From Allomyces arbusculus (Eukaryota > Blastocladiomycota > Blastocladiomycetes > Blastocladiales > Blastocladiaceae): a DNA stretch of 64,000 bases. Positions 1-64,000 of the stretch are shown here, in pieces; the stretch's first letter is position 1, and the number at the start of each line of letters is the position of its first letter. The translations under genes and the position numbers were made by a program. The DNA is taken from assembly GCA_027604705.1 (NCBI GenBank), contig JADHYV010000016.1, positions 186,001 to 250,000 on the forward strand, written 5' to 3'. The notes under the pieces are model-generated. The model worked only from the letters and a program-made list of their open reading frames with translations, ran no database searches and was not told where the DNA came from.

Positions 1-617
1 AGCGCTTGTCGAGACCGAACGTCAGGGCAAAGGAAACGAACATGATGCTTGTTGTTTCTCTTTGCGGCTCACCGCAAAGGTCAGCGTCAGGTGACCGCGA
101 TGGAGCAGGTGCTGCTTCTCTTCTCGGGCGATTTCAGCCCACTTTAGCCAACAGGTCATGATTGTGATGCGGGCCCCATGAACGAGCATCGACCACTCCA
201 ATAATGGACGTCCAGAGAGCCGAAGCAGCCTGAACTTGCTGCAAATGTGCTTAATCCGCGTTCGGACATGATTCTGCGACAGTGCTGATGGGTTGGAGGC
301 CGACTTCGGACCCGACAAACCGCATTGGGATGGCAACACCTGAGCGAACACGAGCATCGCAGTGGGCATGGTCAGTCGGGAGGGAGCAGGCACGGAGGAG
401 AGGTGATATCGAAGACGTTCCTTGCGGTGGTGTTACGAGGATGACGACGCCGCTCTCGTAGTCCTTGCTCTTGCTGCAACGCTCCTTTCACTGCACGCTG
501 CTCGTGGGCCCATTCGATTGACCCTCTCCCACACTCGCTCAACGCCCGACGACGATCCCCAAGCTGTTTTCGAGACCAAGGAACCGCTATTGCTTTGCCT
601 GTGATCGTTCGCCCAGG
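1..617. other. left edge, no gene assigned
   Basis: This stretch lies upstream of the subtilisin gene. A minus-strand frame stays open from 393 to 22 (123 codons) and contains a fairly ordinary-looking segment rich in Arg, Leu and Trp. It has no recognisable domain and no clear splice partner inside the window. It could be an exon of a gene running off the left edge, a decayed fragment or chance. The last 200 bases before 618 presumably hold the promoter and leader of the protease gene. I see no TATA box there. Confidence 0.3.
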
Positions 618-3431
618 ATGAAGCAGTGGCGCACGATCTTCGTCGTGCCATTGATCCTGCTGCTGTGGAAGCCATTTGCACGAGCGGCCGTCACATCCGA
701 TCCACGACCCAGAGTCAACTTGCTCGCGTTCGAGGAGCTGCTCTCCGACCTCAATTCGCGGTACCCGACAACGCGCGCGGCAGCAGCAAGGAGCGCTACA
801 ACGCATGGGCATGCACTCGTCGAGATTGACAGGACCAGCGCGGCCCCATACTATCCAGCACCGAGCAATGCATCAGCGATCGTGCACGAGTTTATTGTGG
901 CCCTGGATCCCGCGTGCGCGAGTACCTTCCCGTCGGTCCCTGACAAGATGCGCGCCATCCTGTCCTCACTCGCGGCCACCGTCTCGTATGAGTACTCGGC
1001 CGCGCTCAACGCATACCGTGCGCGCTACACTCCGTCGCCGTCGTTTCCCGAGTTTCCGTACGCTATGCTCGCGCGCGTACCGTGCATTCGCTACATTGAG
1101 CAGTTGCAAACGATGCGGATTACAGCGGCGCCTCCGCAAGTTGAAGCACTACCCGCCACGAACGCCGTTCCGGGTATTGCCAATGCGTCAGTCGCCAACC
1201 TTGCAGGGGCATTGTGGGGGCTCGATCGACTGGACACGCCCATCACGCCCACCCCACCGGCGCTCGTCGACGGTCGCTATTCGTTTGACTTGACGGGCCG
1301 CGGCGTCCACATTTACGTGATTGATTCGGGCATCTCGTCAGCGCACCCTGAATACTCAGGGCGCGCCGAATTGGCCTACACGGTCTCGTCCATTTCGACC
1401 GCGAGCCGCAGCGCTGGGCCCGATTGCACGGGCCATGGATCAAATGTTGCTGCGATTGCGGCGGGATTGAACGTTGGCGTGGCAAAGGCGGCTGCGGTTC
1501 ACGCAGGTTCATTTCTCCTTCATGAGCTGTCGCAGTTCCTTGGCGCCCGGCCTGACCCAACCGTCGCTTTATATAGTACGCGTCCTGGGATGCGAGGAAA
1601 CGACCAACGCTGATGTTGTCGAGGTACATTCCAACCATGTCCACCCCCTTTGGCCGTCCCTGACCCTCGTTCCTTTCATATCCAACAGGCGATTGACTGG
1701 GTCGTCACCCACCACCAACGCCCGGCCGTCATCAACCTCTCCCTCGGCCCACAACCCAACGATACCGGCCGATACTCGCGCGTGCGCTCCATCGACGACT
1801 CGATTGCCCGCGCCATTGCGTCCGGAATTACCGTCGTCGTCGCCGCCGGCAACGACCAGCTTGACTGCTGCGGCGGCAGTCCCGCGGGCGCTGACGGCGC
1901 GATCGTCGTTGGTGCCACGACCCTGAACCCCGACAACAAGCGCGACATTCGCGCCACCTTTTCCAATTTCGGCCCTTGTGTCACACTGTCGGCGCCTGGC
2001 ATGGACATTATTTCGGCAGCGGGCGCGAACGGTGCTGCGCCAGGCACGTATGCAATGCTGCGCGGCACGTCGCAGGCAGCGCCGTACGTGGCGGGAGTTG
2101 TTGCGCAATTACTACAGGCGTTCCCGGAATTGAAGCCCGCTGAGGTCGCGGCAGCGTTGCGCAAGCTGGCGGTGCCGAATGCGGTGGGGGATGCGCGCAC
2201 GTCGCCCGCGCGCATGTTGCGCTCGGCGACCGTAGGGCTCGCTGAGCAGGTGCTGAATCGCACGGCCAAGTTTTCCGCGGCGACAGCTATCCAGCCAATC
2301 TCGTTTCCGAACGGTTTGTCGCCGGCCACGTTTGACCCGTCACTAGGAGTCTCAAAAAAGGTGAGCAACGACAACGCGGCGAATATGGTCGAGTACTCCG
2401 GCAAGGCGACGCGATCGGCCGTGATTGCCGGCGTCGTGGGTGGGACCGGCGCTGTTGCACTTGGCGCAGTTGCAGTCCTGGTGTACCTGCGCAGGCGCTC
2501 GCCACCCTCTCTAGAGAAAAATCGGCTGTCCTCGACGCGCTCCGATCACCAACCCGAGCCGCCGACAGCGAGTCTTTGGGACGATGCTAGCCACGAACCG
2601 GCCGCACCACCGACGCGTCGTGCTGATACTTCTCCTCCCGCCGCCCTGCCGAGCGTTCCGCGCACGCTCGGCGAACAGGACACGTCGTCGGTCGTTGCCG
2701 AGCTGCAAGGACCGAGTCTCTTCCGACTCTCGCGATTCGCGCAAGTCCAGCCGGCGCACACCAAGGCAGGCGTGTCGCGCGGACTGCGGCTATCGATGGG
2801 CGACTCCCTCGTGGCCGAGACCAACCGCGACTCGCGCTTTGTCTCGGCCCCACCGCGCATGTCAATGCGCCCTAGCTCGACGCGGCCTGCAAGCATGTCG
2901 CGGCCTGTCCCGCCGCTGCCGCCGTCGCGCGTCGAGATCAAGTACCCGACCCCTGTGTTTCCGGGCCAGGGCGGTGCGATTCCGACGAGGTTGCTTCAGC
3001 TTCAGCAGGCAGCAGCAGTGTCGCCGGTGCCGCCGAGTGATTTGGCGATTGTGTCGCCAACATCGTCGCCCGGATTTATGCCGCCGTTTGCAGCGCGGTT
3101 CGGGGCGTATCCGCGGGACTCGGAGATCGCGACAGACGTGACGACAACGTCCATATCGCGCACTCCACCGCCTGTTTCGCGGACAGCGCCGTCGATGGTG
3201 CCGAGACCTGCCGATACGTTGACGAGGGGATCACTTCCTCGGTTGCACGCACAAGATCTCGCCACTGCGCGACCAGGAGAGGTTCAACACGCGCCGAAGC
3301 TGCCATTCGTCGCGACACCGGTGCTGCCCGCGATTCCGGCATCCGATTTGGCCGATATCGACACGTTCTTTGACCAGGTCGTGGCTGACCTCGCACTGCT
3401 GGACCCTGAGGCCGCGCCCAGTTCCAAGTAA
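618..3431 (+). CDS. membrane-anchored subtilisin-like serine protease (S8)
   Basis: Three exons (618-1506, 1577-1623, 1689-3431) give 892 residues. The start is followed by a hydrophobic signal peptide ending near ARAA. The catalytic triad of proteinase K/cerevisin-type subtilisins is complete: Asp236 (YVIDSG), His273 (GHGSNVA) and Ser440 (GTSQAAP), with the oxyanion Asn in AAGND. Both introns (70 and 65 nt) fall between the His and the Ser, and splicing restores the usual VRVLGC and AIDWVV segments. A transmembrane helix follows at about residues 554-575 with an RRR stop-transfer, then a Pro/Ser-rich tail of about 300 residues. The family normally has a prodomain and is secreted or vacuolar; the N-terminal 200 residues probably serve as prodomain. 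The anchor and long, presumably cytosolic tail are unusual. The gene converges on the helicase gene 92 bp away. Substrate is unknown. Confidence 0.88.
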
Positions 3432-3523
3432 CAGGCAATTTGGTTTTCTTCGCTCTGTAACTATAGATTGTTGGCCCGCAACGTCACTCGTGCAAAAAAA
3501 ACACCGTGGTATTGTTCCAAAAA

Positions 3524-6322
3524 TCACAAAATGCCGTGCTCCTTAACCCGCGCCTTGACCGTGGCCCTGGCCTTTTCCTTCTTGGTCGCCTCCTTGCGCA
3601 CAACCTTGCCCATCCCCTCGGTCAACCGCGTAATGTACTTCATCGCGCGGTTCAAGTTCATCGTTGCGAGCTCCTCCTCGCGCCGCGTGGCCAAATCCTT
3701 GCCGTCCACATCGAATTGCGGCTTTCCGTCGGGCAGCGACAGGAACCCGAGTTGCTTGAGGAACCGCACCTGCGCATCGGACCGTAAGCCGCACTTGGCC
3801 GCGACGCGCCGCGTGGACCGGAAATGCGTTGTCGGGAACTCGTTCTTGACCCAGTGGTCGCACGCGAGCACGACCTGCTGAATCGTCGGCAGGCCTGGGA
3901 TCAGTTTGGTCATGTCCCACTTCTTCTTGATCTTGGCGCCGTCCGAGGTCGTGATCGTTTGCTGCTTGGTCACGGTGAACGAGCCTACAAACGGTGAGTG
4001 GGTGAGGTGAGGCTGGGTCGGCAGCGACAGCGATAGCAAAGCCAGGCACGTACGCGGCTCCACGTCGATGCGCAACAATGCGTTATTCGGCAGCTTGAGT
4101 CCGAGCGCACCACGGCGCAAAAAGAACCAGTCGTATTGCGACGTGAACCCGCGATCGAGCTGCGCCAAGTACTGTCCCTCGCCAATACTCGTTTTCGCCA
4201 CGTCCTCAGCGGTCCCGACCGTCTTGAGCTCGACCTCGCCCTCGTTGATCAGCCGGTCGAGGTAATCGACGGCCGTTTCCCCACCGTCGGGCCCTTCGCC
4301 CGAGAGAAGAGCCACCATTTCCTCGTACGTGCGTGCCGACGTCGCCTCTTCGCCAAGATCGGCCTTGTGCAGTTCCTGCGCCTTCTCGGCGAGTTTCGTG
4401 AAGACTATGCCCTCGTCGCCAGGCGCAAAGTGCGGGTTCAGGCCGAGCAGCGACGGCGCGGTCACGAGATCGGCCTTGGTGTTTTGGTCGACGACGTCGA
4501 TGACAAGGCATTCGGTCTTGTCACTGTGCAGGCGCAGGCCGCGGCCGAGCATTTGCTGGTACAGGACGCTGGAGCGCGTCGGGCGAGCAAGAACTAGAAT
4601 CGTAATCGACGAACTGACGTCGGCTTGGTCGCGCACGACGGAAGCGATGCCGAAATAGCAACGTACTGATACAGTCGATATTCGGAATATCCGTGCCCTC
4701 CGTCAAGATCCCGCAGTTGATGAGCACCGGGAACTCGCCGCGGCGGAACCGTTGAATCAGCGAGTCACGCAATTCCGGACTAATCTTGGAATGCAGCGCG
4801 TGCGCCTCAGCGCCCGTCTTGCAAAATGCGTCGGCGAGCCCCTCCACATGCTCAATGTCGGTCGCAAACACGAGCGTCGACCGCCGTTTGGTCGCCTGGT
4901 CGGTCGTGCAGTCGTACGACGAGACTTGCAGCCAGGAACGCACAATCAGGTCGTTACGTGTGGTTTGGTTGACGGTGCGTGATAGCTCGCCAACAGCATA
5001 ATCGCCCTGGCTCGACTTGACGTGCCCGAGATCGGTCGTGGTTTCGATGGTTTGCAGCAGAAAGTCGCACAGGTAGCCCTCCTTGATCATTTCGAGAAAA
5101 CCGCGCTGGTAGGTGACTAAGGAGAAAGGGAGCGCATCGGGCGTTAGTCGTACGGAATCGGGTGGAGAGGATCACCGTGAAGTGAGAAAACAGGAATCCG
5201 AACTCTTGTCAAAAACGGTGCCAAGCGACAGCCCGTCCATGCGATGCAATGTCGCTGAGCAGCCCCAGAGCAAAATATGTGACGGATTTTCCGGATCGCG
5301 AAGACCGAAATGTTCCAAGATGCGCAAATACGTCGTGGCGGCGGCGTGGTGCGCCTAATTCGGTCGGCAATCGTCGGTTAGAGCGATGGAAATGGATACG
5401 AGGCATGGACATTGCGCGAACCTCGTCAATGATGATGAGCTTAAAATCGGCCGGATCGTACTTGAGCAACCGCGTGGTCCCCACCTTGCCCAGCGCAGCA
5501 ACGCTGGCCACGATCACGTCGCCGGTTTCGACGGCCGGTTCCTTCTTGACGCCGCCGCCTTCCTTGAGAATGACCTGTCGACAGTCGCGAGGACACAATC
5601 GCAGATGAGTCCCTGGAGCGTGTTGCTCTTCATAGCGACGGTCATACCAAGCCAGGTGCCGCGCGCGCAATCTGGTTTATGGCCTGGTCGAGCAGCTCCT
5701 TCCGGTGGGCGAGAACAAGCGTCCTTTTCGCACGTGGGGTTGGGTTCGGCACGCGGGTAATCAGGTTCGAGAACACGACCTGGTAGACAGGGCAGGGAGT
5801 CAATCAGCAGCAGCCACTTCAATCCCGCAATTTAGCTGGCCAATCACTCCCGAAATACGGGTCACGAACCGTTTTCCCCGCGCCGACCGGCAGCGACACG
5901 GCCTGCCGCGTGACGCCCTCGGCGAGCGCCCCGAGCGTCTTTTGAATGCATTCATTCTGGTACGGCCGCAGCGTGTGTGCCGGCTGGGCGGCACCAACGC
6001 TCGGCGTCACGCGATTTATCGCGTTGGCAGCGCCCAACACTCGCTTTGGCGGCAACGGTACGGCCGGATCGTCGCCCTTGCCAAGCTCAGCTTTGAGATC
6101 AGCGAGTAGGCCAGGGTACGCGGCGTGCAGTTCGCCCTGCTTTTTCAAAGGCAGAAGCGAAAACTTCACGAGGTCCGGCAGGTCATCGGGCATATTGATG
6201 AGCAGGTCCCGGTCACCAGCGAGGAGTTTGGCGAGCAGGCCTGACGATGCTGTTCGTGTCGCCTCTTGTCGCGCCGAGGTCGTTGAAAATAGTCGAGCGA
6301 AGCCGCGGAGAGCCCTGCACAT
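3524..6322 (-). CDS. IRC3-like mitochondrial DEAH/SF2 helicase
   Basis: Seven exons are supported by restored motifs: 6322-5870, 5779-5648, 5574-5422, 5354-5204, 5116-4667, 4593-4054 and 3984-3524, giving 779 residues. Motif I is LPVGAGKT (residues 144-151). Motif II, IIIDEAHH, is created by the junction of exons 3 and 4. LLWGCSAT is motif III and LGRGLRLH motif VI. This arrangement and the LRPYQ start of the core match yeast Irc3, a helicase of mitochondrial DNA maintenance. The chosen start gives a basic, Ser/Thr-rich N-terminus (MCRALRGFARLFSTTSAR) typical of mitochondrial import. An in-frame ATG at 6607 is possible but adds an unconvincing leader. The 69-nt intron 4053-3985 contains no stop in frame, so unspliced RNA would also be open there. 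Confidence 0.85.
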
Positions 6323-6714
6323 CGCGGCGGAGACTTTTGGGCAATCGCAGCTTGCATTGATAGCTCCAGGTCGGGCAGGAACGTTGGTACTTGCGATTGC
6401 TGGTCGAATCGCTCTGTTCGTGCACAAGTTGGCGGCTGATCTTGCTGTGGTGCATGGTCGGCATGCTCGAACGACGGCAGGAACGTCGAGCCGAGCGCGG
6501 GGAGTGGCTCGCCCAGCGTGGGAGAGCATCATGGTGGGCTGCAAGGCGCGAGCAGCCCTTGCCTTGACGATGGCTCGACTGTTTGACAACTTGTGGATGA
6601 GCCTCACATTTCCATGATTCTTTCAATCCCAATCCTTCATGACGGCTCGACACTGATCTCATCACCCAAAAGTCGGCGGCACGGCCGACCCTTTCTCCAA
6701 CATCTCGCAATACC

Positions 6715-7614
6715 ATGGCCAGGAAACCAGCGCCAGGATCCAGCAAGACCAAGCCGGGCGTGGCAGCGCAGCAGCAACCGCCCACCAAGGGCACCAAACC
6801 AACAGCTGCCTCAACGACCTTTACGGACCAGCAGCTGGCGCAGTACTTGCTCCCGAACCCGCCATCAAGCGACTTGAACGAGTGCCAAATTGCGTACCAC
6901 CCGGCATCCGACCGTCGTCTTGTACTGGTCATCGCCAAGGACAAGGCCACGCTCGACGCACTGCTGCTGCGTGCGAGTATCTTTTACGAGAACCCGGACC
7001 TGCAAAATCAATACCTCGACCCGACGCAATTCGCGGCTGCGCAAGCCGAGCGCGGCAAGCCCTTCACCTACTATGGCCACAACTTCCCACTCGCCTCGCT
7101 CGCCAAGTTCCTGATGGCCGCATCCAACGCTGGCGGCGCGCGCGGGCTCACGGCGGGCGAAACGCACCTCGTCCGCACACTCACGACCAAGCTCAAGGCG
7201 CTCTCCACGAGCGGACGCAGTGGTCCGACCGTCCCGACGCTCGCCGACAGTTACCTGGTCGGGTGGGTGAATGGCGACACGCCCACGCTGCAGCACGAAC
7301 TGCACCACGCGTGGTACCACTTCAACGCTGGTGAGTACCGCACGGCATGTGATGCGGCGCTCGCGAGCCTTGACCAGGTTGTGCGGCTGCAGGTGCGCGC
7401 CTACCTGCGCGGGTGCGGGTACTGCGAGGCCGTCTGGGCTGACGAGTTTCAGGCGCATCTGTGCTGCGGCGATGCGATGGTGCTGGGGACCAAGCGCGGG
7501 TTGAATGATCCGATGGCGCCTGCGAGGGCGGCCTTGGAGCAGCACAAGGAAGAGCATGGCGCAGGCATGTGGTTTGGAGATTTGGAGGCGTTGGCGCAAG
7601 GAGAAATTTATTGA
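6715..7614 (+). CDS. putative HExxH metalloprotein of unknown family
   Basis: A single uninterrupted frame of 299 codons starts shortly after the divergent helicase gene. The N-terminus is Pro/Gln/Lys-rich and probably disordered up to about residue 35. The rest looks globular. It contains HELHH at 194-198, an exact HExxH zinc-binding signature, in the context TLQHELHHAWYHF, and a downstream acidic DEF (Glu244) 46 residues later, a spacing seen for the third ligand in gluzincin-type peptidases. A cysteine cluster (GCGYC and LCCGD) flanks that Glu. There is no signal peptide or membrane helix, so the product is probably cytosolic or nuclear. I do not recognise a named family; peptidase activity is inference from the motif alone. 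It converges on the secreted-protein gene downstream. Confidence 0.75.
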   Translation: MARKPAPGSSKTKPGVAAQQQPPTKGTKPTAASTTFTDQQLAQYLLPNPPSSDLNECQIAYHPASDRRLVLVIAKDKATLDALLLRASIFYENPDLQNQYLDPTQFAAAQAERGKPFTYYGHNFPLASLAKFLMAASNAGGARGLTAGETHLVRTLTTKLKALSTSGRSGPTVPTLADSYLVGWVNGDTPTLQHELHHAWYHFNAGEYRTACDAALASLDQVVRLQVRAYLRGCGYCEAVWADEFQAHLCCGDAMVLGTKRGLNDPMAPARAALEQHKEEHGAGMWFGDLEALAQGEIY

Positions 7615-7836
7615 TTGTTTGGCTGATAGCGATGCGTTGGGCGTGTCTTGCTGGGTGGAGCGCGGGTAGAGAGCATTGTTCTAGTCAAAAAGAAGCAGAA
7701 ATCATCTCTTTTGGCCTGATGATCGTCGAGTACAATTCTGCAAGCACAGATCAACTGTATGACCACAAATGGACAAACAACCTCATCAACGAGACCAGCT
7801 CGCAAGAGATCCACCACCTTTCAAAAAATGCCAAGC

Positions 7837-8604
7837 TTACGCGCCAATCACGGCCGAGGTCGGCGTCGTCGCGGGCACAGACGCACTCGCCGTCGGATTG
7901 GCAGTTGGCGCGGTGATCACAGTCTTCTTGCCCTGGTCCTTGCCATTCCCGCCGTCATTCTTGTTACCACCGGCCTTCCCGCCGCCGGCCGTGTTATCCC
8001 CACCGTTCTTGTTGTCGCCGCCCTTCCTGTTGGGGTCATTCTTACCGCCGTTCTTGTCACCCTTGCCATCGTTCTTATTCTCGCCCCCGTTCTTGTTACC
8101 CCCCGTCTTGTTCTTGTTGTTCCCCGCGCGGTTACCGTTCCCTCCGTCGAGCTTGGTGATCTCGCGGCTCAGCGCATCGAGCTTCTTCTCGATTGCCTGC
8201 AGGTGCGCCGTGATCGATGCGGCCGAGTTGCCCGCGCCGCCATTCCCGCGATTCTTGTTCTTGTTCTTGTCGTCGTTATTGTTCTTTCCACCGTTCTTCC
8301 TGCCCGCGTCGCCACCGCCACCCGTCTTGTTGCCGTCGCCCGTCTTGTTCCCACCACCCGGCTTCTTCTCGTCGCCACCTTTACCGGGCGCCGTCGTCGG
8401 TGCTGGCGCGGTTGGCGCGGTCGCCGTCGCCGTGGGGACGATTGTCGTTGTTGCTGCAGCAGGCGTGGTGGTGGTGGCGGCAGCGGGCGCTTGTCGCGCG
8501 ACGAGCGCGGCATGGGCGGGTGCCGCGGATACAGTTGGCGGTGTGAGGACGGCGAGGAGCGCGACGGCCACGACGAGAAGTGCGTGCTTGGCGGAGAGTT
8601 TCAT
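7837..8604 (-). CDS. secreted Lys/Asn/Gly-rich low-complexity protein
   Basis: One exon of 255 codons. MKLSAKHALLVVAVALLAVL is a clear signal peptide with a likely cleavage after VSAAPA. The mature protein has an Ala/Thr stretch, then long runs of Gly, Asn, Lys and Asp in repeats such as GGNKNGG, interrupted once by a helical heptad-like island (ITAHLQAIEKKLDALSREIT) that should form a short coiled coil, and ends in a Thr/Ala/Pro-rich tail. No enzyme domain is present. The start at 8604 is preferred to one further upstream because it begins exactly at the signal peptide. It may be an extracellular matrix or wall-associated protein. The opposite strand also has a long open frame, which I regard as a mirror of the repeats. 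Confidence 0.7.
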   Translation of the reverse strand: MKLSAKHALLVVAVALLAVLTPPTVSAAPAHAALVARQAPAAATTTTPAAATTTIVPTATATAPTAPAPTTAPGKGGDEKKPGGGNKTGDGNKTGGGGDAGRKNGGKNNNDDKNKNKNRGNGGAGNSAASITAHLQAIEKKLDALSREITKLDGGNGNRAGNNKNKTGGNKNGGENKNDGKGDKNGGKNDPNRKGGDNKNGGDNTAGGGKAGGNKNDGGNGKDQGKKTVITAPTANPTASASVPATTPTSAVIGA

Positions 8605-9859
8605 GGCGGAGAGGGAAAAGTGGAGAAGCGGGAGTTGTCGAACCAGGCCAGCTGGGTCAGAATGCGTCTTGGATGAGGGCGGTGAGGGATCAACTTGGGC
8701 GCGTGCATGTCGCCGTTTATGTATCGGCTGGTGCTCGCCTCGTCGTCCAGTTGGGTCGTTGACGCGTTGGCAAGGAGCCATGGAAGAGCGCGATAATGGG
8801 TGGCGAACCATGGGCGGATGGGTTGTCATGGTCAGGGTCAGATCATGAGCATGGACGTGCTCATGGCCATGGATGGTTGGCCGTGGAAATGTTCATGGTG
8901 CAGAATGCACAAAATCCGTAGTCAATGTATGTCAAGTCATTTCCCTGCCGTTAAAGTCATGATGGATTCATCTTTCGACGCATCCTGTTGAAGACTCAGG
9001 CCGTCTGATTCTCACTTCGAGATTTTTTCATGATTTCGTGGGCCGCCCAAGCCTGCCACCGCCAAAACCTTGACTTGATCAAGAAACTTGTAAAACGAAG
9101 GCAATTTTCGCGACAGGTTCGCGCCCATAGGCTTTATGTACGCTGGCGCAAATCGCCCTGGTGCGGCCTCCCTAACACGTCCTGGCACGGTCAGGGCCAG
9201 CTGGCGACACCCTGGCCGAGGCTCCACACATTAATGCCCGATAGTTTCGCAGAGCCGGGTTTGAGGTGTACGAAGGGGGCTGCATTTAAGCGTCTGCACT
9301 CGATCCTGCCGATTGCGTCTCGGGCGCGGTTAAGAGATGGCGCGTCACTTTTGGGCGATATTTGCACATTCAGGACGCGTATGGATGTACGGTTGCGGTT
9401 CAGTGCCTTGGGCTGGTGGACTGCAGGCGCGCGCGGAGGCCGAGATGAACGAAATTCTTGTGTGCGCAGTATTTCGCGTGAATTCGCTTAGTTGCGCCGT
9501 GAGGTGCTTGTCAGTGAGCGGAGAGGTGCTGTCAGAGACCTCTCCCACATTCATCAAGGCTTCTTTCTCCCTGCCGCTCCTTTCACATTACGAGTGTTTG
9601 GACACCTCTGCGCCCGCGCCTAGTCCGTTCCCGGCAAAGATCAGCCAAGCAGGTCACGAAATGCCCATATATGTACAGGTTGCTGCTGCCAGGGGGGAAC
9701 TGTGTCCCACTCGACGGCTGCGGACGTGCCCAGGTCTGATCCACGCCGGTCACTGTGCGCCAGAAGTCGCTCGTGACACCTGGACGGCCGGCGGGCGTCC
9801 CCCACCCGAAATCCAAACCAAAACTATACAACGCGACTGAACGTGGACGCGCTCGGTCA
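8605..9859. other. intergenic, no supported gene
   Basis: About 1.25 kb between the start of the secreted-protein gene and the end of ATG9, both on the minus strand. It should hold the promoter of the former and the 3' untranslated region of the latter. Short open frames occur on the plus strand (for example 9337-9840), but they lack recognisable domains and their codon usage is unlike the neighbours. No repeat or RNA gene was seen. Confidence 0.5.
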
Positions 9860-12800
9860 TCAATCCTCGCTGTAGAACTACGGGACGAGAAGAAACAGGC
9901 TCAAGTGAGTTTTTATGATCCTCCTCCTCCCACCGAGTCGGTGCCACCGTACCTTGTGCAGCATCCGCGCCATGGCTGCGCTCGCTCCTGCATCCGCCTG
10001 CCCCTGCTGCTGTACCGGCGGCGGTGACACGGCCGCTCGCTGCTCCTCCTCCTGCGGCTGCTGTCCCACCGCCCCCGTCGCCGTCGTCGGACTCGGCGGC
10101 GCCAGCACCGCCGAATGAAACGGCATTTCGGACGTCATCACCGTCGTCGCGACCGACGCCGTCATCCTCGCCCCGTCTCTCCCTCTCGACATCCCTACGA
10201 CCGTCGGCGACGTGATCCCCGCCGCCGCCAGCTGCGCCGTCAAGATCGAGTGACCCGACGACGGCGTGCGCACGAGCCGGTGCGGCGGAACGACCGCGGC
10301 CGCCGGGGGCGGCGCGCCGAACCCGACCGTCGATCTCGACATGGATAAGGACGGCGGGGTTGCGGTGCGGCTGTGCAGTCGCGGGAAGACGAGCGGCGGA
10401 TCGTGCGCAGGCGGCGGCAGGGCGGTGGGTGCGGGTGGTGTGCCGATCAGGCTCGGTGTCGCAGAGGACGGAGCGGGCCCGATGGGCGGTGGTGGAGGTG
10501 GGGGCGGGGAGAAGACGGGGCCTGGGACGGCGGCGGCGCGCAGGGCCGGGCCGAGCACGCTTTGGCTGCGCCGAGGTTGGGCGGTCCATTGCGGCGGTGA
10601 GGGTGGAGGGATCGGGTCGGGCCCTCGAGGAAGACTCGAGTCGGCAGTGGTAGCGCGTGGCGGGTCGGTGGTGGTGGTGGTGTACCCGAAGACCGACCGA
10701 TCGAGCGCCGTCTGCGGGGGCTGCACGGGCGCCACGAACCCGTTCTGCGCCTGCTGCACGACCGACGCCGCTGTCGGCACCTCCGTCGTCGACGGCCACG
10801 TCGCCTCAAACGGGTTCCCAGCCGGCAACTCGACCTTCTCCACTACCTTCTGCTCCTGCTGCGGCGGCGGCGGCGCGTGATACAGCTCCGGTGTGCTCGT
10901 CAAGTCCTTGTGCAAGCCCGCAGCCGACTCGGCTGTGCTCGTCTCCGCCGCGGTCATTGGCGCACGCAGGACGCGGCTCTGCGAGACGGCTCGCCTCCCA
11001 CCGAGCCCGCGCGCGTGTCTCGGCGAGGATCGATTCGCGCGATTGAGCACGACCGACTCGTAGATCGACAAGTGCAGCGTTGGGTCCTGCGCGTTCAAGT
11101 TGCGGTGCGCCTGCATGACGGCGCGCAAGTGCTGCGACGTGGCCGCCGAGGGCTGCCAGGCCGGGTGTGTTTCCTATATCGGACCGAAACAACATGGGTC
11201 AGAATTCGCGCCAGTATGAGCGAGGAAGTCGGGTCGATCGGACCTTGAAGTGCAAAATCGACTTGGTCATCTTCATCTCCGCCTGCTCGTCAAGATCATT
11301 GTCGTCGCTGAACTCGCTGCTCCCCGCAGCCGGGGTGACTGACACGTCCGGCACGCTCACTGCCGCTGGGTTCTCCACCAGCTGTTGCGGCTGCGGCGCG
11401 AACGTGGCCCCGTCATACACGTACCCGAGCCCCGGCACGTACACGGTATGATCAAACAAGAAATCAACCACCTGCCGCGCGCGCATTGGCAGTGTCCACC
11501 CGAGGACCAGCGGGGCCACAAACAACCCAACCAACTCATTCACGTACAGCGCCGGCCGCGGCGGGAACAGTCCTGCGACTTCCGCCCTTACCGACTCGGC
11601 ATACGGTTTCGCCGCCCACCGCGGGGGACAATAATGCGTGTGCGCCACGACCTCGTGCAGGCGGCGTTCCGGGTCGTACGCGGCGGCGGCATCGGGCGTG
11701 CGCATCCCGCGCGTCACGGCGAGGACGGACCCGATCAGTCCAAGCCAGAAGACGGGCGTACGTTCGGGCGTGATTTCCAAGTGCAGGAGCAGGTCCGGGT
11801 AGAGCACGGTGAAAACGAGCATTACGCCGCCAACGGACCCGAGGAGGAAGGAGACGAGGCGCGCAATGATGGAGGTGCGCTCAGACGGGAATTGCGAGAG
11901 GTACTCGAGCGTTGGGTCGTGCGCTTGCACGAGACGGCGCTCGAACAGGTGTGGCACTTCGTTGAGTTCGCGGAATTTCCACCGCGCGAGCGGCGAGAAA
12001 CGCCGGGTGCCGATGCTGCCGGGGTTGCGGTAGTATTCCTACATTTCAGAGCGTGGAGAAGTGAGGATCGGCGCGATAGATCACAGCTAACAGAAATCGC
12101 AACGTACATCGCCGTAGCGGAAAAAGAAGTAGGCGACCATGAACAGCGCCAAGACGGGCGCAAACACGGCGTTCAGCACGGCCATGATCACAAATATCTG
12201 GTGCAGCTTGGTCGCCGACTCAGCGCGCGCCGCCGCGGCTGCGCGATCATTCGCAGCCCGCCCACGACCCATCCCGTGCCGCCACGCGCGCCGGTCCATA
12301 AAGAGCAACCCCATCACACAAAACTCGATATTCCATTCGAGCAGGGTCGTAAGACATGGCGACAGTGCCGGACCAATGAAAGGCAGTGGCACGCGCAGGT
12401 CGAGTAGCCCTTCCCCGGCAAACAGGCCGATAAGGTAATTGTCCTTGCGCATGATGCGTGCTGTGATGTCGATTTGCGAGCAGCCGGGCGCAGGGACCGT
12501 CGTGGGGACGACGGCCGTGGCTGTCGCGGCAGCGCGCGACGATGGTCGTGTAGACGAGGTCATCGACGGGTGCGGGTGTTCAGCGGCCAGGCGCTCAAGC
12601 CGGCCAAGCACGTCAGGCCACGATGCGGTTTGAATGTCCGACTGGAAAAAAAACGAAGTAAACAGTCAGTCTCACCGTCAGTCTACTTCGAAAATATCGA
12701 CACCAAGATGAAAACGCACGTCCGGAATGTCGAGAACGTGCGCAAAGAAATCGCGCATTTGGTAGAGCGACGTGCGTTGTCGCCAGAGGCCGACAAACTG

Positions 12801-13802
12801 CAACCCCCAGATGCCTGTCGCGCAGAGCAGCGCAAACTTGAGCAGCGGGTGGAGATTTGGGCAGTCGCCGTCAATAATGTCGGCAATGGGCGTGGGTGCG
12901 GAAATATGGTGTAGGGCCGAGTACTTCAAGCACGACGACAGGAAAATGACGAGGCCAATGACAATGGCGACGCGGCTAGCCATTTCGAACGAGGTCAGCC
13001 TTTCGGAAACACTCTGCGTCGCGATCGTCGAGCGGAAACGTACATGAAGAGTGCAGCCTTGTTGAGGAGAATACAGTCGGCGCCCTTGCCGTAAAAATAT
13101 GCATAGACCTGGAGAGAGCGGCCGCAAGCAGCGAGTGTCAAAAATCCATACTTTGCATTGGGATCTGGCTCCACGTCGTCGAAAACAGCGAACCTCAATG
13201 TAAAACTGATCGAGATTGTCGGCGTGCAGCCATAACCTCAACGCACGAGCACGCCGGCGCGCCTGGAGGGCCTCGTCGTCGGCATCGTCCCCTTCGTCGT
13301 CCTCGACCGATAATTCGGCCGCTCCCAGTTCACTCATCCTGCGTTCGCTGGAACCCATCAGCGGCTGGTCCTCGAGCGTGTCTGCATCGGCGTGATACCG
13401 CGGCATCGTGCGTCCCCGCTGCTGCTGGCCAACAGCAGACGATGCTGCGGCCCTGGCCAGGTCCGGTCCCAGCGTCGAGTTTGCAAGATTGCGGAACCCC
13501 TGCTGGCGGTGCGCGGCACCGGCAGCTCGGCTCCTGCGTGACTGCGGGCGGGCGGCGGGCGGTTCGTCGTCGTCGTAGTCGCTGTCCGAGTAGAGGCCGC
13601 TGCGCGTGAGCGGCAGGCTGGCAGCCACGTCATGGTCATTGTCGTGATGGGGGTCGCGGCCGTAGGGCGTTGGCGACGTCGGGAATGCATGCGGCGGCGG
13701 CGCTGGTTGAGCGGCACGAGCCGAGGACGACGAGGACGGCAGGCGCGGATCGTCTCGGTGCCGAAACGGCGGGCCCGCAGGTGGTGGCATGGTAGGGTCC
13801 AT
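9860..13802 (-). CDS. ATG9: autophagy scramblase Atg9
   Basis: Seven exons: 13802-13194, 13108-13044, 12975-12720, 12641-12108, 12038-11244, 11173-9953 and 9877-9860, giving 1165 residues. Diagnostic Atg9 segments appear in order: NLDQFYIEVYAYFYGKG, the first core membrane helices, RIMRKDNYLIGLF, LEWNIEF, FAPVLALFMVAYFFFRYGD, REYYRNPGSIG-like and ELNEVPHLFERRL segments, then FPSERTSIIARL, LEITPERTPVFWLG and GLGYVYDGATF. Atg9 is the lipid scramblase of Golgi-derived vesicles that seed autophagosomes. The third-exon acceptor was chosen because it gives the same spacing between two conserved cysteines as in human ATG9A. The N-terminus (about 200 residues) is acidic and Pro-rich. The C-terminal tail of about 400 residues is Pro/Ala-rich and probably disordered. 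The 18-nt last exon is the weakest part; without that splice the frame ends at 9878. Confidence 0.9.
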
Positions 13803-14258
13803 CGTCGGCGGGCGGACGGCTTGAGCTTGGCGGGATCCGCTGCGAGAGCTGGGCAATTGGCTGCTGTTGGTTGCCGGCCTCCTTGCGGGGGGGAGTCGAA
13901 GCTGCAGGCTCGTCGAGGACGGGGTCAGCGGCCGGGTGGAGTGGTGGTGCAGACAAACTGGAACCGTGCGTGACACCAGCAGCTCCTGCCCAAGAACCGC
14001 AGCCAACAAACCAACGCACCGACGCGTCTTGCGCGGTCACTTGACTTGCGATGCGACTGGCAGCCACCCTGCCGTGCCAGCCCCACCGCAGCCGCCAACC
14101 GCAACTGCAAGCGCACCACCACGCGCGTGTCTCGCAGACTTGACCGCCGCGACGACAACGGCGCCGACGCAACACGACTTGGGCCCGCCGCGCACGCGCC
14201 CACTTGCTGCACTGTCCCGCCCGCGCCCGCTCGCGCCGCCGCGCATCGCGCCCAATGG
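13803..14258. promoter_or_regulatory. shared ATG9/KXD1-like promoter region
   Basis: 456 bp separate the start codons of the divergent ATG9 and KxDL genes. It is very GC-rich and contains no TATA box that I can recognise. Control of both genes from this interval is inference from the geometry. Confidence 0.45.
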
Positions 14259-14949
14259 ATGGACGCGCCGGCCGCGTCCGCGCCCCCGGCTGGCCGCCAC
14301 CACCACCAAGGCGTGCCTGGCGCAAGTGAAACGACAACGACCGACGCGACGAGCAATTCGAGCCCGGTCTCCGGTGAGACACCGTCTCCACTCTCCAGCG
14401 CAACTGCCGATGTCGGTCTAGACCCGCCCCAAGCAGCGATCCCTGCCGTGCCCGCAGCGGCAGCAGCCGCAGCCGCAGGAGCCGGTGGTCCGCAGGACAA
14501 CAGCACCGCCACGGCCGCGCAGGTGCTGACGCGTCTCGTCGTCCCGGCCGACGCGATCCGCACGAGCACGGTCCCGCTGCAGCAGCAATCGTATGCTCTC
14601 GTTGTTCTTATGCCTCGTTTGCTTTGTGTCCCTTCTCTGACCCACCCTGTCCCTCCCACGTCACAGCATCGAGCTCTTGGCCGGCGCGACCAAGGAGCTG
14701 CAGCTCTTCAACCTCTACGCGACGCGGCGGCTCGTCGAGAACCAGGCCAAGTACAAGGCCGCCACGCACGCGCTTGCCGGGATCAAGACCGACTTAGACA
14801 TGGCCTATGCGCGCATCATGCGTCTGCGCCGCAAGCTCGCACAGCACGCGCCCGAGGCGTTGCAGCAGGCTGTCGTAGAAATGGGCCCGCTCGTGGACAC
14901 TGCCGACGGCGACCGCGACGTGGCCGAGGAGGGCGAGGACGTGGAGTGA
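14259..14949 (+). CDS. KXD1: KxDL-domain protein (KXD1-like, BLOC-1 related)
   Basis: Two exons (14259-14590 and 14667-14949; 76-nt intron with GTATGC and a CACAG acceptor) encode 204 residues. The first 100 residues are Ala/Thr/Ser/Pro-rich. The C-terminal part is helical: LAGATKELQLFNLYATRRLV, then a segment with KTDL at 151-154 (the signature Lys-x-Asp-Leu of the family) followed by DMAYARIMRLRRKL. KXD1 proteins are small coiled-coil partners of the BLOC-1 complex in endosome-to-vacuole or lysosome transport. The tail is acidic. The start ATG lies four bases after an overlapping out-of-frame ATG, so initiation is slightly uncertain. The gene is divergent from ATG9. Confidence 0.72.
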
Positions 14950-15463
14950 TATGGCTGCTTCGTTTTTTTATTGGCCACGGTTCTTGTTTTCTCTCTCTGG
15001 GTCGTCGACGTACGTGACAAATGCACCACAAACCGTTTCTTTTCGCGCTGGCTCGCTCCCTAGCTTGCGCGGCTGGGCGGCCGCGCGCTGATCCACCATG
15101 TTCGCTGTCGTCCATGTCGAGAGTGAACGGCCGTGACGGCATCATGCCATGTCGAGGAAGGAGCTTCAAGCGGTCATCTAACGAATTACTGCAGAAGCGC
15201 AAAATCACGAAATCTGCGGTAATTTAAGGCTAAGATACCACCAGTGTCGCCATCCTGTTCCGAATTTCAGGCTCATCTGTGACTGCCATCCGTGACATGC
15301 CACACCAATCAAGATGCGTGGCCCACCGATGGATCAAAGCGATGGACCCACTTCCATTCATCGCGCGTGCAGAAACCACCACCCACACCGCCGACGCCCA
15401 GGACGGACCCGTCCCCGCACGTCCATCGGCACTTTCCATTGCGTGCGTCTCCCTCGTCCAGGA

Positions 15464-15470
15464 TATAAAG
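15464..15470 (+). promoter_or_regulatory. TATA box (TATAAAG)
   Basis: TATAAAG sits in an otherwise GC-rich region and is followed by a pyrimidine-rich stretch with no ATG until 15691. It is a good candidate core promoter for the small plus-strand gene downstream. Confidence 0.5.
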
Positions 15471-15690
15471 AGACCGCACCGCCCCCCGCTTCGGTCGCCT
15501 TTCTCCACCAGCCGCGTCCACTTCTCCCGCGCTCGCGACTCCCCAACGTGTTCCATCGCAACGCCAACCCTTCGGCCCAGCCGTTCCCCGACTCTGCGCA
15601 TCCCCGACGCCGTCCATTTGCCCGCCCCGCCCCGCATCGCAAAGGACCCCGTTCGACGACGCGCACGCTCGGTTCTCTGTCCGCTCCTGC

Positions 15691-15825
15691 ATGGCCTTCT
15701 ACTACTTTTCGCAGGCCAAGCACCACGTCGGCCGTGGTATGCACCGCATCCGCACCCATCGAGCAATCCGCCCATTCGAATCCGAACCTCACCTTCTCAT
15801 CTCCATTCCACTAGACGTCGATTGA
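15691..15825 (+). CDS. small upstream ORF of 44 codons
   Basis: This is the first ATG after the TATA box at 15464. The frame encodes MAFYYFSQAKHHVGRG and continues for 44 residues, stopping 47 bp before the ATG of the next frame. It could be a leader ORF regulating the downstream 83-codon frame, or itself a small protein. I tested splicing from its internal GTATGC to later acceptors and found no productive join. Confidence 0.3.
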   Translation: MAFYYFSQAKHHVGRGMHRIRTHRAIRPFESEPHLLISIPLDVD

Positions 15826-15872
15826 TCCCCCGCCCCCCCACAACCCACCCACTCGACTCTCATCAAATCATC

Positions 15873-16124
15873 ATGGACGTGTTCCGGCTCACGACGGCGC
15901 TCAACAAGCACGCCAACACCCCCGCACCGGCATCGCCATCGACGCCGCCGTCGGGCTCGTGGCCCGCGATCGCGCGCCTGCCCGCGACCGCTGCGAGCGC
16001 GCAGCCGCCCGCCGCGGCGCGGTACCTGTCGACGGCGCAGTGCGAGCCGGCGCACCCGGTCGGCCAGCAGCAGGAGACGGCGCCGAGGCGGCCGGTGATG
16101 CCGATCATGCGCAAGTTGTGGTAG
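15873..16124 (+). CDS. small hypothetical protein, possibly mitochondrial
   Basis: A frame of 83 residues starts at an ATG in good context (CATCATGG). It is rich in Ala, Pro and Ser, with basic residues and the segment AAARYLSTAQ, which resembles a mitochondrial processing region, and ends MPIMRKLW. No domain is recognisable. It lies about 400 bp downstream of a TATA box, with a 44-codon ORF in between, and converges on the RING ligase gene. It may be the body of a small gene with a long leader or only an apparent frame. Confidence 0.4.
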   Translation: MDVFRLTTALNKHANTPAPASPSTPPSGSWPAIARLPATAASAQPPAAARYLSTAQCEPAHPVGQQQETAPRRPVMPIMRKLW

Positions 16125-16517
16125 TTGTTTTTGAAGCACGGAAGGATTAGAGGGGCAACAGCGACGGAGGTGGGCCAGGCTGCGAAGCGCGCCGGCGCCG
16201 GTTGTCGTTGGTGGAGGTCCCCCGGTTGTGTCGTTTGAATGCGGATTGCAGCGAGACAAGTGAATGAAATCGGTTGGATTGACAGCATGTTGCATGCCAA
16301 TTACTCTGAGCTGTTGGGTCAGGTTCGGTATTGAGAGATGGTGCTGCACGCGCGTGCGTCTCGCGGCCGGGGCGGTGCGTGACAGTGGTGCAGCAGCTGG
16401 CACACCGCCGTGCACGTTCTCTCTGGTCGTGGTCGTGCGCTTTCGCGCCCGCGCACCGGTCGGATCCTGCCTGAAGGACCAAAATTACGATGATATTCAA
16501 AACTCCATCCGACCACG

Positions 16518-17998
16518 TCACCCCTCATCCACGCGCTCCTGCACGCCATGCACAGGCCCACGCGTCCTCGCCATCGCCGTCCCCTCCTCCAACCTCCCCC
16601 TCCCGCCCACATCTACAGCCCCCGAGGGCACCCCGGGTACCGGCGTGTACATCCGCGAGGGCGCCGCGCGCGTATCCCTCACCACTTCGGGTCTCGCCCA
16701 CGCCCACCACCGGCGCCAATGCGCGTCCTCGTCCCGAACCATTCCAACGCGCACGTCAACTTTACACAGCGGACACTGTGCGGACCGCGTCGTGAGCCAC
16801 GGGTCGATACACGGCGGGTGGAACGCGTGCCGGCACGGTAACACTCGCACGAGCGTGTGCGGGACCAGGTCGTCGAGACAGATTGCGCAGGTCGTGGTCA
16901 GTGGGGGTCCGCAGGTGGCGGTGGGGAGGAGCGGGAAGAGCGTGTGCAGGAGAGACCTCGGGGGCGCGTTGGTTGGCAGGGTGGATGGGGGCGGGGACGC
17001 GTCGTTGGTGCGGAGGTCGACCGCACTGGTGGGTTCGAGCGCGGCCGCGATTTCGGGCGACGTGACGACCGCCGCGGGCGGGACTGCCGGCACAGCCACG
17101 ACGGCGCCGGGCTTTTCGCTGATCGCGTCCCTCCCCGTCGTTGACGCCGGGGTGGGCGGCGCGGCGTACTCGCGCAGCGGCAGCACGTGCAGCATCGTTT
17201 CGTCAACCACATCCGCCCCCACCCCTTCCTCGTCGTCAACCCCCACTGCCATCCCCCGGACCCCCCTCCTCCGCGTCACCGCCCTCCTCCGGCGCCACAC
17301 GAGCGCATGCATCGCGACCGACACGGCCAACGCCGCCGTGAGCAACACCACGACCACGACCATCGTCACGTGCCACATGTTCCCCATCCCCGCGTGTCCC
17401 GCGGCAATCAGGCCGTCGACGCGGACCGGATCGAGCGGGTCCGGTGTGGCGAACGGGGAGGCCAGGCGCGACGCCAAGTCGCGGCCGTCCGGGAATTGCG
17501 CGAGTTGGAATAACGGAATCGTCACGTTGGTGGCCAGCGGCTGCGGTAAGGACGTGACGGCTGGGAGGTAGAAGAGCGCCGCGATGGCGCCGTTGGCCTG
17601 TGCAGTCTCGGCCTGGACCGCGGGGCCGCACGGGACGGACGGGTCGCCGTAGGGTAAGAGGGCGAGGTGCGGCGCGAGTTTGGGCGTGCGCAGGTCGCAT
17701 CCATGGTCGAGTGGGAGGTACAGGACGGCCTAGGCGGGCAGGTGGAGAACGTCAGGACCGACATAGCAGTGCGGTTCGTCGACTTGAGCGCGCCCGATAG
17801 GTACCGCAATCGGCCGCGTGGGCGCCGAGGCGTTGGGATTGGCCGTGGTCGTCACGACAAACAGCGGGAACTCGAGCTGCGTCACGACGTGGTTCGGGTC
17901 GTATTGCACGACGCCGAGGCGCGCGTCGGGGCGCAGCATCGTCGGTAACTGATAACTTGTCGTGATTCAACTGGATGGTTTGTAGCCCACTGCTCACG
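16518..17998 (-). CDS. PA-TM-RING-H2 ubiquitin ligase (5' end incomplete)
   Basis: The body is read from exons 17948-17805 and 17729-16518 (75-nt intron with GTACCT). The lumenal part has features of a protease-associated domain: LDHGCD, then ANGAIAALFYLP and IPLFQLAQFPDGRDL. A membrane helix follows (MWHVTMVVVVVLLTAALAV), then an RRRR stop-transfer and a cytosolic tail with CAICLDDL ... LPCRHAFHPPCIDPW ... CPLC, a complete C3H2C3 RING-H2. This is the architecture of RNF13/GRAIL-type ligases of endosomes and vacuoles. The N-terminus is not settled: a 49-nt intron (17997-17949) seems to join to a Thr/Arg-rich frame ending at 17998, and a signal peptide should lie upstream, before about 18250, but I could not identify it. 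A (CGT)9 run sits in that region. Confidence 0.75.
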
Positions 17999-18060
17999 AT
18001 TGCTCGTCGTTCAAGTGCCGGCTCGGGTCGCGCGGTCGTCGTTCGAGTTGTCAGCCGTCG

Positions 18061-18087
18061 CGTCGTCGTCGTCGTCGTCGTCGTCGT
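18061..18087. repeat. (CGT)9 microsatellite
   Basis: Nine perfect CGT triplets near the unresolved 5' end of the PA-TM-RING gene. If translated on the minus strand, the run would code a Thr or Asp tract, depending on frame. Confidence 0.85.
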
Positions 18088-18249
18088 TGCTCGTGCAGAA
18101 GAGGCCAGGTCGTCGGGGCTCAAGTGGTCGTTGGCCGTCAACGGACGTGGAAGTGTGCCGATGGTCAGGCCGACCTTGGCAGGGCGGGCCGCACAGCGTC
18201 GCGTCGCAGCCTGCAAAGCCGAAAATTTCGGGCAGGAGCACGCGCATGG

Positions 18250-18761
18250 CTGCCGTTGCGATGGGACCGGTCGAGCTGCGCCGAGTGTCGTCAAAATCGA
18301 GGCGAGCGTGCTGAGAAAACGGTTGGGCGGCGAGCGGTCAATCAACGGAAGATGGGCTGATCTGTCGCACGCCCGCAACACCACACCAGGTCGAACAGGA
18401 CCTGCCTGCCGCCAAAATGGTAACGATGCACAGCCTAAAATGAAATCAAATCGAGCCCGTCGCGCAATGAATAAATCCCGTTCATATTGTGTCAATGTAC
18501 ATGCATCCCAAAGCGGATGGCGATGCTGGATCCCGTTGGCCAAAAAAAAAAAAGGGTCATCCGCCTTTGCCGCCGCGATGGTGGTGGTGGTGCTGAGCTA
18601 TCTACAAATCTGGTCTGACGACAATAAATAACCAAAAAAGAAAAATGAGGGCGTGCCCGAGCGGAGACGCGGCACTGGCCCGCGCACCAATCTCGAACCC
18701 GCGAGATTCCCGCGCGGCAGCAATGCGCAGCCACGTCCGGTCACCCAGCTTGCCGCGGGCA
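18250..18761. other. intergenic, no supported gene
   Basis: About 500 bp between two minus-strand genes. It contains a 12-base A run near 18541 and a 7-bp-stem hairpin around 18690 (TCTCG ... CGAGA). Nothing here qualifies as a gene. Confidence 0.45.
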
Positions 18762-20151
18762 CTATGCCTGCAGCGAGATATCCAGAACCGTTGACGCCGT
18801 CTCGCTCGCCGCGGCCTTTGACTCGGCCGACGCCATTGCGGCCGCGACCTGTGCGCGGTTCACCTGCGAGTACTGCAGCGACTGGCCCCGCGGTTTGGCC
18901 ACCAGCACTTTCGTGCCCCTTGCAAACGTGTCCTGCACTTCCCGGCGGCGCTCGAGCGTCGAGGCGACGACCGGGATGGTGGGCACGGTCGGTGCCGCGG
19001 GCGCCCACATGCCGAGCTGCCGCATGGTCAGTTCAAACTTAATTGCCTGGTGCATTTCAAACGCAATCACTTGGTACTCGTAGTAGTCGCGTGCCGACAT
19101 GGGGGGCGGGTCGATCGGGTTGCGGTCCTGCAAACGGTGGCGCGCATTGGTCATCAAAAGAAGAGGTGCAGACAAAGAGAGAGAGCGGACGTACGTATTC
19201 TCCCGGCGCAAACGTGTACCGCACCTCGACGTCTGGCGCAAACGAGACGGTGCGTGGGCGCATCCTGGCCGGTTCGGCGGCCGCGGGGGACATGGGCGGC
19301 GATGGCGGCAGGTCCCATTCGCGGCTGAGACACTCTGTATCGTCGTCGTCTGACGACAGCACGTCGGATTCCTCGAACACGTGCCGCGGCGGGGGTGGGA
19401 CCGGCAGGGACCGCTGCGATGACGGCGGCATCAGCGGAGCAGCAAGTGTCGAGGCCATTTTCGAGGATCGGAGCAGGAGGTGCCGGTGGTGGTTGAGGAC
19501 GCGGCGGAACAGGCGCAGCGAGGGGGACGGCAGCTGGACGGGGCAGCAGCCGGGTGGGGTCGGGGTGGTGGGAGTGACGGCGGGAGCGGACTTGCCGGTC
19601 GCGCTGGCGGAGAGCAGATCGAGGAGCGAGGACCGATGCGAGGAGACGGTGGAGACGTCAATGTCGGTGGGCGAATCGCTGTCGTCGGTGGCCGAGTAGG
19701 CGGATTCGGTGTCGTCGTTGTTGGTGGTCTTGCCGTCGGCAGGAGCAGATTCGTCACCCTTGGCGCGATCCGCGTTGGTGGTATCGAGTGCAGACGCGGC
19801 AGCAGCAGGCGGTGCGCCGTGGGTCGTGCTCGCCTTGCCGTCGTCGTCGTCGGTGGGGTGGTGCAGGTCGTTGGCGCCGGCGCCGTCGAGCACGTCGTGG
19901 AGCGAGTCGTCGATGAGGGCCGAGTAGGCGATGGAGGAGGAGCGAATGGGGCGGCCGACGCGCGGGTATTTATGGGGGTCCTGAACGATGCTGGGGGGTC
20001 GTGTCGACGAGGGGCCGCACGCGGAAAACAGCGATCGCTTGCGTCGTGCCGCTGACGACGGCGCGAGAAGGCGCGCGACGCGGTCCGAGTCTGGCACGAC
20101 GGCCGCGTTGTCGCCGTGCCCATGATCATGATCGGCGGGGCTGCTGGTCAT
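18762..20151 (-). CDS. hypothetical protein with RVxF-like (TVSF) motif
   Basis: Two exons (20151-19195 and 19127-18762; 67-nt intron, GTACGT donor, TTTGCAG acceptor) encode 440 residues. The first 300 residues are Ser/Thr/Asp/Pro-rich and likely disordered, opening MTSSPADHDHGHG. The conserved-looking core spans the splice: RPRTVSFAPDVEVRYTFAPG, continuing EYDRNPIDPPPMSARDYYEY and a helical segment. An arrangement of this type (basic-x-VxF followed by an acidic/aromatic V-x-YT and EYDR) occurs in fungal proteins and resembles a docking site for protein phosphatase 1; PP1 binding is inference. The start was taken at 20151 because upstream codons look non-coding. The gene is divergent from the glycosyltransferase. 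Confidence 0.7.
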
Positions 20152-20645
20152 GGTGTCGGTGGTGGAGAAGCGTTGGAAGCGTTGTTGGAGGTTGCTTGTT
20201 CTTTCTTGCTCGTGTTGGCGTTGGCGGGCCGCGTCATGAAGCGCCCTGGCGGGTCGGTGGAGGAGCGCGCACAAACGCGGGCGGCGCAACTCGCGCAGCA
20301 CGTTGCACCAAGTTGTGCACGAGCAAAAGAAAGGCGGGCTGCGGAATGCAGGGCAAGCGCGAGGCAGCCGCGGGCCGCGACCGGCGCGATCATGAACGGA
20401 GAACACGGCTTGTGCACGACAGCGCGAGCCGGATCGCTTCATGAGCGCGTGTGAAACGCGTCACGGTAACAAGCAGCGCAGTCTTCGACGCGGCCCACGT
20501 GCCCCGGGCCGATCCCTGCCAAACGTCCTCGACGTCGTGCGCCGTCGCCGCGGTCGTGGTGGCCACGATTCCAGCACGCGCAGCGCGTCTCCCCCGCGCC
20601 CCGACTCGCCGCAATCGACGCGCCACGCCGTGAACCGACAGCTCC

Positions 20646-22700
20646 ATGCCCGCCGCGTCCGCGACGCCCTCTGCTGCCGACCCTGCACCTCGGCGCCGCC
20701 CCCCGCTCCTTACTGATCTTGCCGCCAACACCGACGACCAACCGCGCCGCTCCGCGAGTGCGCGCGCACTGCAAGCCGGCAATACCGACGACACCCCGGC
20801 CGTCTTCTCCACGTCGCGCCGCTCGCTCCCTTCGCTTCCCCTCCCACACGCCGCCAACATGCCAAATGTTGCTGGCCGCAACACCTACGCGGCACTCCAC
20901 GGCCACGAGCACCACCACCACTCCCAGCAATACGTGCCACTCCCGCCGCGCCGGTGGTCCATTGTCATGGCACTGATCGTGTTCGGCGCGTTTCTGCTGC
21001 TCGAGCCGCGCCATCGCATCGACCCCGGTGGGACCGTGCCGGGACGCGTGCAGCAGGACATGGTGCGCAAGGCCGGCGCCGCGGTCGTGGCGGACAGCGA
21101 CCAGGTCATGATCCCGGCTCCGCCAGTACCCGCGCCCGTCAAGGTTGCCGGACCGGCCGCGGTAACCACGGCTGTTGTGATCACGACCCTTACGGCGCCC
21201 GCCGCGCCATCACCAACCGACGCCCCCACCGTCCCACCCGCCGTGCACCCGATCCCGCCCCAACCTGACGCTTCTGCGCCCGAATTCGACCCGACCACCG
21301 CCGCGCGCCTCATCACACAGCTCGCTCCGCGCCCAGAAGCCTACGACGGAACCTCCCCACGGCTCACCGACCCGCGGTGGGACGGCTACGTCGTGGCCAT
21401 CCACTCGGGCGTCGGCACCGCTGCCGAGCGCGTGCCCGTGCAGCTCAGCACTTTCTTACAGGGCGTGCGGCACATTGTCTTACTCGGCGACACCAACGAC
21501 GTCGAGATTGCCGGGATCCAAATGGTCGATGTCGTGCGCGGCGGACAGTATATTCGCGACGCTGAGGACCGGATGCGGCACAAGGAGGCGGCGAACAACC
21601 TGGGCAAGCGGTCTGTTCCCAATCCAGAACACGACGACCCAGCGCCCGCCGCGAACGCGACCTCCAAGCATCTCGCCAAGCGCGACGACGCGCGGTTGCG
21701 CGAACACGTGCCGAACCAGAACTCGGACGGGTGGCGCGGCGACGCGCACAAGTTTATCCCCGGCGCGTTGGCCATGTATGACCGGTACCCCAACGCCAAA
21801 TGGTACCTGATTCTCGACGACGACACTTACATGTTCATGGAAAACCTGCACGTCATCCTCGACCAACTCGACGGCGACCAAGTTTATTATTTCGGAAAAT
21901 ACTACCCGTCCGGCGGCTGTCCTGGCGGCACCGTCTGGCCCGACGGGCCCGTTTTCGCGCACGGTGGCGGCGGAATTGTCATGTCGCGCGCGGCCCTCAC
22001 GCAGATGCTGGGAGTCGCGGACTCGTGTATCGTCAAGTACCGCGACTGCTTTGCGGGCGATATTCGGCTCGCGCAGTGCATGCGCGATGCCGGGATCCAG
22101 TTTCATGCGACGGTTGCGCCGGATTTGTTTCATAATGTGGCCCCGCATGTCGCCAATTTCGGCGGGTACGAACAGGGCACCGCGTGCCGCCGCGTCGTCT
22201 CGTTCCACCATTTGACCCCGCACGCGATGATGCGGTTGTATGCGGCGGACCGCGACGCGCATCGCGCCGCGATAGACCGCGTCAAGGCCGGACAGGGGCC
22301 AGCGGACGTGCCCAAGCACTGGGTGCCGCGGACGGCGGAGGGGAAAGCGCGGCAAGGGGCGCTGCAGGCGCACGCGCCGCATATTGACTCGTTGCCGTCG
22401 ACGTTCTACGCGCCGGTCACGCAGGCCGACGTGTTTCGCCGTATTGTCGAGGCGGATATGGGCGAGTTCGATTACCAAGTGCGCCGGCACGCGCCCGCGG
22501 GGAAGAAGATCACGCCGTGCCGGATGCCGAGCGAAGGGCGCGCCGCGTGCGAGGCCGATCCGACATGTGCGAGCTGGGATTATAGTCCGCTCGATCAGGC
22601 GTGTTACTTGTCGGAGGGGGTCAGGAAGGCGGAGCCTGCGCTCGGGTTCTCGTCGGGCGTGATCAAAGGGAGGTACAGGTGCGACGCGGCTGTATGGTGA
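20646..22700 (+). CDS. type II membrane glycosyltransferase, Fringe/GT31-like, with PAN-like C-terminus
   Basis: A single exon of 684 codons. The cytosolic N-terminus of about 105 residues is Ala/Pro-rich with a histidine run. One signal-anchor helix (WSIVMALIVFGAFLLLE) is followed by a Pro-rich stem. The catalytic part contains KWYLILDDDTYMF with the DDD metal/nucleotide-sugar motif at 391-393, FGKYYPSGGC, FAHGGGGIVMSRAAL and DCFAGDIRLAQCMRDAG. This matches the Fringe/beta-1,3-glycosyltransferase (GT31) pattern. The last 60 residues carry spaced cysteines (PCRMP, ACEADPTCASWDY, ACYL) like a PAN/apple module. A Golgi location is expected. Donor and acceptor sugars cannot be told from sequence. 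An internal ATG at 20859 would shorten the tail without affecting the anchor. Confidence 0.85.
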   Translation: MPAASATPSAADPAPRRRPPLLTDLAANTDDQPRRSASARALQAGNTDDTPAVFSTSRRSLPSLPLPHAANMPNVAGRNTYAALHGHEHHHHSQQYVPLPPRRWSIVMALIVFGAFLLLEPRHRIDPGGTVPGRVQQDMVRKAGAAVVADSDQVMIPAPPVPAPVKVAGPAAVTTAVVITTLTAPAAPSPTDAPTVPPAVHPIPPQPDASAPEFDPTTAARLITQLAPRPEAYDGTSPRLTDPRWDGYVVAIHSGVGTAAERVPVQLSTFLQGVRHIVLLGDTNDVEIAGIQMVDVVRGGQYIRDAEDRMRHKEAANNLGKRSVPNPEHDDPAPAANATSKHLAKRDDARLREHVPNQNSDGWRGDAHKFIPGALAMYDRYPNAKWYLILDDDTYMFMENLHVILDQLDGDQVYYFGKYYPSGGCPGGTVWPDGPVFAHGGGGIVMSRAALTQMLGVADSCIVKYRDCFAGDIRLAQCMRDAGIQFHATVAPDLFHNVAPHVANFGGYEQGTACRRVVSFHHLTPHAMMRLYAADRDAHRAAIDRVKAGQGPADVPKHWVPRTAEGKARQGALQAHAPHIDSLPSTFYAPVTQADVFRRIVEADMGEFDYQVRRHAPAGKKITPCRMPSEGRAACEADPTCASWDYSPLDQACYLSEGVRKAEPALGFSSGVIKGRYRCDAAVW

Positions 22701-23340
22701 TGGGAAGGGACTAAGCTGTGAGCTGGAGATGGAGGACTGATTGGGAGTGGATTGGATGCGGTGCACGTCGTGCGAGGACTGCGGGATGGTGTGGTGGGGA
22801 CACATGATAACCGTTTTTTGCGTTGACACGCTCTGTATCAACGTGATGGCAGAGACAAGCTCTGAAGGATTGGAGACGGTCTTGGACCGTTTCTCGATCT
22901 GCGTCGCTTCCGCGTCAGATGCCGCCCGGAAAGCACGTGATAATGACGCAAACAGGGCGGCAAGAGGCTCAGTCGCGGCAACTGCCCCGCGCGACGACAC
23001 ACCGGCGCGCTGGGAATGACGACGACGACGACGACGCAGGGGCCCGGCGACCAGAGGCGGAGGCCAGATGGCCAAAGTTGCAATGGAATGCAGCAGCTCG
23101 CCTACCTGACCGGTGGTCCAAGAGAGACTGTCGGGCAACCTCAGTCTCCCCCACTCAAACCAACCTCAGCAAGCACTGTTCAGCAGCCGTCGTTGACTTG
23201 GTCTTCTGGCAAGGATTTTCCTGGCTTTTTCAACGACAACTTCGACCCGTTGAACGTCAGCTGTCTGTCGACGAGCCCCGCTGCAACTCGCCGTTACCTG
23301 CCGGCCGAGACGCTCCAGCTCCAACACCTACAGCTCAATC
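22701..23340. other. intergenic
   Basis: About 640 bp between two plus-strand genes. It includes a short GAC/ACG triplet run around 23018-23036. The last 200 bases are pyrimidine-rich and should contain the promoter and leader of the F-box gene. No other feature was seen. Confidence 0.5.
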
Positions 23341-25712
23341 ATGGAGCAATTGCCGTGCGAGCTTCTTGACCGCATCCTGAGCGAGCTACCGGAGCGGGAC
23401 CTCGTCGTTGCCGCGCGCGTGTGCCGCGAATGGTACATGGTCTCACGGTGGAGGAGAGTACGTTTCTGTTCACGTCCAGATTGGTCAACGTTTCGGACCT
23501 CTTCTCATCAGATTTTGCATCAATTCAGTCGCTCGTCGTTCGTGCCGTCCCGGCCATCCACGACATCAACACCATTCTGCGCGCGCACACGGGCCTGCAT
23601 GCGCTGAGCCTCGTTTTTGCTGGCCGCGCAACGCGCATCCCGCCCAACCCCATCTCGGCCAAGACCGCGCTCGTCCAGGACCTGCACCGTATCTCTGAGC
23701 AGTTTGCGGGCCACCCGACGCTGCGCCATGTGAGTGTCGAGTCGGACCTGGCACTGCGCGGCGTGCTCAACTGCCCGCAGCTCGAGTCGCTCAACGTCGA
23801 CACGTCCATGACCTACGACGTGCAGGCTGATATGACCTCGGCGGCCGCACTCGGCACGGGAACGCCGGGTATGGACTGGGCGCTCGAAAAGAATGGGCGT
23901 AATATCGCGCACCTGCTCCAGCTTTTGCCAAAGCTGCGCAGGTTGACCATCAACCGGCCGATTTTCTTTGCGTACCCCGTTGAGCAGGCTGGGACGAGGG
24001 CGCGCGCGTCGCACCAAGTCGCCGAGGCCCCGTTTTCGCTGATTAAAGCGTCGCAAGCGCCACGTCGTGCAGGCGAACGGCACCGCGCGCTCGAGTCTCT
24101 TGAGGTGAGCCAGCTGCCCATGTGGTCGCTCATCAACCTGCTCGGGTTCATCCAGCGCGGCCACCTGCCGAACCTCACAACCCTCTCTCTCGAAGCCGAC
24201 CTGCACATGCCGCACGGCATCATCACCTCACTCTCCGTCGGGTGCCCGACGCTGCGCGTCCTGCGCCTGCAGCACGTCAAACTCGGCCCCGACCACCTGT
24301 TTGAACTCTTGACGTGCGGCGACCTCGCTTCCAACCTGCGCGAACTGTCAATGTCGCACGTTGAGGCCTACGCGCCTACAGCACACGGACTCTACGACCC
24401 GCTCCTGCGCGCGATCGCGCGGTCCTTCCCGTCGCTCGAGTCGCTCAAACTCGTCTACTGCGACTGGATCACGTCCCCCATGGTCCCGGCCTGGGCCGTG
24501 CCCCTTTTCGACCCGGCGACGCCCGCACCTGTGCGGTCGATGCGCACGCTTGATGTGTTCGACCTGGACGCGAATAACTGCGTGCGGTTCACGGCACTCG
24601 TCCTGCTCTTCCCAGACCTCGAATCCATGCGCGTACATCTCGCCTACGCTGACCTGCCGCAAATCGAAGTCGCCGCGCAATTCGCACGGTTGCAGCACCT
24701 TGAACTACGGTGCAAGGGCACGACCGTGCCAATTTCCGCGGAAGCGCCGACGATTGTCGTCGAGCCCCCGCCCGTCGTGGGCTTTGCCCTGTCGAGTTCG
24801 GCACTGACGTCGCTGTTCCTCTGGACCCCGCCGCCGAAATCGTGGCTGCTCGAGTACGCGGTCCTGCCCATGGCGCCGCACTTGACGCGGATCGTCTTGA
24901 ATTACCCGTCGACGGCGTTCACGGACTTGGTCGTGCACGCGGCGCCCGTGGTGCTCGGCGCGCTCGAGCACTTGGAAGTGCGCGCGATTGGCGCTGACGG
25001 TGGGCGCAACGCGCAGCGGCTCGTTCGCGCGTTCACGCACGACGCGCCGAAACTGAAGTTTTTGCATCTCGAGGCGCTCTACCACCAGGCGGCCAAGTTG
25101 GACGTCGACTTGGTCGACCAGTTGGTCACAAAAGCCCCGCGGCTGCGCGCGCTCGAAGTGCAGAATTACGCAATCACGGTGGACGTGTTGGAGCGGTTAT
25201 GCAACGCGCCGTGGCAAGCGCACTTGCATCACCTCGAGTTGTGCGGTGCGGCGATCGAGGCCATGAATGTGGCATTGCTGGATGCAGTGCTCGATGTGGT
25301 CCGCGCGTACCGCGCGCTCCGGTCGTTGTCGTTGTCGGTTAATCGGATCGCGGATCCGGCGTGGGAGCTGGTCCTGGCGCTCAGTCAGTGCACGGCAGGC
25401 GTGCGCCATTGGCCCATGGATCAGCCGGTCAGCCGGTTCGTGCAGCGCAGCGACTCGGCCGTTGATTTGACGTTGGAGGAGCACGAGACGACGGGCCGCT
25501 CGTTGTCGGGGACGGGCACGGGCCTGGACGAGGCCGTGGCCGCCGTGGACCTGGAAGACCCGGTGGACAAGACAGTCGGGTACCTGGCGAGTGCCAAGAT
25601 CGCAGCCGAGCGCCGCCGGATGCTCCAGACGGTTCTGGCGCGGTCGTTCTCGGGGATCGAGTCGCTGGCGGTGTGGACGAAGTTGTCGTGCCGCGGCTTG
25701 GCCAACATTTAG
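23341..25712 (+). CDS. F-box / leucine-rich repeat protein
   Basis: Two exons (23341-23457 and 23529-25712; 71-nt intron with GTACGT and TTCAG) give 766 residues. The short first exon is an F-box: MEQLPCELLDRILSELPERD, then VCREWYMVSRWRR. The remainder has irregular leucine-rich repeats (for example LTTLSLEADLHM, LRVLRLQHVKLGPDHLFELL, LESLKLVYCDW, LRALEVQNYAIT). This is the layout of FBXL-type substrate receptors of SCF ubiquitin ligases, in which the F-box binds Skp1 and the repeats recruit substrate. Two closer splice acceptors were rejected because one makes a stop and the other breaks frame. The C-terminal 120 residues are not repeat-like. Substrate is unknown. Confidence 0.82.
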
Positions 25713-25882
25713 ATTGAGTGAACGCCTGTCAATTTTCCTGTATTGTTAACTTCGAATTTTTTTACATGCATGTAGAATCGTTGGGTAGTCGTGTTCGAAT
25801 AAATCCATCCTCGTTGCTGCCTTGCTCCAAGTTCCATCGCAATAGACCCTCGCTCGCGTCACCGCCCGTCCTGCCCCGACCT

Positions 25883-28838
25883 TCACATGCTGTTGCCCAT
25901 CCGCGAGGCCGGCTTGGATCCGTTCCCCGCCGTCTCGTCCTCCTCCTCCGTCTTCTCCACCTCCCCCTCCACCTTGGGCTTCTCGTGCTCGTGCCAGTTC
26001 AAGAACGCGCCATGGAACCCAAACGGCACGACCGCACCCGGGTCCAACGACGCGCGCGCACGTTCGGTAAACGTCTTGGCGTCCAAGACGAGCAAAAAAC
26101 TCGTCGACCGGAACCCGTCCAACACCACACTCAGCACAACCCCATCGTCCTCGATTCCCGCCACATACCCGCCACCTGCCGACTGCGCGGCCGCCGCAGG
26201 CGACGGCACGAACAAGGGCTCGCACGGGTAACACCCGTAAGCTCGCCACTCGGTCATCGCGCCCGTCTGCACGTTCGTCTTGGCTAACGAGTCAAATGGC
26301 ATCCGCGCCGTGCCCACCACCGAGTACGCGTACTGGTACTGCGGGCACATCACGGCGAACGGACTGATCACGGGCAGTTCGGGCCCCGGACCCGACCGGA
26401 TCTCGAAGGTCGCGCGCGGGTAAGTCCCCGCGGTGGCCGTCGACGAGACGGACGCGTCGATCGCGGCCTCGGCGGGCGCCGACGAGTCGCGGCGCGCCCA
26501 GAGCCAGTTCCGCAGCGATCCGAGGAGCGTCGACGCGGTCCCTGCGGCGGTGCCCGCGGCCGCACACGTGCGCACGCGCGCGAGCGTGTACCGGCGCACG
26601 TAGGTGTTTTCGAAATTGGTGGTGCCGGACCGGAATTTCTCCATGTACATTTCCTGGATCGCCGAGGGCGTGCGGTAGGCGCACAGGTCGACGGTCAAGT
26701 TCACGTCGGACGATCCGTCGGCCGTCTTGACGGGTTCCTCAAACGCGTTGATCGTGTGGAAGAAGAAGAACGGGTCCGACTCGTAGGTGGCCACGTGCTT
26801 TTTCAGGCGCCGGTCGACAACGTGGAAGTAGGTCGGCGTGTTGCCGTGCCACTCGAGCGCCGACGCGACTTGCTTGGTGAAGACGATGCCGATCCCGCCG
26901 TACGCCCAGTAGTACGGGCAACAGATCAGGATAACGTAGTTGGGCGTGAGCCCAAACGCGTGGATGTACGACGCGTGCCGCGACGGGATCGTCGCCAAGA
27001 TTTCCCCACCCTCCGGGTGGTCCTTGGACAGCGAAAACACGTGTGTGCGAATCACGGGGCCCGGTTCCTGCAAAAACTGGAAGTACTCGCCCGTGATCGG
27101 GTCGTATTGCTCGTGCGCCGACGACATGATCCCCCGGAACGCCGGGTTGATATCCGTGTAGGTCATGTACCCGCGCGACTCGAGCGTTGTTTCGTCGAGC
27201 TCTTGCAGAATGTTGGCGTCGGTCTTGGCGAGTAGGATCGGGCGCGTCGTCGGCTGGCCGGGCGGGACGTCGGGACCGAGAAACAGCGGGAACCGCGGGG
27301 TCACGGCGACGTTGACGTTGAATTCCTTGGGCACGTCGAGCGTCGCCTGGAAGAACTTCTTGAAGAACGTGTCAGTAGGACTTTGCGATTGAGCTAGAAA
27401 ACGAGCGAGTGGTGCCGGCGATCAGTTTGCATCCCAAGGTTCTGGCCATGCGTCGTGCATTAAAAAAAAGGACGTACCAAAAGTCAGCGGCAGCGTGCCA
27501 GTCTCCTTCATAGTCTTTTCCTGCGTCTCGGACGTGAACCGGTTGCGGTAGTAGACCTTGCCCTTTTCAACCTCGAACCGGTGCATCAGACTGAAGCCGT
27601 CAAACCAGTGATCGATCTCGACGACCTTGTGCGCGCCCGAGTCTTCCTGCTGCAACTCGGTCTCGACCTGGAACTTGCCCGGGCCGCAGCTATTTTCGTC
27701 CACACGCCGTCAACTCGTGAATTTGACATCCCAGCGTCGCTGCCCACACTCTCCACCCACTCGCGCACTCGAAAACAACAAAAACAGAAAACCGTACCGA
27801 TAGAACACGCCCGAAACCCAGTCTGGGATCTTTCCATCAATGCTCAACTCCTTGGGCGACTGCACCTCGTCGCAGTTGCTGAACCCGAGCAAGTAACCCT
27901 CCGGGAACTCGGCCGCCGACTCGAACGACTCGATACTCACACCAATATCGGGCTCCGAGATCTCGCCCAATGGATCCGCCACGGTCATGCCCGGCGCACG
28001 GAACGCCGACATACGGCGTCCGCCCGCTGCGGCGCCGGCCTGCACGTAGGTCTGCGACTGCGAGCTGCGGCGCCGAATCTTGTCGGTTCTCGACCGTTTC
28101 GCGTCGTCGAGCGATTCCATGACAACGACACCGTTCTTGACAAGCACCGACGCGCGCCGGCCGGTCGTGGCCGCGGACATCATTGCGGCGCCGGCGAAAC
28201 CGAGGGTCGGAATGCCCGGATGCGCCATGGAGATGCGGCGCGAGGAGCGGCGCGCGGGGTCTGGAAAGGGGGTGCGGAGGCGGAATTGGAAGGGGGGCGT
28301 TAGCGAGTAGCGATGGACGTGTGGCACGGCCGCGATTTGGACGTGACGCGCATACCATTCTTCCTAGAGTGCACGATCGGAACAAGGCGTTAGAATGCGT
28401 TCCACCGATTTGATCAGGACACGGCCGCACAGCATACTTTGCACCCGAAAAGTTGTTGGCCGACGAATCCCCGCTCCCCGACGCCTGCTGCTTCTCATCG
28501 GGCACGACCAGACGCGGCGGAACGAGCGACATGCGGCGCAGCGCCTGCTTGAGGCTCAGCGTCGACGCGCTCTCGGGGAGCGCGCCCTGCACTGCGGGCT
28601 TGACGGGACCGGTCGCATCTTGCCGGAACCCGGCCGAGTTGGTGAGTGTGTTGTCGAGCGACGACGTGGCCGGCGCCGCCACCGGGGCTTGGCCGTCCTC
28701 CTCGGGCACCTCGAGCAAGGACTCGCCGGACGTGCGCGTCGGCGCTTCGGCTTCGACCGCCTCGGTCTCGGGAATGCTCGTGATCTGGTAGCTTTCGCGC
28801 CGGAACGGGCTTTTCGCGCGGTTGCTGGCGGTCGCCAT
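25883..28838 (-). CDS. carotenoid cleavage oxygenase (RPE65/CCD family)
   Basis: Four exons are proposed: 28838-28445, 28359-27798, 27689-27478 and 27393-25883 (892 residues). The catalytic region starts with GKIPDWVSGVFYRCGPGKFQV and HWFDGFSLMHRF. All four iron-ligand histidines are present in family context: SSAHEQYDPITGE, YIHAFGLTPNY, FFFHTINAFEE and VPFGFHGAF. Such enzymes cleave carotenoids oxidatively, for example to retinal or apocarotenals, using Fe(II). The N-terminal 300 residues are Ser/Ala/Arg-rich, not part of the enzyme fold and possibly a targeting or regulatory region. The weakest join is exon 1 to 2 (GTGCAA donor, GGAAG acceptor); exon 1 might belong to a separate transcript, with translation starting near 28229 (MAHPGIPTLGF). 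The other joins restore conserved residues in frame. Confidence 0.87.
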
Positions 28839-30059
28839 GGTGGAGATGCGTGTGCGTCGCCGAGGTTAGAGGGTTCAAAGAGAAAATGGGACAGAGCGGG
28901 CGTAGATCGCGCAGGGCAAGCGACCCGAGGTCCTATCCCGTCGTGATCGCGGCGGTCCAACAACCCGTGTCGCTTGGCCAACGCCGTGTTTGTGCGATCA
29001 GGAACGGCCTCGGTGACGGAAGAAATCATGCGGCGTCAGCGACAACGAGCAGCTGGAAAAGGTTCGCGCGCGGGGTGGTCCAGGGGGTGCGCGCGGAGCT
29101 GAGCCGGGGCTCCCCCTGGTCTCCAGCGCGGGGCCACGGCAGTTCTTGAGCTCGACTTGGCGGTTGTGAGCACAACACGGCCAATGACGGAGAATGACGG
29201 GTCTCGGCCATCATGGACAGGATTGCAGCAAGTCGGAGCATTCGTCAGGAATCCTCTTGTGTATCCTGCAGCAGAATATCGATGCTGTTATTTCCTCCAG
29301 ACCAGACCAGTCCAAGAGCTTGGCGGTGTGACTCAGAAGTATGAAATGTGTATGTACCATCATGGTCTTGCCTGAGAAACGCTACTGGCAGCAGCGCCAG
29401 TACGAAGAATCAGGTCACTGTTCACTCATCACATCGACACCATGCGCGGGAAGGGCCATGACCAAGAGGCATTTGTGACCAAGAAGCATTTGTGACCAAG
29501 AAGCACGAAATGGTCAACTGTTACTTGTCAGCCATGATGGACTTGGGGAGGCTGCGAGCGTGGGGAGGAGGACAGTGACATGTTGGCGTCATGTCACAGT
29601 CACATTTGCCGGTCAGTTTGGCGTAATGCTTGACGGCTGCGCGCTTCAACAGGCATGAACAGCGCTCGTGCAACAATGGTCAATAGATTTTCGTCTGCGG
29701 CGTGGAGCGCGTGTACAACCCAAGGGACCTGATGGTGGTGCTGAAACGAGACACCAGTGACGGCAAGAATAGATGGCGAAGGACTACATCGAGATATAGA
29801 ATTCACACAAGGAGAACTAACGGAAGCGGGCGAAGAAAAGGGGAAAAGAGGGGTGCGGTGGATCAGGTCGACACAGATGTGGGCGCCAAGGACTAGACGC
29901 AACCAGAGACCGACATGAAGCAAATCGAGGGACCAATTATTGATGGTGAGAGGAATTTTATGGCTACGTGCCATTTCAAGCTGACCACCGGCACTCAGCT
30001 CTGCAGGAGCCACCAGGTCAGGCGCACCCCCGAGGCGGGCCATTACCACAGGAAAGCAA
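28839..30059. other. intergenic
   Basis: About 1.2 kb between two minus-strand genes, with somewhat lower GC than the flanks in its middle. It contains a small tandem repeat (listed separately). Open frames here are mostly mirrors of the neighbouring gene. No RNA gene or transposon ends were recognised. Confidence 0.45.
29459..29505. repeat. 17-bp minisatellite, nearly three copies
   Basis: The unit TGACCAAGAAGCATTTG is repeated head to tail: copy 1 differs at one base, copy 2 is exact, and copy 3 diverges after 13 bases. It lies in noncoding DNA. Confidence 0.85.
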
Positions 30060-31947
30060 TCACCAGGGCTCATCATCGCAAGGGCCGCCGCCCCAGCCGC
30101 ACCCACCGCAATAGTTGTTGCAGCCGGGGTCGCTCCACCAGCAGGCAGCAACGTTCTGGTGCTCATGCGTTTCCGAGCTAACGCCCATGAACGCGGTTGT
30201 CGCCTTGTACTTGGCGCCCGTCGTGCACGACACGTTAAGTTGGTAGTAGTCCTCGCTGTAGAGGTCCATCCACAGCGCCGGCATGGCCTTGGTGCCAGTG
30301 GCGATCCGCGCCTCCGAAATTTCGTCGTCCGAGTCGTTGTGGTTGACGACGTGGCCAACGATCGCGCACGTCTGCATGGTGTAGGCCATGGGGCTCAGCT
30401 GGTGCGTGTGCCACGCCAAATCAATCGCCATCGTCGGCACAAACGTGGTCTTGGGGCGCGTCGCGACCATGGCCGCGAGGAACTTGGGGTACTGTGCGAG
30501 CGCAGTCGTGTTGTGGTGGTAGACAGCGTGCAGACCGGCCGAAACGACCTTGGCGATCTTGGCCGAGAAGCGGCGCTGCCGACGCACCGCGCGAATCATG
30601 TCCATGGACCACGGACCCGTCGTCACATCGCGGTGCGCGTGAAGAACCATGCCTAAACGGCGCTTGTTGCCAGGCAGCACGAGCTTGTCGGCGGCCGCGG
30701 CCATGACGGGCTCAAACACGAGCGTCTGGATGTCGGACCAGGTGGAGAGAGTAGGGAGCGCGTTGGCGTGCTTGGCCCACGTCGTCTTGTCAAACAGCGC
30801 GGCAACATCGGCCATGTTGACGTGCTCCTTGCCGACAAGCATGCGCGTCTTCGGATGTGTTTGCGTGCCGGCGATCCGAGCGAGCGGCGCGCAAGCAGCG
30901 ACCATCAAGAAACGGCGCACAGCCACATGCTCGGCCGTAAACGCGGCGTTGCACGACGTGCACGAGTGCGCCTGCGCGTGCAGACGGAACGACGCGTACT
31001 CGGCCATGGTCATGGCCTGCTCGTTCTTGCACGATGGGCACTGGACCTTGTCGGTGACCTTGGCCTCGTCGATCGTCGCGGGGGTCAGGTCAAACGGCTG
31101 GTCGGCGGGCATGTGCGCCGCCCAGAACTCGCGCGCCGTGTCGAGGTCCGTGAGGTCGCCCATGAGCGTCTTGGCCTGGTGGAAAGGGAGAGCGTCGAGA
31201 AAGTGTCAGAATTGTGAGCAAATATGGCGACAATGACGACAGCAGCGATATTTTGAATTTTACGAACCAAGCGGAGCAGCGGGAAGTTGATGCGCACAAC
31301 AGTGCGGCCATAACGACGCTGCATGTCCTCGACGTAGCGGATCGGGCTCAGCTAATAATGATTACAAAAGTAACGAAATCAGGAAATGCATCTGACCGTA
31401 GATCTTTCTCGAGGAGAGCCTTCGAAGTACCATGTGCGAGTGCCAAAACATGGCCACGTCAAGCGGCGGGAGCGGTGGGTTCTCAACAATCGACGCGTCC
31501 TTGGACACGGCTTGGGCAAGCGCGTCCATGAATGCAAGGTAGCGCGCCTCCGAGCAGCAGAGAAGGGCGCTGGACCATTAAAAGTCAGAAGTCAATGGCC
31601 ATTCTGTCACGAGCGACACATCCAACGTACAGATCCTTGGCCTCGTCCTCATGTCGCATTTGATGGTGAAACGCGGCAAGAAGAAACATGTGCGCCATCA
31701 AGCTGTCGCGGGAAACCAAATCCTTGGTGCGCTCGCCAATCAATTCGACGAGCTTGGTCAGTGCGACCTCGTCGACCTTGTCCTCATTTTGCGCAGCTTG
31801 CACGATCAACGCGTGGGCAGCGAGCGCGACGTCGGTAGGCGTCGAGTCAGCGAGCTGTACGTTATCCACGGTACCATCGACCAATGCCAGGGGCGGGACG
31901 AGGACAGCTTCGATAGGAAGAGCCGTGGCGACAGCGGCGGTCGACAT
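30060..31947 (-). CDS. GRDP-like (DUF1399) protein, intact copy
   Basis: Four exons: 31947-31631, 31569-31431, 31351-31268 and 31175-30060, coding 551 residues. Splicing joins FWHSHM to LSPIRYVEDMQRRYGR, giving the first WHxH-LSP motif (residues 148-151), and AIDLAWHTHQLSP gives the second at 435-438. These paired motifs and the Cys/Gly-rich end (NYCGGCGWGGGPC) are typical of plant and fungal glycine-rich-domain-like proteins of the DUF1399 family. Between them is a CPSC ... CTSC zinc-ribbon-like set (about 226-255). Biochemical function is not established; plant members are linked to stress and development. A TATAAAG lies about 85 bp upstream of the ATG. A truncated duplicate lies at 36.6-37.9 kb. 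Confidence 0.82.
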
Positions 31948-32030
31948 CTTGGTGCTTGATGGCGAGGTGGTCGAGCGCTTTGCTGGTCGTCGTTGCCGGG
32001 AGAGATGGAATCGTTAGCGACGTAGCATCC

Positions 32031-32037
32031 CTTTATA
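32031..32037 (-). promoter_or_regulatory. TATA box of the GRDP-like gene
   Basis: TATAAAG on the minus strand about 85 bp upstream of the start codon at 31947. The corresponding place in the truncated copy (about 37957-37964) reads GATAAAT, so the element appears weakened there. Confidence 0.5.
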
Positions 32038-32049
32038 GCATTCGTTCAT

Positions 32050-33009
32050 GGAAAATAGAACATTGAAGACTCGCGTCGTGGGTGTGCTTCGTGTTGCCCA
32101 AACGGCAAACGCGCGCTTGAGCGTCGCGAGGTGCCATCAGAGCCACTTCTTGCCGATCAGGGAGAGGAACAGGACCACTTCCACCGGCTTCCACTGTGCG
32201 TGCCTTTTGTCTCCTCTGCAATGTGGACCAATATTTGTGAGATCTGTATTTCGGGCACAACATTCTTATTATTTGGGCTGTCTTTGAATCCGTAGCTGGA
32301 AGCCAGGGCCCCTGACAACGAGTGAACCATTGAACGGTTCACTCGTCTGATTTTGTCTGGACGGCGACACGCAGGGGTTCTATGGAATCCCTACACGTCA
32401 CAAGCTTGACCGTCTTGACTCTCTTCCGGTGTTCATATTTATGACCGACCTGCCCGCTGACGTGCAAATGGTGACGATGAGGATCGTTCTGGTTGTGAAC
32501 ACCAAGTGACCGTCATTGCAACATAAGGGCTCCGCGTGGTTGAATTATAGAACATGATTCGGCGAACAGCGAGCCGCTGATGGCGGCTATGCTCAAAATT
32601 TGCTCGCTTCACACGGCACGATCGCATGCAATAGTATTACCCATGAGGAAGGAATCACCACCTCGCTCGCTGAGCTTTCAAGCTCAGACAAATCAATAAG
32701 CGTGAAAGAAGGCATGGGAGACAGACTGCGGCCTGTCAGCCATGCTTATCCGACGCGCGACAGTCTCGACGTACTGGTTATTCAACTTCATTAGCTCTGG
32801 CGCGTTGCTGCACGTTGGAGCTCGTCGCCACGGCACCAACCTGTCGATACAGCGGCCCAAGCTGCATCACTATTTAAGTTGTTAGGGGGGAAATAGAAGG
32901 CAACAGCACCGCAAGACAGGTTCAAGCGACGTAAGGACCGCATCTGCTGTAAATACACAAACATGACGGCCATCCAGCCACAAAACACCAATTTACCATA
33001 AAAAACGGC
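32050..33009. other. intergenic, less GC-rich, origin unclear
   Basis: About 950 bp between the promoter of the intact GRDP-like gene and the FMT remnant. It is richer in A and T than the coding DNA around it, with only short frames. The equivalent interval in the right copy is about 350 bp, so this may contain later inserted DNA. I found no inverted or direct terminal repeats. Confidence 0.4.
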
Positions 33010-33696
33010 TCAGTTTTTATCATTCTTGGCCCGCCACGGCCATTGACGAAAATCGCGCGCACCCTGCTCCTTGCGGCTCAAAGGCTTCACCCGCGTGACG
33101 CCGATCGTTTGGCCATCGGCACAGTGCACACGCAGGTGCGGCTCGGGCTCGAGCACGAGCTCGAAACGACCGGGTGGGAGAACCGTGGTGGTCGTTTTGG
33201 GTGCGCGCAATGCACTGAGGTAAAGTTTCACTCGCTTGACGCCAACGATGGTGCGCATCAGGACCTGGGAGTTGAGCGCGAAGGTGGTGGTGGCCAGCAA
33301 CAGCACGGCAATGTCAAACAGAAAAAATGCCTGGTCGTTGCTCCAAATCGCGTGCTGGATGGGCGCGGCGCCGCGGTATTTTGGCAAACGCGACGGGTGT
33401 AAGTTCATGGCGCCGCTTGGGAACAAGTCGAGAATGTGCGGCAGAACCAAAAAGGAGCACGACACCACGACGGCCAGGTCAGTCTTTTCGGCGATGTTCA
33501 ACGGCATTTATGTGCGGAAAACGAGCCGATATTTTTTTGCCAGGTGACGTATCGAGTGGGAGAAGGTCGCGAACATACTTCGCAACGCTTCAGGGACCGC
33601 ACGGGCGCGTGGAACACTTTGAGATCGTGAGCGCGTGCGTACTGCGAGAGCGCGTCTGTCGGTCATGGAGATCCAGCGTTCTCCGCTCATGCGTGA
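33010..33696 (-). pseudogene. truncated methionyl-tRNA formyltransferase copy
   Basis: This matches the intact FMT gene at 38329-39836 but lacks exon 1. It begins within exon 2, whose protein sequence is degraded, keeps the first third of exon 3 (LNIAEKTDLAVVVSC ... AMNLHPSRLPKYRGAAPIQHAIW) and then jumps into what is intron 4 of the intact gene, running on into exon 5 (RTIVGVKRVKLYLS ...). The internal deletion removes the active-site Asp region and all of exon 4. The deletion happens to keep a 165-codon frame open (33507-33010). There is no mitochondrial targeting exon, and an active enzyme is not possible. Confidence 0.82.
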
Positions 33697-33823
33697 ATAA
33701 ACAGGTGACCAAACTGTATTTGCTCTGTAACGCATGTTGAACGTTTCTACTTTGCTACACATACAACAAATGACCCCCATGCGACAAAGAAAGACATGGT
33801 GGCGGTTTCAGGCCTTGGACGTA

Positions 33824-36291
33824 TCACTCGGCCTTGCCCATGCCCTTGAGCATGTCCACGACCAGTTCGCGGGCATCGCGGAGCAATTTGTTTGCCCTAG
33901 GTCACAGAAATGTAACGCCCGGGTGATCAGTTCAGGTGGACAGGGTCGAGTACGAGTATCTCTGGCACAGCGCTACACGCACCGTTTGGTTGCGCGGAAC
34001 TGCTTCAATATAGACGACCCACCGTCCAGATGGTCATGCGACGGCAACGCCTTGGCGACCGCGGTCACAATCTGCATGGTGAGCTTCTGCTGCGCCTTGG
34101 CGTCCGTGAACACGGCCGTGGACCTCGGCACAACGGCGGCGCACGGCAATGGATCCTCTGCCTCCATGCTGCCAGCGCGGCAGATCGGCACCACGACCGC
34201 ATCGAGCACGCCATCGACCGTGAGAATCTCGGCCTCGACTTCGGACAGGACAACCTAGGTGGCCAGCGAGAGTGCAACGAGAGTTGACCATCAGTATCGA
34301 ATCGAGATCAGCCCAGATAACGAAACCAGGCCAGCGCGTGTCCTACGTACGTGGTTCCCCATGCGCACGAACTTTTCGTGGATCCCATCCAGGCACGTCA
34401 TGCACCCGTCGGCGTCAATCTGAACCACATCGCGCATTTGGTACCACGGGCGCCCACCGATCCAGATAAACGCGGCCTTAGTCTCCTCGGGGCGGTTGAA
34501 GTAGCCCGTCGTATTGGACATGACGCAGGGGCCGAGCACGACCAGCTCACCAGGACCCGTCACGCCGTTTGGGTTGATCGGAATCGGTGTCTGCGTCGCC
34601 AAGTCGAGAAGTAGCGCCTCGTTGCCCGGCTTGAGCCACCCAGCCACACCCGGCCGGAGCGGAGATGAGCCGCCAAAGTGCGGCAGGGCGATCGAGAGTG
34701 CTTCTGTGGAGCCGTATGACTGGATAACGCCGGCTAAAGACGAGGAACGACCATTCAGTTAGTTGGTGTGAAACCACGATTAACAAACGACGAGAGGAGG
34801 TGAACGCACGTACCCTTGAACAGCTTCATGGCCTGCATCTGCAGCGTCTTGGACAGCGCCGCCGACACCGTAATAATGAGCTTGAGCGACGACAGGTTGC
34901 ATTCTTTGGTGCGCGGGTCCTTCATGATCGCGACGAGATTGGGCGGCCACATGAGCGAGACGGTGATCTGGAACCGCTTCGAGCCATCCACCCGTGGTAA
35001 AGTGGTCGAAAAAGTAGATCGGGCAGCTGCGGTTCGCCGCGTTGATGCATAAAAACTTGCCGGACGCGTGGAAAAAGCTCAAGGCGCCGTCGTACCGCGT
35101 TGTAGCGCCAGTGGACGTTGCGGCCTTGCTGGTGTTGATCGGACGCGCAGCCGACGCAGCCAATGCAGTCGACGCAAGTTTCAGGGCGGGGAACCGCATC
35201 ATGGTGGCCCGAAGCATATGATGCGTCATCTGCACCGCCTTGGTGGAGCCCGTCGTGCCGCTAATGAATAGATTGCAGAGATAAAATTTGGATGATCAGT
35301 CGCGTCTGAAACAAGGGCAAAGCAGGGAGGGAGGGACGGAGGGACTCAACCGCACGTACGACGTGAACATGAGGTAGACTGTCTCATCGAGCTGCACTTG
35401 AGCGATGGTCGACGGCAGCTCGACCTGGCCCGGAACCATCAAGTCGTGCATCAGCAGCACGTTGTTCGTGATGGCCGCCAATTGCGGCGTCGTCGGCGAG
35501 TCGAGCAGGATCACGCGCGGTTCGTGCGTCAGCTTGGCCAGATCGATTACCTATAGATTAATAATTGTTGTGGGACGAGCGAGACAGCCGACAGGTTTAG
35601 TAAATGGAAGTCATGCAACCAGACACATCAGGGCAGCAAAGCAACGTACGCCGCGCGCGGTCTGGTACAACGACGAGTGGACAATCATGGCGTGCGGCTG
35701 CGTCTCCAAGAGCCAGTGCGCGGTTCCCTGGACCGTGGTCTGTGGGTTCAGCGCCGCGACGGTAATACCTGTTGTTGCGTGAACCGGTAAATAAAATGAT
35801 GAATGAGAACTGTTGATCATGTGTGCTGGTGCCTCGTCATATCGCAACAACATGGCAGTGGCAGCAGCAACAACTCGACCATGTCAGGCGCGACCAGAGG
35901 AGAACCTCACCCGCAAACAAGCACGCAAAGTCGGCAACGAAGTAGTGCTCATGGTTGGGCGAGAGAATCCGAGACAATCGCCGTTCCTCAGTCCAATCTT
36001 GTCGACCAACCCGTGCGAAAGTCCCAGAGCGTGCTGGAACAGCTCGCCGTACGTCAAGCGACGATGGTCCGGGTCTTCGGTGTGCGCCATGAATAGCGAC
36101 TCTGGATCATGCGTGCGGAGTCGCTCAAAGAGATGACGACCAACTGGGATGCTGAGCGGAAATTGCACGGCGCTCTCCGGGATGCGCGAGCGGATCACAC
36201 AGCGATCAAGGTCTTGGCCATTCGTCGTGATGGTCGTGGTCGCGGGGGTCGCCGTCGTGGTCGCCGTTGGCATCGTGTCGACTTGCGCCAT
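33824..36291 (-). pseudogene. AMP-dependent acyl ligase/synthetase gene, frameshifted
   Basis: This resembles 4-coumarate-CoA-ligase-type adenylating enzymes, in about seven exons. Recognisable parts are RRLTYGELFQHALGL, SPNHEHYFVADFACLFAG, the P-loop YLMFTSGTTGSTK formed by a splice, FFHASG, RFQITVSLMWPPNL, IQSYGSTEA, YFNRPEETKAAF and a C-terminal VVLSEVEAEIL domain. Two places need a one-base change of frame with no possible intron: near 36.0 kb (between GLRNGD and SPNHEHYF) and near 34.98 kb (between FFDHFTT and RFQITV). Motifs are also eroded: the usual TGD reads MRD, and the end-of-domain Lys motif (usually x-G-K) reads ANK. It is therefore probably a decaying gene, unless the two shifts are sequence errors. 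It sits exactly at the junction of the two duplicated copies. Confidence 0.7.
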
Positions 36292-36621
36292 GGTGCTGAT
36301 GCCCGTCTTGAGTGATGTTGCTGATTCCCGTCTTGGCCATGCGTTGCTGGGGAGATGGGACCGAGACGGGTGGGCTGTGTCGCGATATGGGCGGATTGTC
36401 GCCGTCTGTTGGCTGTGGCTCTATCCCGATGTTGGCGATGTCGAGGGTGACAGGAGCAGGAAGCATTTGACATTCTTCTCCTTCTGAAGAAGAAAAGTGA
36501 AAGCCCAGAAGCGAGGTTTTCGGCCAAGGGTTTCGCAACAACTTTTCGCCTCACACTCACACGGCAAACACTCACAAACAGAGACAAAATAAAGAAATAC
36601 AAAATGCGTGGAAGGAAAACG

Positions 36622-37872
36622 ACAAACGGCGCTTCAAGTCGTCGCGTGGCAGCTCGTGGACATGCCTGGACATGCCGCTGTGGGCTCGAACAGGAGCGTC
36701 TGGATGTCGGACCTGGGGAGAGCGCAGGGAGCGTGGCAACGTGCTTGGCCCAGGTCGTCTTGTTGAACAGCATGGCAACGTCGGCCCTGTGGGCGTGCTG
36801 CTTGCCGAAAATCGTGCGCGTCTTTGGGTGCGTTTGCGTGCCGGCTGTCTGAGCGAGTGGCGTGTGCGCAGCAATCGTCAAGAAACGACGCACGTCCACA
36901 TCCATAAACGCGGCGTGGCAAGACGCAGTGCGCGTGCGCGTGCAGACAGAACGACGCGTACTCGGTCATGCATGGCCTGCTCGTTCTTGCACGACGGGCA
37001 CTGGACCTTGCCGGTGACCTTGGTCTCGTCGATTGCTGCGGGCGTCGGGCCCAATGGCTGATTGGTGGGCATGTGCGCCGCCCAGAACTCGCGCGCCGCC
37101 TCGAGGTCGGCGTGGTCGTCCATGTGCGCCTTGACTTAGTGGAGGAGGACGATCAGGAGTATCAGCTTTGGCAACGATGATGGATGAGCGCAGCGATGAC
37201 TTGGATGAACGAACCAAGCAGAGGAGCGGGACGTTGATGCGCACAAACGTGCGGCCGTAACGACGCTGCATATTTTCGGCGTAGCGGGTCGGGCTTCGCT
37301 ACGTATCATCGACAGAAATGTTAGGGAGTGCTTTTGACTCGAGAAGACGCTGTCCATCCACACCATGTGCGAGTGCCAAAACATGGCCACATCAAGCGGC
37401 GGGAACGGTGGGTTTTCCACAATCGATGTGTCATTGGCCACGACCTGGGCAAGCGCGTCCATGAGCGCAAGATAACGCCGAGCCGCAGAAGAAAGAGCTG
37501 GTGCATCAAATGTCAGCGGCGAGGAAATGGCCGTGTAACCACAGCAGCGAGAAGCAGCCAACGCTCAGGTTCTTGGCCTCGCTCTCAAGGCACTGCAGCT
37601 GATGGTAGAACGCGGCTAGAAGAAGCGCGTGCGCCATCAAAATGTCGCGCGACAACAAGTCCTCCGTGCCCTCGCCAATCCCCAACAATCTTGGCAAGCG
37701 CAACCGTGCCAAATTGGTCCCTATTCTGCGCCGCTTGCACGATCGCTGCATGGGCAGCGAATACGGTCTCGTTGGGCGTCTTCTTGGAGAGCACATCGTT
37801 GACGACATCATCGGCCAATGCTTGGGGCGGCACGGGAACGGTGGGCAGAAAGGCGGCAATGGCGACAGACAT
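36622..37872 (-). pseudogene. truncated GRDP-like (DUF1399) copy
   Basis: Homologous to the intact gene at 30060-31947. It keeps the start (MSVAIAAFLPTVPVPPQALA), the first FWHSHM motif, the RRYGRTFVRINVPLL exon and EAREFWAAHMP through the zinc-ribbon region and KTTWAKH. It ends at RRLEAPF, the point equal to about 30653 in the intact gene. The second WHTH motif and the glycine/cysteine tail are missing. Reading frame changes in exon 1 (after ALAKIV) and after KNEQAM, and the splice after FWHSHM no longer restores the LSP motif. It is a pseudogene. Confidence 0.82.
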
Positions 37873-39432
37873 TTTTTTGCTGTTCGTTCTTGGCGGCGAG
37901 GCACCCAAACGTGTTGCTCGTCACTCGAGAGAGATGGGAGGATTGTCCGTGAGAAGCGTTCCATTTATCCCCATCCTCTCCATGGAAAAGGGAACAGTCC
38001 TTAGTGGTGGCCGATGCGCGTGTCGTGGGAGCGCAACCAGTTAGTTGCCCTCGCCGTCTTCGGGTGGCCGAGTGCAACGACTGCAAGGAATTACGTGAAG
38101 CGGTTCCTCCAACACGTGCAGGCGCGTACAGAATGTGCGGAAATCCCTTATAAAACGGCTCCGGCACGAGATGCTGTTGGAACGCGTTGGAATGGGTTGA
38201 TGGTGGATGGTGGGCCGCTGATGGTCGGTGCCCAAACGATACATATTACATGGCAGCTTCTTTGCGCAAAACGCACTGCCCATTGCTCGCTGATACTTTG
38301 CACAACGACTGCAGTATCCGAATCAAAATTACCCAAAAAACGGCTTCGTTTTCATCAATCCGGGCCCACCACGGCCATTGACAAAATCGCGCGCCCCCTG
38401 CTCCTTGCGGCTCACCGGTTTCACTCGCGTGACGCCGATCGTTTGGCCATCGGCACAGTGCACCCGCAGTTGCGGCTCGGGTTCCAGCACGAGCTCGAAC
38501 CGACCGGGCGGGAGAACCGTTGCAGGCGTTTCGGGTGCGCGGAATCCGCTAAGGTGAAGCTCCACCCGCTTGACGCCAAAGACGGTGCGCATCGGGACCT
38601 AGGAATCAAGCGCGAAGGTAGTGGGAGTCAGCAACGGCACAACGGTCGGTCGCAAAGCGAAAACGAAAGAGACGGGTGAGTGCGCGTACCTGGTGCCCAA
38701 TGGCTCGCCACCGGTTCCACACCTCTGTCGCCGACACCTCGTCCCAAAAAATGATGCCGTCCTCCTTGGTAATCTTGCGCGCGCGCGTAACCTGCTTTTC
38801 GTCCTGGATTTTGGCGTTCTCCTATGCGCGCAAATCAGAACAAGGTCAGGCAGGGATGCGGCTGGGCACGGCACCTGACGGCGCGTACAGCTGCTTGCTT
38901 GAAGTTGCAAATCACGTCGAGGAGCAGCGCGCTGCCCTGGTCGGCCAGGAAATTCGCGAGTTCCGGGAACCGAATAGTGTTGGGGTCGGGAATGGCCACA
39001 TTTTGCTGTGCCAAAATTACGCCAGCGTCAAACCGGTTCGGGTCGAGGTCGATAATGGAAATGCCGGTTTCCTGGTCATTATTCCAAATTGCGTGCTGGA
39101 TGGGCGCGGCGCCACGGTACTTTGGCAAGAGTGACGGGTGCAGGTTCATGGCGCCGCTCGGGAACATGTCGAGAATGTGCGGCGGGATAAAGTAAGGGCA
39201 CGACACGACCACGGCCAGGTCGGTCTTTTCGGCGAGATTCAACGGCATCTATGAGCGGCGAGCGGGCCGTCAATTATTTGTCCCCAGACCGCGGACCGAG
39301 TGGATGGAGAAGATAGCTTGCATACCTCCCAACGCTTCAGGGACCGCGCGGGCGCGTGGAACACCTTGAGGTTGTGAACGCGCGCATATTGCGAGAGAGC
39401 GTCTGCCAGCCATGGAGATTCGGCATGCGTGA
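36622..39432. repeat. tandem duplication, right copy
   Basis: The partner of 30653-33696. In this copy the FMT gene is complete and the GRDP-like gene lacks its 3' third. Both copies have the same orientation and are separated by about 2.9 kb that holds the AMP-ligase pseudogene. Confidence 0.8.
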
Positions 39433-39836
39433 GTCCTATAGTCGACGCGGGCACCACGACGCAGCCATCACAGATGCACAAACACACTCTCGGACAGGTG
39501 CAGCTGGCGGCCGGCAGGGAAGCACGGCGGCGTGACGACGGCAATCTCATCAAAGGGCGGCTTCAAAATGTGATGGCCCTGCGGCGTGACGCGACCACTC
39601 TTTTTGTCGCCAATCGTGTCGACTTCGTTCGGGACCCACTCGCTGCGCATGCGCAGCAAGTTGTCGAGCACGCGGACGGAAAAGTGGTCGGAGCCGAAAT
39701 AGGTGACATGGTAGGCGCGCGTCGGCGCGTGGAGGGCTCCACGGGTCGCGCTGGTGCGGAGCGCGGAGGATCGCGCGAGGGCAGCACGCGAGCGTGGCCA
39801 AGTAGTTGCTTGCGCAATGCGGGTCCTGATCACCAT
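38329..39836 (-). CDS. FMT1: mitochondrial methionyl-tRNA formyltransferase
   Basis: Five exons (39836-39488, 39435-39326, 39248-38889, 38821-38690, 38598-38329) encode 406 residues. The N-terminus is basic with Ser/Ala and no acidic residues (MVIRTRIAQATTWPRSRAAL), as expected for mitochondrial import. The formyltransferase fold begins at YHVTYFGSDHFSVRVLDNLL. Catalytic residues are present: Asn188 and His190 in AMNLHPSLLPKYRG, and Asp227 in FDAGVIL. The C-terminal tRNA-binding domain ends with KEQGARDFVNG. The enzyme formylates initiator Met-tRNA for mitochondrial translation using 10-formyl-tetrahydrofolate. It is divergent from TOM40, with 309 bp between starts. A truncated duplicate is at 33.0-33.7 kb. 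Confidence 0.9.
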
Positions 39837-40145
39837 GGTGAGAATTGGAAATTGGCAAACTTGCTGCTCTGCGCTCAGGGATGTGGACGGTGTGGACTTC
39901 AACAAATTTGCAGAGTGGTTGGCAACGTCGCGACCAGAGCGGCTCACCCCACGTGACCGATCAACACCGATGCGAGCGGCCGACCGCCGCCAACCGCGCG
40001 TGCTGACCGACCACGACGGCGACCGCGACGACGACGATCCGCGCTGGACCACTCGCTGCAGCCGCTGCCCGCACGCTGCTGATCGCCCGCTCCCGTGCTG
40101 TCCCGCGCTCGCGCCCGCTCAACAATCCCTCGCCACACCACCACC
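39837..40145. promoter_or_regulatory. shared FMT1/TOM40 promoter region
   Basis: 309 bp between two divergent start codons, both for mitochondrial proteins. It is GC-rich, with GAC/CGA triplets near 40012-40036 and no evident TATA box. Co-regulation is inference. Confidence 0.45.
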
Positions 40146-41241
40146 ATGTCCGGCCTCCTCGGGTCCCTGACCGCCAAGTTTGACGACTTGCGCGCGGCGC
40201 TTAACCTGCCGAGCCCCGGCAAGTTTGAGGAGCTGCACCGCAAGGCGCAATTCGTCTTCACGACGCACCACATGTTCGATGGCCTCAAGGTCGACATTGG
40301 CAAGGGCATGTCGCCGACCTTCCAGGTCAACCACGCCTTCCACCTCGGGTCCCAGGCGCAGCCCAACTCCTACACGTTTGGCGCCGTCGTTGCCGAGGAC
40401 GCGCAGGTGCGTGTGTTTGCTCGGCTTGCTCGGCCGCGTCGCCGCGCCACGCTCTGCCAAGCGCGCGACCTGGCCCCGCTGCTGGACCTCCAAATCCTAA
40501 CGGCCAGCGATCACTTTCAAACAGAACATGATGCACGGCATGATCGAGACCGACGGGTCCCTGACGGGGCGCATGTCCTACGGTCTCACCAAGGCGCTGA
40601 CGGCCAAGGCCAACATCCAGTTCAGCACCGAGCAGGATCAGGCGATGCTGCAGGCCGAGGCCGACTATGCGGGCCGCGACTACGCCGCCAACCTCAAGGT
40701 CGTGAACCCGTCGCCCGTTGACGCGACGGGCATCGTCGTCGCTTCTTACCTGCAGTCGGTGACGCCCAAACTCGCGCTCGGTGTCGAGGCCGTCCTGCAG
40801 CGCCCGATCCCCGGCATCGAGGACGCCGGCATGTCGTTTGCCGCGCGGTACACGCTTCCGCGGTTCCACCTCGACGCGCTGCCGGCCATGTCGCCACAGG
40901 ACATCGTCCCGGAACAACCCACTGCCGACCCGGTGCTGACGGCCACCTACCAGTCGGCCGGCGCACTGCACCTGACGTACGTGCACCCGGTCTCGTCCAA
41001 GGTCGAGCTCGCGTCCGAGGCGCAAATGGTCGTGACGCCGCGCGGTCGTGAGGGCGTCGGTGCCATCGCCGCAAAGTACGAGTTCCGCCAGTCGACGTTC
41101 CGCACGCAGATCGACACGAACGGTCGCGTCTCGTCGGTGCTTGAGCAGCGCATGGGGCCCATGGCCTTCCTGCTCGCCGGTGAGATTGACCACGTCAAGG
41201 GTGCGGCGCGGTTCGGGTTCGGGTTGCACATGGAGATTTAA
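40146..41241 (+). CDS. TOM40: Tom40, mitochondrial outer-membrane import channel
   Basis: Two exons (40146-40406 and 40525-41241; 118-nt intron, GTGCGT donor) give 325 residues. FEELHRKAQFVFTTHHMFDG is the family's N-terminal segment that enters the barrel. The rest alternates beta strands, for example YTFGAVVAEDAQNMM, GSLTGRMSYGLTKALTAK, AEADYAGRDYAANLKVVNP and GIVVASYLQSVTPKLALGVE, ending with the membrane beta-signal-like KGAARFGFGLHMEI. Tom40 forms the protein-conducting pore of the TOM complex. Length matches fungal Tom40 without a long N-terminal extension. It is divergent from FMT1 and convergent with the KEL3-like gene. Confidence 0.92.
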
Positions 41242-41630
41242 AAGCAAATGTTGTTGGTTATCGATTTCCCGGATGGGGGCGTTTGGTGTATTTCTACGTA
41301 CGGATCGGAGAACGGCGTGGCCGAGGTCGCGGCGGCGTCCTGACGAGGAGGGAGGGAGGGGAGCGAAGCACAAGAGCGAGGGAGGGAGGGTGGGTACCTA
41401 GGGGACGTGAACCCATTTTTTTCTATAGTTTTTGAGATGAAGTTCATTGCCGCGTATCCTCTCCACCCCTTTTCCGTCTGCACGTCGCGCGACTGTGCCG
41501 TTCATTGTCATTTGAGTGAACATGCTGCTCTGTTTTGGGTGACCTGGCTGATCTTCGAATCCGACGCTCTCGTTTTGTCGTCGACCCATAGCCATTGAGT
41601 CGCGACAGAGAAAAGCAATCACATTAACAC

Positions 41631-44382
41631 TCAGCGCCGATTGCGGCTCATCATGGCCTCCTTGGCCGCTTCCTTGGCACTGCGCTCCTCGGCTGCGGCT
41701 TCTTGCAGCTCCACGTCCATTTGCCGCAGCTCCTCGAGAATCGGGAGGTACTCGGTGTACTTTTCCTTGGCGAGCTCAAACGCTACACAATAAGTCAGAA
41801 CGGACTGGTCAAGAGCCGGCAACCAATGACCTGATTCATCGAAACAGATCAGCGTACCATCGCGGCGCAACGCCTTGCCGTGTCCCATGATTTCCTCTTG
41901 CTCGAGCGCAATCTGCAGCCAGTACGCGGACGTGCGTGCATAGTAGTCGCGCAGCACCTCGTTGGGCTTGGGCAGGTTCTGCTGCAGCTCGAGCATCTAA
42001 GAACGCAGTTGAAAAGGGTGGTGAGCTTCAGTCGACTTCCAAGCCTTGTCGTGCGCGCGCGATCACAGTATTCCGTACCCGACGCATTTCCTCCTCACGG
42101 TGCTTGCGCGCCGCAGCGATCTTGGCCTCCTCCTCCTCCTGCTCGCGGCGGTACGCCTCATCCTCCTCGTCGTCCTCATCCCCATCCTCCCCATCCTCGT
42201 CATCATCATCATCATCCTCATCGTCTGATCCTTCCCACTGGCCCAAATCGCACTGCACCAAACACTTCCACTCGTCGAGCTTGTCGAGATTGAGCGCCCA
42301 AAAGTCCTCGAGCGTGTACTCGGCGCCCTCGACGTCGAGAATGCCGCCGTACAGGTACAGCGTATTGCGCGCGACGGCCATGGTCGTGTTGAACCGCGGC
42401 CGCGGCGTGTTGAGCTGTTCCTCGCGCAACCGCTCGGCTTCGGCAGCAGCCTCGGCAGCAGCAGCCGCTTCAGCAGCCGCAGCTTCCGCGGCGGCACGTG
42501 CGGCGAGCGTCTCGTCATCGACGTCCGACTCGTCATCGTCGTCGTTTTGCTGGACGGGCGTCTTGGGCTTTTTCGGCTTCTTGGGCTTTTTTTTGGCGCG
42601 CAGCGACATTGAGTACCACTTGTTCGCCTCCATGTTGTAGACGTACCTACGCGTGCGGCGCGTGGGTTAGGAATGTACGGCGGGCGAGATCGGAAGATCA
42701 AAGCTCGCGAATGGGCCACGCACATGTCGTTGTAGCACGTCGAGACCATGACTTCGTCGTTGATGTCCTCGTCGTGCACACCGCCGAATAGCACGGCCCG
42801 GTCCTTCCACATGGTCATGGTCGCGCCGGCGCGCGGTCTAAACAAGACGAGCGAGAGACACGCGTTAGGGTTCAACGGATCAGCGCGCGCGAAAACGTCG
42901 GCGGATCACACGCACCCCGGGTAGAAGCCCATCTTCTTGCGTTTCTCCCACTTGAGCGCCTTGAGGTCGGTTGACATCTTCAGCGCCCACAAGTCCGTGT
43001 GCACGACACCCTTGGTCTTTTCGCCCTTGACAAACTGCTTTGAGTAGCCGCCGTAGAGGATCACTAGTGTCCAGTCGGTGAGATCGTACTCGAGATACGC
43101 GGTTGATCTAGGCGTGCCGTACCGTGGTCCTTGTGCACCAAGAGCTGGCAGCCCGAGCGTGCAGACGGACGGTTCCCGCCAAGCTCCGGGAATTCGATCT
43201 GAAATTGCGCAATTCGATGTCAGAGTCAAGCCGCCTGGCGCAAATGTTTACGGACAGTCACGAGCGGAAACGCGGTACCTTGTGCCACTACTCGTCGCCA
43301 AGTTTCGATTGGTTGGTGAGGATTCACAATGAGGAGCCGACAACCGCAACAAGAACTGAAGAGGCACCAAACGCACCTTGTATTCCAGTGTATCAAAGAC
43401 CCACACGTCCTCCATGTACTTGGTCTGCACGTACGTGTCGTAGAACCCTGCAGTCGTCGACCCGTATCACTCTCCACCAGCTCCAACGCGCCGCCGCACC
43501 GCGACGTACCGCCAAACAAGACGACAAAGTGCTTCCACACGACCATGCGGTGCCCGGACCTTGGCGACGGCTTGACTTTGAGCTCGAGCTTCTCCCACGC
43601 GTTCGACACGACCGAGAACTGCCAAAAGTCCTTGTAGTGGTAAAAGGTCTTTTCGTTCTTGGACGCTAGTTTCACGGGGCACGAGCTAATGGTCAGTCGT
43701 GGCCTGCGACGCGGTCTTTGCTCGAAACGAAACAAAGGGAACGGACCAAACTCGCCGCCAAACAGGAACATGGTCCCGTTGGGCATGACGGCCATTTGGT
43801 GCGACGACCGCGGACCCGGGCTGTTCGGGCTCGTGATCTTCCTCCACTCGTTCTTGTCTGTGTTATACCGGTAGAGGTCGTTGTAGAACTCGGTCGTCTT
43901 GCCGTTGTGGAACTCACCGCCAAACAGGATGAGTTCGCTCGCGTTGAGCGGGTTGACGACGAGCGTTGCGTTGGCGCGGCCTGTCGGGTCGGTCATTCAT
44001 CAGAGCAATCCGGTGGAGAATGCGGGGAACGAATGGCACGAACGCGTGGGCGGCTCCGAGCACACCTCCTCGGTGATCTTGAACTCGGCCTCCTGCCGCG
44101 CCTTGAACGCATCGAGAATCGCTTCAATGTCCTCCTCCTCGCTGTCCGACTCGTCTTTGGGCTTGCCCTTCTTCTTCTTCTGCTTCTTCTCGGCCTTGAG
44201 CGCCTTGCGCTCGTTCTACGGAGCGCGGCGGAGAGCGTGCAGCCGGTTCGGGGTCAATTCGTGGCACGTCATCATGGCTCGTTGCAGCGACGTTGGAAAT
44301 CATAATCGAGTCCGATCGCCACCTTTTCGGCTACCTTGGCCTTGTGCTCGGCCTTGTTCTTTTTCTTCTTGTCCTTGGCCAT
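41631..44382 (-). CDS. Kelch-repeat protein, KEL3/KLHDC4 family with DUF4110
   Basis: About ten exons. The first encodes a lysine-rich start (MAKDKKKKNKAEHKAK). Kelch blades follow: LILFGGEFHNGK, YNDLYRYNTDKNEW, FHYKD-like blocks such as FYHYKDFWQFSVVSNAWEKL, LFGGFYDTYVQTKY formed by a splice, ARSGCQLLVHKDHVILYGGY also formed by splicing, AVLFGGVHDED and LYLYGGILDVEG. An Ala/Glu-rich helix and a long Asp/Glu stretch lie between late blades. The last exons carry the DUF4110-type end (LRDYYARTSAYWLQIAL ... KYTEYLPILEEL). This layout is that of human KLHDC4 and yeast Kel3 (YPL263C), cytoplasmic proteins of unclear function. Intron boundaries at 43.0-43.4 kb are inferred from blade continuity. 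The gene is 390 bp from the convergent TOM40. Confidence 0.83.
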
Positions 44383-44653
44383 GGCTGCTGCAGATACTGG
44401 CGCGTCGCGGTCACCCCGTCGTGCCGTCGATGGCGATCGCGGCCCCGCTGTACGGCGCGCGGATGCGGTGGAGTGTTGACATGGTCATGTGGGTGGTCGT
44501 GATCGCGTTGCCCTTGCCTCTTGGCTCCTTTCCGCTCCTCTCCTCCTCCACACCCGACCCAGAAATCAGTCGCTCATGACCGGATTCTATTGGCCAAGGA
44601 TGATCCAACACAAAGACGTGTCCTCTTACACTCTCCACCCGCTCGAACGGGCC

Positions 44654-45912
44654 CTACTCTCCCCTCAACGGCACCACCTCGGGCATCTTTGGCGACGCGC
44701 CGTCCACCTTCTTCGCAGCCTCGTCCTCATCACCCCATGCATCATCTGCGACCTGCAAACGCTGCTGCTCCTCCTCCTCTCCACCCGTGGCTTTGGCCGT
44801 GGCCACACTCCTTCGCCAGCGCAAGTAACAGAAACTCGGCACGCTCCCACCGAGCACGCCCGCAAGGAACGCGACGACCGTCGTCCCCGCATACCCCAAA
44901 CTCGGCAACGCAAACGTGGACACAATCGCGTACAGCGCGACACTCGACGAACCGAGCATCAGTGGTCCAATCGCTCCAGCCGAGACCGCCGCGCCCGACG
45001 AGATCCACGTGGCGACGACGGACGTGGTGAAAATGACGGGGAACGCGACAGCGATGCCGCCCGCGTACGACGAGACGCGCGCGAGCAGAATCGACCCGGC
45101 AATGGCAAGCGCCGCGCACAGACCGCGCACGATAATCACGAGCGGCGGGACGCGCGACTGGCTACGTGGCGCCGGTGGCGTGTTCCATCCGGCGGCAAGA
45201 CCCACCAGAACGGTCGCCAGGGTCGTGCCGAGTCCGACGGCGATGGGCGCGCGGGTTTCAGCGTCGATAAGGTGCGTGACGGGGCCAGAGATGGAGGTGG
45301 CCGTGGACGTGTTGGTCACATATTCACGCATGATGAAGACGAGGCCGCTGGCCAGCGCGAGCCACAGGAGAATGGCCGTGGCGAAGACGGCCAGCAGGAC
45401 CTTGCTGAGCGACCAAGTCGGGAAGCGCCTGCTGTAGACGACGGGAAGGTACTACGGCACGGAAGGGGGGGGGGGGGGGTATGAGACGTGTAATAAATGT
45501 ACGGATGAGCCAGGAAATAGCACGTACTCGCCAAAGGAGCAAGTAAAACGCATTGAGAAGCATGCCGGGCGGCACCGACATCATGCTGCGCTGGAAGTTG
45601 TTGAGCCCGGCCTGCGTGAGCGACAGGTCGCGCCGGTCGGCCGGCAGCCCTTCATAGCGATACTGAATCCAAAATCCAAAGCTGGCCGGGATAATCGTGG
45701 TCGGAATCGAGCCCAGGACGCCTCCTACAGATTGGCGGTGAGAATGGTTCCGATTTTTGTCCTCGACGCGCCCCATTCGAAGTCGTACCAACGACTCCAC
45801 CGAACCGCTCAATCGCGAGCGTGACCAAAATGCAGACGAGCCCGGCGAATAGGGCCGAGAGAACGACCGAGACTTCAAACGATAGACCAGGAAGCGAGCC
45901 TCCGGCCGTCAT
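44654..45912 (-). CDS. unknown polytopic membrane protein
   Basis: Three exons (45912-45789, 45724-45528, 45451-44654) encode 372 residues. There are roughly nine hydrophobic helices. The first half has FEVSVVLSALFAGLVCILVT, then ERFGGVVGGVLGSIPTTIIP across a splice. A similar block recurs in the second half (SSYAGGIAVAFPVIFTTSVV followed by SAGAIGPLMLGSSSVALYAI), so the protein may be an internal duplication of a membrane module, as in many transporters. The C-terminus is a charged cytosolic tail (EEEEQQRLQVADD). No signature of a named transporter family is recognised. The second intron has a run of 15 C close to its acceptor. The start was chosen at the first ATG before the first helix. 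Confidence 0.72.
45465..45479. repeat. homopolymer G15 (C15 in the intron)
   Basis: Fifteen consecutive G on the plus strand. In the minus-strand gene this is a C tract about 13 bases upstream of the splice acceptor, where a polypyrimidine tract belongs. Confidence 0.85.
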
Positions 45913-46100
45913 GGTAATGCAAATTGCGTGCGAGTTGCTAGGGCGATCTGGTGCGAAAATGGATGCGGCTCCGTTCGGTTTGCTGGATGAAGAACTTCGT
46001 CGTTGGAGAGCCGGGAGGCGACGCTGGTGTGCAAAAATTGGCCCAATGGGCAGCCGCGACAGAGAACGAGCAATGCTGGCCTCGCGGTTTTGAACAGAAT

Positions 46101-46140
<40 letters not shown>

Positions 46141-46677
46141 ACAGGTCGTTGGTCGTCGCGAGAATCACAGCGTGTGGGCACACTTTAAAGAGAACAGGGC
46201 GGGGGCTCGCGCGAGCTGTGAACGAACACTTGGTGGGGCAGAACAGTCACCGGTCACTTCCATTTCCGCGCGACAAGAGACGGTTTCCGTGCGCCAACTC
46301 GGCTTTCCGGGCGGGAGACTTGCGCGCCCATGTGGCGACCCCGGAGAAACCAGCGCGCGCGCACAGTTGCAACAAAAATGGCATTCGGGTCTGCAGCTGG
46401 GCGATTTGTAATTGTTCCACACCATCGAAAGCTCTCATCTCGGCGCGTCTTTCATCCTCGACTCACCGTCGCCCAGACCGAGCCGGCGGCGCCGGAAAAA
46501 ACTCGCCGTGGCCTGGTCGCAGGAAAATGGTCAAAAGAGTCCCCCATCACGGAGGACACATGCGACCTGTATTGAGAAAAAAAAATTGGTAACTCGGCCC
46601 AACCGCGCCGACCCTTGCCTTGCTTCACAACCAAACCCGCAACAAAAAAGACTCTCACCACACAACTCTGCGATTAC
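45913..46677. other. intergenic with (TCG)13 microsatellite
   Basis: 765 bp between two minus-strand genes. Thirteen perfect TCG triplets occupy 46101-46139, about 190 bp upstream of the membrane-protein start. Short A-rich stretches near 46577 and 46647 lie just beyond the carnitine acetyltransferase stop and probably belong to its 3' end. No gene is supported. Confidence 0.6.
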
Positions 46678-48585
46678 TCAAAGCTTGTTGGCACGTGGCG
46701 TCGGGACCCCTTCTGCGGCCTCGACGAGTGCCTTCATTTCGCGCAGCGCCGCGATCAGCTCGTACCGGAACACGTCCGTCGACGTTTCCAAACACGACCG
46801 CTTCGACTCGATCCCGAAATGAATCACGTTCGGTCCGGCAAAGTAGTTGATCCCGTACCCGTTCGGGTAGACGCACCCGAACCCGGTCCCGTAAAGCACC
46901 TTGTAGGACTCGGCGCCGAGACCGGACGTCGACAGGAGCCATTCGCACGACCGCGCGTAGGCGGGATCCTCGAAGAGCGCACACGACTCGCCCGGCTTCA
47001 TGCAGAACCGCAGCCCCATCAAGTGCCGGTCCACCCCCAACCCGCGCGAGGCTTCGCCAATGTAGGTGATGTGCGACTTGGCGGCGGCCTTGAGCATCGC
47101 GAGCCGCTGTTTCGGGCACTTGACGGGCGCGTCCTTTTGCGCGTGGCGGCCCATGGCCTCGACCCAGGCCTTGCTCGCCGACGACAGCGACCGGCATGTC
47201 TCAGTGCGCCCGTGCTTGAACATTCGCGTCGAGGCCGTCTCGTAGGTCGGGACGGTCTTCCCGGATTGCCGGTACATGGCGAGCTGAATCGCCATTTGCA
47301 TAAACGCGTCGGGCGAGAACCCAGCCGACTTCATGAACGACGACCCGTACCCGTGGAAAATGCAGATGCCAATGTCCGAGTCGGCAATCAGCTTGCGGTT
47401 GTTCACTTCGGCGTCCTTGATGTACTGGTCGATCTTGGCGTCCACTTTCCACGTCAGTTTGCGCACGGCCAGACCCATCGCGTTGGCGACAGCCCCGGCC
47501 GGATCGCGCGCCGGCTCGTTCTGAATGACGTGCTGGAACATGACCGCGGGCGTGAGCGCGTCCTGCGGCGAGTGTTCGCCGTTGCACCCGGCGCGGCCCG
47601 ACGACGTGACAATGATGTTCAGTGCCTTGTCGTACCACCGGTTATGGCCGTCGTTGCCGTGCGCGATAAGCCGGTGGTGCTCGTCAATGTCGGCGCCGGG
47701 CGCCTTGTCGTCGAGCGAGACGGTGAACAGCGCGTCCTCGATGACTTTCATCGACGCGCGGTTTTCGGGGGACAGCGAGAGCAGGTGCGCGCGTGCGGCC
47801 GCCCATGTGTCGCGGTGCTCGGCCGTCAGGACCGGGATCGGCGCCTGGTCCTGCGCGACAGGCGTGCTCGTTACGTCGGCGACCACGTCGTTTAGCAGTT
47901 TTTCCAAGACAGAAAGCGCAAGCCGGCATCCCTGCGCGTCGTAGAGCGGGACCTCGTAGCACTGGTCGCGCGCGATCACGACCATGTGCCGCGCCGGGCA
48001 CGGGAACGCGCGCTGGATGCGGTCGCGGCCCGGCTCGGCAATACGCGTGACGCCAAACATGTGGCGCACCTGGTCCATGCACAGCGGACCGGCCTTGGTC
48101 GTTTCGGCCGGGATCTTGCCCGTGTCGAGCAACTCCTTGTAGTTGAGCAGGTTCGAAACGAGCCCGGCAGCACGGCGCACCTGGACGGGTGTGTACTCGC
48201 CCGTGCCCTTGCGTTCGAGCGCGGCCTGCACCTCCGGCAAGTGGTCGTCCTTGAGGTTGAGCCACCAGTTGGAGTTGATCATAAGCGGCACGCGCCATTC
48301 GAGGTAGGCGCGCTCGTACCACCATCGCTCGAGCCAGCTGTTGGGCTCGCCCTGGTCGTGCGCGATCAGCCGCTGCTGCAGCTCGGCCGCCTGGCCCGAC
48401 TCGACAAATTGCTTGATGGCCGCATCGGTATGCGCGAGCTCGGCGGGCGTGAGAATCGGCAGCAGCGTCGTGCGGTACTTGGCCAAAGTCTTGTCGAGCG
48501 GCGGGATCGGCAGGCGCGGCAGCGCGCCCTGGTTGGCGAACGTCGACACGGCCGGTTTGCTGCTGCTGCTGCTGCTGGCGGTCAT
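46678..48585 (-). CDS. carnitine O-acetyltransferase
   Basis: A single exon of 635 residues from the ATG at 48585. Carnitine/choline acyltransferase features run throughout: LPRLPIPPLDKTLAKY at the start, WWYERAYLEWRVPLMINSNWW, the catalytic His in NGEHSPQDA, and the substrate-binding STS in WLLSTSGLGAES, followed by GYGINYFAGPNVIHFGIE. The enzyme moves acetyl groups between CoA and carnitine in mitochondria or peroxisomes. The last residues are ANKL; NKL resembles a weak peroxisomal PTS1. The frame is also open upstream to an ATG at 48786, and those 67 codons include a basic, Ser/Ala-rich part, so a second longer form targeted to mitochondria is possible, as known for yeast Cat2. That is inference. 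Confidence 0.9.
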   Translation of the reverse strand: MTASSSSSSKPAVSTFANQGALPRLPIPPLDKTLAKYRTTLLPILTPAELAHTDAAIKQFVESGQAAELQQRLIAHDQGEPNSWLERWWYERAYLEWRVPLMINSNWWLNLKDDHLPEVQAALERKGTGEYTPVQVRRAAGLVSNLLNYKELLDTGKIPAETTKAGPLCMDQVRHMFGVTRIAEPGRDRIQRAFPCPARHMVVIARDQCYEVPLYDAQGCRLALSVLEKLLNDVVADVTSTPVAQDQAPIPVLTAEHRDTWAAARAHLLSLSPENRASMKVIEDALFTVSLDDKAPGADIDEHHRLIAHGNDGHNRWYDKALNIIVTSSGRAGCNGEHSPQDALTPAVMFQHVIQNEPARDPAGAVANAMGLAVRKLTWKVDAKIDQYIKDAEVNNRKLIADSDIGICIFHGYGSSFMKSAGFSPDAFMQMAIQLAMYRQSGKTVPTYETASTRMFKHGRTETCRSLSSASKAWVEAMGRHAQKDAPVKCPKQRLAMLKAAAKSHITYIGEASRGLGVDRHLMGLRFCMKPGESCALFEDPAYARSCEWLLSTSGLGAESYKVLYGTGFGCVYPNGYGINYFAGPNVIHFGIESKRSCLETSTDVFRYELIAALREMKALVEAAEGVPTPRANKL

Positions 48586-49168
48586 GGTGCAGGTGGAGGC
48601 CGCGGTTGGTTGTGGAGGACGGGAGACGGGCCGACACGCGGTGACAGCAAACGCGAGCGACGACGGTGTGGGTGGGGCCCCGCTTTTCAAGGCTTGATGA
48701 GCGCGTGGGCCCGCGGGCTGCCGGAACGCGTTGACTCCACTTTTCAGTTGGATTTGGTCGGATTCACCGGGCTCTGGTGGTCGCACCTCCTCGCGGGCCG
48801 ATCGCCGTCAACCCGCGCCAGCCGAAGTGAGATCACGATCACGCGAAAAACGCGTTGTCTCCCATCGGTTGTCGACTTGTCTCTCGTCTGCCGATGATCG
48901 GTCGCACCGCTGGATGTGGTCGCCGGCCGTGGCGCGCTCGTTCCTCTTTGCGAGCGGCCATCAGCGGCTTGCAAAACGGTGGAATGTGGAGTTTACTCTG
49001 GGGGTTCATCGCAAGGCGCAAACACGAGGACCTGATCCAGTCGGAAGCGTCCAGCGCCAGAAATGTTCACTCGGCTAGATTGATCAGAGGCAACCGGGTT
49101 GGATTACCTCACGACGCACGAGCGTACGACGATGACATGAAAGGAAAATTGAATCACATTCTCTGCCC
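48586..49168. other. CAT upstream region and BOL1 3' region
   Basis: 583 bp between two minus-strand genes. The first 200 bases upstream of 48585 are open in the CAT frame (a possible N-terminal extension). Nothing else is recognised. Confidence 0.45.
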
Positions 49169-49674
49169 TTACACACGCCCCTCTGCCGCCGCCTTCTCCA
49201 TCTCGGCCGGCGTCTTGGTCGCGAGCTGCAACGCGTGCAGCCCGGCCCGCAACTCATCGCCCAAAATCCCATAAATCATGCGGTGCCGCTGCAGCAAAGG
49301 CTTGCCCGCAAACGCGTCCGAGACGATCGTGACGCGGAAATGCGTTTCCTTGGCGGCAAGGCCCTTCATGGCCGCGTGGCCCGCATGCTTGCGGCTGTCG
49401 TCGATGATTTCCAGAACCGTCGGTTGGCACGCGGCCGTAATCTGGTGCAGGGCAGGGATGCATATGAGCATCAAAATTCGATCCATCGCAAAGATTTGCA
49501 AGGAAGGTCGTGCCCAACCTTGTCGTGGATCTGGGCGGCCACCGACCCGGGCGGGTAACTCGCAGCGGCAGTCGACATGGCGGCACTGCACAGACCAAAT
49601 TGGCGGAACGAGCGGGTCGTGGCGGAAGCAATCAGCGGAACAGTGGTAATGCGAGTGGTCACCGCGGCGAACAT
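49169..49674 (-). CDS. BOL1: mitochondrial BolA-like protein (Bol1)
   Basis: Two exons (49674-49519 and 49441-49169; 77-nt intron with a GTTGGG donor) give 142 residues. The first exon encodes a basic Ser/Thr/Arg presequence (MFAAVTTRITTVPLIASATT) and the start of the BolA domain. The second supplies PTVLEIIDDSRKHAGHAAM, then ETHFRVTIVSDAFAGKPLLQ and RHRMIYGILGDEL, with the conserved His residues and the helix-turn region of class II folds. Bol1 works with monothiol glutaredoxin in inserting 4Fe-4S clusters into mitochondrial proteins. A start six codons further upstream (49692) is also possible. The gene is divergent from the ABC transporter. Confidence 0.88.
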
Positions 49675-50541
49675 GGTGCCGAGCGAGGACAAGCGTGAGC
49701 GGCAGCGGCGCAGCTGAGTCTGGTCTTTCGCGATGCGGGCCCATTCCGGTCTGTGTCATTTAGCGCGTGACACTCACGGTGCGACACGTGTCTGATGAAC
49801 TGTGCGGGACACGTCTCGCGCTTCCGTTCCGCCGGCCGGCCGGCGTTGCGAGGCGTTGGTCAGCAAGCAAGCCGCCGAAATCGGTAAATCGATCGCGAAT
49901 CGACACACACCACCGCCCGGCTGATCATTCGGCTCGCCGCCACCAGCCCCGTCCGCAAGGCAGGGACCATTGCGCGCACACCGTGCTCACCTCACGCGCT
50001 CAAAAGACAATGGCCTCCCACCTGCAGTCGTGCTGCTCGTCTCGTCGGCCGGTCTTTTCTCTCCCACGACCGGATTTGACCCGCCGTTGCTCAACGCAGC
50101 GCTGGATGCTCGCCGTCGCTGCTGTTCGCGTATTGGAACCAGAAACGATAAGCGAGTCTTGCTCGCTGGAGCCGGTTCGCGCAACCAAGTTGGACCAGAA
50201 GCTGCAACAGCGCTGAGTTACATTTCCGCCCGTTTGTGCTGGTGAACCCGCACGCTCTCGTCGAGGTAATGGTTTCCGAGCTCACGTTCCCATGATATGA
50301 TGCTTGCGAGTTGGCCGAGGCTCAGCCTTGATGGACACCGCGATGCGCGCTGCCGCTGGCCGCGTTGCTGTGGCCTTGGGCTACACCAAGGCATGGGCGG
50401 GCGCAACTCCATCGATGGACCGCCCAGTCATTGCGGCGATCACAGTAATGGCCCTGACCGGCCTGCGCACCAGCTTGCATTCCGACCCGCGTATCTTGTT
50501 CACCAACTGACCAAGATGAGCCCAACCATATTCGTTCCATA

Positions 50542-53500
50542 TTGCTCAGAAATATGGCGCCTCCACGGCTACCCGACGGTGCGCCCGCCATAGTCGTGCG
50601 CGAACCGCACCACGACGCGACCGCCGACGTGTCCGTCCCGCTCATGGACCTCGCCGATGCCGACACCAAGAACCACCTTGACGACGATGCCGACCGCAAA
50701 CATGACTGCGACAATCGGCCCGCGACCGCGACCCCACCTGCGGGCGGGTACGCATCTGTCGGTGGTAACGGTCTCCCGCCCCCCGCGCTCGACACGGCGC
50801 CGTGGTGGAGCAAGCTTCTCTTTTCGTGGGTCGGCCCACTGATTGCGCAGCACGAGGACATCGACGAGTCGACGCTCAACGATTTGCAAGAATGGGACCA
50901 GGCCGAGTTTCTTTCAGCGCGGTTCCGCGACGAGTGGCAGCGCGAGATTGCACGCGTCGAGGCCAAGGGGCCCGATCATCGTGGCAGGGCGCGAAAGCCA
51001 AGTTTGATGCGCGCGCTCGCGCGGACTTTGCGATCCCAGATTTGGTGGGCGGGGCTGATTGTCGGGTTTGAAATTCTCGTCAAGCTGGCTGAGGCGCTGT
51101 TCTTGGTAAGTTTTCGGTTTGCGCGCTCGGAGTCGGCTCTCTACGGTGGAGAAGGGAGACTGACCCTCATTCTCGTCGACATGAACAGGGAGAAATGATT
51201 CGGCACTTCCAGACGCCCGACAGCCCATCCATCAAGGGCTACGGGTGGGGCATTGGCCTTGGTCTCGTCTCGACGCTTCATGCGTATGTATTGCAGTCCT
51301 CGTTTCTCGGCAAACTGTCGGGGTAACTAATCTGACCACACTTTTGATGTAGCGCCGCGCACCACCACTACTTCTTCATCTGCATGCGCCTCGGCGTACA
51401 GATTCGCACGACGCTGATCGCGACCATGTACCGCAAGGCCATTTCGCTCTCGACCGGCGCCGACACGTCTCCTGGCGTTGTCGTCAATCTCATCTCTAAC
51501 GACGTGTCAACATTCGAGCCGCTCGCGCTGTTCGGCCACTTTCTCTGGGTCGCCGTGATTGAAGTCATCGTGTGCACGATTTTGCTCTACCAGCGCCTAG
51601 GGTGGCCGTCGCTGCTCGGTCTCGCGCTGATTGGGCTCATGGTCCCGCTGCAAAGTTACCTCGGCAGCTGGTTTGCGCGGTTCCGCCAGGATACGGTCAA
51701 GTGGCGCGACTCGCGCGTGCGGCTCATGACCGACTTGCTACAGGGCCAGTCGGTCATCAAGTTCAACGCGTGGCGCATCCCGTTTGCCGAGGAGGTGTTG
51801 CGGTTGCGCGCAGGCGAGATGAAGCCGTTGATTGGCGCCGGGCTCATGGACGCGTTCAACGAGTACGCTGCGGCCCTCACCGTTTTTTCTCCGCTTTCCG
51901 ACCGCTTGCTCACTCGTCTTTCGTGACCGATTTAGGGCGAGCTGGTTCATCTTTCCAGTTCTCATTGAGCTGATCGTGTTCGGCACCAGCTACTTGGCCG
52001 ATATCCCGATGACCGCCGCCGACGTCTTTTCGTCGCTCGCGCTCTACGCGATCCTGAAACTCACGCTGACCACGTTTGTGCCCAAGGGCGTCAAGTCGCT
52101 CACCGAATCGATCGTCTCGGCCGCCCGTATTCGCGACTTCTTGCTCGAGCAGGAAATCTCCTCGGCACACTTACTCGCCGACGGGCGGCACGCCGTGGAT
52201 AAGGAGCTGCAGCACGGCGCCCAAGTCGAGGTGCACCACGCCTCGTTCACATGGGACGCGTCGGTGCTGCGCGTCGAGGATGACGACGGCGACTCGGACA
52301 AGACCGCCGATGGCAAGTCACCCTCCCCCACGCCGCCGTCGCGCGCCTTCTCGCTCGACCTGAACCACACGTTCGAGCGCAGCACGCTCACAGCGATCAT
52401 CGGCCCCGTCGGCGCCGGCAAGTCGAGCCTGATGTCGGCAATCCTCGGCGAAATGCCGTGCGCGCGCGGCCACGTTACCGTGCAGCACGACGCGCGGATT
52501 GCCTACGCGCCGCAAACGCCGTGGATCCTGGCCGGCACGATCCTGACAAATATCACGTTTGGCGCGCCGCTCGACGAGACGTGGCTGCGTGAAGTCATTC
52601 GGCTGTGCTCGCTCGAGCGCGATCTGCAGCAGTGGCCGCACGGGCTCGCCACGATCGTCGGCGAACGTGGAGTCGCGCTGAGTGGTGGCCAGCGGGCGCG
52701 TGTCGGTTTGGCGCGCGCGATTTACGCCCGCGCGCCGGTGCTCTTGCTCGACGACCCGTTGTCGGCGGTCGACACGCGCGTCGCGCGCATGATCTTTGAT
52801 GCCGTCCGGCACGCGCCGGCGTTGCAGCATACGACGCGGATCTTGGTCACGCACCAGCTGCAGTTTGTCAAGGAGTGCGACGAGATTGTGGTTTTGGATC
52901 ACGGTCGGATCGCGGCCACGGGGTCGTGGGCCGAGATTCGCGATAGTACCAGCGGGTCGGCGTGGATGTCGGTGCTCGCCGATTACGATCACGACCGCGG
53001 CGAGGAGCTCAACATGGACGAGTTGGCCGAACTCGACAAGGAAAAGGAGCGCCGCGAGTTGCAGCGCGAGGAAGGGCTAGGGGAGGAAGAAGTCGATTTG
53101 CAGGGCGACGTCGAAGGTGCCGCGGCGGTCGCGGCCGCGCAGGTGGAAGTGTCCGAGGTCGGGACGATCAAGTGGTCGACGATCAAGGCGTTCCTGATTG
53201 ACCCGACACCCGCGTGGCTGCTGGTCGCGAGCGTGTTCATGATGGTCGCGGGCCAGTCGCTGAGCGTCGCATCTGACTGGGTGCTCGCGCGGTGGGTCGC
53301 CAAACCGCCGGCGATCCAGCTCGGCAACTCATATTACGCGACGCTGTTCCTGTCGCTGGTCGTGTTTGCCACGGCGATTGGGATCATCCGCGCGCTCCTG
53401 TCCTACCACTTGCTCCTGAGCTCGTCATTTTCCGTTTCCAAGACCATGGTCTACAAGGTGCTCGATGCGCCCATGGCGTGGTTCCAGAAGAACCCGACAG

Positions 53501-55155
53501 GCCGGATTTTGAATAAGGTACGTCGTGCGCCTTGATCACTCAGCGATCAGTTGCCGCTTAAACTGAAATTTTTGATTGCCATTCACTCTAGTTTACGCGC
53601 GACCAATCGCTCGTCGACGAAATGCTCCCGTCGGTTTTCTTCAACTTCATCCAGTGCCTTTTCCAAACGATCGGCATCATCGTTGTCGTCCTCATGGTCC
53701 TGCCGTGGGTCGCTCTCTCGCTACCCGTGCTCGGTGCCATCTTCTTCTTCCTGCGTCGCTGGTACATTGCCGCGAGCCGCCGCATTAAGCGCATCGAGTC
53801 GACAACGCGGTCGCCCGTCTACTCGCACCTGTCCGAGTCGCTCGACGGTCTGCCCGTGATCCGTGCCCTCCGCGCGCAGAAGCTCTTTATCGAGACGTTC
53901 ATGTCGCACCAGAACACAAATACGCGGTCAGTTTTTGCCCAGGCAGCCTGCGCGAGGTGGCTCGGTCTGAGGCTTGATTTGCTCTCCGCTGCCTTCCTTT
54001 TTGTCGCCGCCATGGTCTCGCAAGCGATCGCCGATTCCGGCGCGTTGCCCGCCGCACTTGCGGGCCTCGCGCTCTCGCAATCGCTGCAAATGTCGGGTCT
54101 GTTCCAGTGGCTGACCCGGCAATCGGTCGAGTGCGAAATCATGTTTGTCGCGGTTGAGCGGCTCGTCGAGTACTGCAAGCTAGAAGGCGAATTGGATCAC
54201 CCGGCCAAGGGCGTGCCGCCGCCCGGCTGGCCCGCGTCGGGCGACTTGCAGATCAAGGACATGTCGCTGACTTACCCCTCGTCGACGATGCCGGTGCTCA
54301 AGGACTGGACGGTAGATCTGAAGAGTGGGGAGCGGATCGGCGTCGTGGGGCGCACGGGCGCGGGCAAGTCGTCGTTCTTCCAGGCGCTATTCCGGACCTA
54401 CGATTATGATGGCGCCATGGTGCTGGATGGGATCAATACGGCGACACTCGCCGTGGAGCAGTTGCGTCGGCACTTGTCGATTATTCCGCAGGAGGCACGT
54501 TACCACTTTTCTCCACCATGCGCACGTCGGATCAGAGCCAGATCACTTACTCATCAACCTTCTCCACCACTAGCCGTTCCTCTTCCGCGGCACGCTGCGG
54601 TTCAACCTCGACCCGTTCGGCGAGTACACCGACGCCGACCTGTGGCAAGCGCTGTCGCGCGTCGAGCTGAAGCACGTGATCGAGCACCTCGACGGCAAAC
54701 TCGACGCGGCCGTCGACGACGGCGGCACCAACTTCTCGACCGGCCAGCGCCAACTCATCTGCTTGGCGCGCGCTTTGCTCAAGCGCGCGAAAGTGCTCGT
54801 CGCCGACGAGGCGACGGCCAATATCGACTACAAGACCGACGCGCTGATCCAACACACGCTCAAGGCCGAGTTCCCGGATACGTTGGTGCTCACGATCGCG
54901 CACCGGCTGTCGACGTGTATCGATTACGACCGGATCATGGTGCTCGACCAGGGGCGGATCGTCGAGTGCGCGCACGCGTATGAGCTGTTGCACCGGCCCG
55001 AGGGCGTGTTGCGGAAGATGGTGGCCGACACGGGTGAGGACGCGGCACGCGGGCTCTGGGAACAGGCCAGGGTCAGCTGGGAGAGCAAGTTCCCGGGCCA
55101 GCTGCCGCCGTCGGCGGCGGTGGTGGAGGGCGGCGCGGCGGTTGTCGCGGCGTGA
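50542..55155 (+). CDS. ABC transporter, ABCC/MRP subfamily
   Basis: Six exons (50542-51105, 51189-51283, 51353-51862, 51936-53517, 53592-54494, 54574-55155) give 1411 residues; a second ATG at 50554 would give 1407. It is a full transporter without TMD0. WWSKLLFSWVGPLI opens TMD1. NBD1 has GPVGAGKSS (about residue 546), LSGGQRARVGLAR and LLLDDPLSAVD. TMD2 carries NPTGRILNKFTRD, made by a splice. NBD2 has GRTGAGKSS (about 1170), IIPQEPFLFRGTLRFNLDPF, STGQRQLICLARAL and VADEATANID. NBD1 Walker B ends DDP where most ATPases have DE, the usual ABCC asymmetry. Intron 5 begins GC instead of GT. Family members export conjugates and drugs or work in vacuoles; substrate is unknown. Confidence 0.9.
54495..54573 (+). 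other. GC-AG intron in the ABC transporter gene
   Basis: The exon ends CAGGAG and the intron starts GCACGT and ends CACTAG. Only this join gives the Q-loop sequence IIPQEPFLFRGT in frame. The nearby GT at 54499 would break frame, and reading through gives unrelated sequence. Confidence 0.75.
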
Positions 55156-55479
55156 GCGACAGCAGTGTTCGCTTGGTTTCGGTTTGTGGGTTCGCACGTT
55201 TCTTGCTCGTTTTTCGTTTAATTATTTGCTCTTCTCGTCTTTCATTCTCGCTCTTGATCTCTCGGTTCTTGCTTTGTTGGGCTCTTGTTTTCGTTTGTCT
55301 TCGGGTTACCGCCGCAGTGTTGAGCGATCCCCCAAAAGTCGGTCTTGCTTCTTCTCGTACCCCACCAGTTCATTCGCTTTCGTACATGGTAATTTAGATT
55401 TCTTTTGCTGTAGTTAAACGAATTGACACGACTAGATCAGATGCGGCACGAAGCAAAGTCTCTCCAAGCGCTGTCTTGT

Positions 55480-56679
55480 TCAGTACTGCGCGAGCACGAC
55501 GCGTGACGTACCGCCAACGCCGCCGCCCTGATTGGTCGCATCCTTTTTCTTTTCGGCGTCGCGTTGCATGGCGAGCAGTTCAAGCAGGTGCGTGACGATG
55601 CCCTGCACGGTCAGGGCCTGTTGAGCCGGACGCGCCGTCAGTTGCGGTTTGTGACCGAGGGAGAGAGCAAATCGGAGAGATAAGAACCTGGCTGACGAGA
55701 AACACGACATAGCGCCAGTGCCAGGCCTCGCTGATGATCTTGGTGCCCCAGTCGGTGTCGGTGCAAACGAGCTGTCGCGTCGTTCCGCAGAGGATCTCGC
55801 CGAGCTGCCAGGCGCTAGAATTGCAGGCGTTTGACTGAGTTGCTGGGGGCCGCTCATCCATTGCAGAAACAGGGCAGCGACGGATACGTACTTGCCGTAG
55901 ATCATGTAAAAAATGACGCCCGCCGACCCAAGGACCATGGTCACAGCAAGGTGGAACATGACCTGGTACCGATACGCGTTGGTGGCGGCGCTCTGCCGCC
56001 CCGAGGCCACGAGCGCGATCAGCGTCGTGCACAGCTGGAGGAACCAAATCACGCGACCGTTCCATTTCGTCACCTTCCAGGCTGCAATGCCGTCGCGCGC
56101 AATGAGCGAGTCTGGGACGGCAGGGACCGTCACGTAGGACTCGATGATGAGGGCAAGGAGGACAGTCTACTTCCACGACAACGAGTGTCAGTTCTGTAAC
56201 CACGCCGCCGCCGACAGACAGCACGCGGCCGTACGTACCATAAGGCCCACGCACAAGACGCGATTATTCCGTAAATGGTCGCTCGTGACCGCGTCCCAGG
56301 TGTTTGCCAGTGTGTCGAGCGCGGCACCAGCGCGGTTGAACGGTTTCGGCCACTTGTGCCAGGCGCGGCCGGTCCGTGGGCCCGTGCCGCCGCCGAGCGT
56401 GCGCGACGCGCCCGAGTGCATGAGGATTTGGCCCGCGCCGCTGCTGCTGCCGCCGCCCTTGTCAGTGCTGCCCGGGTGCAAGTGGTTCGAGCCCGACAGG
56501 CCAGCGGCAGCGGCGATCGCGGCGGCTTGCTTGGCTGCCGCAAGGTGCGCGTTGTGCGCGTGCGCCATGGACTTGCGCGGTTGTGCGAGCATGGAGGCAG
56601 ACGCAGAGGCAGTGGGGTGGAGCGCTGGGATGACAGTGGTCGGCGCGGCGGCGTGGTGCGGCGGAGGCCGGCGCTGCAC
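55480..56679 (-). CDS. unknown four-helix membrane protein
   Basis: Four exons (56679-56239, 56166-55892, 55814-55688, 55617-55480) encode 326 residues. The N-terminal 130 residues are Ala/Gly/His-rich and probably disordered. Helix-like segments follow: VLCVGLMTVLLALIIESYV across the first splice, VIWFLQLCTTLIALVAS, YQVMFHLAVTMVLGSAGVIF and, in the third exon, WRYVVFLVSQALTVQGIV. The lumenal or cytosolic loop between helices 3 and 4 has CGTTRQLVCTDTDWG with two cysteines. The C-terminus is a short polar tail. The four-helix pattern suggests an ER or Golgi adaptor, but no family is recognised. All phases agree in this exon model. An ATG within the first 30 codons could be used instead. Confidence 0.68.
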
Positions 56680-57211
56680 GTGGACGGGTCTTGGAGGCCC
56701 GAAGAGCGGAGCACACGAGTGCAGCTAGTCGGATCGGCGTTCTGCGGGTGGTTGGTGGGATGCGGTTGGCCGTAGATCGCGCGCTCGACGACATGCCGCC
56801 GTGGGCTCGACGCCAGGGCGCCGCGCGCTCGACGCTCCGGCCGTCGAAGCGAACGAGCGGACATGCGTTTGCCGCGAGACGACCGCGAGACGCGCCGCTG
56901 TGAGCCACGTGCTGCCACGTTGCGTGTTCGCTGCGCCATCTTCGTGTTCTTGGGCTTAGCCCGCCAGCTTAGCTCGCCCGCAAGTCCACCATCTCCGCGG
57001 CCGACCACGATCCGCACTGCGCAACCTGCTGCAGCTGGCCTCACGCGCCCGACTTGGATTTGCGCGACCTCCGCCTGGTTGCCGCCCGCGACCCCGCCCA
57101 CGCGCGCGCGGCAACCACCACCAGCGCTGTCCCTGCCGGACCGAGCTCAACGACGCGCCCCCGACTTCCCGCGACGACGACGCACCCCTGCGCGCCCAAC
57201 TTCTCTCCACG

Positions 57212-59409
57212 ATGCCGCCCTTCACGACCAACCCGGCCGCGCGCCGCCAGCAGCACTTGTTACGCGCGTCGCGGCTCGGCCTGTTTGCGCTCTTCTCGGT
57301 CGCGCTCACGTCGCTCGTGTGCCTGAGCGCCTGGCACCAGAACAAGCACTTCTACTCGGCCGGCATCTACCTGAGCCGATCAGGCGCAAGCCTATTAGCG
57401 CTCATCAATTTCGGCGCGCTCGCCACGCTCGGGCTCGGCAAAGTTGTTCAGCGGTTCATTTTCGGACCGTTGCGCCACGTTGAAGTGGAGCATCTATACG
57501 AGCGGTCGTGGGTCGCTGTCACGGAACTGTTGCTGGCCATGACCGTGTTCCGCGACGAGTTTGATGCGCGCTTCACCTTCTTCTTCCTGGTACTGCTGTT
57601 CCTCAAGGCGTTCCACTGGATCACGGCCGACCGCGTCGATTTCGTACGTTTGCGTGTGCGTTTCCTGGTGGTCGCATGCTCGGTATCTGACGCGCAATCT
57701 GTCCGTTACCGTTATCGTTGCAGATGGAGCACACGCCGACTGCCCCGTTCCTCTCGCACCTGCGGCTGCAATCCTTCATGGCGGCGTTACTTGCCGTCGA
57801 CCTCTACCTTGTCTTTGTCTGCATGGCCAGCTACTGGCAACACGGCCCGTCGATGATGATCCTGTTCGGATTCGAGTACACGATCCTCGCCTCGACCATG
57901 GTCGTGACCGCGCTCAAGTACATCCTGCATGCGGTCGACGCACGGTGGTACGACCACCAGTGGGAGGCCAAGTCCGTTTGGGTCTTTTACCTCGACTTGG
58001 TCCACGACTTCTTCAAGCTCGTCAATTACCTGACGTTCCTCGGCGTCGTTCTCACGACCTACGGCCTGCCGCTGCACATCTTGCGCGACTTGTACCTGAC
58101 GCTGCGCTCGTTCCTTCTGAAAGTACGCGATTTGGTCCGGTACCGCCGCGCGACACGCAACATGGACGCGCGGTATCCCTCGGCGACCGCCGAGGACTTG
58201 GCGAGATTGTCGGACCGGACGTGCATTATTTGTCGCGAGGACATGTACGCGCCCGGCGAGTCGAGGCCCGACGAACCCGACGAGCTACCGCTGGTGCCGC
58301 CTGTGGCAGCGGCCGCCGTAAGTGGGGTGGGTGCGGGCACGCCGCCGGCACCGTTCACGGCCACGGCTACGCACGGGACACGCAGGTCGCAGGTGCCCAA
58401 GAAATTACCGTGTGGCCACGTGTTTCACTTCGGGTGCCTCCGGTCGTGGCTCGAACGGCAGCAGAGCTGTCCGACGTGCCGCAGATCGGTGCTCGAGACC
58501 GACAATCCCGCGGGGACAACGCCGGTGCCGGCGGGTGGTGCGGGAGGAGTGCCGCCGCCTGTCGCGCCGGTAAGGGAGGCGCAGGCAGCTCCACCTGCTC
58601 CTGTACCAGTGGCGGCAGCTGTAGCACGAGCAGGTCCTGCGCCTGCACTGGCAGCCCCGGCGGCAGCACCAGCGCCCGCACCAGCAGCAGCACCAACGGC
58701 TGCAGGCGTACCTGCTCCACCGCACGCCGCCGCGGACCCACCGGGGTACCTGACCGACGACGACCGTCCACTCCTGCCTCGCCCAACACCTGCGCAGCCT
58801 GGCCCCTCCTCCTCGTCCTCATCTATCTCATCCACGCGCCGGTCCAGTCTCCCGCACCGCTCCCGGCAAGCCATCATCAACGACCTCGCCGACCTCCTCC
58901 CGGAAGTCTCTGCGGTTCAGGCCCCGCCGGAACTCGAAACCATCATTACCGCTGTTCTGGCGCAGATCCCACCGCCACCGCCGCCGCCACAGGCGCAGCA
59001 GCCAGTTCTGGCGATCACCGCGCCGAGCGAGTTGTCGGACGAGCATTTAGAGGCACTCGCTGCGCAGGCACGCGATCGCGCGACGCTCGAGCGGCAGGTC
59101 GAGGCGCTCGCGTTTGCCCAGGGGCGAATTGTGGATGCGGTGAATGCATTGAATCGAGTGTTGGCGGTGTTGCCCCCCGCCGCGCCGAGTGAGGTGCGTG
59201 TGGGGGAGGCGGAGGGGAAGGTGGAGTCGCCAGCGGTAGCGGTGGTGGTGGAGAAGGAGCAGGAAGAAGTGGTGGTGATAGCGGCCGGATCGAATTCGGC
59301 GGGAGCAGAGGGTGGATCGAGTTCGAGTTCGACGCCGGCTGTGACCGGATCGAGTTCGGCGGAGGCCGTGGTGGCCGCGACGCGCGAGGGCGGTGCCGAG
59401 GTGTTGTAG
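57212..59409 (+). CDS. HRD1: ER ubiquitin ligase Hrd1 (synoviolin)
   Basis: Two exons (57212-57643 and 57724-59409; 80-nt intron with GTACGT) encode 705 residues. The membrane domain matches Hrd1: NKHFYSAGIYLSRSGASLLAL, RDEFDARFTFFFLVLLFLKAFHW-type segments, the conserved ITADRVDFMEHTP across the splice, and LTTYGLPLHILRDLY. The RING-H2 reads CIICREDM, then KLPCGHVFHFGCLRSWLERQ and CPTCR. It is the membrane ligase and retrotranslocation channel of ER-associated degradation. The loop between the second and third RING cysteines is 59 residues and Ala/Gly/Pro-rich, longer than usual. The tail is Pro/Ala-rich and ends with Val/Glu/Ser-rich sequence. It is convergent with PHB2. Confidence 0.92.
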
Positions 59410-59609
59410 TTTACCTTTGGACGACAGACGTATATCCCCCATTCCTCGCGTCGCGTTTCGGGTTTTGCTTCACGGTGCAGAAGCGAGAGAAAGAGCGTGT
59501 AAAAGACAGATTTCCTATCAAAAAAGATACACAACCGAGCTTGCTCACCCTCTCCGCGATGGGCATTTCCTCCAAGCTCGCCCTCCGCTCATCCGCACCC
59601 CGGCGCGCT

Positions 59610-60682
59610 TTACTTCTTCTTGCCCGTCGCCGCCTCCTCGGCCGGCAAGTTGCTGAGGTTGAGCAGCAGCGTGTTCGCGTCGAGCATGACGCGGTTCGAC
59701 GACGCCGCCACCACTCCGGCAATCTCCTGCGCCATTTCAATCTGGCGCAGCGCCAGGAACCCGGGCTTCCCCTTGATCGCCTCGCCAATCATCTGCGCCG
59801 ACTTGGCTTCACCTTCGGCCTTGATAATGATCGACTGCTTTTCCTGGTGCGCGCGTTCCACGACAAACGCCGCGCGCTGCGCCTCCTGCTGCGCAATCTG
59901 CTTGGCCTCGACCGCCGACGTGAATTCCGGCGAGAAGGCCACGTGCGTGATCGAGACGTCGTCGAGCACAATGTTGAACTTGAGCGCGCGCTTGAGCAGG
60001 TTGTCACGGATCAGGCGCGAGACCTTTTCGCGCTGCGTGATCAGTTGCGACGCGTTGAATTGCGCGACGACGGACTTGAGCACTTCGTTCACAATCGACG
60101 GGAGCACGCGCTCGTCAAAGTCGGTGCCGAGTTCGCGGTACATGGTTTGCAGCTTGTCGGCCTGCGGGCGCGACAGGACGCGGATCGTGATGTTGACCAT
60201 TTGCAAGTCTATTGCAGTCGGGACGTGAGTGCGATGCGGAAGGAGGAAATCGGGTGGAGAACGGCCCGTACCCTTGGTGCCCGTCAGCGAGGCTACATTG
60301 CGCGGCTTGGCGCGCACGTCGTAGATGATGGCGCGCTCGACCCACGGGATCAAGATGTGTGTGCCTTCGGCGTAGACCGTGTCCATGACACCAAAGAGAC
60401 GCGAGTACTTGAGTGCACGGTGACCACCGTCGACTACATCGTCCAGGCACGTCAATCCAGCACTCATGACACTTTCGAACGAGGGGGGGGGGGGGGGTCG
60501 CACGCACCGTTGAACAGTGACGCGTTGATGGCCATGGCGGCACCACCGAGGGCCAGAACGGCCGCCGTGCCCATGATCGCCGACTTGGGCGACGGGCCCG
60601 CACCGCCCGCATTCGAACCGGCCGACTTGGCCTGCTTGAGGGCGCCGCGCATCGCGGTTTCGAAGGCTTTGCGGCCCGACAT
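59610..60682 (-). CDS. PHB2: prohibitin 2
   Basis: Three exons (60682-60508, 60433-60272, 60208-59610) encode 311 residues. The N-terminus has a membrane anchor ([20 protein letters not shown]). The prohibitin/SPFH domain runs from [16 protein letters not shown] through [21 protein letters not shown] and [14 protein letters not shown] to [20 protein letters not shown], followed by the coiled-coil region ([15 protein letters not shown]) and a tail ending GKKK. Anchor length and the [12 protein letters not shown] sequence fit PHB2 better than PHB1. It forms ring complexes with PHB1 in the mitochondrial inner membrane that regulate the m-AAA protease and cristae. Intron 1 contains a 15-base C run. 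It is divergent from DBP4. Confidence 0.93.
60483..60497. repeat. homopolymer G15 (C15 in a PHB2 intron)
   Basis: Fifteen consecutive G on the plus strand, in PHB2 intron 1 near its 5' end on the minus strand. It is the same length as the run at 45465-45479. Confidence 0.85.
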
Positions 60683-61198
60683 GATTGTGGGTGAAGAAGG
60701 CTAGTGGTTTCGTCGCGATGACGCGTGCGTCAGTGCCGTGGGTCGTGCAGTGCTGGATGTTGATAAACTGCTTCGAATGGCCGGCCGCGCGAATCTTGGA
60801 TGGTTGAGGCAGTGGCCAGCGATCGAGTGCGCGCGGCGGTCCATGGGCGGGGTGACATGTACATTGCAGCGGGTTGGAAGCGGTGCGGGATTGCTCGTCG
60901 TCGTGAGCAGAGGAAGTCGTGACTGTGATCGACACCAGAATGTGGAGATGGCAGCGTCGGTCGGTCGCGAGTCGCGATCAACTTGACCAGGCGAAGCGTC
61001 ACGTGCGTGTTATTCAGACACCTCCTAGCAACCGCTTGGTTGACCTGGCAACCATGCTGCCTGCCGCCGCGTGACCACGTCGACGCGCCTGGAAGCTGCA
61101 ACCACTTCTTCATCGACACCACCACCATCGCACACCCCACCATTCATCGCGCCCCCGCTCATCCGCGACACACAACGCAATCAAACCGAACCGAAATC
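60683..61198. promoter_or_regulatory. shared PHB2/DBP4 promoter region
   Basis: 516 bp between divergent start codons. No TATA box or known operator was recognised. Shared control is inference. Confidence 0.4.
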
Positions 61199-64000
61199 AT
61201 GCCGCCAGAACCACCAAAGGGATCGACCAAGAAGCCGCCGGCCGGCAAGCAACGCGCCGGCCGCAATAAACCCAAACCGACGCCCGTTAATGCGCGCAAG
61301 AAGCGGCGCGATGCCGAGGCCGCGGAACTGCTCGACCTCGCTGAGCGCACCAAGGATCCTGTATGTGTCACGCGTCTCGATTCTCGCGCGTCTCGAGCAT
61401 GGACCCGCACGCGCGGGCATTACATCGCCGCTCATCACGTCGCGATGTATCCAACATGACGGGGGAAACAGGAACTGACCCTGCTCCAAATCGGTGCCGT
61501 CACTTAGGCGCTGCTCAAGGGCGACCATATTGTCGAGTTCACGGACCTGCCGATTTCGCGCAAGACGCTCGACGGGCTTGCGGCCGCCAACTTTGTGCAA
61601 ATGACCGAGATTCAGCGCGAGTCGCTGCCCAAGGCGCTCTGTGGGCGCGACGTGTTGGGTGCCGCCAAGACGGGGTCGGGCAAGACGCTCGCGTTCATCA
61701 TTCCGGTCCGTCTGCCCTCCCACTCTCTCCCCTCATTTCCGCGGGCACCGATGACTCACGCACGTCCCTCGCGTAGATCCTCGAGCGCCTCTACCAAATG
61801 AAGTGGTCGGCCGACGACGGTCTTGGCGCGCTGGTCCTGTCACCGACGCGCGAGCTGGCCCTGCAAATTTTCCAGGTGTTGCGCAAGGTCGGCGCGCAAC
61901 ACGCGTTCTCGGCCGGTCTGATCATTGGCGGGAAGGACGTGAAAACCGAAAAGGACCGGCTCAACCGCATGAACATTCTGATTGCGACGCCCGGCCGGTT
62001 GCTGCAGCACATGGACGAGACGCCCGGGTTCGATGCCGACCACTTGCAGTTGCTCGGTACGTTTGCTGTTGTTTGGAAAGTCAAAATGGGGTGGAGAAGG
62101 TTGCTGACATGACGGATATGTAGTGCTCGACGAAGCCGACCGCATTCTCGACATGGGGTTCGAGAAGTCCGTTAACGCCATTATTGACTTTCTGCCGAAG
62201 CACCGGCAAACGCTGCTCTTCTCGGCGACGCAGACCAAGTCGGTGCGCGACCTCGCTCGCCTGTCCCTCTCGCAGGCCGAGTACGTGGCCGTGCACGACT
62301 CGGCGACCTCGTCGACGCCGACACAGCTCACGCAAGCCTACGTTGTGACCCCGTTACCCGACAAGCTCGACCTGCTGTGGTCGTTTATCCGCGCGCACCT
62401 CGGCCAAAAGTCGCTCGTCTTTCTCTCGTCCTGCAAGCAAGTGCGTTTTGTCTACGAGGCCTTCCGCAAGATGCAGCCCGGTATTCCGCTGATGCACATG
62501 CACGGCAAGCAAAAGCAAGCTGCGCGACTCGCCGTCTACGAGGCGTTTTCCAAGACCACTGCATGTGTCCTGTTCGCGACCGACATTGCCGCGCGCGGGC
62601 TCGATTTCCCGGCGGTCCACTGGGTCGTGCAGGTCGATGCGCCCGAGGACGCACCGACATACATTCACCGCGTCGGCCGGACCGCGCGGTACCAGGACGG
62701 CGGGAACGCGCTCATGTTTCTGCTGCCGTCCGAGGAGCAAGGAATGCTGGCAGTCTTGAAGGATAAGGTCCCGACGCTGCGCCGGATCAAGATTAACCCG
62801 TCCAAGACGGTGCACGTGAGCACGCAGCTCGAGGCTCTGTGCTCGCAGTTCACGGACTTGAAATACCTCGCGCAAAAGGCGTTTGCGACATACGTCAAGA
62901 GTATTTACTTGCAGTCGAACAAGAGCGTGTTTGATGTGCATGCGTTGCCACTGCAAGAGTACGCAGCCGCGCTCGGGTTGCCGGGGATGCCCAAGGTCAA
63001 GTTCTTGAAGAAGAAGAAGGGGGCAGCGGCCGCGAGCGCAGCAGCGAGTGCCGATGAGGACGACGGCAAGGAAGCGACGGCGGCGGGAGGGCGCAAGACG
63101 CGTGTCGACCGCATGCTCAAGCGCAAGAACATGGACATTTTGTCGGAGCACTACAACAAGATGATTGACCGGTCCGAGGACGAGGCGGTGGAGGGCGGCG
63201 ACGACGGCAAGAAGGGCGGCAAGCCGAAAAAGGAGCCCAAGCCCAAGGCGCACGCCAAGGACGTGAGCGACGACGATTCCGACTCCGACTCGGACGTGCG
63301 CGCGGCGCGTGACGACTCGGACGACGAGGTGCGCAAGCCCGGTCTTGCGGGATCGCGGCACCTCGCCGCTGATTCCGACGACTCAGACGCCGACGATGAC
63401 CACACCGACCGCGCACAACCTGCCGCAGCGGCGCTCACCGGCTTCGGCGCCGATGCCGACTCGGACTCGGACGATGGGCTGCTGACGATCAAGCGGCGCA
63501 ACCACGAGCTCGAGCAGGAGATTGATGCGCTCAAGCTGGTTCCTCAGTCGGCACCGAGTCACCGGCGCGTCCTGCGCGAGCGCGAAAAGGCGCGCAAAAA
63601 ACTGCCCGCGCGCGACCGGCTCGTGTTTGACGACGAAGGCAACTCCGTGCGCGTCTACTCGCTCGAGGACGAGCAGCAGTTCCGCGCGTCGGTCGATGTG
63701 GACCAGGCCAAGTCCGAGTACTTGGCGGAGCAGCGCGCGGAAATGGCCGAGGTGGACGTCGAAGACAAGCAGCGGCAGCGCGAACGGTTGCGCGAGAAGA
63801 AGCGCGAGAAGAAGCGCAAGCAGCGCGCGCGTGAGGGAATGGATGCGGATGACGAGGCGGGTGACGACGAGGTCGTCGTGACGCTTGGCGGTGGTGGGGG
63901 GTACGCGTACAGCGATGCCGACAACGACGACGACTACGAGGACCGTGCCGCGCCAAGCGCCAAGCGCCGGCGAACCGAACCCGCATCGGCCATGGACGTG
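61199..64000 (+). CDS. DBP4: DEAD-box RNA helicase Dbp4/DDX10 (3' end outside window)
   Basis: Exons 61199-61360, 61508-61705, 61777-62056 and 62124 to beyond the edge; at least 839 codons are present. The start is Lys-rich (nucleolar). Helicase motifs: Q-motif [10 protein letters not shown], motif [10 protein letters not shown], Ia [21 protein letters not shown] formed across a splice, [18 protein letters not shown] and [10 protein letters not shown]. The DUF4217-like extension ([18 protein letters not shown]) and long Asp/Glu/Lys-rich tail are typical of Dbp4, needed for release of U14 snoRNA and 18S rRNA maturation in the small-subunit processome. Acidic blocks with Asp-Ser repeats suggest CK2-type phosphorylation. 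The gene is open at 64000, so the stop is not seen. Confidence 0.9.

Follow-up and report, generated by a model that had tools for sequence, protein, structure and literature searches.

The 64-kb stretch of DNA analyzed here (the window) carries two directly repeated copies of a pair of neighboring genes, a GRDP-like gene and a gene for methionyl-tRNA formyltransferase (FMT). In the left stretch the GRDP-like gene is whole and the FMT gene lacks its 5' part; in the right stretch the situation is reversed. The duplication took place long ago. Of the two lost copies, one seems to have been useful for a while and was probably not cut by the duplication. Our tentative best explanation is a tandem duplication in which the right GRDP copy (GRDP') would have been cut at birth or soon dead, the left FMT copy (FMT') would have been born whole and cut later, and a block with an AMP-binding gene would have arrived between them by a second event. 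The features are as follows.

30060..31947, minus strand: whole GRDP-like gene, 551 codons plus stop (splice model, PF07173); four exons in the splice model, 31947-31631, 31569-31431, 31351-31268 and 31175-30060
32063..32989: left GRDP-FMT spacer, 927 bp
33010..33696, minus strand: FMT', decayed copy of FMT exons 2-5 without exon 1 (alignments, PF00551)
33689..33695: ATGCGTG marking the cut edge of FMT'; the word is also present in native FMT, at 39425-39431
33697..36603, minus strand: 2.9-kb block with the AMP-binding gene, exactly between the repeat copies
about 36298-33824, minus strand: AMP-binding gene with introns (PF00501)
36604..36610: ATGCGTG marking the cut edge of GRDP'; the native gene reads GCGTGA at 30637-30642
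36606..37872, minus strand: GRDP', decayed copy of exons 1-3 plus the first half of exon 4 (relaxed alignment)
37997..38325: right GRDP-FMT spacer, 329 bp
38329..39836, minus strand: whole FMT gene, 406 codons plus stop (splice model, domains); five exons, 39836-39488, 39435-39326, 39248-38889, 38821-38690 and 38598-38329
30708-31900 / 36682-37834: repeat block 1, 74.6% identity
32990-33306 / 38326-38640: repeat block 2, 85.2% identity
33330-33672 / 39071-39419: repeat block 3, 80.8% identity

Comparison of the whole window with itself revealed one large repeat pair, the GRDP-FMT segments in the same order and orientation, the only other self-match being a 58-column triplet-rich piece. Relaxed scoring extended the repeat to 30637-32062/36606-37996 and its FMT edge to 33677/39424, and alignment by hand carried the FMT edge to about 33696/39435, giving full matching stretches of about 30637-33696 and 36606-39435. 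The original prediction of a two-segment match, with ends placed at 30653/36622 and 33696/39432, was thus correct to within 16 bp, and the abrupt loss of homology that it expected was seen at both edges by relaxed and hand alignment. Both copies lie in direct order, and the homology stops within genes; at the FMT edge this is at most about 3 bp from the start of exon 2 (39435) in the splice model. That each gene is present as one whole and one truncated copy was also borne out by splice models and domain searches. The model of the left GRDP gene contains no internal stops, and its PF07173 match of 74.9 bits (cut-off 22.7) agrees with the GRDP-like assignment. The right FMT gene carries the N- and C-terminal formyltransferase domains (PF00551, 83.4 bits; PF02911, 40.1 bits) and matches solved FMT structures (3r8x, E 7.8e-24; 1fmt, E 1.1e-21); the only other PF00551 match found in the assembly was at C94.

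Silent divergence is alike in the two gene pairs, with fourfold-site differences of 30/122 for GRDP and 19/72 for FMT, dS values of 0.37 and 0.42, respectively, and introns 68-72% identical between copies in both genes. Dating by introns and silent sites therefore gives both pairs the same age, making one duplication likely. The left and right spacers showed no similarity to each other (alignment score 15; best of 200 shuffles 20), so the alignment does not show at the base level that a single continuous segment was copied, and no further copies of either spacer were found that would mark it as a mobile element.

The decay of the two cut copies by an internal deletion and by frame changes was as predicted, and its pattern shows that GRDP' has been under little or no constraint since the duplication. 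GRDP' ends at about residue 360 of 551, ahead of the best PF07173 stretch (369-446), and its exons contain 13 internal gaps in 1016 bp, of which nine are not multiples of three. With nine outgroup paralogues, changes at the three codon positions numbered 43/32/38 on the GRDP' branch versus 24/16/31 on the GRDP branch, and the amino acid differences (n=108) fell to GRDP' in 68 cases and to GRDP in 20, with 20 unresolved. The asymmetry was also present with three outgroups (55, 19 and 33 of 107) and with the C40 outgroup alone (42, 14 and 32 of 88), and in the protein tree the GRDP' branch measured 0.46 versus 0.10 for GRDP. In simulations, all six settings accepted a GRDP' dead for its whole life (P(N<=observed) 0.20-0.75); five accepted a dead fraction of 0.75 and three one of 0.5 (P(N>=observed) >0.05). 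These data are consistent with, though short of proof of, death since birth, and with so little constraint the abrupt end in exon 4 is in keeping with a copy that was cut when it arose. A second GRDP copy, at C44, seemed to break off at residue 374, close to where GRDP' ends; it proved to have an internal deletion and to retain its 3' end, so a recurrent break is not claimed.

FMT' bears an 11-bp insertion in exon 2, an altered acceptor ahead of exon 3, a deletion of about 400 bp that begins in exon 3 and reaches into intron 4, and a 1-bp frame change close to the 3' end, and its remnant still scores 42.8 bits with PF00551. Its indels, large and small (three in about 530 bp), are not clearly rarer than those of GRDP'. 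Over 131 codons, FMT and FMT' differ by 32 silent and 21 replacement changes (codon positions 13/6/34; dN/dS 0.17); over 131-148 comparable codons, dN/dS was 0.17-0.20 in this pairwise comparison, made with no outgroup FMT. Exon 2, whose 33 codons lie outside the pooled comparison, gave 0.30. Simulations mostly rejected an FMT' dead from the start, with P 0-0.031 in all six settings when conditioned on the silent count and P 0-0.072 unconditionally, the mildest settings giving 0.05-0.07. An FMT' that was never dead was also rejected (P 0-0.008). The best-fitting dead fractions were 0.25-0.5, with 0.5 accepted in five of the six settings and 0.75 in two (conditional P >0.05). FMT' thus held protein-level constraint during part of its life. 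Gene conversion between FMT and FMT' was set aside as a cause of the low dN/dS by argument, as it would reduce silent and replacement differences alike.

Because of this constraint and of the simulations, FMT' was probably cut later than the duplication, having been born whole. In our preferred explanation, a segment with the neighbors FMT and GRDP would have been tandemly duplicated once, as order, orientation and silent divergence indicate. One breakpoint would lie in GRDP exon 4, leaving the right GRDP copy cut at birth or soon non-functional and free to decay; the evenness of its changes across codon positions and the large number of frame changes point to this early death. The other breakpoint would lie upstream of FMT, so that the left FMT copy would have started whole, stayed under protein-level selection for roughly between half and three quarters of the period after the duplication, and only then lost exon 1 together with about 400 bp from its middle. 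Of the prediction that one tandem duplication cut both genes, the single duplication of the gene pair stands, and the break in GRDP exon 4 and the word ATGCGTG at both edges fit it; that FMT was cut in the same event, with no later loss, is not supported, given the constraint on FMT' and the AMP block, which calls for an extra event. The shape of a duplicated locus can thus mislead: the arrangement whole/cut, cut/whole looks like one event, yet the cut genes decayed differently. The pairwise test, in which one broken neighbor serves as a control for the other, is usable on other apparent two-gene partial duplications for which there is no outgroup genome.

The edge word counts against separate cuts and favors a single event. 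A word in common was found at the edges of 45/4000 random pairs with 8-bp half-windows and 134/4000 with 12-bp half-windows, a chance of 1-3%, and its presence hints that the GRDP' and FMT' edges were once joined. It would suit a repair joint if both genes had been duplicated whole and one replacement had later removed their facing ends and left the AMP block, with GRDP' dead early or both copies dead near mid-life. Such a history accounts for the FMT' constraint and, by a single event, for both edges and the block. Since the dead fractions accepted for FMT' and GRDP' overlap, one shared death time near mid-life is allowed in the laxer settings (about 0.5, accepted in 5/6 and 3/6). On the other hand, the even codon-position pattern of GRDP' and its better fit at f=1 favor an earlier death, and we regard this history as rather unlikely. 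Searches of the AMP block flanks for FMT exon 1, the porin and the GRDP 3' half found no trace above shuffles, which neither helps nor excludes it.

Alternatively, a single duplication may have broken FMT where exon 2 begins and GRDP within exon 4, the two cut copies being dead at birth, with the AMP block later inserted exactly at the junction and ATGCGTG being a 7-bp target duplication. The abrupt ends, the edge word with GCGTGA in both native sites, the apparent death of GRDP' from birth and the like silent divergence all agree with this reading, but FMT' has too few replacement changes, and insertion precisely at the old junction would be a coincidence. Judged by eye from frames and edge alignment, a direct GRDP'-FMT' joint at the common word would not have kept the reading frame, and the FMT' constraint is therefore not explained by a translated fusion. 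We consider this reading unlikely.

The 2.9-kb AMP block lies between the copies, and in our preferred explanation it would also have taken the ground of the FMT' 5' part. No direct GRDP'-FMT' junction was found, the block standing in its place; as a simple tandem duplication joins GRDP' to FMT', at least one further event is needed, and its timing and mechanism are matters of inference. The AMP-binding gene, which we take to be 4CL-like, scores 31.5 bits with PF00501 on one piece (cut-off 29.9), 21 on another and none on a third; frame changes near 35969 and near 34985 have probably broken it, and it would already be decaying. It has paralogues at C1, C4, C6, C7, C18 and C108, and no recent donor of the block was found. 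That the whole block, gene with introns and flanks, went in as one piece exactly at the junction of an older partial tandem duplication, making ATGCGTG a 7-bp target duplication, is improbable; if true, it would be a gene-sized DNA insertion that marks a fragile site and has no evident terminal inverted repeats. No such repeats were evident at the block ends, and a 7-bp inner match between them was taken as chance. AMP-binding and GRDP genes are also neighbors, in the same orientation, at C108. In the tree, that GRDP gene falls with C195 and not as sister of the window copies, a presumably cyclophilin-like frame lies between the two genes, and no FMT match was found by tblastn at E 0.1 in the loci examined; the neighborhood was taken as a probable coincidence.

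Very improbable is a retained FMT', in which the open frame at 33507-33010 (165 codons plus stop), running through the intron 4 remnant, would make a short selected protein: the open frame and the low dN/dS agree with it, but long open frames are common in this sequence of 62% G+C (167 stop-to-stop frames of 70 codons or more overlap 26000-44000), the acceptor is altered, the frame changes at the end, and the copy is missing the initial portion of the catalytic domain as well as the region that aligns with the Asp-bearing segment of bacterial FMT, where the Asp presumably has a functional role.

Duplication followed by unequal decay is an ordinary kind of event. Pseudogenization after tandem duplication brings frame changes, internal deletions and loss of splice acceptors in one copy while the other is kept. 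Such lesions are likewise found here in one copy of each gene, but the kept copies alternate, GRDP on the left and FMT on the right. The passages on partial duplication in Katju (2012, PMC3449122) describe partial tandem duplications that may overlap two adjacent genes, e.g. Sdic, and give the share of partial copies among duplicates as 21-76% in studies of worms and flies and as 7% in yeast. As in the cases described there, homology in the window stops abruptly inside one or both genes; unlike them, the copies here have a block with a third gene between them, and one cut gene was seemingly cut after the duplication.

The window (G000:C16:186001-250000) belongs to a 25.9-Mb genome in 197 contigs, and its DNA is 62% G+C, with intron-containing genes, which points to a small eukaryote. 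When the whole window was compared with itself, the only large repeat was a segment pair carrying a GRDP-like (PF07173) gene, whole on the left (GRDP) and decayed on the right (GRDP'), and a methionyl-tRNA formyltransferase gene, whole on the right (FMT) and decayed on the left (FMT'). The first five features below follow minus-strand order.

39836-38329, minus strand, FMT, whole
37872-36606, minus strand, GRDP'
about 36298-33824, minus strand, AMP-binding gene
33696-33010, minus strand, FMT'
31947-30060, minus strand, GRDP, whole
40501-41241, plus strand, PF01459 profile match of a porin gene adjoining FMT on the right, start near 40146 by eye

The two matching segments of the original prediction were correctly seen: relaxed local alignment gave the blocks 30637-32062/36606-37996, 32990-33306/38326-38640, and 33330-33677/39071-39424, and hand alignment extended the FMT edge to about 33696/39435, 39435 being where exon 2 of FMT begins in our splice model. 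Introns compared between copies are 68-72% identical; FMT intron 2 and GRDP introns 1 and 3 scored above all 200 shuffles, and GRDP intron 2 equaled the best shuffle. The GRDP-FMT spacers (927 bp left, 329 bp right) have no mutual similarity. Silent divergence is alike in both genes (fourfold-degenerate differences 19/72 for the FMT pair and 30/122 for the GRDP pair; dS 0.42 and 0.37), which supports tandem duplication; on a simple reading the pair was duplicated once, and the duplication is old. Partial duplications, also those spanning two neighboring genes, are well known (PMC3449122).

The main result is the unlike decay of GRDP' and FMT', to be read with the shortness of the FMT' sequence and a comparison made without an outgroup FMT. 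Across 148 codons, FMT and FMT' differ at 16/7/38 first, second, and third positions, with a dN/dS of 0.195 (0.12 for exon 3 and 0.27 for exon 5 taken singly; 0.30 for exon 2, whose 33 codons lie outside this pool); a stricter 131-codon set gave 13/6/34, 32 silent and 21 replacement differences, and 0.172. In simulations of codon evolution, FMT stayed under constraint while FMT' spent a fraction f of the elapsed time dead. Six settings, each of 400 runs, combined a constraint of 0.02 or 0.1 with a per-branch neutral rate of 0.13, 0.16, or 0.20 (20% spread); conditional P values are those with the silent count near that observed. At f=1, replacements as few as observed had conditional P of 0.031, 0, 0, 0.007, 0, and 0 (unconditional 0.072, 0.01, 0, 0.05, 0.008, and 0.002), and at f=0.75, 0.115, 0.049, 0.016, 0.06, 0.013, and 0.004; f=0 failed in the opposite direction (P 0-0.008), and the best fit was f=0.25-0.5.

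The outgroups for GRDP' were nine paralogues found elsewhere in this genome; over 331 codons they placed 68 of the 108 amino acid differences on GRDP' and 20 on GRDP, with 20 unresolved; nucleotide changes by codon position were 43/32/38, 24/16/31, and 2/2/7, respectively, and pairwise dN/dS was 0.51. Across 1016 bp, the GRDP' exons hold 13 internal gaps, and 9 of these shift the reading frame. Under the same simulation procedure (constraint 0.2 or 0.3; 150 runs per setting), f=1 was accepted in 6/6 settings (P(N<=observed) 0.20-0.75), and a cut of GRDP' at or near birth fits; f=0.75 gave P(N>=observed) of 0.038-0.558, f=0.5 gave 0.012-0.253 (>0.05 in 3/6 settings), and f=0.25 gave 0-0.057. 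The best fits therefore have GRDP' dead for a larger share of the time than FMT', but one common f near 0.5-0.75 may also hold in the laxer settings. That the same event cut FMT' is not supported, FMT' replacements being too few for f=1 in most settings; the evidence leans toward a cut or loss of FMT' later than the duplication, and the original claim that later loss is not required therefore holds poorly.

If a simple tandem duplication had broken at both edges, GRDP' would directly adjoin FMT'. This joint is absent, and 33697-36603 instead carries the AMP-binding family gene, with introns. Its paralogues lie on contigs C1, C4, C6, C7, C18, and C108, with identity over the whole gene of 60% (C1) and 63% (C108), single-exon matches of 66-75%, and short ones (54-67 bp) of up to 87%; no recent donor of the block was found. 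Compared with the paralogues, the gene has a one-base loss near 35969 (against C1, C6, and C4) and a frame change of some kind near 34985 (against C108 and C1), and thus is probably a broken gene, barring assembly errors at the two sites. The flanks of the block showed no likeness above shuffled sequence to FMT exon 1, the FMT-porin spacer, or the GRDP 3' half. ATGCGTG occurs at 33689-33695 and again at 36604-36610, the two inner edges; at the native edges FMT has ATGCGTG and GRDP has GCGTGA. This is a hint in favor of the original prediction: a former direct GRDP'-FMT' joint into which the block inserted, duplicating a 7-bp target, would fit, and so would chance. Of random position pairs, 45/4000 (8-bp half-windows) and 134/4000 (12-bp) share 7 bases. 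By gene-model frames read by eye, a direct joint at ATGCGTG would have been out of frame.

The GRDP-like family is large, with at least 31 PF07173 matches on 16 contigs of this assembly, 1 of the 31 having an internal stop. On C108 (18500-28400), a broken-looking GRDP copy has an AMP-binding gene about 4.4 kb away in the window's orientation, a resemblance probably due to chance. Two GRDP copies on C44 (28000-44500) lie about 7 kb apart and are 79.7% identical; the right copy has lost about 310 bp from inside its exon 4, and a separate GRDP fragment (residues 365-437) lies upstream. On C65, C69, and C97, no more than about 200 bp separates the copy from the end of its contig, as if similar copies had broken the assembly. 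Stop-free minus-strand frames at C28:74217-89783 (5710 codons, 8 PF07173 matches) and C39:144724-152688 (3618 codons, 3 matches) possibly encode giant proteins with many GRDP-like domains.
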